This document shows, one piece after another, positions 1 through 41,001 of a stretch of 41,001 nucleotides of DNA. The number at the start of each line of letters is the position of its first letter. Position 1 is the stretch's first letter. The position numbers were made by a program, and so were the translations under genes. The stretch is taken from positions 1 through 41,001 of the forward strand of contig JACPEP010000021.1 in the NCBI GenBank assembly GCA_016183425.1. The letters are read 5' to 3'. The notes below the pieces were generated by a model. It searched no databases. It saw only the letters and a program-made list of their open reading frames with translations, and was not told where the DNA came from. Origin of the DNA: Chloroflexota bacterium. Its GTDB lineage: Bacteria > Chloroflexota > Dehalococcoidia > JACPEP01.

Positions 1-126
1 CGCAGGCTCGTCACCCACAACCGTTATTTCCCGTCGGTCGAGGAACTCAAAATGGCTCTGATTTCTCATTTTACGAAATGGGCGCAACCAAACAACCCTC
101 TCAAAATATTATGCGCAAACATTTAA
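1..126 (+). CDS. C-terminal end of a transposase (IS630-like), enters from the left edge
   Basis: Frame 1 is open from the window edge to a TAA at 124-126 and gives 41 residues, including THNRYFPSVEEL, an H-F-x-x-W-A-Q segment and a final LCANI. This resembles the C-terminus of IS630-type DDE transposases as I remember them (a T-H-N-x-x-F-P-x-x-x-x-L segment near the end). The catalytic core lies outside the window, so activity cannot be judged. No clear terminal inverted repeat follows the stop. Family assignment is from memory of the motif only. Confidence 0.5.
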   Translation, partial: RRLVTHNRYFPSVEELKMALISHFTKWAQPNNPLKILCANI

Positions 127-153
127 GACGTTTCATATAGGTTGAGTCATTAT

Positions 154-222
154 TCTCCCTTCCCTGGTGGGAGGGAGTTAGAGGGAGGGAGAATTCACCC
201 TCACCTAACCCTCAAGGGAGAG
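154..222. repeat. Intergenic palindromic repeat of the CTCCCT/AGGGAG type
   Basis: A purine/pyrimidine-asymmetric stretch with several self-complementary blocks (CTCCCT with GGGAGG, then ACCCTCACCTAACCCTC with AGGGAGAGG). Similar CCCTCTCCC/GGGAGAGGG blocks recur at 20961-21010 and 22400-22450, so this is one of the dispersed intergenic repeats of this genome. No gene is visible between 127 and 358. Confidence 0.5.
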
Positions 223-267
223 GAATTGTTCGATGGATTTGTGAGACTTCACGTTAGGGAGGAGGTG

Positions 268-296
268 TTTCCAAGCCCTTAGTCAGCGACTATAGT
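268..296 (+). promoter_or_regulatory. Possible promoter for the VOC gene array
   Basis: TTTCCA at 268-273 (4 of 6 to the -35 consensus) and TATAGT at 291-296 (5 of 6 to the -10 consensus) are 17 bases apart, about 60 bases upstream of the first VOC start codon. No operator was recognised. Confidence 0.4.
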
Positions 297-358
297 GCCT
301 GTATCGGTGGGTGGTCTTTATGGAATGGCAAGGTTGTTGGTTTTAAGGAAGGAGAGCC

Positions 359-1282
359 ATGGTTGATACTACTGAGTATTCCCATACCACGATCATCGTC
401 GGCGATATGGAGCGGGCCTTAGGCTTTTATCGGGACTGGTTGGGGCTGAAGGTCGTTCGGGAGTACGTCATGTGGCCCGGCTCGCCCCGCGCCTCCATCT
501 ACGAGAAGCTCTTCGGCTCCTCTCCTATTCACTTCCGGTTGGTCGCTCTGGAGACGGACGACGAGCGAAAACGGCGCATGGAGCTTATCCAGTGGTTCTA
601 TCCCCAGCCCAGGCCCTTTGATACCGAATTGAAGCTGGTGGACCCCGGCTTCAAGTGGTTGGGCATCCCCACCCAGCTTCCTCCCAAGAAGGAGACCCGG
701 AAGCTGTATGAAAACGCTCCCCATTATCTTATTGGCAAGTTCATCAGTCCCCCTATGGGTTTGGAGGGCATCCCCCCGCCCTACGAGTGTTGCTTTGTCC
801 ATGACCCCGATGGCAATATGGTGGAGCTGACCAACAACGATCACATGTCCAGCGTAACCGGGGATGTTGAGAAGATGGACAAGTGGTACCGGGAGGTGTT
901 GGGGCTTAAAGCGGGCACGGACCACACGGCGACGCCGGATAGCCTTCGGGGCCGGGAGTACGAGAAGCTGATAGGGGTGCCCATGGGACACTGCCGCTTC
1001 GTCCGTCTCTTTGCCACGGATCAGGTGCAGCAACGCAATGGTGGCGTCGAACTGGGTCAGTACTGGAACCCTAAGACCATTCCGGCCCAGGGCCGGGACC
1101 AGTGGAACATAGGCTTCAAGTGGCCGGGGGTGAAGGTGAAGAACCTGGATGCCGCTTATCGAGAGCTCCAGGGCAAGGGGGTAAAATTCGTCTCCCCGGT
1201 GGTTGAGAGCACAAATCCCAATTGGAAGGCCTGCCTGTGCTTCGATCCGGAGGGGGGTATAGTAGAGCTTCTGGAAGCTTAG
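359..1282 (+). CDS. VOC family protein 1, two-domain
   Basis: A 307-residue protein made of two vicinal-oxygen-chelate domains (about residues 5-158 and 160-307). Each starts with a strand-helix motif ending in F/W-Y-R-x-x-L-G-L-K and ends with D-P-D/E-G-x-x-V-E-L. The expected metal ligands are visible: His9 and Glu156 in the first domain, His162 and Glu303 in the second. The fold covers extradiol dioxygenases, glyoxalase I and fosfomycin-resistance enzymes; the substrate cannot be read from the sequence. ATG at 359 follows GGAAGGAGAG. It is the first of eight co-directional VOC genes, and its closest relatives in the window are the other two-domain members at 1838, 2978 and 3943. Confidence 0.9.
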   Translation: MVDTTEYSHTTIIVGDMERALGFYRDWLGLKVVREYVMWPGSPRASIYEKLFGSSPIHFRLVALETDDERKRRMELIQWFYPQPRPFDTELKLVDPGFKWLGIPTQLPPKKETRKLYENAPHYLIGKFISPPMGLEGIPPPYECCFVHDPDGNMVELTNNDHMSSVTGDVEKMDKWYREVLGLKAGTDHTATPDSLRGREYEKLIGVPMGHCRFVRLFATDQVQQRNGGVELGQYWNPKTIPAQGRDQWNIGFKWPGVKVKNLDAAYRELQGKGVKFVSPVVESTNPNWKACLCFDPEGGIVELLEA

Positions 1283-1361
1283 CAACAAGGCCACATCGTC
1301 GGTTCCTGTTCTGGTATTCTCCGGTGGCGTGGCGAGAAGGCATCGGCGGGAAGGAGGGGAT

Positions 1362-1820
1362 ATGATCGCCCGTTTTGGGCATGTCTCTGTTTGCGTGGAG
1401 AGTATCGAAAGGTGTCTCACCTTCTATCGAGACATCCTGGGGCTTCAGGTGGTAATGGAGCGAGACTCAGAGAAGGTGGAACCGGAGCACCGAGAGCTGT
1501 ACAGGAAGATTCACGCTATGGCTGACCTGAGGTTCAAAAGGGTGGCCCTCCAGGTGCCGGGCCAGCCTAACTTCAGCCTTGAGCTGGCCCAATGGTTTTC
1601 TCCCACCCCCAGGCCCGTTCCCGCTGGCCAGCGGCTTAACGATACCGGGTTTCATGTCGTGGGCCTCCGCACCGACAATATCCAGGAGGTCTACGACAGG
1701 GTGGCCCGGGCGGGGGTGAAGACGGTGTCTGACATCGCCGAAAGCCGCTATCTCAAGTGCTTCAAGTGTTATGACCCCGAGGGCAACGTGGTGGAGTTCA
1801 TCGAGATGAAGGTGTCTTAG
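1362..1820 (+). CDS. VOC family protein 2, single-domain
   Basis: A 152-residue single VOC domain. The reading frame opens upstream at 1329, but ATG at 1362 directly follows GGAAGGAGGGGAT, a strong ribosome-binding site, so the later start is chosen. His7 (F-G-H-V-S-V) and Glu145 (N-V-V-E-F-I-E) are the likely metal ligands. The central G-F-H-V-V-G-L-R segment and the final C-Y-D-P-E-G-N-V-V-E-F motif are typical of glyoxalase/dioxygenase-superfamily proteins. Single-domain members normally dimerise to complete the metal site. It lies 79 bases after VOC 1 and 17 bases before VOC 3, so it is probably in the same transcript. The substrate is unknown. Confidence 0.88.
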   Translation: MIARFGHVSVCVESIERCLTFYRDILGLQVVMERDSEKVEPEHRELYRKIHAMADLRFKRVALQVPGQPNFSLELAQWFSPTPRPVPAGQRLNDTGFHVVGLRTDNIQEVYDRVARAGVKTVSDIAESRYLKCFKCYDPEGNVVEFIEMKVS

Positions 1821-1837
1821 TCAGAGGAGGTGCCGCC

Positions 1838-2758
1838 ATAGAAGTCATAGCCTACAACCAAACCGCGATAGTAGTAAGGAATCTCGAAGCGTCCCTTCCC
1901 TTTTATCGGGACTTTTTAGGGTTGAAGGTGGTGCGGGAGGGGGGCGTTGGGCCAGCCGATGAGCACCGTAAGAACTATGAACAGCTCTTTGGTGCCTCTG
2001 GCCTTCATTACCGAAGCGTGGGTCTGGAGACGGAAAACCCCCGGGAGCCCACCAAACGCCACATCGAGCTCCTCCAGTTCATTTCGCCCCAGGGGCAGCC
2101 TTTCCCCGAGGATTTCAAGCAGCCCGATGTGGGATACAGTTGGGTGGGCATACCTATCAAAGACCTGGACGCCCGGTACGATTCTCAGCCCCACTGGATA
2201 TACCATCGCTTCTGTGCTCCGCCCATGACCCTGGCGGGGTTGCCTCCCACGGCACGAGTGTCTTTTGTGTCCGAGCCCGATGGTAACCTGGTGGAACTAA
2301 CCACCAACGACCATCTTTCCTTTTGTGTGGCGGACGCAGAAAAAGCCCTCACCTTTTATCGGGACCTTTTGGGGTTGAAGGTGGGCACCGACGGTGTTAC
2401 CAATCTAGGGAGCCAGCGGGGGAAGGAGTACGAAGCGATGTTCGGGCTGCCCCGGGTGGCGGTGCGCTTTGTGCGCCTTTTCGCCGAGGGCCAGGTTCAG
2501 TGGCGAAACGGCGGCATTGAGTTCGGCCAGTGGTTTTCTCCTTCAGGAAAGGCCAGGCAGGAGCGAAACCTCTGGGACGTGGGCACCAAATGGCCGGTGC
2601 TGGTGATCAAAGATGCCAACGTTGCCTATAGGGAGCTCTCTGCCCAAGGGGTGCGGTTCATCTCACCGCCAGTGCAGCTCCGTCCTCCGGCCCCGGCCCG
2701 GGTTTGTGTCTGCTACGATCCGGAAGGCAACCCGTTGTTCTTGCGCCAGCCAGAGTAA
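1838..2758 (+). CDS. VOC family protein 3, two-domain, apparent ATA start and altered metal ligands
   Basis: Homology to its neighbours begins at codon 1838, where the paralogues have ATG but this copy has ATA, seven bases after GAGGAGG. No in-frame ATG, GTG or TTG lies between there and the end of VOC 2; the next in-frame start is TTG at 1922, which would remove the first strand and helix. Counting from ATA the protein has 306 residues and two VOC domains. The first-domain His is replaced by Gln8 (Y-N-Q-T-A). The final Glu of the second domain is replaced by Phe (G-N-P-L-F-L where paralogues have P-I-E-L). The rest is intact and uninterrupted. It could be a gene with an AUA start and diverged chemistry, or one beginning to decay. 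Confidence 0.75.
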   Translation: MEVIAYNQTAIVVRNLEASLPFYRDFLGLKVVREGGVGPADEHRKNYEQLFGASGLHYRSVGLETENPREPTKRHIELLQFISPQGQPFPEDFKQPDVGYSWVGIPIKDLDARYDSQPHWIYHRFCAPPMTLAGLPPTARVSFVSEPDGNLVELTTNDHLSFCVADAEKALTFYRDLLGLKVGTDGVTNLGSQRGKEYEAMFGLPRVAVRFVRLFAEGQVQWRNGGIEFGQWFSPSGKARQERNLWDVGTKWPVLVIKDANVAYRELSAQGVRFISPPVQLRPPAPARVCVCYDPEGNPLFLRQPE

Positions 2759-2826
2759 GGAGACTGCTGTGAAAATACCCCTGACCCGCCGTAGGCGGGG
2801 AAGGGTCTCGGCCCACGGGTGTCGAG

Positions 2827-2871
2827 ATTCTGAGCCTCCCCGCCATAGGCGGGGCTCAGAATGACATTTTT
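2827..2871 (+). terminator. Hairpin with T-run inside the VOC array
   Basis: ATTCTGAG at 2827-2834 pairs with CTCAGAAT at 2855-2862, enclosing CCCCGCC/GGCGGGG, and TTTTT follows at 2867-2871. This fits an intrinsic terminator and would split the array into genes 1-3 and 4-8. The core is also a dispersed repeat: a related element with TCATTCTGA, CCGCC/GGCGG and CTCAGAATGAC occurs at about 35838-35930, and another CCCGCC/GGCGGGG copy sits at 2784-2803. Confidence 0.55.
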
Positions 2872-2977
2872 CATTCTAAGGATAGTTGACCGGAGAAGGG
2901 GGTGATGGACAAAGGAAAAACGTGCCGAGTGGCTAAAAATCCCTGTCGTAAAGAAAAATATTTAGAGGAGGCTAGTA

Positions 2978-3913
2978 ATGGCTTTGGGAGTTACGGATAA
3001 TCACCATACCTATGTCAACGTAAGCAACATGGAAAAATCTCTGGAGTTTTACCGGGACTTCCTGGGGTTGAAGCAGCTCTCTGACAAGGTGGTCTCTGGC
3101 GATGGCTACGATGCCCTTTTCGGTGCCCAGGGTGTCAGTATTAGAGTGGTTAGCCTGGAGACAGATGCCGGAGGCACCATCGCCGATAATAGGGACCCTC
3201 AGAGACGAATCGTGAAGCTCTGCTTCTGGCATCGGCCCCAGGGCAAGGCCGTCCCTCAGACGGCTTGCGATGTGGGGCTGCACTGGGTTGGCATCCCCAT
3301 TCGTGACCTGGAAGGCCTCTATAATCGGCAGCCCCGCCCGGTCTATCACCGTTTCCTCTCTACACCTATACACATCAGCCCCGTCCATGCGGTGTGCTTC
3401 GTCTGGGACCCTGACGGGGTGCTCATAGAGCTGACCAACAATAACCACCTCTCCCTCAACGTCAGCAGCCACGACCGGGCCCTGTCCTTCTACCGAGACG
3501 TATTGGGGCTGCAAGAGGCCTCTGCCGGCCCGGCTACTGCCCCTCCTTCTGCGGCTATGGCGACCTCGGAGGAGAGGCGAAAGACGGTACGAATGTGGTT
3601 CGGCTTGCCTTTGCCCTTGGTTGAGTGGAAGAATGTCTTTGCCGAGAACCAGTTGGAGTATCGCAACGGCCGCATTGAGTTGGGGGTATGGCAGATCCCT
3701 GAGCCTTTGCCTTTCCCCGCCGACCGAAAGCCCTGGGACGTGGCGGTGACGTGGGCCGGATTCCGGGTTAAGAACCTGGATGCTGCTTATAAAGAGCTGT
3801 CCGGCAAGGGGTACCGGTGTCTTTCGGCGCCGGTGACGGTGGGGGAGCCCTCAAAACGGGCCTTCCTCTGTCAGGACCCCGATGGCAATATCCAGGAGTT
3901 CATACAGGGGTAA
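2978..3913 (+). CDS. VOC family protein 4, two-domain
   Basis: A 311-residue two-domain VOC protein. His10 (N-H-H-T-Y-V), Glu at V-L-I-E-L-T closing domain 1, His in N-N-H-L-S-L-N-V opening domain 2 and Glu at I-Q-E-F-I-Q closing it are all kept, so both metal sites look intact. ATG at 2978 follows AGAGGAGGCTAGTA. It is separated from VOC 3 by 219 bases containing a terminator-like repeat, so it may start a second transcription unit (genes 4-8). Its second domain carries an insertion with the run A-P-P-S-A-A-M-A-T-S between the first helix and second strand, as does VOC 5 in milder form; these two are probably the most recent duplicates. Substrate unknown. Confidence 0.9.
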   Translation: MALGVTDNHHTYVNVSNMEKSLEFYRDFLGLKQLSDKVVSGDGYDALFGAQGVSIRVVSLETDAGGTIADNRDPQRRIVKLCFWHRPQGKAVPQTACDVGLHWVGIPIRDLEGLYNRQPRPVYHRFLSTPIHISPVHAVCFVWDPDGVLIELTNNNHLSLNVSSHDRALSFYRDVLGLQEASAGPATAPPSAAMATSEERRKTVRMWFGLPLPLVEWKNVFAENQLEYRNGRIELGVWQIPEPLPFPADRKPWDVAVTWAGFRVKNLDAAYKELSGKGYRCLSAPVTVGEPSKRAFLCQDPDGNIQEFIQG

Positions 3914-3942
3914 GGATCGGGAGTTAGATAAGGAGGTGCGCC

Positions 3943-4839
3943 ATGGTTTCGGTGCTGGCCTATGACCATGCCACCATCGTGGTGGGAGAAATGGAAAGGT
4001 CCCTGGCTTTTTATCGGGACTTTCTGGGTTTGGCAACGGTTTTGGATGAGGTACTCAGCGGCTCAGACATGGATAAGCTCTTCGGAGGGCGAGGAGTGCA
4101 GTTACGACGGGTGAAGCTTCAGACAGATCAGCCCCGGGAGCCCAACAAGAGATTTGTGGAGCTGATTCAGTTCTACGCTCCGGCGGGCAAACCATACCCC
4201 AAGGATGTCTGGGCCTGCGACTTGGGGTTCCCCTGGGTGGGCATCCCTTTGAAGGATGTGGAAGCTCTCTACGATAATCAGCCGCCATCCTTCTACCATC
4301 GCTTCACCTCGCCCCCGGTGAAGCTGGGGGGAGGGCGAGCGGTCTCTTTCTGCGCCGACCCGGACGGGATGCTGGTGGAGTTGACCAGCAACGACCATCT
4401 GTCCCGAAACGTGAGCGACATAAACAAGGCCCTGGCCTTCTACCGCGATCTGCTGGGTCTCAGGGAGCCCCCCGATGCGGGGGCCTTCGCGCCTACTACA
4501 GAGATGGACGAGGTTCAGCGATGCCGCATGTGGTTCAGCCTTCCCAAGCCGGATGTAAAGTGGACCAATGTGTGGTCGGAGAGCCAACTGGCGGCCCGCA
4601 ACGGACGGCTGGAGCTGGGAATCTGGACCTTCCCCAAGGGAAAGACCTTTCCTGTTCAGAACCTGTGGGACGTGGGGACCCGGTGGGCCGGCCTACAGGT
4701 GGCTGACCTGACGGACGCCCATCGGGAGATGACAGCCAAGAGAGTGACCTTCGTCTCGGCCCCGGTTTCCCTGACCACCGCCAAGGTCTGCCTTTGCCGC
4801 GATCCCGATGGCAATCCCATAGAGCTGTTTGAGAAATGA
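3943..4839 (+). CDS. VOC family protein 5, two-domain
   Basis: A 298-residue two-domain VOC protein starting at ATG 3943 after GATAAGGAGGTGCGCC. His9 (Y-D-H-A-T-I-V-V) and Glu in M-L-V-E-L-T form the first site; His in N-D-H-L-S-R-N-V and Glu in N-P-I-E-L-F-E-K form the second. Domain order, linker (S-N-D-H-L-S) and the segment L-W-D-V-G-T-R-W-A-G-L match VOC 1, 3 and 4. It follows VOC 4 by 29 bases. As for the other members, the family includes ring-cleaving dioxygenases, isomerases and lyases, and nothing here fixes the substrate. Confidence 0.9.
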   Translation: MVSVLAYDHATIVVGEMERSLAFYRDFLGLATVLDEVLSGSDMDKLFGGRGVQLRRVKLQTDQPREPNKRFVELIQFYAPAGKPYPKDVWACDLGFPWVGIPLKDVEALYDNQPPSFYHRFTSPPVKLGGGRAVSFCADPDGMLVELTSNDHLSRNVSDINKALAFYRDLLGLREPPDAGAFAPTTEMDEVQRCRMWFSLPKPDVKWTNVWSESQLAARNGRLELGIWTFPKGKTFPVQNLWDVGTRWAGLQVADLTDAHREMTAKRVTFVSAPVSLTTAKVCLCRDPDGNPIELFEK

Positions 4840-4856
4840 CAGGGAGGTGAGAGGAG

Positions 4857-5321
4857 ATGGCCATCCTAATCGGCTTCAACCACGTCTCGGTGGCGGTGAG
4901 CAACCTGGACAAGGCCCTGGCTTTTTATCGGGACCTGCTGGGGATGACTCTCATTCGGGAGGTGCCGCCGGGGCCACCGGCACCTAACCCCGATTTTGAG
5001 AGGGTCTTTAATTGCCCCGGGCTACAGATGAAGAACTGTCTTCTCCGGGCCGGGGGGCCCATGAACCCCATCGCCCTGGAGCTTACCTACTGGGAGAACC
5101 CCAAGTCAGGGCCCATTCCCGACCAGAAGCCCTGGCAACTGGGTTTTCACTCCTTGTGCCTTCGGGTAGATGATGTGGATGCCCTTTACCAGAAGCTGTC
5201 GGCGGCCGGGGTTCCCTTTCTGACCCCGCCGGTGACGAGCACCCCCCCTCGTCCACCGTGGAGGGCCGTCTTCTGCAATGATCCGGATGGCAATGTCGTC
5301 GAGTTGCTCCAGACCTTTTGA
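4857..5321 (+). CDS. VOC family protein 6, single-domain
   Basis: A 154-residue single VOC domain starting at ATG 4857 after GGGAGGTGAGAGG, 17 bases past the VOC 5 stop. His9 (F-N-H-V-S-V-A-V) and the Glu of N-V-V-E-L-L-Q are the likely ligands. F-H-S-L-C-L-R-V-D-D-V opens the second half, and a T-P-P-V-T-S-T-P-P-R-P-P-W loop precedes the last strands. It resembles methylmalonyl-CoA epimerase or glyoxalase-like proteins in size, but shared residues are too few to name an activity. Its closest relative here is VOC 7. Confidence 0.88.
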   Translation: MAILIGFNHVSVAVSNLDKALAFYRDLLGMTLIREVPPGPPAPNPDFERVFNCPGLQMKNCLLRAGGPMNPIALELTYWENPKSGPIPDQKPWQLGFHSLCLRVDDVDALYQKLSAAGVPFLTPPVTSTPPRPPWRAVFCNDPDGNVVELLQTF

Positions 5322-5363
5322 AAGGAACAGCGGATTGTGCCCCAGAAATGAAAGGAGGGCAGG

Positions 5364-5831
5364 ATGTTAACTGGTGTATTCCAGGTATCTCGCGTGGTCA
5401 GCAACCTGGAACGTTCTTTGGCTTTCTACCGGGACCTGCTGGGGATGACGGTGGCCTCCGATGCCATGGCGCCTCCGGGGCCTGCCCAGACCAGCCCCTA
5501 CCTGGACAAATTCTTTAACAAGGATGGGGTGCGGATGAAGTATCTCAGTCTGCGGAGCGGCGCCTTATATGCGCCGTCCTGCCTAGAGCTAACCTGCTGG
5601 GAAGAACCGGCCTCCGCGCCCATGCCTAAGTTTGGTCCTTGGGACGTGGGCTTTCACTGGTTGCAGCTTCGCGTGGATAGCGTGGAGGCTATGCATAAAA
5701 AGTTGTCTGCCGCCGGGGTACGATTCCTGGGGCCGCCGGTGGTTGCCGATCGGTGGAAGGCAGTGATGTGCTTCGACCCCGACGGCTACGGAATCGAGTT
5801 GCTGCAATCGCCCCTGGAGCCTTCCGCGTAG
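5364..5831 (+). CDS. VOC family protein 7, single-domain, N-terminal ligand replaced
   Basis: A 155-residue single VOC domain with ATG at 5364 after GAAAGGAGGGCAGG. It aligns along its whole length with VOC 6 (shared S-N-L-x-x-S/A-L-A-F-Y-R-D-L-L-G-M-T), but the position of the first metal ligand is Gln7 (V-F-Q-V-S-R) instead of His. The C-terminal Glu (Y-G-I-E-L-L-Q) and the central H-W-L-Q-L-R-V His remain. Either the metal site uses Gln, as some VOC enzymes do, or this copy has a non-metal role. It is an intact frame within the 4-8 gene run. Confidence 0.86.
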   Translation: MLTGVFQVSRVVSNLERSLAFYRDLLGMTVASDAMAPPGPAQTSPYLDKFFNKDGVRMKYLSLRSGALYAPSCLELTCWEEPASAPMPKFGPWDVGFHWLQLRVDSVEAMHKKLSAAGVRFLGPPVVADRWKAVMCFDPDGYGIELLQSPLEPSA

Positions 5832-5859
5832 AGGGGAGTAGAGGGAAAAGGAGAAAAAG

Positions 5860-6306
5860 ATGTGGCTTAAAGAAAATCACACCACCATTTCCGTGAGCGA
5901 CATGGAGAAGGCCCTGGCCTTCTACCGGGACCTGGTAGGGATGAAGGTACGTATGGATACCGGCCCTACCCCCCGTCCCAACAATCCCTTCATGGAGAAG
6001 CTCTTCGACATGAAGGGGATTACCTGGCGGGTATGCCAGTTGGACATCGACGATTCCTATGTGCTGGAGCTCATCCAGTGGCACACCCCCACCCCCAAGC
6101 CCTCCCCCGCGGATAGCCAGCCCAAGGACATAGGCGTCCACTGGCACTGTCTCTACCACACCGATGTGGATGGCGTCTACCAGAAGCTGAAGGCAGCCGG
6201 AGTGCGATTCATATCCGAGCCGCAAGAGTTCGTCCCCGGCATTAAGTCTGTTTTTTGCCTGGATCCCGATGGGAACTGGATAGAGATTCACTCCCCAAGG
6301 CACTAA
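5860..6306 (+). CDS. VOC family protein 8, single-domain, last of the array
   Basis: A 148-residue single VOC domain with ATG at 5860 after GAAAAGGAGAAAAAG. His7 (E-N-H-T-T-I-S-V) and Glu in N-W-I-E-I-H are kept; G-V-H-W-H-C-L-Y forms the middle strand. It follows VOC 7 by 28 bases and closes the array; the MFS transporter begins about 120 bases later on the same strand. Placement next to a transporter suggests that the array and the transporter handle a common set of small molecules, but this is only contextual. Confidence 0.87.
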   Translation: MWLKENHTTISVSDMEKALAFYRDLVGMKVRMDTGPTPRPNNPFMEKLFDMKGITWRVCQLDIDDSYVLELIQWHTPTPKPSPADSQPKDIGVHWHCLYHTDVDGVYQKLKAAGVRFISEPQEFVPGIKSVFCLDPDGNWIEIHSPRH

Positions 6307-6428
6307 ACCGCCCCGCGGCATAAATTTTTGGGTTCGGAGCTAAGAAACGGGGGCCGTGACCCCAGGGTTGCGGCTCCCGTTTGGCTACTGCTGATACGAG
6401 AGGGGGGTTGGAGAAGACGAGGCAAAGG

Positions 6429-7667
6429 GTGAGATGGGGACCGCCGGGGTCGGTAGCCTTGCCCTCCTACCGATGGGTCATTGCCGCCGTGTTCTGGTCC
6501 ACGGAGTCGGCCACCTTCATCGTCTCCATGACCTTGGGCATCATGTTGCCCCGGATTACCCAGGATTTGAGCCTGACCCCTCTCCAGGGGGGCTCTTTGG
6601 CCTCGGTGCAGCAGCTGGCCACCGTCCTTCTTGCCCTGGCGTCTGCCACCTGGATTCCCCGCTACAACCCCCGGTTGGTCGGGACGGTAGCGGTGAGCGC
6701 GGCGGCGGCCATGCTTTTTGGGGAAGGCTGGGCTCCTACTTATGTTGTCTTTTTAGTAGTCTGCTTTCTCTATGCCGTGGCGGTGGTCATTAGCCGCACC
6801 GTGTCCGACCTCCTCCGTCTCCAGTGGTTTACCACTGGAGAGATGGCTCTTATCTATGGCATGGGCTCGGCGCTGCGCACCGTAGCCCAGGGGGTGGGCA
6901 TGGCCAGCGTCTCTTTTCTGATGGTGGCCCTGGGGGGCTGGCGCAATACCTTTCACCTCTACGGCCTCCTTTTCGTGGCTATGGCGGTGCCCTGGGTGGC
7001 CCTGGCCCGGGAACGCAAGACGGAGGAATATCAGGCACGGATGGCCGCCCAGGAGGTGGCCCCCATAAGAGTGGCCATGGGGTACCGGGAGATATGGCTT
7101 CTGGGGGGCGGCATTGCCGCCCTTTCTCTGGCCTTTAACGCCTTCTATACCTTTTGGCCTACCTTTCTGGTTAATCGCTATCAGTTCCCTCTGGCCACTG
7201 CGGGCCTGATCATGGCTCTCCATCCTTTTGGTTCCGTGGCCGCCTCCTTCGGCGGCGGTATATTGTCGGATCGGTTAGGCTTGCGGCGTCCTTTCCTCCT
7301 TGTTTCGGCCCTGGGGTGTCCCGTGACCTATCTGGCCATGATCATAACGCCATCGGTGCCTCTCCTGGCCTTCTTCGCCTTTATCTCGGGCTTTCTTCTC
7401 TACGTCTCTAATCCTGCCTCCCATGCCATACCCTTCGAGCTGCCCCGGATAAAGCCTAAAGAGGTGGTCATGGCCAACGCTCTCCTCATGACGGTGCTCC
7501 AGACCGGCTCCGTAGTGGGGCCTTTTCTCACTGGATTCATCTACCAAACCTCGGGCTCCCTCTTCGGGGCCCTGGCGGTGGTCAGCCTTTTCCCGTTCCT
7601 TTTGGCCCTGGTCACCCGCTTTCTGCCTGAGACAGGGTGGCGTGCCCGAAGGGGGGAGACAGCGTGA
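6429..7667 (+). CDS. MFS transporter
   Basis: A major facilitator superfamily permease of about 412 residues with twelve predicted hydrophobic segments, in two sixes separated by a charged loop (R-E-R-K-T-E-E-Y-Q around the middle). GTG at 6429 is chosen because GAGG lies six bases upstream; the frame is open further to TTG codons at 6381 and 6408, so the N-terminus may be up to 16 residues longer. The loop after the eighth segment has the G-G-I-L-S-D-R-L-G-L-R-R motif typical of MFS loops. It follows the VOC array on the same strand, so it may import or export a VOC substrate or product. Direction and substrate cannot be deduced. Confidence 0.85.
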   Translation: MRWGPPGSVALPSYRWVIAAVFWSTESATFIVSMTLGIMLPRITQDLSLTPLQGGSLASVQQLATVLLALASATWIPRYNPRLVGTVAVSAAAAMLFGEGWAPTYVVFLVVCFLYAVAVVISRTVSDLLRLQWFTTGEMALIYGMGSALRTVAQGVGMASVSFLMVALGGWRNTFHLYGLLFVAMAVPWVALARERKTEEYQARMAAQEVAPIRVAMGYREIWLLGGGIAALSLAFNAFYTFWPTFLVNRYQFPLATAGLIMALHPFGSVAASFGGGILSDRLGLRRPFLLVSALGCPVTYLAMIITPSVPLLAFFAFISGFLLYVSNPASHAIPFELPRIKPKEVVMANALLMTVLQTGSVVGPFLTGFIYQTSGSLFGALAVVSLFPFLLALVTRFLPETGWRARRGETA

Positions 7668-7752
7668 GGCCGGAGGAAATGGCTGTGCAAACAGGTATTA
7701 CCGGGGTCTAACCCTGGCGGGGAGCGTTTAAGAAAAGGGCGCATCGGCTGAG

Positions 7753-8958
7753 TTGGGGAAGGCAGAAGAAAACATCAGGGGGTGTCTAAAAAGGGAGGGG
7801 CCCATTACCCTGGCCCGCTTCATGGAAATGGCCCTCTACGGGCCGGGGGGGTACTATACTTCCCGGGGCAGGGTGGGAGCCGGTGGGGATTACTATACCA
7901 GCCCCAGCGTCCATCCCGTCTTTGGTGCCCTCATGGCGCTTCAGTTGGAGGAGATGTGGCGTCTTTTAGGCCGACCCTCCCCCTTCGTCGTCATCGAAAT
8001 GGGAGCCGGCGACGGTTGTTTGGCCCGGGACATCGTCTCCTATGCTCAGGATATGACGCCCTTTTCTCTTCTTTACATAGCCACCGATCTGGCTCCGGGA
8101 ACGCCCAGCGACGAAGCCATCCACTGGCTGCGCAGCCGGGGGGCTCCCTTTCGTGATGTGGTGGGCTGTGTCTTGAGCAACGAGCTGGTGGACTCCTTCC
8201 CCGTTCACCAGGTGACTATGGCGGGGGGGAGGGTACGGGAGGTCTACGTAGACCTTTGTCAGGATAGCCTGGTGGAGGTGTTGGGTGAGGTTTCGTCGCC
8301 GGCCATCGGAGCCTACCTGGAGGCGGCGGGGATTATCTTAGAAGAGGGGCAGCGGGTGGAGGTTTGCCTGGAGGTGGAGCCCTGGCTGCGAGGGGTGGCC
8401 GAGGCCCTGGAACGGGGGTTCCTGCTCACCATAGACTACGGCTATCTGCAGCAGGACTTATCTTCTCCAGGTCTCCAGGGCGGAACCATCGTAGGCTATC
8501 GCCGCCATGACCCCACCACTCATATTCTGGAACGGGTAGGAGACCAGGATATAACCAGTCTCGTCAACTTCTCCTCCCTGGTGTTGCTGGGACATAAGTA
8601 CGGCCTGGAAGAGCAGGGCCTGGTCAGCCAGCGACGTTTTCTCACCAACCTGGGGCTTCATACCTTCCGGGATGCCCTGGCTCGGCAAAACCCGAAGGAT
8701 TACTATGCCAATGGCATGGCCATGCTGGACCTGATTCGGGAGGAGGGGCTGGGCAGCTTTATGGTTTTGATCCAGAGCAAGAACGTGGGGCCATGTTCTC
8801 TCTCAGGCCTGACTGCTGGTGGTCCCCAGAAAAAGAGGCTGGCCTCGTCTCCGGCGGGCTTTCTCAACGTACCCCTCCTGGGACCACAGCATACGCCGCT
8901 GCTGGCCGGGAAGTATCCTCATCTGCTTTGGCCCGCCCATGGCGGGGATGAGGAATGA
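7753..8958 (+). CDS. MidA-type class I SAM-dependent methyltransferase (PF02636 family)
   Basis: A 401-residue protein whose N-terminus (F-M-E-M-A-L-Y-G-P-G-G-Y-Y, then G-D-Y-Y-T-S-P) is the signature of the MidA/NDUFAF7 family. The SAM-binding glycine motif E-M-G-A-G-D-G-x-L lies at residues 82-90, L-S-N-E-L-V-D-S-F-P at about 144-153 and L-T-I-D-Y-G-Y at about 225-231. Mitochondrial members methylate an arginine of a complex I subunit; the bacterial target is unknown. The start is assigned to TTG 7753, and the ribosome-binding site is not convincing. A C-terminal extension with V-P-L-L-G-P-Q-H-T-P-L-L follows the usual family end. It sits 85 bases after the MFS gene and 10 bases before the converging tRNA-His. 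Confidence 0.85.
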   Translation: MGKAEENIRGCLKREGPITLARFMEMALYGPGGYYTSRGRVGAGGDYYTSPSVHPVFGALMALQLEEMWRLLGRPSPFVVIEMGAGDGCLARDIVSYAQDMTPFSLLYIATDLAPGTPSDEAIHWLRSRGAPFRDVVGCVLSNELVDSFPVHQVTMAGGRVREVYVDLCQDSLVEVLGEVSSPAIGAYLEAAGIILEEGQRVEVCLEVEPWLRGVAEALERGFLLTIDYGYLQQDLSSPGLQGGTIVGYRRHDPTTHILERVGDQDITSLVNFSSLVLLGHKYGLEEQGLVSQRRFLTNLGLHTFRDALARQNPKDYYANGMAMLDLIREEGLGSFMVLIQSKNVGPCSLSGLTAGGPQKKRLASSPAGFLNVPLLGPQHTPLLAGKYPHLLWPAHGGDEE

Positions 8959-8968
8959 CCGTTGAAGG

Positions 8969-9046
8969 TGGGGTGGACGGAGGGATTTGAACCCTCGATC
9001 TCCAGGGCCACAACCTGGCGCCTTAAACCACTAGGCTACGCCCACC
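8969..9046 (-). tRNA. tRNA-His (GTG), CCA encoded
   Basis: On the minus strand the sequence folds into a full cloverleaf. The acceptor arms GTGGGCG and CGTCCAC pair, with one G-T. The D-arm contains AGTGGTTTAAGGC. The anticodon stem CCAGG/CCTGG carries loop TTGTGGC with anticodon GTG. The T-arm is GAGGG-TTCAAAT-CCCTC. An extra G precedes the acceptor stem and C73 faces it, the identity elements of tRNA-His, and CCA is encoded at 8969-8971. Confidence 0.95.
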
Positions 9047-9087
9047 GCGGATGGCCTAACGCCCCTTTGGAAAGGAGCGCCTAGTAC

Positions 9088-9117
9088 AGTCTATCACAGG
9101 GGAGAAGGGGCAAACAA
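9088..9117 (-). promoter_or_regulatory. Possible promoter of tRNA-His
   Basis: On the minus strand TTGTTT (9112-9117) and TAGACT (9088-9093) are 18 bases apart and lie about 40 bases upstream of the tRNA 5' end. A small hairpin (GCGCTCCTTT with AAAGGGGCG) separates promoter and tRNA. Confidence 0.35.
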
Positions 9118-9171
9118 GGCTCATTAAGAGAGTTCCCCGACTCTCTGGCAAATGGGCCAGATGGTTCCCCT

Positions 9172-9420
9172 TTAAGACCAGGAGGTAGGAGCCGAGCTCC
9201 CCATGTTGCTGGATAGCAGGCCAAAGTCCGTGATGTTGACGATGTTGTCGGCGTTGAGGTCCGCTCTGGGGTTGTAGCTGGCGCCCCCGCAGTCTTCAAG
9301 TAGGAGCTGATCAGTATACCAGTCGGCTATGTTTACTTGTTCACTGTCACTATGAAGTGTCTGAGGCGGCATCGTGCGAGCCACTGAGTCAAGACCAACG
9401 CGGGCAAAGAGGCGTATTGG
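9172..9420 (-). pseudogene. Remnant of a dockerin-type C-terminus
   Basis: The minus-strand frame reads V-A-R-T-M-P-P-Q-T, then N-I-A-D-W-Y-T-D, and ends with a calcium-loop motif D-L-N-A-D-N-I-V-N-I-T-D-F followed by L-L-S-S-N-M-G. D, N, D, N and D occupy positions 1, 3, 5, 9 and 12 of the loop, as in type I dockerins of large secreted Chloroflexota proteins. The open frame lacks any secretory N-terminus and begins inside the last codons of the PD40 gene in another frame. The rest of the parent gene is absent. It is probably the tail of a deleted exported protein; a frameshifted extension of the PD40 gene is the alternative. Confidence 0.5.
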
Positions 9421-9422
9421 GG

Positions 9423-11444
9423 CTACTTTGGCTCCCAGGAAGGGGCGAATCCGTGAGTGAGGCGCGATACTTCGCCCGAGCCATCGCTCCTCACAGCGAA
9501 GATGGAATAGTCGGGAAACCTACCCCCATTGAAGGCCACCCACTTCCCATCTGGCGAAAAGGTGACATTGGGCCCGACGCTGCCAATAATATTTTTAGGC
9601 AACAGCTCGGAGATCGTGTCCTTTGGCTTAGCTTTTGCTGACACTGTCCGTGGATCGTCTTCTGGCAACTGGACAGGCTCTTCTCCTCTTTGATAGAGCC
9701 AGTAGGTGGGAGCCATCGGGGGAGGCTCGTGCTCGCGCGGACGATGGAAGAATTCCCTTAGCGCTTCGTAGTCAAGAATCTCGCTCCTATAGTATACCAG
9801 GCTGCTGTCCTCTAGCCATCGCAATGGTCCGTAGATGTATTCATTGCTTCCCTCGAGAAACAGCGTCTCCTGGGCAACGTCGTCGTAGATAGTCACCACC
9901 ACCAGGCTGCTGCCGCCGCCACCCTCCACGCCCAGCCTGATATCTTTGTTTCTTGCCAGAGCCAATTGGGTTTGGTCAGGGGACCACATGACTTCACCAC
10001 GGTAGCTGAATATTCCCAACCTTCTATCGCGCTCAACATCCACCAGTGTTAGACCCCGGCTGGCCGCGGCAGTGCCCACGTCAGCGACGATGTATTTGCC
10101 GTTGGGAGACCATGTGGGGCGTGTCACCGCCTCCACGGCCTTCAGCCGCCTGCTCGTTTCGGTGGTCGTATCGTAGAGGAAGAGTTGAGGAAAGGAAGTC
10201 TCTGTAACCCCTAAAGCGTGGTCAGCGTAGGCAAAGATCCTCCCCTCAGGAGACCACACCGGTCCCTCGAATTGCAGATTCTTCTTACTCCGTCGCTCGA
10301 CAACCTTTGTCTCGCGCCCGGTGCTGGTATCAAGCAGGAAGATGTCGCCTCCGCGAGTAAAGGCAATTCTTCCCGCGCTGATCTGTTCTATGCCTTTGAG
10401 GGGTAAGGCGGTGTAATCGCCCCTTTCACTCCCCTTTAACTGCCACTGTCCGTTATCCCTGACCCAGAAACCCGTCTCTGAGTAGTAGCCCACCTCCTCG
10501 CCCATGTATCCTTGATATATGATGACTACCACTTCAAACTCGCAGGGAGACCTGCGCCTCGCTTCCGCTGGCATGTATGACTTTAGATAGACCTCACCTG
10601 AGGTAGCCTTCGCCTTATCCTTTTCTAGTCGCTTTCGCATGTATTGCACTACCGCCTCCTTAAGCGCATCCAGTCCTTCATCGATATCGCGCGATGCCGG
10701 GGTGCGGGTGGGCGTGGGGCTGGGGGTGAAGGTGGGGGTGGGCGTGGGCGGTATAGGAATGAAGGTGAAGGTCTCCATCATTCTCTTGTAGATGGGGTAG
10801 TCCTCCTGCAGGTGGGGAAAGTTGCGATGGCCACCGCCAGGGTCGTAGACGGTATGGATCACAAATATTTGGTCGTCGCGGGCCACATATATGCGCTCAT
10901 CTGTCCGATCCATGCCCCAGACGAGCAATCGAGAGGCCGGCTCGCCGGCGGAGTCAACCAGGGTCCGCGCCTTGACATTGCTGACGAACTCAGGAACGGC
11001 GACCATCTTGTCCACCCACTGAGGACCGGTGAGCCGCATGGGATTGGCGTCGCGCCGGATAACAATGCCTGGGCTATCAGAACGTAAATTAATGAACACC
11101 ATGTCAGGCGTGTTGTAAAACACCTGAGCCCCGGGAGGATACATGATGGAGTAGCCATAGGTGCTGTTGACGTAGGTCTTCCAGCCCTCCGTGGCGATGG
11201 GCGTCGTGGGCGCTGGGATTACAAAGGGTATGGGGGTCGGCGTTGCCATAGGCGGCGCGGGGGTGGGCCGGGACATTACGGCAACGGTAGAAGTAGCAGT
11301 GGGCGTTGGCGCACCCCAGGGGGCGCTCAGCCCCAGACCGGGGCCCACTAATGCCCCCATCCCCACCACCAGCAGCGCCAGGGCGGCGCCCATGGCGGCT
11401 CCCCATCTCCAGTCCACGGGGCGGCCTATACTTGGCATACCCAT
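9423..11444 (-). CDS. Membrane-anchored or secreted PD40/TolB-like beta-propeller protein
   Basis: A 673-residue protein. Residues 14-40 form one hydrophobic helix (signal or anchor), followed by a Pro/Thr/Ala-rich linker, a small domain with W-K-T-Y-V-N-S-T-Y-G-Y-S-I-M-Y-P-P, and a second T-P-T-P-T linker near residue 235. The second half has repeated PD40 motifs: P-V-W-S-P-E-G-R, P-T-W-S-P-N-G-K-Y-I, V-M-W-S-P-D-Q-T and T-F-S-P-D-G-K-W-V-A-F. These build a TolB-like propeller outside the membrane. ATG 11444 follows GGGAAGTGAGCC. The small gene at 11549 lies upstream on the same strand, 104 bases away. No catalytic motif was found; a binding or sensing role is possible. Confidence 0.82.
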   Translation of the reverse strand: MGMPSIGRPVDWRWGAAMGAALALLVVGMGALVGPGLGLSAPWGAPTPTATSTVAVMSRPTPAPPMATPTPIPFVIPAPTTPIATEGWKTYVNSTYGYSIMYPPGAQVFYNTPDMVFINLRSDSPGIVIRRDANPMRLTGPQWVDKMVAVPEFVSNVKARTLVDSAGEPASRLLVWGMDRTDERIYVARDDQIFVIHTVYDPGGGHRNFPHLQEDYPIYKRMMETFTFIPIPPTPTPTFTPSPTPTRTPASRDIDEGLDALKEAVVQYMRKRLEKDKAKATSGEVYLKSYMPAEARRRSPCEFEVVVIIYQGYMGEEVGYYSETGFWVRDNGQWQLKGSERGDYTALPLKGIEQISAGRIAFTRGGDIFLLDTSTGRETKVVERRSKKNLQFEGPVWSPEGRIFAYADHALGVTETSFPQLFLYDTTTETSRRLKAVEAVTRPTWSPNGKYIVADVGTAAASRGLTLVDVERDRRLGIFSYRGEVMWSPDQTQLALARNKDIRLGVEGGGGSSLVVVTIYDDVAQETLFLEGSNEYIYGPLRWLEDSSLVYYRSEILDYEALREFFHRPREHEPPPMAPTYWLYQRGEEPVQLPEDDPRTVSAKAKPKDTISELLPKNIIGSVGPNVTFSPDGKWVAFNGGRFPDYSIFAVRSDGSGEVSRLTHGFAPSWEPK

Positions 11445-11548
11445 GGCTCACTTCCCTCTCGCTCAACCTGGGGCTAGTCCTTGTGTTAGTTTACTCCCTT
11501 TTTTGCAAAAGTCGGTATTTTCTGTGCTTGTCCTTCGACTCTCTCCCT

Positions 11549-11857
11549 TCAATCGTAGCGGCGGGCAAAAACGTCGTACCAGTTTCCGTCCCGCTCTACG
11601 GCGTGAAGCTCCACCTTCACTGTTTCACAGAAGCGGTCCAGGCGTTCCTTGGGGAGGAAACTGCGCAGCCTTTCCACCAGGGTGCGCCGCAGCTCCCGCT
11701 CCACCGTGGCGGAAGACCGCACCCCCTTTATCTTCACGGTCACCGGTGTCTCTCGCCTTCGAAAGGCGTGCATGATGTAGTCCAGGGCATCGGGCATTTC
11801 CAGAGCTTCAGCGGGGGCCACTGCCAGGCTTACCTCCTTTCCGATAAGAAAGACCAA
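11549..11857 (-). CDS. Hypothetical protein, 102 residues
   Basis: An open minus-strand frame whose product begins M-V-F-L-I-G-K-E-V-S-L-A-V-A and continues with an amphipathic, Arg/Glu-rich body (A-F-R-R-R-E-T-P-V-T-V-K-I-K-G-V-R and L-R-R-T-L-V-E-R-L-R-S-F-L-P). Strand-rich character and the spacing of the divergent gene beyond it support a real gene; the overlapping plus-strand frame is explained by the later start of the PP2C-like gene at 11957. I do not recognise the family. It is co-directional with the PD40 gene downstream. Confidence 0.55.
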   Translation of the reverse strand: MVFLIGKEVSLAVAPAEALEMPDALDYIMHAFRRRETPVTVKIKGVRSSATVERELRRTLVERLRSFLPKERLDRFCETVKVELHAVERDGNWYDVFARRYD

Positions 11858-11920
11858 TCCGTTTATTTTCTGATTTTACTTCAAGTGATGGTTATTCTCA
11901 ACAGGGGATGCCAGGGGAAC

Positions 11921-11949
11921 TTGCTGAAGGCCGCCTTCTTTGCTATAGT
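11921..11949 (+). promoter_or_regulatory. Strong-looking promoter placing transcription start at the GTG codon
   Basis: TTGCTG at 11921-11926 and TATAGT at 11944-11949 are exactly 17 bases apart. The GTG codon of the PP2C-like gene begins seven bases after the -10 box, where transcription would normally start, so the mRNA would be leaderless. No ribosome-binding site precedes this GTG or the alternative in-frame ATG at 11888, which agrees with a leaderless reading. Confidence 0.6.
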
Positions 11950-11956
11950 TCTTGCC

Positions 11957-13768
11957 GTGACCGAGCGCCGGCAGGCCTCCGCCCATGCCTCTCAGTTCTC
12001 CCTTCACCGCGGCGTTCCCCAGCGTAAGGGGCCGTACACGGCTACCTTCTCTCTGTCGTCTTCCCGAGACGACCTTCTGGTGCATGTGGTGACGGAGCCA
12101 TCTCTTCCCGACCCCGAAGGCTGTGAAAGAGGCTTGGCTGCCTTCGGTTCGGCCCTGACCCGCTCCGGCCCTTCCGTGACGGCCCGTCTCAAGGACGGCG
12201 TGGCTGCCCTCCATGGCCAGTTTCAAAGGGAAAACCGGGGCCGCGCCGCCGACCAAAGGGTTGGTGCGTCAGTTCTGTGTGTGGCGCTACGGGGACAGGA
12301 GGTCTACCTGGCCCAGGGAGGAGGGATGATGGGCTACCTCTTCCATAAGGACGAGTGGCGTGTCTTGGGGGAGGAGTCGGCCTTTCTGGGCTTGACGGAA
12401 CCTCCCCCCCTTCGCTTCTATCGCCACCGCCTGGAAGAGGGAGATATTCTCCTTTTGTCCTTCAGCTTGTTGGGGCGGCGTGTCCCTCTAGACCACATGA
12501 CGGATGTGTTGGGTGGCGAGCCTCAAGAAGTGGTGGAGCGGCTCTACCGCCTTGGCCACGAGGAGGGAGAGTTCGCCGCCCTGGTTGTATGGTGGGGCCC
12601 GGCCACTAAAGACACGGTGCCCACGGAGGTGGTGGTTGTTCCGTCTCCTCTCAGTAAAGCGACTCTATCCCTGCGTTTCTTTCTTCTCGCCGTGGCCGTC
12701 CTTTTGGCGGCTACCCTGGTGTGGTCTCTGGCCCAACTGGTTCCGGGCTACGTAGTTGCTGAGCGGGAGGCCCGCTTTCAGTCCCTTTTGGGACAGGCCC
12801 GAGGGCTCAAAGCCCAGGCTCTGGCCGCCTCCGATGACAAGGTTGGTCAGGCCAAGCTCCAGGAGGCCAGCGACCTTTTGCAGCAAGCCCTGACTCTAAA
12901 GCAGCGAGACCCGGCCGCCGTCAACCTGGCCGGTGATTTGGAGAAGGAGTTGCAGAGGATACGACGGGTGGTTCCCCTCGCCTCTCCCCGTAAGATCGTG
13001 GAGTTGCCCGTGGGGGCTCAGATAACCCAGATAGCCAACTATGGCGGCCAGATCTACCTTCTAGACCGGGGACGGCTGTATCAAGCCCCTTCAGGGGGTG
13101 GAACCCCGGCGGAGGCTTCCCTTTCTTCGGGCCAGAGCATCGGCCAGGTGATGCTTATGCCCGCCGGGGGTCTCCAAAAAGAGGGTCGCCTCCTGGTATG
13201 GGATCAGGAGCGAGGGTTGTGGACGTATGACAAGGGCCGAGGATTCCAGCCCTTGGTCATTCGGGGGGCTGAGGAATGGGCCAGTTTTGGGGCCGCCGTC
13301 GGTTACCGGGGCAATCTGTACGTCCTGGACGCCAAGGGCCGCCGGGTGTGGCGCTATATCCCCACCGACGTTAGCTATGACAGCGAGCGCCAGGGGCTGG
13401 TGGCGGCCCCGGAATCCGCCCTGGATATGGCTGTGGATGGAAATGTCTACCTTCTGACGGGAGACGGGCAGGTGATCAAGTTCAGCGGAGAGGTGAGGCA
13501 GGATTTTCCTCAGCGCGGGCTGGACAAGCCCCTCTCTTATCCCACCCGCCTCTTCGCTTCCGCCGATACCAAGTACCTCTACGTTTTGGATGGAGGCAAC
13601 CGACGGGTGGTGGTTTTCACCAAAGAGGGGGAATTTCGGGCTCAGTTTCCCCTCTCCCTCCTCCCCGCCGCCCTTTTGGTGGACGAGAAAGGGGGCACCC
13701 TTTACTTTGCCATAGCCAATGCCCTATATGTTGCACCGCTGCCCCGAGAGGCGCTGGCGGGAGGCTAA
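11957..13768 (+). CDS. PP2C-like domain, transmembrane segment and extracellular propeller protein
   Basis: About 603 residues from GTG 11957. Residues 1-220 have the strand order of a PPM/PP2C phosphatase-type domain ([12 protein letters not shown], then [13 protein letters not shown]), but the usual D-G and G-x-x-D-N metal motifs are not evident, so it may be catalytically dead. One membrane helix at about 238-262 ([10 protein letters not shown]) follows. A Q/L/A-rich coiled coil and a C-terminal propeller with repeats such as [16 protein letters not shown] and [12 protein letters not shown] come next. It looks like a sensor linking an outside propeller to a cytoplasmic pseudo-phosphatase. 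It ends two bases before tsaD. ATG 11888 is an alternative start. Confidence 0.75.
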
Positions 13769-13770
13769 AG

Positions 13771-14775
13771 GTGAGGCTTCTGGGCATTGAGACCTCCTGT
13801 GACGAGACGGCAGCGGCGGTGGTGGCCGACGGTGCCCAGATTCTCTCCAACGTGGTGGCCTCCCAGATTCCCCTCCACGCCGTTTATGGTGGAGTGGTGC
13901 CCGAGGTGGCCTCTCGACAGCACCTTCTGGCCATCCTGCCCGTGGTGAAGAGGGCGCTGGCGGAGGCCGGCGTCTCCCGGGCGGACCTGGCCGGAGTGGC
14001 CGTTACGGTGGGGCCGGGGTTGGCCGGTTCCCTCCTGGTGGGCGTCAACCTGGCCAAGGCCCTGGCCTGGGCTTGGAGTCTTCCCCTTCTGGCTATCAAC
14101 CATTTGGAGGCCCACCTCTACGCCGGTTGGCTGACGGCGGAGGTGCCTCCTGATTCGGCCTCGCCCCCACCCCTCTTCCCCGTCCTTTGCCTCATCGTCT
14201 CCGGGGGCCACAGCCTACTGCTGGTTATGGAGGAGCATCGGCGCTACCGCTTTCTGGGGCGGAGTCGAGACGATGCGGCGGGCGAGGCCTTTGATAAGGT
14301 GGCCCGCCTCCTGGGCCTGGGCTACCCCGGTGGCCCTGCCATTCAAGAAGCGGCGCTGAAGGGAGAGGCGACGGCGGTCCCCCTTCCCCGCCCCTGGCTG
14401 AGGGGCAGCCCGGATTTCAGCTTCAGCGGCCTGAAAACGGCTGTCCTCCATCTCACCCTCCAGGAGCCGCCTTATCGACGGGAGGATGTGGCGGCTTCCT
14501 TCCAGGAGGCGGTGGTGGACGTTCTGGTGGCCAAGACCCTGGGCGCCGCTGCCCAAGAGGGGGCCCGAAGCATACTGCTGGCAGGAGGAGTGGCCGCTAA
14601 CCAGCTCCTGCGCCAACGAATTATACGGGACTCGCCCCTCCCCGTTCACTTCCCCACCTCTCGCCTCTGTACCGACAACGCCGCTATGGTAGCCGCCGCC
14701 GGCTACTATCACCTCATCCAGGGCGACCTTGCCCCTTGGGATGCCGACGTCATGCCTAATCTACCTCTCCCGTAG
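13771..14775 (+). CDS. tsaD: tRNA N6-adenosine threonylcarbamoyltransferase TsaD
   Basis: A 334-residue protein of the Kae1/Gcp/TsaD family, which transfers the threonylcarbamoyl group to A37 of ANN-decoding tRNAs together with TsaB and TsaE. The N-terminus [11 protein letters not shown] is the family signature. The metal-binding H-L-E-A-H lies at 111-115, and the nucleotide-binding segments V-S-G-G-H-S (about 145), G-E-A-F-D-K-V and G-G-V-A-A-N follow. GTG at 13771 lies two bases after the stop of the PP2C-like gene, with GGAGG nine bases upstream inside that gene, so the two are translationally linked. Full length for the family. Confidence 0.97.
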
Positions 14776-14796
14776 CGTATTGAAAGGAGAAGCCAT

Positions 14797-15792
14797 ATGT
14801 CCGGTCTTTTGGACCCCATCACCGTCAAAGGGATCACCCTTAAGAACCGCATTGTCATGCCTCCCATGGCCAATAATATGGCCACCCCGGAGGGGGAGGT
14901 TACCGAAAAGCATCTGAGGCACTACGAGGCCCGGGCTCGGGCCGGGGTGGGCTTCATCATGGTGGAGGCCAGCTATATCGTAAAAGAGGGTCGCGGCTCC
15001 GATGCCCACCTGGGCATATACGATGATAAGCTCATCTTCGGCCTTAGGAACTTGGTGGACGTCGTCCATCAGTGGGGGGTGCCCGTGGGCATCCAGCTCA
15101 ATCACTTCGGCTCCAAAGCCCCGCAGCGAATCACCGGCTGTCAAGCCGTGGGACCCTCCTATGTGGTGGCCCCGGGCAGTCAGGAGCAACCTCGCCCTAT
15201 GACGGAGGCCGAGATCCAGGCGGCGGTGGCTGCTTTCGGTACGGCGGCCCGGCGGGCCGTGGCCGCCGGCTTCGATGCCGTGGAGGTTCACGGTGGCCAC
15301 GGCTATTTGGTGTGTTCCTTTCTTTCCCCCTACACCAACCGGCGCCCCGACCTTTACGGAGGCGACCGGGAGGGCCGCCTCCGCTTCCCCTTGGCGGTGG
15401 TGGCCGAAGTGCGGCGGGTGGTAGGGCCTTCCTTCCCCCTTTTCTACCGCCTGGGCGTCATAGACATGGTGGCCGGTGGCCTCACGGTGGAGGAGAGCCG
15501 GCACGTCGCCCCCCGTCTGGTGGCCGCCGGAGTGGACGTGGTGGACGTTACCGGAGGGCTGGAGGGGTCGGGAAGGGATTTCTTCAAAGAGCAGGGGTTC
15601 TACGTCCCCGCCGCCCACCAGATAAAGCAGGTGGTCTCCGTGCCCGTGGTGGGGGTGGGCAACATCCGGGAGCCGGAGTTCGCCGACCGGGTGATCCGAG
15701 AGGGAAAGGTGGACCTGGTGGCAGTGGGAAGGGCCCAGCTGGCAGATCCGGAGTGGGCGCGCCAGGCGGCCCGCATCCTGGGCGCCTCATAG
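14797..15792 (+). CDS. NADH:flavin oxidoreductase, old yellow enzyme family
   Basis: A 331-residue FMN-dependent TIM-barrel oxidoreductase. Recognisable elements are L-K-N-R-I-V-M-P-P-M at the N-terminus, the Q-L-N-H-F-G strand, D-A-V-E-V-H-G-G-H-G-Y-L with the following S-P-Y-T-N-R-R-x-D-x-Y-G-G, and the FMN-phosphate segment V-G-V-G-N-I-R near 285. The N-terminal and active-site region resembles the YqjM/2,4-dienoyl-CoA-reductase branch; no iron-sulfur or second FAD domain is present. ATG 14797 follows GAAAGGAGAAGCCAT, 21 bases after tsaD. The substrate is probably an activated alkene or enone; the exact one is unknown. The 3' end overlaps the converging DUF2851 gene by six bases. Confidence 0.92.
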   Translation: MSGLLDPITVKGITLKNRIVMPPMANNMATPEGEVTEKHLRHYEARARAGVGFIMVEASYIVKEGRGSDAHLGIYDDKLIFGLRNLVDVVHQWGVPVGIQLNHFGSKAPQRITGCQAVGPSYVVAPGSQEQPRPMTEAEIQAAVAAFGTAARRAVAAGFDAVEVHGGHGYLVCSFLSPYTNRRPDLYGGDREGRLRFPLAVVAEVRRVVGPSFPLFYRLGVIDMVAGGLTVEESRHVAPRLVAAGVDVVDVTGGLEGSGRDFFKEQGFYVPAAHQIKQVVSVPVVGVGNIREPEFADRVIREGKVDLVAVGRAQLADPEWARQAARILGAS

Positions 15793-17115
15793 GGACAGCC
15801 GGGGGCATCGGGGGCAGTGGCCCGAGAGACAGTGGGTCTTGTGTAGGTAGAGGAGTCCCTGTTGGCGCCGTGCCGAATTGACGGCCCCCCTTTCCAGGCC
15901 CAGACGCTCCGCCATATCCTGGGTGACCTGGTTTTCCTCCATTCGGGGATAGCGGCGATAGATCTCCCGGGCCCGCTCTCCCGCTACCCCGCCCCGGCAC
16001 CAGAAAAAGGGAAGCACCACGTTTACCACTATATCTCGGGCTCGCCCCGGGCCGATGAGGGTGCCGTCCCCCGGCCCTGGGCGGCCCAAATCCCTATGAC
16101 TGGCCCAGTAGCCCTGGGCTGTCACGGACAACGCTGCCTCCAAGGCGCGCGGCAAACCCTTAGGCCAGTGGCTTTGGAAAAGGTCCGCCACCATGTGGGC
16201 TAGCCCTCGCCCCTGGTGGCGGTGAACCAGGTAGCTGGCGCCCGCCAAGCGACGGCTGGGCAGGTTCCGGGGCCGTAGGCCAACGAAGCACCAATCCGCC
16301 ACTGATACCACCGCCTCCCGGCCTAAGTCCGTCCAGGCTGCCTGTAGCCCCGGGCACCACTCATCTAAGGCGGTGCTGTTCCCCCTCTGGTGGGGCAGCA
16401 GCCCGGCGCTGCCCAGGAGGGCCGCCTGAAGCGCCAGAAGACCGCCTTCCTCACCTATCGCCACCAAATCCGCCCAGGGCAAGCCCTGGGCCAGCCGGGC
16501 GAAGGGTATCCGGTTTTGGGAATAACCCAGGGCCTCCATGATGCCTTGATACAGGGCCTGGTCTTCCCCCACCGTGGTTGCCAGCTCTTGGTAGCCCTCT
16601 GCCTTCTCCCGCAGCCTCTCATCTCCCATCTCCTCCAGCCAATGTCCCAGTAGCTCTGGGCTCCCGCTACGGCAGGGCATTCTCTTATAAGCGTCTTCGG
16701 CGGCTGCCGGCCATTGGTGGGAGAGGCACAACACCCAGGTTTCTCCGCCTCTCTCTAAGAGGGTTGGGTGTCTCCCCTCGTCCCACAGCACCACGTGGAG
16801 GGCAACGTTGTTGTACTTTTGGTCTCGGTGATGGCCGTGCTGCCGCCAGTCTCGGGAGCGCAGGTGAATCTCCACGTCTCCTCGCCGGGTTTCACCCCTG
16901 GCGGTGGTGAAGACGGCATCCAGAAAGTCGGGCCCGCCGTGGCGACTGCGGCGGCCGGGGTACACTACCTGCAACCCCTGGCCATGGGTGGTGGTAAGGC
17001 GTCGGCGGGTGAAGGCCCCCTGGCCCCACAGGCGGCTCAGATCCGCCTCAGAGGTGGGAAAGTCCTCCGCCACGACGTGGCGGAGGACGGCGTCGGGTAG
17101 GGTGTAGACAAACAC
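15787..17115 (-). CDS. DUF2851 family protein
   Basis: A 442-residue protein. The N-terminal half carries G-G-P-D-F-L-D-A-V, R-G-D-V-E-I-H, R-S-D/R-W and H-G-H-H-x-D-x-x-Y-x-x-V-x-L-H-V-V, the conserved segments of the DUF2851 family; the D/E-V-E-I-H pattern recalls restriction-endonuclease-like folds, although activity is unproven. GTG 17115 begins one base after the stop of the upstream DUF72 remnant, implying coupled translation. The C-terminus contains four Cys/His residues (C-L-S-G-H-C-P-R-C-P) that could bind zinc. Confidence 0.85.
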   Translation of the reverse strand: MFVYTLPDAVLRHVVAEDFPTSEADLSRLWGQGAFTRRRLTTTHGQGLQVVYPGRRSRHGGPDFLDAVFTTARGETRRGDVEIHLRSRDWRQHGHHRDQKYNNVALHVVLWDEGRHPTLLERGGETWVLCLSHQWPAAAEDAYKRMPCRSGSPELLGHWLEEMGDERLREKAEGYQELATTVGEDQALYQGIMEALGYSQNRIPFARLAQGLPWADLVAIGEEGGLLALQAALLGSAGLLPHQRGNSTALDEWCPGLQAAWTDLGREAVVSVADWCFVGLRPRNLPSRRLAGASYLVHRHQGRGLAHMVADLFQSHWPKGLPRALEAALSVTAQGYWASHRDLGRPGPGDGTLIGPGRARDIVVNVVLPFFWCRGGVAGERAREIYRRYPRMEENQVTQDMAERLGLERGAVNSARRQQGLLYLHKTHCLSGHCPRCPRLSL

Positions 17116-17116
17116 C

Positions 17117-17317
17117 TCACGGCCTCTCTATCAAGGCCTGGAGGCGCAGAGTATCAACACTGTACATGGCATCACGCCACCGCTGGGCTGTGGCCAGGGT
17201 GGGGGGTTTGTAGAAGGTCTGCCGCACCTCCACTGCTGAAAAATGGCGGTAGTACTCGGCCCGTGTCACCGGGAAGCCACCGCAGCCGATGTGGAGTTCC
17301 CCAGGGAATACAGCCAT
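17117..17317 (-). pseudogene. Truncated DUF72 protein (N-terminal part only)
   Basis: The frame gives 66 residues beginning M-A-V-F-P-G-E-L-H-I-G-C-G-G-F, followed by Y-Y-R-H-F-S-A-V-E-V and Q-T-F-Y-K-P-P. This matches the start of DUF72 proteins (I-G-x-x-G-w/f ... Y-x-x-x-F-x-x-V-E-v-x-x-t-F-Y), which are normally about 240-280 residues. The barrel is missing after the first helix and the frame ends in an unrelated tail just before the DUF2851 start. Either a deletion fused the two genes or a short peptide survives as a leader for DUF2851. Confidence 0.6.
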
Positions 17318-17430
17318 CTTGAGGCCCCCATGCCTTGAGTGCAAAGAACAGCCCCCCCCGCTACAACATTTTTACACGTTTCCGTGTATCTGTCAAGGGG
17401 TGACTTTTTTGACGCCTCCTTTTGAGACGG

Positions 17431-17691
17431 TCAGGAAGGCTGCTTCTCGGTGGTGGGGGTGGTGGGGGCGTCGCCCGCCTGGTAGGGGAACCCCGCCCTC
17501 TCTGCCACCATGGAGAGGAGGGTCGCCGAGGCCCCTCGGGGCCGATAAGCCCCCGTCTCCCAATCGCTGATGGTCTGCTGGCGGATTCCCAGCTCCTCCG
17601 CCATCTCCCGCTGGGTCATCCCCAGGTGCTGTCGCAAGGCGTGCACCTCATCCCGCTGCCACTGAACGCCCTTTCTGGCGGACCTTTTCAT
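17431..17691 (-). CDS. XRE-family helix-turn-helix regulator
   Basis: An 86-residue protein. Residues about 14-60 form a Cro/CI-type helix-turn-helix: E-V-H-A-L-R-Q-H-L-G-M-T-Q-R-E-M-A-E-E-L-G, then I-R-Q-Q-T-I-S-D-W-E-T-G. The remaining residues extend to a low-complexity T-P-T-T tail. It is a DNA-binding repressor or antitoxin-like regulator; no toxin partner lies beside it. It is separated from the DUF72 remnant by about 110 bases. The upstream 240 bases (17692-17932) contain no gene I can support. Confidence 0.85.
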   Translation of the reverse strand: MKRSARKGVQWQRDEVHALRQHLGMTQREMAEELGIRQQTISDWETGAYRPRGASATLLSMVAERAGFPYQAGDAPTTPTTEKQPS

Positions 17692-17932
17692 AGTTCCATC
17701 CTACCTGGTAACGTGTTGGGCTGTCAATCATTGTCCTGGAGATCGTTTAGGGGCGTCCTATGCCGAAGCACCAGGTATCAGGCCCTCGCCGGGGGCGTCA
17801 ATAAACGGCCTCCCCTCCCTCACCGCCGCCTTCGGGGGCCATCAGGAGGGCGATTTAGCGAGAAAAAAAGAAAAACGGAAAGAACAGACGTGTAAAAAGC
17901 CTGATGATGCCTGTGGCTATGCGCTACCCGCC

Positions 17933-17961
17933 TTGCTCCCTTTTCCAGTCTCCTCTATCAT
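17933..17961 (+). promoter_or_regulatory. groL promoter
   Basis: TTGCTC at 17933-17938 and TATCAT at 17956-17961 are 17 bases apart. The predicted transcription start falls at the first base of the CIRCE operator, as expected for HrcA repression. Confidence 0.7.
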
Positions 17962-17968
17962 AGCCCCA

Positions 17969-17995
17969 TTAGCACTCTGAGGAAGGGAGTGCTAA
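17969..17995 (+). promoter_or_regulatory. CIRCE operator (HrcA binding site)
   Basis: TTAGCACTC at 17969-17977 and GAGTGCTAA at 17987-17995 form the exact consensus inverted repeat with a nine-base spacer. CIRCE is bound by the heat-shock repressor HrcA. It lies 87 bases upstream of the groL start, between the promoter and the gene. hrcA itself is not in this window. Confidence 0.97.
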
Positions 17996-18025
17996 CGCAG
18001 TAACGTGCTCATTGGTATGGTGTGA

Positions 18026-19696
<1,671 letters not shown>

Positions 19697-19710
19697 GAAC
19701 AGTCCGTGTC

Positions 19711-19744
19711 TTCCCCCCGCCTTGGCGGGGGGAAGATATTTTTA
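19711..19744 (+). terminator. Intrinsic terminator of groL
   Basis: A perfect 11-base-pair stem (19711-19721 with 19724-19734, C-rich arm then G-rich arm, 2-base loop) is followed by GATA and five T residues. It lies 15 bases after the groL stop. Confidence 0.85.
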
Positions 19745-19819
19745 GCCAGAGGGCCTCTCTTCTGAGGGGTCTTCTTTGGTTATGATGGAGGTCAACCATA
19801 GGGTCAGAAGGAGAGCAAG

Positions 19820-20389
19820 ATGCAGACGGCAACTACGGTACACTTTCCTCAGGCAGGTCAGGATAACACAGAGGCGACCCTCCACATCGCCAAGGCGCGG
19901 GCTGATGAGTTGGGCATTAATACCATCATCGTGGCCACCACTCGGGGCAGCACCGGCGTCAGAGCGGCGGAGGTCTTCGCCGGCCGCCGCCTCATCGTGG
20001 TCACCCACTTCACCGGCTACAAGGAGCCCAACTCTCAAGAGCTTCTCCCCGAGCATCGAGAGCGAATCCAGGCGCTGGGGGGCGTCATCCTTACCTCCAC
20101 CAGCCCCTTTATCGCCATCGGCCGCGCCCTGCGCCGCAAGCACCAGACCATGGCCCTGGAGGACATCATCGCCAACTCCCTGCGCATCGTGGGCATCGGC
20201 ATCAAGGTGGTCTGTGAGGTGGCCTGCATGGCCGCCGACGCCGGCTTGGCGCGCACCGACGAAGAGGCCATCGCCATCAGCGGCACGGGAAGGGGAGCCG
20301 ATACGGCGGTGGTCCTCCGGCCGGTAAATAGCTTCGACTTCTTCGACCTGCGTATATCGGAGATCCTGTGCCGTCCGCGCCTTAAATAG
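19820..20389 (+). CDS. Stand-alone pyruvate-kinase C-terminal (alpha/beta) domain protein
   Basis: A 189-residue protein matching only the C-terminal domain of pyruvate kinase (PF02887): N-T-E-A-T-L-H-I-A-K-A-R-A at the start, I-I-V-A-T-T-R-G-S-T-G in the middle, and I-S-G-T-G-R-G-A-D-T-A-V-V-L near the end, where the kinase has its last strand. The catalytic TIM barrel is absent and no upstream remnant is seen, so it is a free-standing member, as known in some archaea and bacteria; its function is unestablished. ATG 19820 follows AGAAGGAGAGCAAG. It is transcribed apart from groL because of the terminator between them. Confidence 0.85.
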   Translation: MQTATTVHFPQAGQDNTEATLHIAKARADELGINTIIVATTRGSTGVRAAEVFAGRRLIVVTHFTGYKEPNSQELLPEHRERIQALGGVILTSTSPFIAIGRALRRKHQTMALEDIIANSLRIVGIGIKVVCEVACMAADAGLARTDEEAIAISGTGRGADTAVVLRPVNSFDFFDLRISEILCRPRLK

Positions 20390-20658
20390 GCGGACGGTAG
20401 TCATACCCTCAGGACTGCCCACATCCCAAGCTAATGGTCTTTAACAAAATAAGCCGCCGCCCTGAAGGGCAGGCCTAGGGGGGTGTTGGGGCGCAGCATG
20501 CTGCGCCCGCTACGTACGAATCCTTCAGGGCAGGGGTAGGAATGTAGCACTACTGTGTGGGGCTAGATGTCGGTTTATTTAATCAATGACCATAAGCATG
20601 GGATTATCATGCCCCCGGCCTATGGAAGTTGACTAAATATGTTGACACCTATCTCCAC
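20390..20658. other. Non-coding stretch with short recurring motifs
   Basis: No supported gene. It holds ATGGTCTTTAACAAAATA at 20432-20449 and, inverted, TTTAATCAATGACCAT at 20578-20593, with another inverted copy TTTTATCAATGACCAT at 20753-20768. Related copies occur at 22264 and 35807. A CCTGAAGGGCAG segment is repeated as CCTTCAGGGCAG, forming an inverted pair at about 20461 and 20522. The motif at 20593-20614 (CATGGGATTATCATG) is palindrome-like. Confidence 0.4.
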
Positions 20659-20735
20659 CAGTAGTCGGGGTCGTTTCGAGCGCGACGAGGTCACGTAATC
20701 GGGGCCAGGGACGAACCCCTATTACTTGGGCTGTC
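20659..20735. repeat. Two-hairpin structured element, copy 1
   Basis: The segment begins AGTAGTCGGGG and contains a 10-base-pair stem with one mismatch (20695-20704 with 20716-20725) whose loop holds AGGGACG. A weaker hairpin precedes it. The same arrangement, with changed stem bases that still pair and an identical AGGGACG loop core, occurs at 40804-40875. GTAG/CTAC borders are reminiscent of REP/BIME elements mobilised by RAYT transposases; a structured RNA is the alternative. Confidence 0.5.
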
Positions 20736-20889
20736 CTCTCTTGGGCAACTTATTTTATCAATGACCATCAGCCGGGGGCCTTAGTAAACAAGCCCCCTAA
20801 CTTGAGGGTGTTGATTGTTGATTAATGTCGTTGCCCTAAAGGTGATTGACTATTTAATATGACGGGCAGACGGAAAATCTTGGTCTCCA

Positions 20890-21010
20890 GCGGGGTTTCC
20901 AAAGGGGCAAAGCCCCTTTGGCAGGGGTTACAGGGGGTTGTCCCCCTGATTCACCATTCCTCCCCCTCTCCCTTCCAGGGAGAGGGGGACCGAGGGGGTG
21001 AGGGTATCTT
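20890..21010. repeat. Dispersed G-rich palindromic repeat, copy 1
   Basis: The block has GGGGTTTCCAAAGGGGC-AAAG-CCCCTTTGG, then GGGGG-TTGT-CCCCC, then CCCCCTCTCCCTTCC with GGGAGAGGGGG. The same succession of three palindromes appears at 22308-22450 and partly at 22161-22258 and 25364-25440. It lies directly upstream of yebC, whose start is 45 bases beyond. It has no coding content. Confidence 0.7.
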
Positions 21011-21054
21011 GATTTTGCCCGCCTGGAATGCCACAATACCCCTGGGGGTGAGCT

Positions 21055-21810
21055 ATGTCAGGACACTCCAAATGGGCCCAGATCAAGCGGCAAAAGGGCG
21101 TCGCCGATGTCCGGCGAGGCCAGGTTTTCACTAAGCTGGCGCGGGAGATAATCGTCGCCGCCCGTCAGGGGGGCGGCGACCCGGAGGCCAACTTCCGCCT
21201 CCGCCTGGCCATCCAGAAGGCCCGGGAGAGCAACATGCCCCTGGATAACATCGAGCGGGCCATCAGGCGGGGCACCGGCGAGCTGGAGGCAGAATCCCTG
21301 GTGGAGGTAACCTATGAGGGCTACGGGCCGGGGGGCATCGCCATTCTACTTCAGGTGCTCACCGACAACCGCAACCGCACCGTGGCCGATATTCGCAACC
21401 TCTTCACCCGCAGCGGCGGCAGCCTGGGAGAGAGCGGCAGCGTCGCCTGGCTCTTCGAGCCCAAAGGAATCATCACCCTGGATGCCTCGGCCAGGGACCC
21501 CGATGAGCTGGCCCTGGAGGCCATCGACCTGGGGGCCGAGGACGTGCGCATCGAAGATAGTGCACTGGAGGTGTACACGCCGCCCCATGACCTGGATAAG
21601 GTGAGGCAGGCCCTGGAAAAGCATAAGGTGCATGTCTCCTCCGTGGAGCTATCCATGGTGCCCAAGGCCACCATCCCGGTGGCGGAAAAGGATGCCCTCA
21701 CCGCCCTGAGGCTCCTGGACAAGCTGGATGAGTTGGACGAGGTGCAGCGAGTGTACACCAACGCCGATTTCCCCAACGAGGTGGTGTCCAAATTCCAGGC
21801 GGGGGTCTGA
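21055..21810 (+). CDS. yebC: YebC/PmpR family protein (translation/transcription regulator)
   Basis: A 251-residue member of the YebC/TACO1 family, full length. The N-terminus S-G-H-S-K-W-A-Q-I-K-R-Q-K-G is diagnostic; D-N-I-E-R-A-I-R-R-G-T-G follows near 65, then Y-E-G-Y-G-P-G-G-I-A and T-D-N-R-N-R-T-V-A-D-I-R in the second domain, and Y-T-N-A-D-F near the C-terminus. Family members have been described as DNA-binding regulators and, more recently, as ribosome-associated factors easing translation of difficult peptide motifs. ATG 21055 follows GGGGGTGAGCT. In many bacteria yebC neighbours ruvC; here a cupin gene follows after two bases. Confidence 0.96.
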   Translation: MSGHSKWAQIKRQKGVADVRRGQVFTKLAREIIVAARQGGGDPEANFRLRLAIQKARESNMPLDNIERAIRRGTGELEAESLVEVTYEGYGPGGIAILLQVLTDNRNRTVADIRNLFTRSGGSLGESGSVAWLFEPKGIITLDASARDPDELALEAIDLGAEDVRIEDSALEVYTPPHDLDKVRQALEKHKVHVSSVELSMVPKATIPVAEKDALTALRLLDKLDELDEVQRVYTNADFPNEVVSKFQAGV

Positions 21811-21812
21811 GG

Positions 21813-22136
21813 ATGCCCTTTCTGGAGCCGGAGCATGTTGCGGAGCGGGCCCTGGCTCCCGGTGTGACGGCCCATCTTATCCACGGAGAGCGCATGACCA
21901 TGTCCCTGGTGGCCTTTGCTCCCCACTCCCAGGTGCCCCTTCACTCTCACCCCCATGAGCAGATGGGCAGGGTGCTGGCGGGGGATCTGGAGATGACCAT
22001 CGATGGGGAGACCAGGGTGATCAAAGAGGGGGACGGTTACCTCATTCCGGGCGGCGTGGCCCACCGCGCCCGCTCCCGGGAGGCGCCGTGCACCGTGCTG
22101 GATATCTTCAGCCCGGTGCGGGAAGACTACCGATAG
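21813..22136 (+). CDS. Cupin-domain protein
   Basis: A 107-residue single cupin barrel. Motif 1 is H-S-H-P-H-E-Q-M-G-R-V-L-A-G (about residues 43-56) and motif 2 is G-D-G-Y-L-I-P-G-G-V-A-H-R-A (about 73-86), supplying the two His, Glu and His ligands for a metal. ATG 21813 starts two bases after the yebC stop with no separate ribosome-binding site, so translation is probably coupled. Small cupins of this sort include isomerases, dioxygenases and binding proteins; the function is not specified by the sequence. Confidence 0.9.
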   Translation: MPFLEPEHVAERALAPGVTAHLIHGERMTMSLVAFAPHSQVPLHSHPHEQMGRVLAGDLEMTIDGETRVIKEGDGYLIPGGVAHRARSREAPCTVLDIFSPVREDYR

Positions 22137-22160
22137 TTTACCGGGGCCAACGCCGTGAGC

Positions 22161-22258
22161 CCGTTTAATAACGGGGGTTTCGGGGGGCGAAGCCCCCTTA
22201 GACGGTCCGCCTCGGGCGAATGGGGGTATCCCACTGATTCTCAATTCTCCCCCCTCTC
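22161..22258. repeat. Dispersed G-rich palindromic repeat, copy 2
   Basis: It begins CGTTTAATAACGGGGGTTTC, the same border as copy 4 at 25367, and contains GGGGGGCGAAGCCCCC. The third palindrome is only partly kept. There is no gene between 22137 and 22540. Confidence 0.65.
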
Positions 22259-22263
22259 CATCA

Positions 22264-22292
22264 TGGTCATCAACAAAATACAGTGGTATTTT
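22264..22292. repeat. ATGGTCATCAACAAAATA motif with perfect hairpin
   Basis: The motif ATGGTCATCAACAAAATA (22264-22281) overlaps a perfect stem CAAAATAC-AGTG-GTATTTTG (22273-22292). Similar motifs occur at 20432, 35807 and, inverted, at 20578 and 20753, always in intergenic DNA near other repeats. Confidence 0.45.
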
Positions 22293-22307
22293 GTCATTGC
22301 TATGAAA

Positions 22308-22450
22308 ATATGGGGGTCCAGGGGGCGACGCCCCCTGGCAGGGGTTTGGGAGCCTGCCCTGAGCCTGCCGAAGGGGTGTCCCCCAAATCCTTCGAATATC
22401 CCCCTCTCCCGCTCGGTAGCGGGAGAGGGGGACCAAGGGGGTGAGGGCTT
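22308..22450. repeat. Dispersed G-rich palindromic repeat, copy 3
   Basis: Contains GGGGGTCCAGGGGGC-GAC-GCCCCCTGG, a CCTGAGCCTGCCGAAGGGG segment, GTGTCCCCCA, and CCCCTCTCCCGCTCGG with GGGAGAGGGGG. The full succession matches copy 1. Confidence 0.7.
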
Positions 22451-22540
22451 AGAACCCATTTTTACCCTGCGTCCTGTCCCGAGCAAATGGGACAAGGACG
22501 ATTTCTACAATGAGGTTATCGGAAATAGCGGGGATGTATC

Positions 22541-23101
22541 ATGACTAAAGAGCGCGTCCCTCCCGGTCAGTACGTGACGGAAAACTTTCCCATCCTCCAC
22601 CTGGGGAGTCCCTCGGAGTTCGACCCGGAGGCCTGGGATTTTCACATCCAGGGGCTGGTGGCCCGTCCCCTCTGTCTTTCCTGGGCGGAGCTCAAAGCCC
22701 TACCCAGGACCGTCAGCGTCAGCGACTTCCACTGCGTCACCGGCTGGTCTCGCTTGGACAACCGCTGGGAGGGAGTGGCCTTCAAGGCCCTCTACGAGTT
22801 GGCCCAGGTTCAGCCCGAAGCTCGCTTCGTCACCCTCTGGGATCACCAGCTCTACTCCTCCAGCCTTCCCCTGGCGGACCTCCTGCGAGACGATGTCCTC
22901 TTGGCCTACCGTCACGACGGGAGTGACTTGGCTCCGGAGCACGGCGGCCCCCTGCGCCTGGTAGTGCCCCACAGGTACGCCTACAAGAGCGTCAAATGGG
23001 TGCGCGGCATGCGTTTCACGGCGGAGCAGGAGATGGGCTTCTGGGAGCAGCGGGGCTACTCCAACACCGCTGACCCCTGGAAGGAGGAAAGGTACGCTTA
23101 A
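22541..23101 (+). CDS. Cytoplasmic sulfite-oxidase-like molybdopterin oxidoreductase (YuiH type)
   Basis: A 186-residue molybdopterin-binding domain (PF00174). The conserved Cys65 in S-D-F-H-C-V-T-G-W-S would ligate molybdenum, and W-x-G-V-x-F-K-A-L and V-P-H-R-Y-A-Y-K-S-V-K-W follow in family order. No Tat signal, heme or dimerisation domain is present, so it belongs to the short cytoplasmic branch. ATG 22541 follows GGGGATGTATC; spacing is only fair. The physiological substrate is unknown. Its last codons (T-A-D-P-W-K-E-E-R-Y) are repeated twice downstream at 23655 and 24136 as diverged copies, marking the left side of an insertion hotspot. Confidence 0.9.
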   Translation: MTKERVPPGQYVTENFPILHLGSPSEFDPEAWDFHIQGLVARPLCLSWAELKALPRTVSVSDFHCVTGWSRLDNRWEGVAFKALYELAQVQPEARFVTLWDHQLYSSSLPLADLLRDDVLLAYRHDGSDLAPEHGGPLRLVVPHRYAYKSVKWVRGMRFTAEQEMGFWEQRGYSNTADPWKEERYA

Positions 23102-23167
23102 GGCTCACACTCTGGCCCTTTGTTATAATAGGGCTCGATTATGATATGACCACAGTGGAGGTGAGAC

Positions 23168-23377
23168 ATGACAAGCAGAGCTAAGAGGAAATCTTTGCGG
23201 ATCGTGGTGGAGGACGGAGAACCTTCAGGGGTGATCCTAGATATCGAGGAATACCGGGAGCTTCTGGAAAGGCTCGACGATGCAGAAGACCTTAAGCTCT
23301 TAGAGCAAATGAGGAAGAAACCCCTCAGGTACAGAAGGTTGGAGGAGCTCCTCGCCGAGCACTCCACCAGTGTATGA
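23168..23377 (+). CDS. RelB/Phd-type antitoxin
   Basis: A 69-residue acidic protein with a Phd/YefM-like pattern: a strand K-S-L-R-I-V-V-E-D-G-E-P, then G-V-I-L-D-I-E-E-Y-R-E-L-L-E-R-L and a charged C-terminal helix. ATG 23168 follows GGAGGTGAGAC. A TATAAT at 23124-23129 could be its -10 box, although the -35 is poor. The frame overlaps the start of the following RelE-like gene by eight bases, the usual antitoxin-first arrangement. It is the first gene of the cassette directly after the oxidoreductase gene. Confidence 0.75.
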   Translation: MTSRAKRKSLRIVVEDGEPSGVILDIEEYRELLERLDDAEDLKLLEQMRKKPLRYRRLEELLAEHSTSV

Positions 23378-23625
23378 GGTCTATTTGGAACGAGCTGCGG
23401 AACGGGACCTGAAGCGGCTTGAGTCGGAGGGATTCCAGAAAATTATTACGGCTATAAAAAGGCTCGCAGAGAATCCCAGGCCCTCAGGCTGTCGCAAGCT
23501 CTCCGGATCCGAGAACGACTGGCGCATAAGGCTTGGCGACCACAGGATTTCTCTATGAGATTGATGATGGAGCGAAGGCGGTGAGGGTGATGCGCGTTAG
23601 ACACCGTCGGGAGGCTTATAGGTAA
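23370..23625 (+). pseudogene. relE: RelE-type toxin with a one-base frameshift
   Basis: The frame starts at GTG 23370 (Y-E-V-Y-L-E-R-A-A-E-R-D-L-K-R-L), continues through N-P-R-P-S-G-C-R-K-L-S-G and W-R-I-R-L-G-D-H-R-I, then hits a stop at about 23557. Removing one T from the TTT run near 23551 restores L-Y-E-I-D-D-G-A-K-A-V-R-V-M-R-V-R-H-R-R-E-A-Y-R and the proper family end at 23623-23625. RelE toxins cleave mRNA on the ribosome using basic residues and a C-terminal Tyr/Arg, which the short product lacks. The toxin is therefore inactivated unless the base is a sequencing error. Confidence 0.8.
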
Positions 23626-23654
23626 AGCCAAAGCTGTCTGCCGTACTTAACTGA

Positions 23655-23700
23655 GCACCCAAGCACCGCCGACCCCTGGAAAGAGGAGAGATACGGGTAG
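23655..23700 (+). repeat. Diverged copy of the oxidoreductase 3' end, copy L2
   Basis: The segment encodes S-T-A-D-P-W-K-E-E-R-Y-G and a stop, matching the end of the gene at 22541-23101 (N-T-A-D-P-W-K-E-E-R-Y-A). Most base differences are synonymous. It closes the RelBE cassette and opens the aspartyl-protease cassette. Confidence 0.85.
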
Positions 23701-23712
23701 AGTTGGCGTCCA

Positions 23713-23742
23713 TTGGTGTCTAAGAGCCATCGGCGCTATAAT
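23713..23742 (+). promoter_or_regulatory. Promoter of the aspartyl-protease gene
   Basis: TTGGTG at 23713-23718 and a perfect TATAAT at 23737-23742 are 18 bases apart, 29 bases before the ATG at 23772. Confidence 0.65.
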
Positions 23743-23771
23743 AGTGGTGATGCGGGTCATGGAGGGATAGG

Positions 23772-24125
23772 ATGGGCACCTTCTTTCATCGTATTACCCT
23801 GATAGGGCCTACCGGCGCCTCGGAAACTTTGGAGGCTATGGTGGACACCGGGGCCATGTTTACCACTATCCCCAGGCCCGTCTTAGACCGCATTGGGGTC
23901 ACGCCCTTCGATTCAATCCCGGTACGCTTTGCCAATGGCCAAACAGAGAGATGGCCTATTGGGCAGGCTGAGGCAGAACTGAATGGTACAAAACGCCCCA
24001 TCCTCTGCCTCTTTGGCTCCGTTGCAGCCCCACCTCTCATCGGCGCTCACACCCTGGAGGCCTTTCTTCTCACCGTTGACCCGGTGGAGCATAAGCTGGT
24101 GCCCAAAGAAGCCCTGCTGATGTAA
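23772..24125 (+). CDS. Retropepsin-like aspartyl protease domain protein
   Basis: A 117-residue single-domain protein of clan AA. The catalytic motif is V-D-T-G-A-M-F-T-T-I-P at residues about 23-33, and a later P-P-L-I-G-A-H-T-L-E-A-F segment corresponds to the conserved hydrophobic-hydrophobic-Gly motif near the C-terminus. Like retroviral proteases it would act as a homodimer with one Asp from each subunit. ATG 23772 follows GGAGGGATAGG. It stands alone in its cassette between two copies of the oxidoreductase 3' end. Such short bacterial proteins often occur beside toxin-antitoxin genes, but their role is not established. Confidence 0.8.
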   Translation: MGTFFHRITLIGPTGASETLEAMVDTGAMFTTIPRPVLDRIGVTPFDSIPVRFANGQTERWPIGQAEAELNGTKRPILCLFGSVAAPPLIGAHTLEAFLLTVDPVEHKLVPKEALLM

Positions 24126-24135
24126 TGAAAGGCCC

Positions 24136-24178
24136 CTCCAACACTGCCGACCCCTGGAAAGAGGAGAGGTATAGCTGA
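24136..24178 (+). repeat. Diverged copy of the oxidoreductase 3' end, copy L3
   Basis: Encodes S-N-T-A-D-P-W-K-E-E-R-Y-S and a stop, again matching the last codons of 22541-23101 with mostly third-position changes. It lies just after the aspartyl-protease gene and before the PLD nuclease. Confidence 0.85.
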
Positions 24179-24240
24179 GTGGGGAAATTAGGCGTAAATA
24201 GGCTAGATGTAGAACTCTAAAGCAGAGATAAGGTTCTGAG

Positions 24241-25095
24241 GTGGAAGTCCAGTTTACCGACAATATAGTCATTAAGTTAGCAGATGTGCTCAATCCCGTT
24301 GTTCAGCGAGCCAAAAGTATCAAGATTGCCGTCGCCTTCATGAAGCAATCTGGCTACTCTTTGATAGAACGGAGCTTGAGAGAGTGTTTGGACAGGGGTG
24401 GGGAAGTGGAGTTCCTGGTAGGCTTGGATTTCCGTATTACAGAACCAGGTGTTCTAAGAACTCTGTGGGGGCTTTCTAGCAGTGGTTTACCCATAAGATG
24501 CTATTGCTTTAGCGATGACTCGGCAAATGACATGCCTGTCTACCACCCCAAGCTGTATTTGCTAAATGACGATGAAAATGTCGTTTTTTCTGTTGGGTCT
24601 TCTAACTTAACCAGAGGTGGTTTGAGGGACAATGTGGAGGTGAATGCAGTAATCAAAGCGAATCTTCGAGAAGAAATCGTTTCAGATATCTATGGCCTTT
24701 ACACAAGGCTGAAATTTGAACAAAAGCGAGTCCCGCCCGACCTAGACTATATCGAAAAATACGAAGCAGCCTATCGACAGGTTCAGAGAAAAAGCATCGT
24801 TGCCCTGCAGGGCAAAAAGGTTAGGGCTATAGTCCGGGAACTAAAGGAAAAAGAGAAAAGTCTGCCCAAGGTAGTGCCCACGGGCTCGGAGCTTTTCGGC
24901 TGGCAGAAATTGGTTTACGAAAGGGTCCCCTATGGTGAGTTTAGAACCAGCGATATGTATGTTTACGAAAAGGAATTTGAAAGCTACTATCCTGAGAACA
25001 GACATATCAAGGATAAAGTCAGGCAGATTCTGCAACAGCTTGGGACAATAGGCTTGTTAAAACACCCTCGCCGAGACAGATGGGAAAGAATTTAA
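24241..25095 (+). CDS. PLD-family nuclease with a DpnI-like winged-helix C-terminus
   Basis: A 284-residue protein from GTG 24241. Residues about 10-170 form a phospholipase-D-type domain with one H-x-K motif, H-P-K-L-Y-L-L at 102-108, followed by G-S-S-N-L-T-R-G-G at 119-127; such single-motif proteins dimerise to build an active site, as in the BfiI and Nuc nucleases. Residues about 215-284 (M-Y-V-Y-E-K-E-F, then P-E-N-R-H-I-K-D-K-V-R-Q-I-L-Q-Q-L) resemble the winged helix at the C-terminus of DpnI-like restriction enzymes. Base composition is distinctly more AT-rich than its neighbours, suggesting recent transfer. No methyltransferase is adjacent. A restriction or defence nuclease is likely. 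Confidence 0.75.
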   Translation: MEVQFTDNIVIKLADVLNPVVQRAKSIKIAVAFMKQSGYSLIERSLRECLDRGGEVEFLVGLDFRITEPGVLRTLWGLSSSGLPIRCYCFSDDSANDMPVYHPKLYLLNDDENVVFSVGSSNLTRGGLRDNVEVNAVIKANLREEIVSDIYGLYTRLKFEQKRVPPDLDYIEKYEAAYRQVQRKSIVALQGKKVRAIVRELKEKEKSLPKVVPTGSELFGWQKLVYERVPYGEFRTSDMYVYEKEFESYYPENRHIKDKVRQILQQLGTIGLLKHPRRDRWERI

Positions 25096-25110
25096 TGAAC
25101 AGAGGGTAAA

Positions 25111-25371
25111 ATGGGCCAAGCCCAAAATGTTGTTGTTACAGTAGATAGCCATTATTATCGCAAGCGATTCGAGGACTGGTTAGCAGGTGGAACTGTCGAA
25201 TATAAAGACAAAACCTATTACTGGGCGGCCGAAGATGTCAGATATGGCTGGGAGATTGAACTAATAGATGAGGAGCGTTGGGGAGAAATAGAAGACGCGG
25301 AACGCTTGCGAATCACTGATTTTATCATACAGTGTCTTCGTAAGCATGAGTCAAGATATGAGACTGTTTAA
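25111..25371 (+). CDS. Hypothetical protein, partner of the PLD nuclease
   Basis: An 86-residue acidic protein (V-V-V-T-V-D-S-H-Y-Y-R-K-R-F-E-D-W-L, then Y-Y-W-A-A-E-D-V-R-Y-G-W-E-I-E-L-I-D-E). ATG 25111 lies 15 bases after the nuclease stop; AGAGGG is a weak ribosome-binding site. It shares the AT-richer composition of the nuclease gene, so the two probably arrived together. I do not recognise a family; it could be a subunit, inhibitor or specificity factor. Its last codons overlap the border of a G-rich repeat. Confidence 0.6.
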   Translation: MGQAQNVVVTVDSHYYRKRFEDWLAGGTVEYKDKTYYWAAEDVRYGWEIELIDEERWGEIEDAERLRITDFIIQCLRKHESRYETV

Positions 25372-25440
25372 TAACGGGGGTTTCAAGGGGGCAGAGCCCC
25401 CTTGACGGGGGCCTGGGGGTGTCCCCCAGCTTCCAAAACA
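25364..25440. repeat. Dispersed G-rich palindromic repeat, copy 4
   Basis: Begins TGTTTAATAACGGGGGTTTC like copy 2, then AAGGGGGC-AGA-GCCCCCTT and TGGGGG-TG-TCCCCCA. It lies between the nuclease cassette and the first uvrB-derived copy. Confidence 0.65.
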
Positions 25441-25454
25441 AGCCCGAAGGGCTT

Positions 25455-25593
25455 CCATCCCCGCCTTCCAGTTCGTCTCTGACTTCCAGCCCACCGGCGC
25501 CTGTCCTGAGCCGTTTGGCTGAGATCACGACGAAGCCTGGCGAAGGGACCAGTCCCCGGTGGTAGCGAAGCCGGGGCGGAAAGAGGCTACCAA
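25455..25593 (+). repeat. Copy of the uvrB 5' end, R1, interrupted by a REP-like insert
   Basis: GTCTCTGACTTCCAGCCCAC is identical to uvrB codons 7-13. The match breaks after CCGGCG (25500), where a REP-like stretch with CCTGTCCTGAG and CGAAGCCTGGCGAAGG is inserted. It resumes at 25546 with GGACCAGTCCCC and an AAGC-G-GG-GGAA pattern that follows uvrB codons 15-27. The copy ends at the start of the DUF4258 gene. Confidence 0.8.
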
Positions 25594-25821
25594 ATGAAGC
25601 CGATACGGTTCAGTGAACATGCTATACTGAAGATAAAGGTGCTGGAAGCCCACGGGCTCAAGGTAAGACAGGAGTTTGTCCAAGAGGTGGTAAGCCAGCC
25701 AGACAAAGTGATGGAGGGATACCAGGGCCGCCAAATCGCCCAAAAGGCCCTGGATCCAGACCACGTTTTGAGGGTCGTCTTGGAGGAGCAGCCGGACAGC
25801 ATCCCTGCTTATCGAACTTAG
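25594..25821 (+). pseudogene. DUF4258-type toxin-like gene, copy 1, 3' end lost
   Basis: The first 70 residues are almost identical to the gene at 26749 (M-K-P-I-R-F-S-E-H-A-I-L-K, then E-F-V-Q-E-V-V-S-Q-P-D-K-V). After D-S-I at 25803 the sequence jumps to the interior of the DUF2283 partner, relative to copy 2 a deletion of 72 bases, and the frame ends in P-A-Y-R-T. The last strand (L-V-I-T-L-Y-P-G-R-R-S-R-Y) is missing. It is probably non-functional. Confidence 0.75.
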
Positions 25822-25978
25822 CGATCAGGCCGTGGATTATGCGGAGGAGGCAGGCCCGTTGATCGTCCATTTCTCACCTTCGGGGGAGCCGGTCCTCCTG
25901 GAAATCCTGGACGCAAAAAGGTTTCTCCTCGGCTCCCTTTCCAGCCTTATGCAGGGGGCGGAGGTCACGCTGGCATAA
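25805..25978 (+). pseudogene. DUF2283-type protein, copy 1, 5' end lost
   Basis: Encodes L-L-I-E-L-S-D-Q-A-V-D-Y-A-E-E-A-G and on to A-E-V-T-L-A-stop, matching residues 12-69 of the intact gene at 26996. The start codon and first eleven residues fell in the deletion that also truncated the DUF4258 copy, and the two are now in different frames. Substitutions between the copies are few. Confidence 0.75.
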
Positions 25979-25988
25979 GTAGAGTTGC

Positions 25989-26051
25989 CCATGCCTGACC
26001 TCAAAATCGCCTTTAGCTTCCAGCCCACCGACGCACAGCCCCAGGCGTGGG
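25989..26051 (+). repeat. Copy of the uvrB 5' end, R2
   Basis: Starts with ATGCCTGACCTCAAAATCG (uvrB: ATGCCTGACTTCAAAATCG), continues CTTCCAGCCCACCG and CAGCCCCAGGCG. It would encode M-P-D-L-K-I-A-F-S-F-Q-P-T-D-A-Q-P-Q against uvr[19 protein letters not shown]. No REP insert is present. It lies between the broken DUF4258/2283 pair and hicBA. Confidence 0.85.
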
Positions 26052-26059
26052 CTGTGTGA

Positions 26060-26065
26060 TATGAT
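26060..26065 (+). promoter_or_regulatory. Possible -10 box of the HicBA cassette
   Basis: TGATATGAT here is repeated at 27349-27356 before the second Hic pair, and both are followed about 20-30 bases later by CTCTTTGAG. The shared leader suggests the two Hic cassettes have related promoters. No convincing -35 was found. Confidence 0.4.
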
Positions 26066-26118
26066 CTATTTAGAGTCCCCTCTTTGAGGGAAGGGGGGCT
26101 TGCTTATCGGAGGTAGTC

Positions 26119-26382
26119 ATGCAACAGAGTACCTATTTACTTTCGGTGGAGATACAACCCCTAGAAGAGGGTGGCTTTCTTGCCTTATGCTCGGCCCTGC
26201 CGGGCTGTCATGCTGAAGGAGAAACTATAGCCCAAGCCCTGGATAACCTTGCGGACGTAGCCCGCTCCTTGATAGAACTGCGATTGGAAGATGGTCTACC
26301 GCTTCCCGAGGACATTGTCGTCCTAGCTAAGCCAGGAAAGGTTCTCCACGGAGAGATCCTTGTATCGGTGGCTAGAGCGTGA
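26119..26382 (+). CDS. hicB: HicB-type antitoxin
   Basis: An 87-residue protein with the partial RNase-H-like fold of HicB: Y-L-L-S-V-E-I-Q-P-L-E-E-G-G-F-L-A-L-C-S-A-L-P-G-C and G-E-T-I-A-Q-A-L-D-N-L. ATG 26119 follows TCGGAGGTAGTC. It overlaps hicA by four bases (ATGA-type GTGA overlap). HicB neutralises the HicA mRNA interferase. The pair sits between uvrB copies R2 and R3. Confidence 0.88.
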   Translation: MQQSTYLLSVEIQPLEEGGFLALCSALPGCHAEGETIAQALDNLADVARSLIELRLEDGLPLPEDIVVLAKPGKVLHGEILVSVARA

Positions 26383-26582
26383 AATATCGAGAGCTGGTAA
26401 GGAAGCTACGAAAAATGGGCTATGAATTTCGGAGACCAGCAAAGGGTAGACACGAAATCTGGTGGCATCCCCAAACCAGAAAATATACCACTATATCTTA
26501 TCACGAAGCCAAAGACATCCCAAAAGGAACTATGTCTGCTATCTTGAAAGACCTGGGCATAACCAGAGAGGAACTGGTCTAG
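26379..26582 (+). CDS. hicA: HicA-type toxin
   Basis: A 67-residue double-stranded-RNA-binding-fold protein: L-V-R-K-L-R-K-M-G-Y-E-F-R-R, K-G-R-H-E-I-W (catalytic His), and I-P-K-G-T-M-S-A-I-L-K-D-L-G-I-T-R-E-E-L. Start GTG 26379 overlaps the hicB stop. HicA cleaves mRNA independently of translation elongation. The frame is intact, so this cassette may be functional. Confidence 0.88.
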   Translation: MKYRELVRKLRKMGYEFRRPAKGRHEIWWHPQTRKYTTISYHEAKDIPKGTMSAILKDLGITREELV

Positions 26583-26585
26583 TAA

Positions 26586-26748
26586 ATGCCCGCCTTCCAG
26601 TTCGTCTCTGACTTCCAGTCCACCGGCGCCTGTCCTGAGCCGTTCGGCTGAGCGTTCGACTGAGCTCACGCCGAAGGCTCACGACGAAGCCTGGCGAAGG
26701 GACCAACCCCCAGGCGATGGATAAGCTGGGGCGGGAAGATGCTACCTA
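26586..26748 (+). repeat. Copy of the uvrB 5' end, R3, interrupted by a REP-like insert
   Basis: Begins four bases after the hicA stop codon with ATGCCCGCCTTCCAGTTCG, then CTCTGACTTCCAG. After CCGGCG it has the same REP-like insertion as R1 (26628-26699; longer, with GCGTTCGACTGAGCTCACG). It resumes with GACCAACCCCCAGGCGATGG and ATAAGCTGG, which follow uvrB codons 15-24. The DUF4258 gene starts directly after. Confidence 0.85.
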
Positions 26749-27009
26749 ATGAAGCCGATACGGTTCAGTGATCATGCTATACTGAAGATGAAGGTGCTGG
26801 AAGCCCACGGGCTTAAGGTCAGATGGGAGTTTGTCCAAGAGGTGGTAAGCCAGCCAGATAAAGTGATGGAGGGATACCAGGGCCGCCAAATCGCCCAAAA
26901 GGCCCTGGATCCAGACCACGTTTTGAGGGTCGTCTTGGAGGAGCAGCCGGACAGCATCTTAGTCATCACCCTCTATCCAGGTAGGAGAAGCCGCTATGAC
27001 AAAGATTAG
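26749..27009 (+). CDS. DUF4258-type toxin-like protein, copy 2 (intact)
   Basis: An 86-residue basic protein, M-K-P-I-R-F-S-D-H-A-I-L-K-M-K ... V-L-R-V-V-L-E-E-Q-P-D-S-I-L-V-I-T-L-Y-P-G-R-R-S-R-Y. The pattern (F-S-x-H-A, a helix, V-x-x-P-D, strands ending in V-I-T-L-Y) fits the DUF4258 family, whose fold is related to RelE-like or BECR toxins by some proposals. It overlaps the DUF2283 gene by 14 bases. DUF4258/DUF2283 pairs recur in bacterial genomes and are suspected toxin-antitoxin units. Confidence 0.75.
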   Translation: MKPIRFSDHAILKMKVLEAHGLKVRWEFVQEVVSQPDKVMEGYQGRQIAQKALDPDHVLRVVLEEQPDSILVITLYPGRRSRYDKD

Positions 27010-27205
27010 GTACAGCCCAGACGTAGATGCCCTGCTTATCGAACTTAGCGATCAGGCCGTGGATTATGCGGAGGAGGCAGGCCAGTTGATCGTCCATTTC
27101 TCGCCTTCGGGGGAACTAGTCCTTCTGGAAATTCTGGACGCAAAGAACTTTCTCCTCAGCTCTCTGTCCAGCCTTATGAAGGGAGCGGAGGTGTCACTGG
27201 CGTAG
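26996..27205 (+). CDS. DUF2283-type antitoxin-like protein
   Basis: A 69-residue acidic protein: M-T-K-I-R-Y-S-P-D-V-D-A-L-L-I-E-L, then G-Q-L-I-V-H-F-S-P-S-G-E-L-V-L-L-E-I-L-D-A. The Y-x-x-x-x-D-x-L-x-I and E-I-L-D-A motifs are those of DUF2283. ATG 26996 follows GGTAGGAGAAGCCGCT inside the DUF4258 gene. It probably neutralises the upstream protein. It ends 12 bases before uvrB copy R4. Confidence 0.82.
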   Translation: MTKIRYSPDVDALLIELSDQAVDYAEEAGQLIVHFSPSGELVLLEILDAKNFLLSSLSSLMKGAEVSLA

Positions 27206-27217
27206 GCGCGAGTTGTC

Positions 27218-27346
27218 ATGCCTTCTTTTCAAAATCGTCTCTGACTTCCGGCCCCCCGGCGCCTGTCATGAACCGTTCGGCTGAGCGTTCGACTGAGCTC
27301 ACGCCGAAGGCTCACGACGAAGCCTGGCGAAGGGACCAACCCCAGT
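27218..27346 (+). repeat. Copy of the uvrB 5' end, R4, interrupted by a REP-like insert
   Basis: ATGCCTTCTTTTCAAAATCG followed by TCTCTGACTTCCGGCC matches uvrB codons 1-12 with changes. The REP-like insert again begins after CCGGCG (27261) and ends with GAAGG; GACCAACCCCAG follows, then the copy stops. The 20 bases before its ATG resemble those before R2, so R2 and R4 descend from one DUF2283-uvrB junction. Confidence 0.8.
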
Positions 27347-27379
27347 CTGATATGATATGATTTTCTTGGAGGCCACTCT

Positions 27380-27613
27380 TTGAGCGATGGGGGCCGGCGG
27401 CTCCGCAGCGTTCGTATTCAGCGGGCCTTGGTGGCTTTCCAGCGGCTGGGCTACCAGGTGGTACGGGTCAGGGGCAGTCACTACGTTTTGAAGCATGCAA
27501 CAAAGGGGATGCTCGTCCTGCCCTTCCATAGGGGGACAGTTAAGGTGGGGCTCTTGATGGACGCCCTGGAAAAGGCGGAGATTTCGGTTGAGGAGTTTGA
27601 GGAGCTCTTATAA
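27380..27613 (+). CDS. hicA: HicA-type toxin, second Hic pair
   Basis: A 77-residue protein starting at TTG 27380, eight bases after TTGGAGG. It contains V-V-R-V-R-G-S-H-Y-V-L-K-H (catalytic His in G-S-H), L-V-L-P-F-H-R-G-T-V-K-V-G-L-L and a C-terminal helix E-I-S-V-E-E-F-E-E-L-L, matching the YcfA/HicA family. It is only distantly similar to the HicA at 26379, so the two Hic cassettes are not simple duplicates. Confidence 0.85.
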   Translation: MSDGGRRLRSVRIQRALVAFQRLGYQVVRVRGSHYVLKHATKGMLVLPFHRGTVKVGLLMDALEKAEISVEEFEELL

Positions 27614-27625
27614 AGGGGCCACACA

Positions 27626-27841
27626 ATGGAATATTCGGTAATATTGCATAAGGCTGAAGAGGGGGGATTCTGGGTAGAGGTGCCTGCCCTCCCTGGCTGC
27701 TATTCTCAAGGGGAAAGTCCAGAAGAAGCATTGACAAACGTAAAGGAAGCCATCGAGCTCTATGTTGAGGTCCTCCGGGACGATGATCAGCCCATCCCCA
27801 GAGACGAGGAAGTGGTCTTCAAGGTTGTTGTGGCTGCCTGA
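27626..27841 (+). CDS. hicB: HicB-type antitoxin, second Hic pair
   Basis: A 71-residue protein with Y-S-V-I-L-H-K-A-E-E-G-G-F-W-V-E-V-P-A-L-P-G-C-Y-S-Q-G-E-S and E-A-L-T-N-V-K-E-A-I-E-L-Y, the standard HicB N-terminal domain without a separate DNA-binding tail. ATG 27626 lies 12 bases after the hicA stop. Its own stop is 11 bases before the uvrB ATG, so uvrB may be read through from this cassette. Confidence 0.88.
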   Translation: MEYSVILHKAEEGGFWVEVPALPGCYSQGESPEEALTNVKEAIELYVEVLRDDDQPIPRDEEVVFKVVVAA

Positions 27842-27852
27842 CGATATGAGCC

Positions 27853-29925
27853 ATGCCTGACTTCAAAATCGTCTCTGACTTCCAGCCCACCGGCGACCAG
27901 CCCCAGGCAGTGGACAAGCTGGTGGAAGGGCTGGAAGAGGGCTATCGCCACCAGACCCTCCTGGGGGTCACCGGCTCCGGCAAGACCTTCACCATGGCCA
28001 ACATCGTGGAGCGGGTGCAGCGCCCTACCCTGGTCATCGCCCCCAATAAGACCCTGGCCGCCCAGCTCTACTCCGAGTTTAAGGAGTTCTTCCCCAATAG
28101 CGCTGTGGAGTACTTCGTCTCCTACTACGACTACTATCAGCCGGAGGCCTACATCCCCCGCACCGATACCTACATCGAGAAGGACGCCGACATCAACGAG
28201 GAGATCGACAAGCTGCGCCACGCCGCCACCCGCTCCCTCTTCGAGCGGAGGGACGTCCTTATCGTGGCCTCGGTGTCCTGCATCTACGGCCTGGGCTCTC
28301 CAGAGGAGTACCAAAGCTTCGTGGTCTCCCTGAAAAAGGGCGAGCGGCGAAAACGGGAGAAGATCATCCGGGGCCTGGTGGACATGCAGTACGAGCGGAA
28401 CGATATCGACTTCAGTCGGGGCCGCTTCCGGCTACGGGGCGATACCCTGGAGATTCAGCCTTCCTCTGAGGAGATAGCCCTGCGCATCGAGTTCTGGGGG
28501 GATGAGATCGAGCGCATCGCGGAGGTAGACCCCCTCACGGGAGAGCTCCTGGCGGAGCGGGAGCAAGTGGACATCTACCCCGCCAAGCACTGGGTCACCT
28601 CTCAGGAGAAGCTGATGTTGGCCATCCAGGATGTGGAGGAGGAGTTGAAGACGCGCCTGGCGGAGCTCAAGGCCCAGGACAAGCTGGTGGAGGCGGCCCG
28701 TCTGGAGGCCAGAACCCACTACGACCTGGAGATGCTGCGGGAGGCGGGCTACTGCGCCGGAATAGAGAACTACTCCCGCCACCTGGCGCGGCGGCCCCCT
28801 GGCAGCCCCCCCTGGATCCTACTGGACTACTTCCCCGATGACTATCTCCTTTTCATCGACGAGTCTCATATGGCCATCCCCCAGATCAGGGGCATGTACC
28901 GCGGCGACATGTCTCGCAAGGAGACTCTGGTGGAGTACGGCTTCCGCCTCCCCTCCGCCCTGGACAACCGTCCCCTCAGTTTTGCGGAGTTCCAAGAGCG
29001 TGTCAATCAGGTGGTCTATGTCTCCGCCACCCCCGGCCCCTACGAGTATGAGCACAGCCAGCAGGTGGCGGAGCAGATAATCCGCCCTACCGGGCTGGTG
29101 GACCCCTCGGTGGAGGTTCGGCCTACCCAGGGGCAGATGGATGACCTTATCTACGAGATCCGCCTGCGGGTGGATAAAGGGGAGCGGGCTTTGGTCACCA
29201 CCCTCACCAAGCGCCTGGCCGAGGACCTGGCCGACTACCTTCGAGAGATGGGGGTCAAGACCCATTATCTGCACTCGGAGATCGACACCCTGGAACGGGT
29301 GGATATCCTCCGGGACCTGCGCCTGGGGGTGTACGACGTGGTGGTGGGCATAAACCTTCTCCGGGAGGGGCTAGACCTGCCCGAGGTGAGCCTGGTGGCC
29401 ATCCTGGACGCCGATAAGGAGGGCTATCTACGCTCTCAGTGGTCTCTCATCCAGACTATGGGCCGGGCGGCCCGCCACGTGGAGGGCCACGTCATCATGT
29501 ACGCCGATACTGTCACCCAATCCATGGCCCGGGCCATTGAGGAGACCAACCGTCGGCGGCAGATCCAAACAGCCTACAACGAGGAGCACGGCATCGCCCC
29601 CCAGGGCATCAAAAAGGCCATCCGGGATATAACAGAGCGGGTAAGGGCGGTGGCTGAGGCCAAGGCGGAGTACCAGGTGGGAGTGACTGTCCCCAAGGAC
29701 GAGCTTATGCGCCTCATCAAAGACCTGGAGTCCCAGATGAAAACGGCGGCCCGGGCCCTGGAGTTTGAGAAGGCGGCCTTGCTTCGGGATCAGGTCATCG
29801 AGCTGAGGAAGCAGATGGTGTTGGAGTCCGAGTCGCCGTGGCGGGAGGCTCTGGGCCTGGCGGCCAAGGGTCGCCTGTCCCCTCCCCCACGCACCCGCAC
29901 CTGGCGCGTGCCCCGGGCCCAGTAG
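27853..29925 (+). CDS. uvrB: Excinuclease ABC subunit B
   Basis: A 690-residue full-length UvrB, the damage-verifying helicase of nucleotide excision repair that receives DNA from UvrA and recruits UvrC. Walker A is G-V-T-G-S-G-K-T at 38-45. The beta-hairpin that probes DNA is around 90-120 ([10 protein letters not shown]). D-E-S-H marks motif II, and Q-T-M-G-R-A-A-R-H is motif VI. The C-terminal UVR helices (L-M-R-L-I-K-D-L-E, then [12 protein letters not shown]) bind UvrC. No ribosome-binding site is visible before ATG 27853. The first 13-27 codons are present in diverged copies at 25455, 25989, 26586 and 27218. Confidence 0.98.
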
Positions 29926-29940
29926 CGCCGCGATATTCCC

Positions 29941-31125
29941 ATGTCTCTCTCGCTGAGCCTCTACATTCACATCCCCTTCTGCCGCGCCAAGTGCCACTAT
30001 TGCGATTTTAACTCCTACCCCGGCCAGGAGAGGCTCATTCCCCGATACCTGGAGGCGGTGACGGGGGAGGCACGAGAGTGGAGCTGCCTTCTGGAGCGTC
30101 CCAGCGTCAAAACGATATATTTTGGCGGCGGGACGCCTACCCTTCTCGACCCGGAGCAAGTAGGGCGCCTTATGGATGTCTGCGCGGGATCTTTTTCTCT
30201 GGCCGATGACGCTGAGATAACCGTAGAGGCCAACCCGGAGACGGTGTCAAAAGAGTTGCTTCATGGGCTGCGACGCCTGGGGGTGAACCGTATCAGCCTG
30301 GGGGTGCAGAGCTTCGACGGAGGCCTCCTGAAGGTGTTGGGCCGGATTCATGACGTGGAGCGGGCGTTGACGGCTTACCGATGGGCCAGGGAGAGCGGTT
30401 TCCCTTCTATCAACCTGGATTTTATCTACGGCATTCCGGGCCAGAGCCTGGAATCCTGGCGCCGCTCTCTGGAAACAGCCTTGGAGCTGATGCCTGACCA
30501 CCTCTCTCTCTACTGTCTCACCCTGGAGGAGGGGACGCCTCTGCAAAGAAAGGTGCTCCAGTGGGAGCTGGAGCCTCCTGACCCCGACCTGGCGGCGGAT
30601 ATGTATCTCCTGGCGGAGGAACGGCTAGGCCAGTCTGGCTATCTTCACTATGAGCTCTCCAACTGGGCCCGCCCTGGCCATGAGGGTCGACACAATCTCA
30701 CCTACTGGCAAAACCAGCCCTACCTGGGGCTAGGAGCGGGGGCTCACTCCTACCTTTCACCCCGCCGTTTTGGCAATGCGGCGTCTATCGAAGAGTACAT
30801 AGACAAGGTGTCCCCGCCCTGGACTGTAGATAAGCCAGGGGCGGCAGCGGAGATAGAGGTGCTCTCGCCTATCCTGGAGCAGGCGGATACCGTTATTTTG
30901 GGGTTGCGGCTGGGGACGGGGCTGGACGCGGGGGCTTTCGCCCGTCGCTTTGGGGTGGCGGTGGCGGCCCTCTACGGCCCTCAGATAGAAGAGCTGACTG
31001 GCCTGGGCCTCCTTACCCTGGAGAAGGGGTGCCTTCAATTGACGCAGCGGGGACGACTCCTGGGCAACGAGGTCTTTCTCAGGTTCCTGGCGCACACCAA
31101 CACTCTATTTACCCCTGCCAGGTGA
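29941..31125 (+). CDS. hemW: Radical SAM heme chaperone HemW
   Basis: A 394-residue HemW-type protein. Y-I-H-I-P-F-C-R-A-K-C-H-Y-C carries the radical SAM cysteines (14, 18, 21) and the final F typical of HemW follows C-D-F. Y-F-G-G-G-T-P-T-L-L and V-E-A-N-P-E-T-V contact SAM, and the C-terminal HemW domain has W-x-N-x-x-Y-L-G-L-G-A-G-A-H-S. HemW binds and delivers heme; older annotation calls it oxygen-independent coproporphyrinogen oxidase-like. It lies 15 bases after uvrB and its end overlaps the converging DUF2723 gene by 17 bases. Confidence 0.93.
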   Translation: MSLSLSLYIHIPFCRAKCHYCDFNSYPGQERLIPRYLEAVTGEAREWSCLLERPSVKTIYFGGGTPTLLDPEQVGRLMDVCAGSFSLADDAEITVEANPETVSKELLHGLRRLGVNRISLGVQSFDGGLLKVLGRIHDVERALTAYRWARESGFPSINLDFIYGIPGQSLESWRRSLETALELMPDHLSLYCLTLEEGTPLQRKVLQWELEPPDPDLAADMYLLAEERLGQSGYLHYELSNWARPGHEGRHNLTYWQNQPYLGLGAGAHSYLSPRRFGNAASIEEYIDKVSPPWTVDKPGAAAEIEVLSPILEQADTVILGLRLGTGLDAGAFARRFGVAVAALYGPQIEELTGLGLLTLEKGCLQLTQRGRLLGNEVFLRFLAHTNTLFTPAR

Positions 31126-33001
31126 GGATAGAACCTACTTCCCCCCGATACTGGCTTTGAGGCCCGTACACGGGCAGGTTGTGGAACTGGCCATTCTCTT
31201 GATAGTAGACTATCACCTCCAGGCGATGTCGCCCTGACCCTGTCCTGGGGGAAGAGAGCTCGTAGAAATCGCTTACTCGCTCCCCCGCCGGCCAGCGGCT
31301 CGTGGGATACAGACCTAGCACCGGGTTTCCGCTGTCCTCCTGGGCCACCAAATGTCCATTTTCATCCTTTATGCGGACCGACACCGAGTAGTCCCGTTGG
31401 GGAGTGCCCATGGCCTGCCAATAGAGGGAAAGGGAAACCACCTGGGCGGCGGGGTCTGCCTCGGCTCCGCGCCGGCTACCGGCTTGCCATATGGTGACGC
31501 CCTCCAGAAGAAGCTCCTCACCATAACGCAGGTTTACCGCCGCCTGGGACGGCTCTTGAAACGTCTCCCCAAGAGGCAATATCTTGATCAGGGCACCGAA
31601 GTTAGTCAGCCGTTGTCCTGCTAGTAGGGGTGTGGCTTGGGCAGAATATAAGGGGCGGTTTTCTCCAGCATTCAAAAGAGGGGTAATCTCAGAGATGGGA
31701 TAGACAATGCCCACTCCAGGGTTGACTCTCTCCACCAATTGGAGATACCAGAACACGGTGGCCTGCTCCCACTCGGCCACCAGAAGGGCGTTGGGCTCGA
31801 TGTCGGGGAAGCCCATCATGCTCAGCCGTCGGGCTCGTTGGCCCCAGGAAAGCTCCTGGCGAAAGCTATCCAGCGGCTTCACCGCCATCTCCCGCATCTG
31901 GCCGTAGGTGGAGAGGCTACCCCAGATGAGAGGCGCAAGGTAGAAAGCCATCGCTCCCAGCACAAGAGCGCCCCTTAGCCGAGGCCGCCATTTGGCCTCT
32001 ACGAGAAGCGTCACCGCCATCGCTGACATGAGGGAGAGGGGTGCCAGAACTGGCATGAGATAAGGGATGTTCAGGACGCCGGGGTCCGTATTCCATCTCA
32101 GGACAAAGAGAATGTCGAGCAGGACATACACGCAAAAGAACACCGTCAGTGGCCGATTCTTTCCCCATAGCCAGAAGGCTCCGGGAAGGAGGGAAACCAG
32201 GCCCAGCCATCCCAATTGTGCCCCCAGCTCTTGGCCGAGGAGTAGCGCCCGCCCTAAGAATTGAGCCAGAGGCGCCGTTAGCAAAGCGGAGGCCGTGCCC
32301 CCAGCCAGAACCAGCTCCATGAATCCCTTCAGGGTATTGGGATGGAACTGGTCGAAAGGGGCTCCGATGCCGGCCCGTAGCGGTAGATAAAGGTAGGTGA
32401 GGAAGGGCATCGGAAAGACGGCCCCTGCCCCTAAAAGCCATCGCCATCTACGGAGCATTTCGGCATCCACGAGGAGAACAAAAATGGGAGCGCCGAGCAA
32501 AGCAAAGGCAGCGGTGCGATGGTGGGCCAAGCCGAGACCCAGGGAGAAGGCGAACAAGGTGAACCATAGCCTTTCTCCCCTTTTGCTGGCCTTGTGGTGG
32601 CGTTGCCACTGCCAGGCGCAATAGAAGGTCAGGGTGGTGAGAAACAGGGTGGAGGAACGAACCCCCGCTTGTACTGACCATTTCCAGAAGAGGGGAGCCG
32701 TGCCCAGCGCCAGGGCAGCAATGAGGCTGGGGCCACGCCGTCCCGTGATGCCATAGGCTAGGCGATACTGGAGTTCTACCGCCAGAGCGGCGAATAGGGC
32801 GGAAAAGAGGTTCATGCGGTATGCCACGTTGCCTAAAGGCAGTTGGCTCCACAGATTGCCCAGCAGAGTAAAGAGCGGGTATCCCGTCTGGTGGGCGATG
32901 CCCAGAACGTAAGGAACAAATTGAAACTCGCCGCCATCGTGGCCCACCACATCGGGAGACAGGGTGAGAATGTAAGTGAGTAGGGCAGCGACGAATACCA
33001 C
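31109..33001 (-). CDS. DUF2723 integral membrane protein (TMEM260-like)
   Basis: A 630-residue membrane protein. The N-terminus T-L-S-P-D-V-V-G-H-D-G-G-E-F-Q, then H-Q-T-G-Y-P-L-F-T, is the conserved DUF2723 motif, in which an acidic D-x-G-E-F loop follows the first membrane helix, as in GT-C-fold glycosyltransferases. About eleven hydrophobic segments follow, then a soluble C-terminal domain of about 200 residues (outside) with Y-S-V-S-V-R-I-K-D-E-N-G-H-L. The eukaryotic relative TMEM260 is a protein O-mannosyltransferase, which makes a polyprenyl-sugar transferase activity likely. GTG 33001 starts just after the M20 gene stop, so the two are probably co-transcribed. Confidence 0.88.
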   Translation of the reverse strand: MVFVAALLTYILTLSPDVVGHDGGEFQFVPYVLGIAHQTGYPLFTLLGNLWSQLPLGNVAYRMNLFSALFAALAVELQYRLAYGITGRRGPSLIAALALGTAPLFWKWSVQAGVRSSTLFLTTLTFYCAWQWQRHHKASKRGERLWFTLFAFSLGLGLAHHRTAAFALLGAPIFVLLVDAEMLRRWRWLLGAGAVFPMPFLTYLYLPLRAGIGAPFDQFHPNTLKGFMELVLAGGTASALLTAPLAQFLGRALLLGQELGAQLGWLGLVSLLPGAFWLWGKNRPLTVFFCVYVLLDILFVLRWNTDPGVLNIPYLMPVLAPLSLMSAMAVTLLVEAKWRPRLRGALVLGAMAFYLAPLIWGSLSTYGQMREMAVKPLDSFRQELSWGQRARRLSMMGFPDIEPNALLVAEWEQATVFWYLQLVERVNPGVGIVYPISEITPLLNAGENRPLYSAQATPLLAGQRLTNFGALIKILPLGETFQEPSQAAVNLRYGEELLLEGVTIWQAGSRRGAEADPAAQVVSLSLYWQAMGTPQRDYSVSVRIKDENGHLVAQEDSGNPVLGLYPTSRWPAGERVSDFYELSSPRTGSGRHRLEVIVYYQENGQFHNLPVYGPQSQYRGEVGSILTWQG

Positions 33002-33005
33002 GTGC

Positions 33006-34328
33006 CTACATTTGTGGCCGGGCGGTGTTGCAGATGTCCTGGGCGCACAAAGCGTAGACCTGGGCGGCGTCTAGAAGCTCTTGGACGGCCACGTACTCCC
33101 CTTTACCGTCGAAGCGGGCCTCTCTCTCGTTTCCGGGCCCTACGGTGATGGCGGGGATGCCCAGGCGGTTGAGGATGTTCATATCGCACCAGTAGCTGCC
33201 GAACTCTTCGGGCACCCGCCCCGGCTCCTTACCCTTCACCTGGGCGATGGCCTTCTCAGCCGCTTTGACCAGGTAGGACTGAGGGTCGTCCAGCCTGCCG
33301 CCAGGATTGGACATATACATCTCCACTCTCGTTTTCACCTGGGGGTCTCTCTGACTGACTCCCTCCAGTACCTGTTCCACCTCCTGCTGTACTGCTATGG
33401 GGTCTTTGCCGGGGATGGTTCTCACGTCCAGGTAAAGGTTGCAGATGGCCGTGGACCAGGTAGGTTTGTAGGGCCAGCCCCCCTCGATGGCTCCCATGTT
33501 GACGTTGGGCTTCACCACGTAGTAAGGGTGCTGCTCGGTTTCTTTAGCATACGCTTCCGTCTCGCGGCGGGTGTAGGCGCGGCCCCACAGGTCCAGGGCG
33601 TCGATGACCCGGGCCGCCTTTTTCACCGCGTTCACCCCCCGCTCGATGGCCGTGGTGCGGGTGAAGTGGCCCAGGACGCTTATCTTAAACCAGCAATAGC
33701 CAGGGTGAGCGGCGGTGATGTGGAGGTCGTTCAACTCGCCCACTATGGCGTAGTCTGTCCTCACGCCGTGGGTGGCCAGGTAGCGAGTTCCCAGCCCCGC
33801 CCCTCGGTATAAAGCGCCCTGATAGGGTCGAGTCACCGTCTCCACCGGGGTCTTCTCTATCTCCCCTACCACGGCGGCGATAACTACATCACCCTTGAGG
33901 CGGACTCGAGATTTAACAAGAGCGTCCACCGCCATAAGGTAGGAGGCCAGGGCGTGCTTCATGTTCCACGCCCCCAGGCCTCGGATGAAGTTGTCCTCCA
34001 TAAAGGCCTTGGCCCGAAAGCCGGGGTGCATCTCCCCCAACACGGAGATGTCGTGTTCATCCATTCCCGTTAAGGAGGTGTCCATGTGGGCGTCGAACAT
34101 AAGGGAGGAGCCACCGCCGCTGCCCTTCAGGATGCCGATGGCGTTGAAACGGTTGTCCTCCACCTCTTGTGTTCTGGTTTCCAATCCCAAGGCCCGGAAG
34201 CGCTCCAACATATACTGCCCCATGGCAGCTTCGCTTCCCGTGGGGCTGGAGATGTCGATCATCTCCATGAGCCATTTCTTCCCCGCCTCCACATCCACGC
34301 TGGCTGAAACGATGTTAGTATCGGACAT
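33006..34328 (-). CDS. M20-family metallohydrolase-like protein with altered metal ligands
   Basis: A 440-residue protein of the ArgE/DapE/CPG2 type. F-D-A-H-M-D-T-S supplies His81 and Asp83, and G-E-I-E at 155-158 supplies the catalytic Glu. The bridging Asp position reads Asn122 (G-A-W-N-M-K-H-A), and the C-terminal ligand region reads A-R-F-D-G-K-G-E-Y where active members have A-H-x-x-x-E. A dimerisation lid domain lies between about 205 and 320. ATG 34328 follows GAAGGAGATTTTTC. It lies between aspA and the DUF2723 gene in one direction. It may act on an N-acyl amino acid or dipeptide, or may have lost one metal. Confidence 0.85.
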   Translation of the reverse strand: MSDTNIVSASVDVEAGKKWLMEMIDISSPTGSEAAMGQYMLERFRALGLETRTQEVEDNRFNAIGILKGSGGGSSLMFDAHMDTSLTGMDEHDISVLGEMHPGFRAKAFMEDNFIRGLGAWNMKHALASYLMAVDALVKSRVRLKGDVVIAAVVGEIEKTPVETVTRPYQGALYRGAGLGTRYLATHGVRTDYAIVGELNDLHITAAHPGYCWFKISVLGHFTRTTAIERGVNAVKKAARVIDALDLWGRAYTRRETEAYAKETEQHPYYVVKPNVNMGAIEGGWPYKPTWSTAICNLYLDVRTIPGKDPIAVQQEVEQVLEGVSQRDPQVKTRVEMYMSNPGGRLDDPQSYLVKAAEKAIAQVKGKEPGRVPEEFGSYWCDMNILNRLGIPAITVGPGNEREARFDGKGEYVAVQELLDAAQVYALCAQDICNTARPQM

Positions 34329-34346
34329 GAAAAATCTCCTTCGTTG

Positions 34347-35756
34347 CTAGTTTCCGGCTTGCCTTTGGGGTCGGCTGGGGTTGGTGACCCTCTGGGGGGA
34401 GAAGAGCTCCTCTAGCTGCTGGGGGGTGAGGAGACCCTTTTCCATTATTACCAAGCGGACTCCTTTTCCCTTGACCAAAGCCTCCTGGGCGATCTCGGCT
34501 GCCTTTGCATAACCTACATAGGGGCTGAGAAGGGTGGCCAGGCCCACGCTTTCCTCGAAGAAGTGACGGCATCGCTCTTCATCGGCCTCGATGCCCTTGA
34601 GGCAGCGATGAACAAAGACCTTCAGGGCGTTTTTCATAATCTCCAGGGACTGGAGGAGGTTGTGAGTCATTACTGGCATATAGACGTTCAGCTCCTGTTG
34701 TCCGCCCTGGCAGGCCATGGCCACTACAAGGTCATTGCCCATGATCTGGTAGCATACCATATTTAGCATCTCCAGCATCACTGGATTCACCTTACCCGGC
34801 ATGATGGAGGATCCGGGCTGGAGGGCGGGAAGATGGATCTCCGCCAGACCGGTTCTGGGGCCGGAGCTCATGAGCATGAGGTCGTTGCTTATTTTCAGGA
34901 GGTTGGCCGCCAGCAAGCGAAGGGTGGAGGATACTTCCGCCAAGGCATCGGGGTTCTGGGTGGTTTCGATGAGGTCCGGGGCACTACAGAGGGGGAGGCC
35001 GGTAAGCTGGGATAGCTGTGTCACCACCTTCTCCCGATAACGAGGGTGGGCGTTGAGGCCAGTGCCTACGGCCGTGCCCCCCAGGTTCAACTCATGGAGG
35101 CTTTCGGCAGCCTTCCTGATGCGGTCTCCGTTGCGGGCGATGGTGGTGGCGTAGGCGCCAAACTCCTGCCCTAGACGGATGGGCACCGCATCCTGCATAT
35201 GAGTTCGCCCTGATTTGATGATGGCGTCGAACTGGTCGGCCTTTTCCCGAAAGGCCCGCTCTGCCTCTTCTATGACAGGGAGAAGCTCGGAGATCAAAAA
35301 TAGGGCCGCCAGGCGGGCGGCGGTGGGGAAGACGTCGTTGGTGGACTGGCCCAGGTTCACGTGGTCGTTGGGGTGGATCAGAGAGTAGTCTCCCTTCTGG
35401 CCGCCCAGCAGCTCGATGGCTCGGTTGGCCAGAACCTCGTTGACGTTCATGTGGTAGGAGACGCCGGCGCCGGACATAAAGGCGTCCACCACAAACTGGT
35501 CCTGCCAGCGCCCCGCTAGCACCTCATCGGCGGCGGCCACGATGGCCTGGCCCAGCCTTTCATCCAACGCCTCCAGGGCCATGTTGGTCAGGGCGGCGGC
35601 TTTTTTCACGTAGGCCGCGGCCCGATTCATGTAAGGATGGAGTCTTTGGCCGCTGATGGGGTAGTTTTCCGTGGCCCTCAGGGACTGGATGCCGTAATAG
35701 ACCTCCGCCGGCACCTGTCTTTCCCCCAGAGAATCTCTTTCCACTCTGAAGCTCAT
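34347..35756 (-). CDS. aspA: Aspartate ammonia-lyase
   Basis: A 469-residue member of the fumarase/aspartase superfamily, which converts aspartate to fumarate and ammonia. Conserved regions are S-G-R-T-H-M-Q-D-A-V-P near 190, and the signature G-S-S-I-M-P-G-K-V-N-P near 316 with the catalytic Ser. N-terminal E-R-D-S-L-G-E and Y-Y-G-I-Q-S-L-R-A and the stretch G-x-S-T-N-D-V-F-P-T-A favour aspartase over class II fumarase, although the two cannot be separated with certainty by eye. ATG 35756 follows AGAGGGGGGCGCT. It precedes the M20 gene by 18 bases, so the two probably form an operon. Confidence 0.92.
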   Translation of the reverse strand: MSFRVERDSLGERQVPAEVYYGIQSLRATENYPISGQRLHPYMNRAAAYVKKAAALTNMALEALDERLGQAIVAAADEVLAGRWQDQFVVDAFMSGAGVSYHMNVNEVLANRAIELLGGQKGDYSLIHPNDHVNLGQSTNDVFPTAARLAALFLISELLPVIEEAERAFREKADQFDAIIKSGRTHMQDAVPIRLGQEFGAYATTIARNGDRIRKAAESLHELNLGGTAVGTGLNAHPRYREKVVTQLSQLTGLPLCSAPDLIETTQNPDALAEVSSTLRLLAANLLKISNDLMLMSSGPRTGLAEIHLPALQPGSSIMPGKVNPVMLEMLNMVCYQIMGNDLVVAMACQGGQQELNVYMPVMTHNLLQSLEIMKNALKVFVHRCLKGIEADEERCRHFFEESVGLATLLSPYVGYAKAAEIAQEALVKGKGVRLVIMEKGLLTPQQLEELFSPQRVTNPSRPQRQAGN

Positions 35757-36053
35757 AGCGCCCCCCTCTGTTGAGCCACTTCAAAAACCTCTCTACACTC
35801 CTACCTCATGGTCGTCAACAGAATATGGTGACATCCTGTCATTCTGATCTCCGCCTCTGGCGGGGAGAAGGATCTCAATGTGCTTAGAGAGATTCTTCGC
35901 CTTCGCTGCGCTACGGCTCAGAATGACAACGAAGCCTGCCCCTTTTCGGGTATAACAATTAAACCATAAGGTAGGGCCCTACTCCCCAGGGCGGTGGCCA
36001 ATAAAATTCTGGATATTGTGCCTCGTCTATTTTTCCACAGTCGGGGCACAATT
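35757..36053. other. Intergenic region with dispersed repeat
   Basis: Contains ATGGTCGTCAACAGAATAT at 35807-35825, related to the motif at 22264, then TGTCATTCTGATC, a CCGCCTCTGGCGGGG palindrome and GCTCAGAATGACAACG. The last part is the same repeat type as the hairpin at 2827-2871. No gene is supported here; the aspA promoter (minus strand) must lie in the first part but is not obvious. Confidence 0.45.
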
Positions 36054-36057
36054 GAAA

Positions 36058-36088
36058 GGGGTTTGCTCCACTGACGAGAGCAAACCCC
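36058..36088 (-). terminator. Terminator of the por operon
   Basis: GGGGTTTGCTC (36058-36068) and GAGCAAACCCC (36078-36088) form a perfect 11-base-pair stem. On the minus strand it is followed by TTTCAATT. It lies 26 bases past the porB stop. Confidence 0.75.
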
Positions 36089-36113
36089 CTGGGTTAGATC
36101 CGGGAAGATATTC

Positions 36114-37034
36114 CTATTTGTTGACTGTTACAGAGCTGAGGGGCGGGTAGCCGAAGCGCTGGGCATTGGCGTCGGCCAGGGCCTGGATAAGGGCCAACTC
36201 CTTCTCCGCCCCGGGGCGGAGAAGGTGGCGGAAGCGGCCCTGGGGTTTGAGATATTCTTCTACAGGGAGGCGTCGCCCCACCTTTCTCACTTCGGTAACG
36301 GTCCCGTTTTCCAACTCGTAAAGAGGGTAGAGGGCGGTCTGGACGGCCAGTTGAGCCAGCTTGATGGTCAGAGAGGTGTCGAAGGCCCAGCCCAGCGGGC
36401 AGGGGACATGTACCTGAAGATACTTGGGCCCCCTAACTGCCAGGGCTTTTTTCATCTTCTTTTGTAGATCCTGGGGATAACCCACGGAGGCCACGGCCAC
36501 GTAAGGAACTCCATGGGCGGCGACGATGGCGGGCATATTCTTCTTGGGAATGACCTCTCCCCAGGACTGGCGGCCGGGAGGGGTGGTCATGGTTCTGGCC
36601 CCCACCGGCGTCAGGCTGCTCCGTTGGACGCCGGTGTTCATATAGGCCTCGTTGTCGAAGCAGATGTAGAGGACGTCGTGGCCCCGCTCTAACATGCCGC
36701 TTAGGGCTTGAAGGCCGATATCGGCGGTGGCGCCGTCGCCACCATGGGCGATGACCTTAGCCTCATCCTGGCGTCCCAGGGCCTTCAACGCCGCCTCGAT
36801 GCCGGCGGCCACCGCCGCCGTGTTCTCAAAGAGGGAGTGAATCCAGGGCACCCTCCAGGATGATTCCGGATAGCGGGAGGTGGTTATCTCCAGGCAGCCC
36901 GTGGCTCCGGTGACGATGACGTCTTTGCCCGCGGCATCCAGGCATAGGCGGGCCCCCAGTACCTCGCCGCAGCCGACGCAGGCGCTATGGCCGGGAGCTA
37001 TCAGAGGCTCGGCTCGGTCAAGGGGCGTATTCAT
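36114..37034 (-). CDS. porB: 2-oxoacid:ferredoxin oxidoreductase, beta (TPP-binding) subunit
   Basis: A 306-residue PorB-type subunit. C-V-G-C-G-E near residue 20 gives the first cluster-ligand Cys pair, and C-L-E at about 47 and a later Cys complete the set. [10 protein letters not shown] near 100 with the following D-N-E-A-Y-M-N-T-G is the thiamine-diphosphate/Mg motif. It pairs with the alpha subunit to oxidise pyruvate (or another 2-oxoacid) to the acyl-CoA, reducing ferredoxin. It overlaps porA by four bases (ATGA). It is the last gene of porGDAB and is followed by a terminator. Confidence 0.93.
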
Positions 37035-38242
37035 CCTTCATCATCTCCAATAAGGCTAAGATTTAGGTCCACAAACTCCTGGAGAGTGGCCCCTTCCTCT
37101 AGGCGCTCCATAATCCATCTAAGGGAATCCTTGGTCACATCCCGGCCGCCCAGGCCGGCGATGAAGGTGCCCACCATGGGCCGCTCTCGGCCGTAGAGGG
37201 CGGATTTGATGTCTGCTGCCAGGATGCCCACCCCGCCTATGGAGATGGCCTTCTCTATCACAGCCACCCTTTCCACGCCTTCTAGGGCGCGGGCGACCGC
37301 CTGGGTGGGGAAGGGGCGGTAGGCCCTTATTTTCACCAAGCCCACCCGGTGCCCCTCTTCCCTTAGCTCGTCCACGGTGTCCTTTATAGTGGTCACTAGG
37401 GAGCCCATGGCCACGAAAGCCGTTTGGGCGTCATCCATGCGGTACTCCTCGATGAGGCCGCCGCTGTAACGACCAAAGTGGCGTCGAAAATCCTCGGCTA
37501 TCTGCGGAATGAGGGTCAAGGCCACCTCCATGGCCTGATGCATCATGTACTTGACCTCCAGGAATTTGTCTGGCTCGCACCAGGTCCCCATGCTCAGGGG
37601 GGCTTTTGGTGTAAGGTAGTGAAGGGGCTGGTACGGGGGCAGGAAGGCATCCACTTCCTCCTGAGTGGGAATGGTCACGGGCTCAAAGGTGTGGGTAAGA
37701 ATAAAGCCGTCCATGGCTACCATCACCGGCAATAGCACCCGATGGTCCTCCGCCAGCTTGTAGGCCTGGATGTGCATGTCGGCGGCCTCCTGGCAGTCCT
37801 CGGCGAAGAGCTGAATCACCCCCGCATCTCTTACCATGAGAGAATCTTGATGGTCGTTCCATATGCTAAGGGGAGCGGATAGGGTTCGGTTGGCGCAGGT
37901 GAGGACCACCGGGAGACGGAGGCCCGCGATATTGTACAGCACCTCGCTCATTAGGGCGAGGCCTTGGGAGCTGGTGGCGGTGTAGGTGCGGGCACCGGTG
38001 GCCGCGGCCCCTAAACATACCGAGGCAGCGGAGTGCTCGCTCTCTACGTTGACGAACTCCGACGCCAACTCGCCGTCGGCCACCATCTGAGCCAGGTTCT
38101 CCACAATGTGGGTCTGGGGAGTGATGGGGTAGGCGGAGATGACGTGGGGACGGCACCTCTTGACCACCTCTGCCACGGCTCGGGATCCCTCCAGCACCTC
38201 CATATGGAGGAGAGAAGCGCTTTTCTGGGACAAAACGACCAT
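37031..38242 (-). CDS. porA: 2-oxoacid:ferredoxin oxidoreductase, alpha subunit
   Basis: A 403-residue PorA-type subunit: A-Y-P-I-T-P-Q-T-H near 38-46, V-E-S-E-H-S-A-A-S near 67-75 (substrate/TPP-proximal region), [13 protein letters not shown], then S-I-W-N-D-H-Q-D-S and a C-terminal transketolase-like domain with [10 protein letters not shown]. The four-subunit gene order and the N-D-H-Q-D-S stretch suggest pyruvate as substrate. ATG 38242 directly follows the porD stop (TAAATG); M-E-V-L-E-G-S-R-A fourteen residues in is an alternative start. Confidence 0.93.
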
Positions 38243-38500
38243 TTATTCTCCCTCTAGTTCCATTTCGATATCGTGGACTGGGCAGACCTGGGCGCAGATG
38301 CCGCAGCCCTTACAGTAATCGAAGTCGCAGTCGAAGGTCTTAGCCTCACCATAGACTACGCCTTCCGGGCAGCAGAGCTGACAGAGCAGGCAACCGGTGC
38401 AGGTTTTGTGCAGGAACACGGGCCGTCTCACCCGCCAGTCGCCTGTTTTGTTGGCCCGACTGGTGCCGGGCGAGGTGACCAGACCTATCGTCAGCTTCAT
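38243..38500 (-). CDS. porD: 2-oxoacid:ferredoxin oxidoreductase, delta (2x[4Fe-4S]) subunit
   Basis: An 85-residue ferredoxin-like subunit with two cluster motifs, C-T-G-C-L-L-C-Q-L-C-C-P and C-K-G-C-G-I-C-A-Q-V-C-P. M-K-L-T-I-G at 38500 is chosen as the start because it overlaps the porG stop by four bases (ATGA) and GAGAGGGA precedes it; an upstream extension in the same frame would lie inside porG. It carries electrons from the TPP site to external ferredoxin. Confidence 0.93.
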   Translation of the reverse strand: MKLTIGLVTSPGTSRANKTGDWRVRRPVFLHKTCTGCLLCQLCCPEGVVYGEAKTFDCDFDYCKGCGICAQVCPVHDIEMELEGE

Positions 38501-39045
38501 TCCCTCTCCTTCTTGATCCAATCGTAGGCCTGTTGCGCCGCCTGGGCGTTCTTTTCCCCCACGGCTCCGGCAAAGCGTGCCATGGCGCACCTCTTAACGG
38601 CTTCCAGGCTTACCAGCCCTGTAACGGCGCAGAAGGCGCCCAGCATGACCACATTCACGATAGGCGTGCCAATGGCCTCCAAAGCTATCTGCCGCGCGGG
38701 CACCGTCCACAAAGTGGCGGAATCCCTCAAACCCAACTCCGCTGCCTTTTTGGCGGAGTTGGCGATGATAACGCCCTCCTTTTTGACGCTGCCCATGACC
38801 TTGGCGTTCCCCAGCAGCGTTTCATCCTGGATGATGAGGATATCGGGATTGGTGACCTGGCTGCGGGTTCTAATTTTCTGGTCATGGATGCGGACGAAGG
38901 CCCGCACTGGAGCTCCCATGCGCTCGGCACCAAAGGCAGGAAAGGCCTGAACAAACTGGCCGTCCTCGAAAGCTGCCGTAGCTAGTATCTCCGCCGCCGC
39001 CACGTTTCCCTGCCCCCCCCGCCCGTAAATTAGAATTTCCTTCAT
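38497..39045 (-). CDS. porG: 2-oxoacid:ferredoxin oxidoreductase, gamma subunit
   Basis: A 182-residue gamma subunit: I-L-I-Y-G-R-G-G-Q-G-N-V-A-A-A-E-I-L at the N-terminus, A-F-P-A-F-G-A-E-R-M-G-A-P-V at 34-47 and N-V-V-M-L-G-A-F near 130, all typical of PorG/VorC. It is the first gene of the operon; ATG 39045 follows TGGAGTGTAG. Order G-D-A-B with ATGA overlaps throughout implies equal-stoichiometry translation of an oxygen-sensitive central-metabolism enzyme. Confidence 0.93.
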   Translation of the reverse strand: MKEILIYGRGGQGNVAAAEILATAAFEDGQFVQAFPAFGAERMGAPVRAFVRIHDQKIRTRSQVTNPDILIIQDETLLGNAKVMGSVKKEGVIIANSAKKAAELGLRDSATLWTVPARQIALEAIGTPIVNVVMLGAFCAVTGLVSLEAVKRCAMARFAGAVGEKNAQAAQQAYDWIKKERE

Positions 39046-39392
39046 CTACACTCCAGTCTTAATAGCATAAAGAGACTAACTTCTATTTTACTATATTTTC
39101 CGTCACTTCTCATCTTTTGTGCTCATCGCCGTGGCCACCCTTTCTTTTTGGTAAGGAATTTAGCTAAAAAGCGCTGGATAAGGGAGGGAGGGAGTTGTAC
39201 AATGGCTGATATGGATAGAGGAAGGAAGAGACAGGAACTACAGGCACACTTGTACTAGTATTGTCTTCCTTCTTTGGTTCGCCCTTTTTTACTTTGTCGG
39301 CTGGTTGCTTTCTAAGTCGGATGTGGCCTGTCCACTAAAGGGACACGGTGAACTGTGGTCTAGCACCTCCTTGAGGGGGGAGAAGGGCTCAG
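39046..39392. other. Divergent intergenic region between porG and the cyoE-like gene
   Basis: AT-richer stretch at 39056-39110, with TATAGT readable on the minus strand near 39094, presumably holds the por promoter. The remainder includes GGGAGGGAGGGAG (39183-39195) and GAGGGGGGAGAAGGG, the ribosome-binding region of the next gene. A plus-strand frame around 39255-39315 encodes a hydrophobic stretch but has no start codon; I do not annotate it. Confidence 0.4.
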
Positions 39393-40241
39393 TTGAAGGA
39401 CTACATTTCTCTTCTTAAGCTGAAGATAGTGGCCTTGCTGGTATTCGTGGCCTTGGCCACGGCAACAGTGGCGGGGGGAGGCCTGCCTATAGGGGAGCGT
39501 GTATTGCTTTTGGTGGTGGCGGGGGGATTGGCCTCGGCGGGAGCTACCGTTTTGAACCATTACCTGGATAGGGATATAGACGGGGTGATGGACCGCACCC
39601 GTCGCCGCCCCCTTCCCTCGGGCCGAGTGGGCTACCCCCGTCGTGTTCTAGGCCTCGGCGTTCTCCTGATAGCCTTATCGCTTCCTTTCTCGCTGCGTCT
39701 CAACCTTTATGTGGCTTTTTATACCCTTGCTGGAGCCTTCGTGTACGTGGTGGTGTACACCCTATGGCTGAAACGTCGTACCAAGTGGAACATCGTGGTG
39801 GGTGGGCTGGCGGGTAGTTGCGCTGCCCTGGCGGGGTGGTATGCCGTCAGCAACCAGCTCTCCCTGCTGGCCATCCTTCTGGCTGCCATTGTGTTTCTGT
39901 GGACGCCCTCTCATTTCTGGAGCTTTGCTCTGGTTCACCGCCAGGACTACGAGAGGGCGAACATTCCCATGTTGCCTGTGGTGGTGGGAGAGAAAAAGAC
40001 TGCCTGGAGCATCATGGTTTGCACGACACTCTTTTTTGTCGCCTCCCTGCTCCTCTACTACTACCGCTTTTTTGACCACATATACCTGGTAGCTTCTCTC
40101 CTTCTGGGCGCTTTATTCCTTCTCGGCAACCTCCAGCTTTGCTGCAACACCACAAAGAGCATAGCTTGGCGGAACTACAAGTACTCTGGCGTCTACCTTA
40201 TGGGCTTGTTCTTGGCCATATTTCTGGACCTGGCCATCTAG
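39393..40241 (+). CDS. cyoE: UbiA-family prenyltransferase, CyoE/CtaB (heme O synthase) type
   Basis: A 282-residue integral membrane protein with about eight or nine hydrophobic segments. The prenyl-diphosphate/Mg site is N-H-Y-L-D-R-D-I-D-G-V-M-D at 55-67 followed by R-T-R-R-R-P-L-P, and a second site is W-T-P-S-H-F-W-S-F-A-L near 170. The T-R-R-R-P-L-P and T-P-S-H-F-W motifs are those of protoheme IX farnesyltransferase, which makes heme O for terminal oxidases. TTG 39393 is taken as the start, preceded by GGGGGGAGAAGGG. No oxidase or heme A synthase gene is adjacent, so a related farnesylation cannot be excluded. Confidence 0.9.
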   Translation: MKDYISLLKLKIVALLVFVALATATVAGGGLPIGERVLLLVVAGGLASAGATVLNHYLDRDIDGVMDRTRRRPLPSGRVGYPRRVLGLGVLLIALSLPFSLRLNLYVAFYTLAGAFVYVVVYTLWLKRRTKWNIVVGGLAGSCAALAGWYAVSNQLSLLAILLAAIVFLWTPSHFWSFALVHRQDYERANIPMLPVVVGEKKTAWSIMVCTTLFFVASLLLYYYRFFDHIYLVASLLLGALFLLGNLQLCCNTTKSIAWRNYKYSGVYLMGLFLAIFLDLAI

Positions 40242-40272
40242 GGGAAGAGCGCTGCCCTTATTTGTTTGGGCC

Positions 40273-40301
40273 TTGTCCGTCTTGGGCGCGGCTGATAGTA
40301 T
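40273..40301 (+). promoter_or_regulatory. Promoter of the DUF302 gene
   Basis: TTGTCC at 40273-40278 and TAGTAT at 40296-40301 are 17 bases apart, 45 bases before the ATG. This shows the gene is transcribed on its own and supports its being active. Confidence 0.55.
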
Positions 40302-40346
40302 GGTTATGTCCTTCCGTGGTACGAAACAAACGAAGGGGGATGAGAC

Positions 40347-40739
40347 ATGCAACCGTCTGAAGTTGGCTACGCTGTGGAAACGAACAAATCCTTTGATGAG
40401 GCAGTGGAGGCGGTTCACAGCGCGTCGCAAGCCAAGGGTTTTCGGGTTTTGACTGTCCACGATGTCCAGGCCCTGCTAACAGAGAAGGGGTTTCAGCAAG
40501 GCCCGCTAAAGATTGTGGAGGTCTGAAACGCTAAATACTCCAGCCAGGTTCTGGCTGCCGATATTAACCTCAGCCTGTGTCTCCCCTGCCGTATCAACGT
40601 TTGGGTGGCAGAGGGCCGAACCTTCATTGTTGGGATGCGTCCCCTAATGTTGCGGCAGGTGTTCCCTGAAGTTTCTCTGGGCGGCTTGCCCGAGGAAATA
40701 GATGGCGTAATTCGGAGCATCGTGGACGCGGCCAAGTAG
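40347..40739 (+). CDS. DUF302 protein with in-frame TGA at a conserved Cys position (candidate selenoprotein)
   Basis: ATG 40347 follows GAAGGGGGATGAGAC. The frame runs to TGA at codon 60 (40524-40526) and continues without interruption to TAG at 40737-40739, giving 130 residues if the TGA is read. Before it: F-D-E-A-V-E-A-V, G-F-R-V-L-T-V-H-D-V-Q-A-L-L and K-I-V-E-V. After it: N-A-K-Y-S-S-Q-V-L and L-C-L-P-C-R-I-N-V-W-V, with Cys78 and Cys81. DUF302 proteins normally have Cys-Asn-(Pro/Ala) at this very spot. The unusual codon thus replaces a conserved Cys, as selenocysteine does. A hairpin suited to a SECIS follows. If TGA is a true stop, the product is a 59-residue fragment or a pseudogene. 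Confidence 0.7.
40534..40565 (+). promoter_or_regulatory. Candidate bacterial SECIS hairpin
   Basis: CAGCCAG (40541-40547) and CTGGCTG (40551-40557) form a perfect seven-base-pair stem with loop GTT. An outer AATA/TATT pairing (40534-40537 with 40562-40565) extends it. The loop starts with G and lies 21 bases after the TGA, within the range known for bacterial SECIS elements. It lies inside the reading frame, as bacterial SECIS elements must. Confidence 0.6.
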
Positions 40740-40747
40740 CTCAAAAA

Positions 40748-40777
40748 CTATACCCCAGGCTTAAGCCTGGGGTATAG
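40748..40777. terminator. Perfect palindrome after the DUF302 gene
   Basis: CTATACCCCAGGC and GCCTGGGGTATAG are exact complements with TTAA between them. On the minus strand the stem is followed by TTTTT, so it would terminate transcription coming from the right; on the plus strand the U-run is poor, although it sits nine bases past the DUF302 stop. Confidence 0.6.
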
Positions 40778-40803
40778 GGGATGTTTCGCAACTTTTTCCG
40801 GTA

Positions 40804-40875
40804 GTAGTCGGCATCGTCCCTGATGCCGACGGGGTCATGTAGTCGGGGTTAGGGACGCACCCGACTACATGGGCT
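40804..40875. repeat. Two-hairpin structured element, copy 2
   Basis: Hairpin 1 is TCGGCATC-GTCCCT-GATGCCGA (40808-40829). Hairpin 2 has a perfect 12-base-pair stem (40836-40847 with 40860-40871) and a loop containing AGGGAC. The two loops are exact complements (GTCCCT with AGGGAC), which would allow a kissing interaction. It is related to 20659-20735. Confidence 0.6.
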
Positions 40876-40911
40876 GTTCGCTGTTTGGCAGGGCAGCAAC
40901 ATACCGTGTCA

Positions 40912-40971
40912 ACTCACATAAGAATGTTACCGAAGGGGAGTTGTTCACTCATTTAGAAATGTTACCGGAGG
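40912..40971. repeat. Direct repeat pair at the right edge
   Basis: ACTCACATAAGAATGTTACC (from 40912) and ACTCATTTAGAAATGTTACC (from 40947) are repeated with a 35-base period, each followed by G-A/G-AGG. Such tandem sites are found at the ends of some insertion sequences as transposase-binding sites. The element, if any, lies beyond the window. Confidence 0.45.
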
Positions 40972-41001
40972 AGAGTCGCCGCCTCCTTTCGGTTGGTGAT
41001 A

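Follow-up and report, generated by a model that had tools for sequence, protein, structure and literature searches.

DUF302 proteins (PF03625) are known structurally from 1q9u and 1j3m. A DUF302 protein of sox clusters has been proposed, without experiment, for trithionate oxidation (PMC5037610), a metal-resistance cluster is flanked by DUF302 genes (PMC7760498), and ccoG is adjoined by one DUF302 gene induced by microoxia (PMC6515984). Bacterial selenoproteins with an in-gene SECIS, such as FdhA and SelD, are described by a bSECIS model that requires an upper stem of 4–16 bp, a loop of 3–9 nt with G at loop position 1 or 2, a UGA-to-loop distance of 16–37 nt and an energy ≤ –7.5 kcal/mol (PMC13188914). 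The 2026 catalogue, which counts 119 families and subfamilies of prokaryotic selenoproteins, has no entry for PF03625/DUF302 (PMC13188914).

The window analyzed here, positions 1–41,001 of contig JACPEP010000021.1 of a Chloroflexota draft genome, contains a gene at 40347–40739 that resembles both groups. It shares with DUF302 proteins the whole-length fold, the E-[VI]-C-N and L-P-C motifs and a length of ~130 residues, but has UGA instead of a Cys codon at position 60. With FdhA and SelD it shares a UGA where homologues have Cys, a hairpin with an early-loop G at 16–37 nt, and SelB and tRNA-Sec genes in the genome; in contrast to known bacterial selenoproteins, it carries no UxxC or CxxU motif. 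We conclude that 40347–40739 very probably encodes a DUF302-family selenoprotein in which the UGA at 40524–40526 is decoded as selenocysteine (Sec). The initial annotation of this DNA stated that DUF302 is not known to have a firmly described Sec member, and our search of the openly accessible literature found no paper treating DUF302 as a selenoprotein. None of the NCBIfam 20.0 models matches the read-through protein.

The DUF302 frame and its UGA codon

The features of the locus, all on the plus strand, are as follows.
40332..40339, plus strand: purine-rich tract GAAGGGGG, RBS-like as read from the sequence, 7 nt 5' of the ATG
40347..40739, plus strand: DUF302 gene (PF03625), 130 codons including UGA codon 60, stop codon TAG
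40524..40526, plus strand: UGA codon 60, proposed Sec; 68/68 other distinct homologues have Cys at the aligned position
40541..40557, plus strand: SECIS-type hairpin CAGCCAG-GUU-CUGGCUG, 7 perfect pairs, G first in the loop; constraints from the published model (PMC13188914)
40587..40589, plus strand: codon 81, second invariant Cys (L-P-C motif), Cys in 69/69 sequences; candidate partner of Sec60

The frame runs for 59 codons to the TGA and for 70 codons from there to the TAG, with the read-through translation MQPSEVGYAVETNKSFDEAV...GPLKIVEV-[TGA]-NAKYSSQVLAADINLSLCLPCRINVW...DAAK-TAG. When the TGA was taken as Cys, the protein scored 54.4 bits against the Pfam DUF302 model (curated cut-off 23); the match covers 62 residues (38–99), and a UGA-terminated product would stop 22 residues into it. 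A read-through scan of the genome recovered the frame at 48.7 bits as the genome's sole DUF302 match. The single in-frame TGA in an otherwise complete 130-codon DUF302 frame, as first described for this locus, was thus confirmed, and no lesion besides the TGA was found. The upstream neighbor (39393–40241, plus strand) encodes a UbiA-type prenyltransferase (PF01040), putatively heme O synthase (CtaB). The DUF302 gene sits close to the contig end. Downstream of it, within the final 260 bases of the contig, perfect inverted repeats were noted at 40748–40777 (15-bp arms) and 40836–40871 (12-bp arms), the former with a minus-strand T-run and resembling a terminator in the minus direction.

Homologues were collected from ~700 class and phylum genomes and by scanning GTDB species genomes. 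The TGA had been placed at a conserved Cys position of the family, and the alignment bore this out in every homologue listed above. Among >100 matching DUF302 frames in the ~700 phylum genomes, an internal stop was found only in 40347–40739; the case is a single instance, with no second UGA-bearing DUF302 in these genomes, and the internal stops in relatives that had been named as contrary evidence did not appear (0 in the related frames). The protein belongs to a subfamily with the signature Y-x-V-E-T-N-K-S-F-D-E-A. In the subfamily tree it groups (support 0.83) with two Cys proteins of DPANN archaea, amid Cys-bearing sequences, which suggests that a Cys-to-Sec replacement happened in this lineage. 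These nearest relatives come from Pacearchaeota and Woesearchaeota (L058, L059) and have in common with the 40347–40739 protein an extra Cys at codon 78 (S-L-C-x-P-C); tree position and common Cys together suggest lateral transfer. The DUF302 genes recovered from plasmid records (46 records) were all distant, at ~33% identity at best, and the viral contigs scanned yielded none.

Open frames spanning a TGA are common across the window, and the open frame alone was not counted as selenoprotein evidence. Codon usage picked one and the same frame before and after the TGA, the downstream frame being the best of six, and the AlphaFold model of the read-through protein (mean pLDDT 88) matched known DUF302 structures (TM 0.89 to 1q9u and 0.79 to 1j3m). 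The coding pattern reported to run 70 codons past the TGA to a proper stop is accordingly seen in homology, codon bias and predicted fold alike. Identity to 12 subfamily members was 12 points lower after the UGA than before it, compared with 5 ± 7 points in other pairs. Since this drop is within noise, relaxed selection past codon 60, which the initial annotation had listed as contrary evidence, is not demonstrated; neither does the comparison give positive support.

The SECIS-type hairpin and the selenocysteine machinery

The hairpin at 40541–40557 has a 3-nt loop and an energy of –9.7 kcal/mol, starts its stem 14 nt and its loop 21 nt after the UGA, and satisfies every published bSECIS constraint (PMC13188914). 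The initial annotation was right about the perfect 7-bp stem and the GTT loop, and its distance of 21 bases holds for the loop but not for the stem. The overall minimum free energy of the 83-nt region was unremarkable (z = –0.34); because this whole-region energy is uninformative, the SECIS-constrained hairpin and a synonymous-codon control were used instead. An equally stable SECIS-type hairpin arose in 1.1% of 20,000 synonymous rewrites of the peptide (2.0% reached –7.5 kcal/mol) and at 3.9% of window positions. At the equivalent site of six Cys homologues, five had no SECIS-type hairpin and the sixth (L011) had a weak one (–3.9). The SelD and FdhA genes of the same genome passed the identical hairpin test, and the apex in FdhA (GGCC-GGU-CUGGCC) is similar to that in the DUF302 gene (GCC-A-GGU-U-CUGGC).

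The draft genome comprises 2.7 Mb in 52 contigs, with 95.3% completeness and 0.3% contamination. It encodes SelB (325.6 bits, above cut-off, with the C-terminal match within the same frame) and a tRNA-Sec with anticodon TCA and a long, 8-bp bacterial-type acceptor stem (76.6 bits). Two further genes carry a TGA at a Sec site. The selD gene (G000:C34:35317-36237; 396.6 bits) has it at the active-site Sec/Cys codon (TRMARCAG-U-AAKFG) together with an 8-bp SECIS-type hairpin; small ORFs adjoining it resemble, by eye, TusA- and DsrH-type proteins. The formate dehydrogenase gene (G000:C50:28354-29607), whose product has N-terminal ferredoxin-like domains, has it in CARL-U-HSPS, the Sec position of the known U-H-x-P motif, with the hairpin GGUGGCC-GGUCU-GGCCACC (loop GGUCU). 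No SelA was found above threshold in the 95.3%-complete draft with models TIGR00474 and PF03841; the sole match at a permissive threshold (16.8 bits) was rejected as, by eye, a SufS-type cysteine desulfurase. SelA was found in 125/197 relatives of the class. The initial annotation had held that a genome lacking the sel genes would argue for a pseudogene or a sequencing error; this objection falls with selB, selC (the tRNA-Sec) and selD, all present, while selA was the one missing. An undetected selA beside selB, tRNA-Sec and TGA-bearing selD and formate dehydrogenase genes could reflect an assembly gap or an unrecognized Sec synthase. Because tRNA-Sec, SelB and the two other TGA-at-Sec-site genes require a Sec synthase, we attribute the missing selA to a gap in the draft, with SelA presumably existing in the organism; on this view it concerns the assembly rather than the DUF302 protein. 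The tetranucleotide composition of the contig correlates with that of the genome's other contigs at 0.974 and with pooled class relatives at 0.39; the contig is therefore not apparently mis-binned, and mis-binning was rejected.

Other readings of the UGA

Formation of a pseudogene, in which a TGC/TGT-to-TGA nonsense mutation inactivated the gene and left only a 59-residue fragment, is the alternative that survives best. It needs one substitution, conservation is somewhat lower past the TGA, and SelA was not found in the draft genome. However, starting from TGC at codon 60, the ORF can acquire a stop through 37 different single substitutions; five of these yield TGA, and just one of the 37 is TGA at codon 60. 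A decayed gene would also have to retain a frame free of further lesions and to carry a correctly placed SECIS-type hairpin by a chance of ~1%, in a genome that encodes the Sec machinery. We regard this reading as quite unlikely. A sequencing or assembly error over a TGC or TGT codon of an ordinary Cys-type DUF302 gene might be invoked for a 52-contig draft with the gene close to a contig end, but it must strike the sole Sec-plausible codon, next to a SECIS-type hairpin absent from the Cys homologues, and is very improbable. Read-through of the UGA by other means, as a code change to Trp, Gly or Cys or by near-cognate decoding, has nothing but the open frame in its favor and is scarcely credible given the tRNA-Sec(UCA) in the genome and Cys as the codon-60 residue in all homologues; as TGA is the ordinary stop of 10/29 window ORFs, reassignment of the genetic code was rejected.

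The selenoprotein inference made in the initial annotation is thus supported by the UGA on an invariant Cys, tRNA-Sec, SelB, the two further TGA-at-Sec-site genes, a hairpin that fits the bSECIS model, and an intact downstream frame and fold. The ribosome would read UGA 40524–40526 as Sec in place of the Cys borne by all other sampled members, with the hairpin recruiting SelB and Sec-tRNA(Sec).

Possible role of the probable DUF302 selenoprotein

In the predicted structure, residue 60 is the end of strand 54–60, just ahead of helix 62–71, and Cys81 starts the next strand. The end of a strand just before a helix is a common location of reactive thiols. Sec60, at this junction, may act as a nucleophile or metal ligand, possibly together with the invariant Cys81, in thiol/selenol redox or metal handling. 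A PDB fold search with the read-through model gave no link to thioredoxin. Genes neighboring subfamily members in other genomes encode FeoB, an iron-dependent repressor, a P-type ATPase, ArsR-type regulators, a pyridine-nucleotide disulphide oxidoreductase and a DsbA-type thioredoxin. At three loci (L056, L063 and the Nitrospirota locus L057), the DUF302-subfamily genes lie in a metal/redox neighborhood, with feoB, P-type ATPases, a disulphide oxidoreductase and an iron-dependent repressor close by. Since related genes have metal-transport and thiol-redox neighbors, a thiol/selenol redox or metal-handling step is suggested, and we favor it, with some reserve, as the likeliest role of DUF302 here.

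The protein probably founds a new selenoprotein family, a DUF302 fold in which Sec/Cys60 and the invariant Cys81 would form a redox or metal-binding center, linking a large family to selenol/thiol chemistry. It would add one more family to the ~119 prokaryotic selenoprotein families cataloged. Standard annotation truncates or drops genes such as this one. Selenocysteine is costly, and the Cys whose place it takes is, in known cases, almost always catalytic or a metal ligand; a Sec-containing DUF302 protein therefore indicates which residue is active in a widespread family. If the reading is true, it would suggest that the invariant Cys is the reactive center of DUF302 proteins, which are small and widespread in bacteria.
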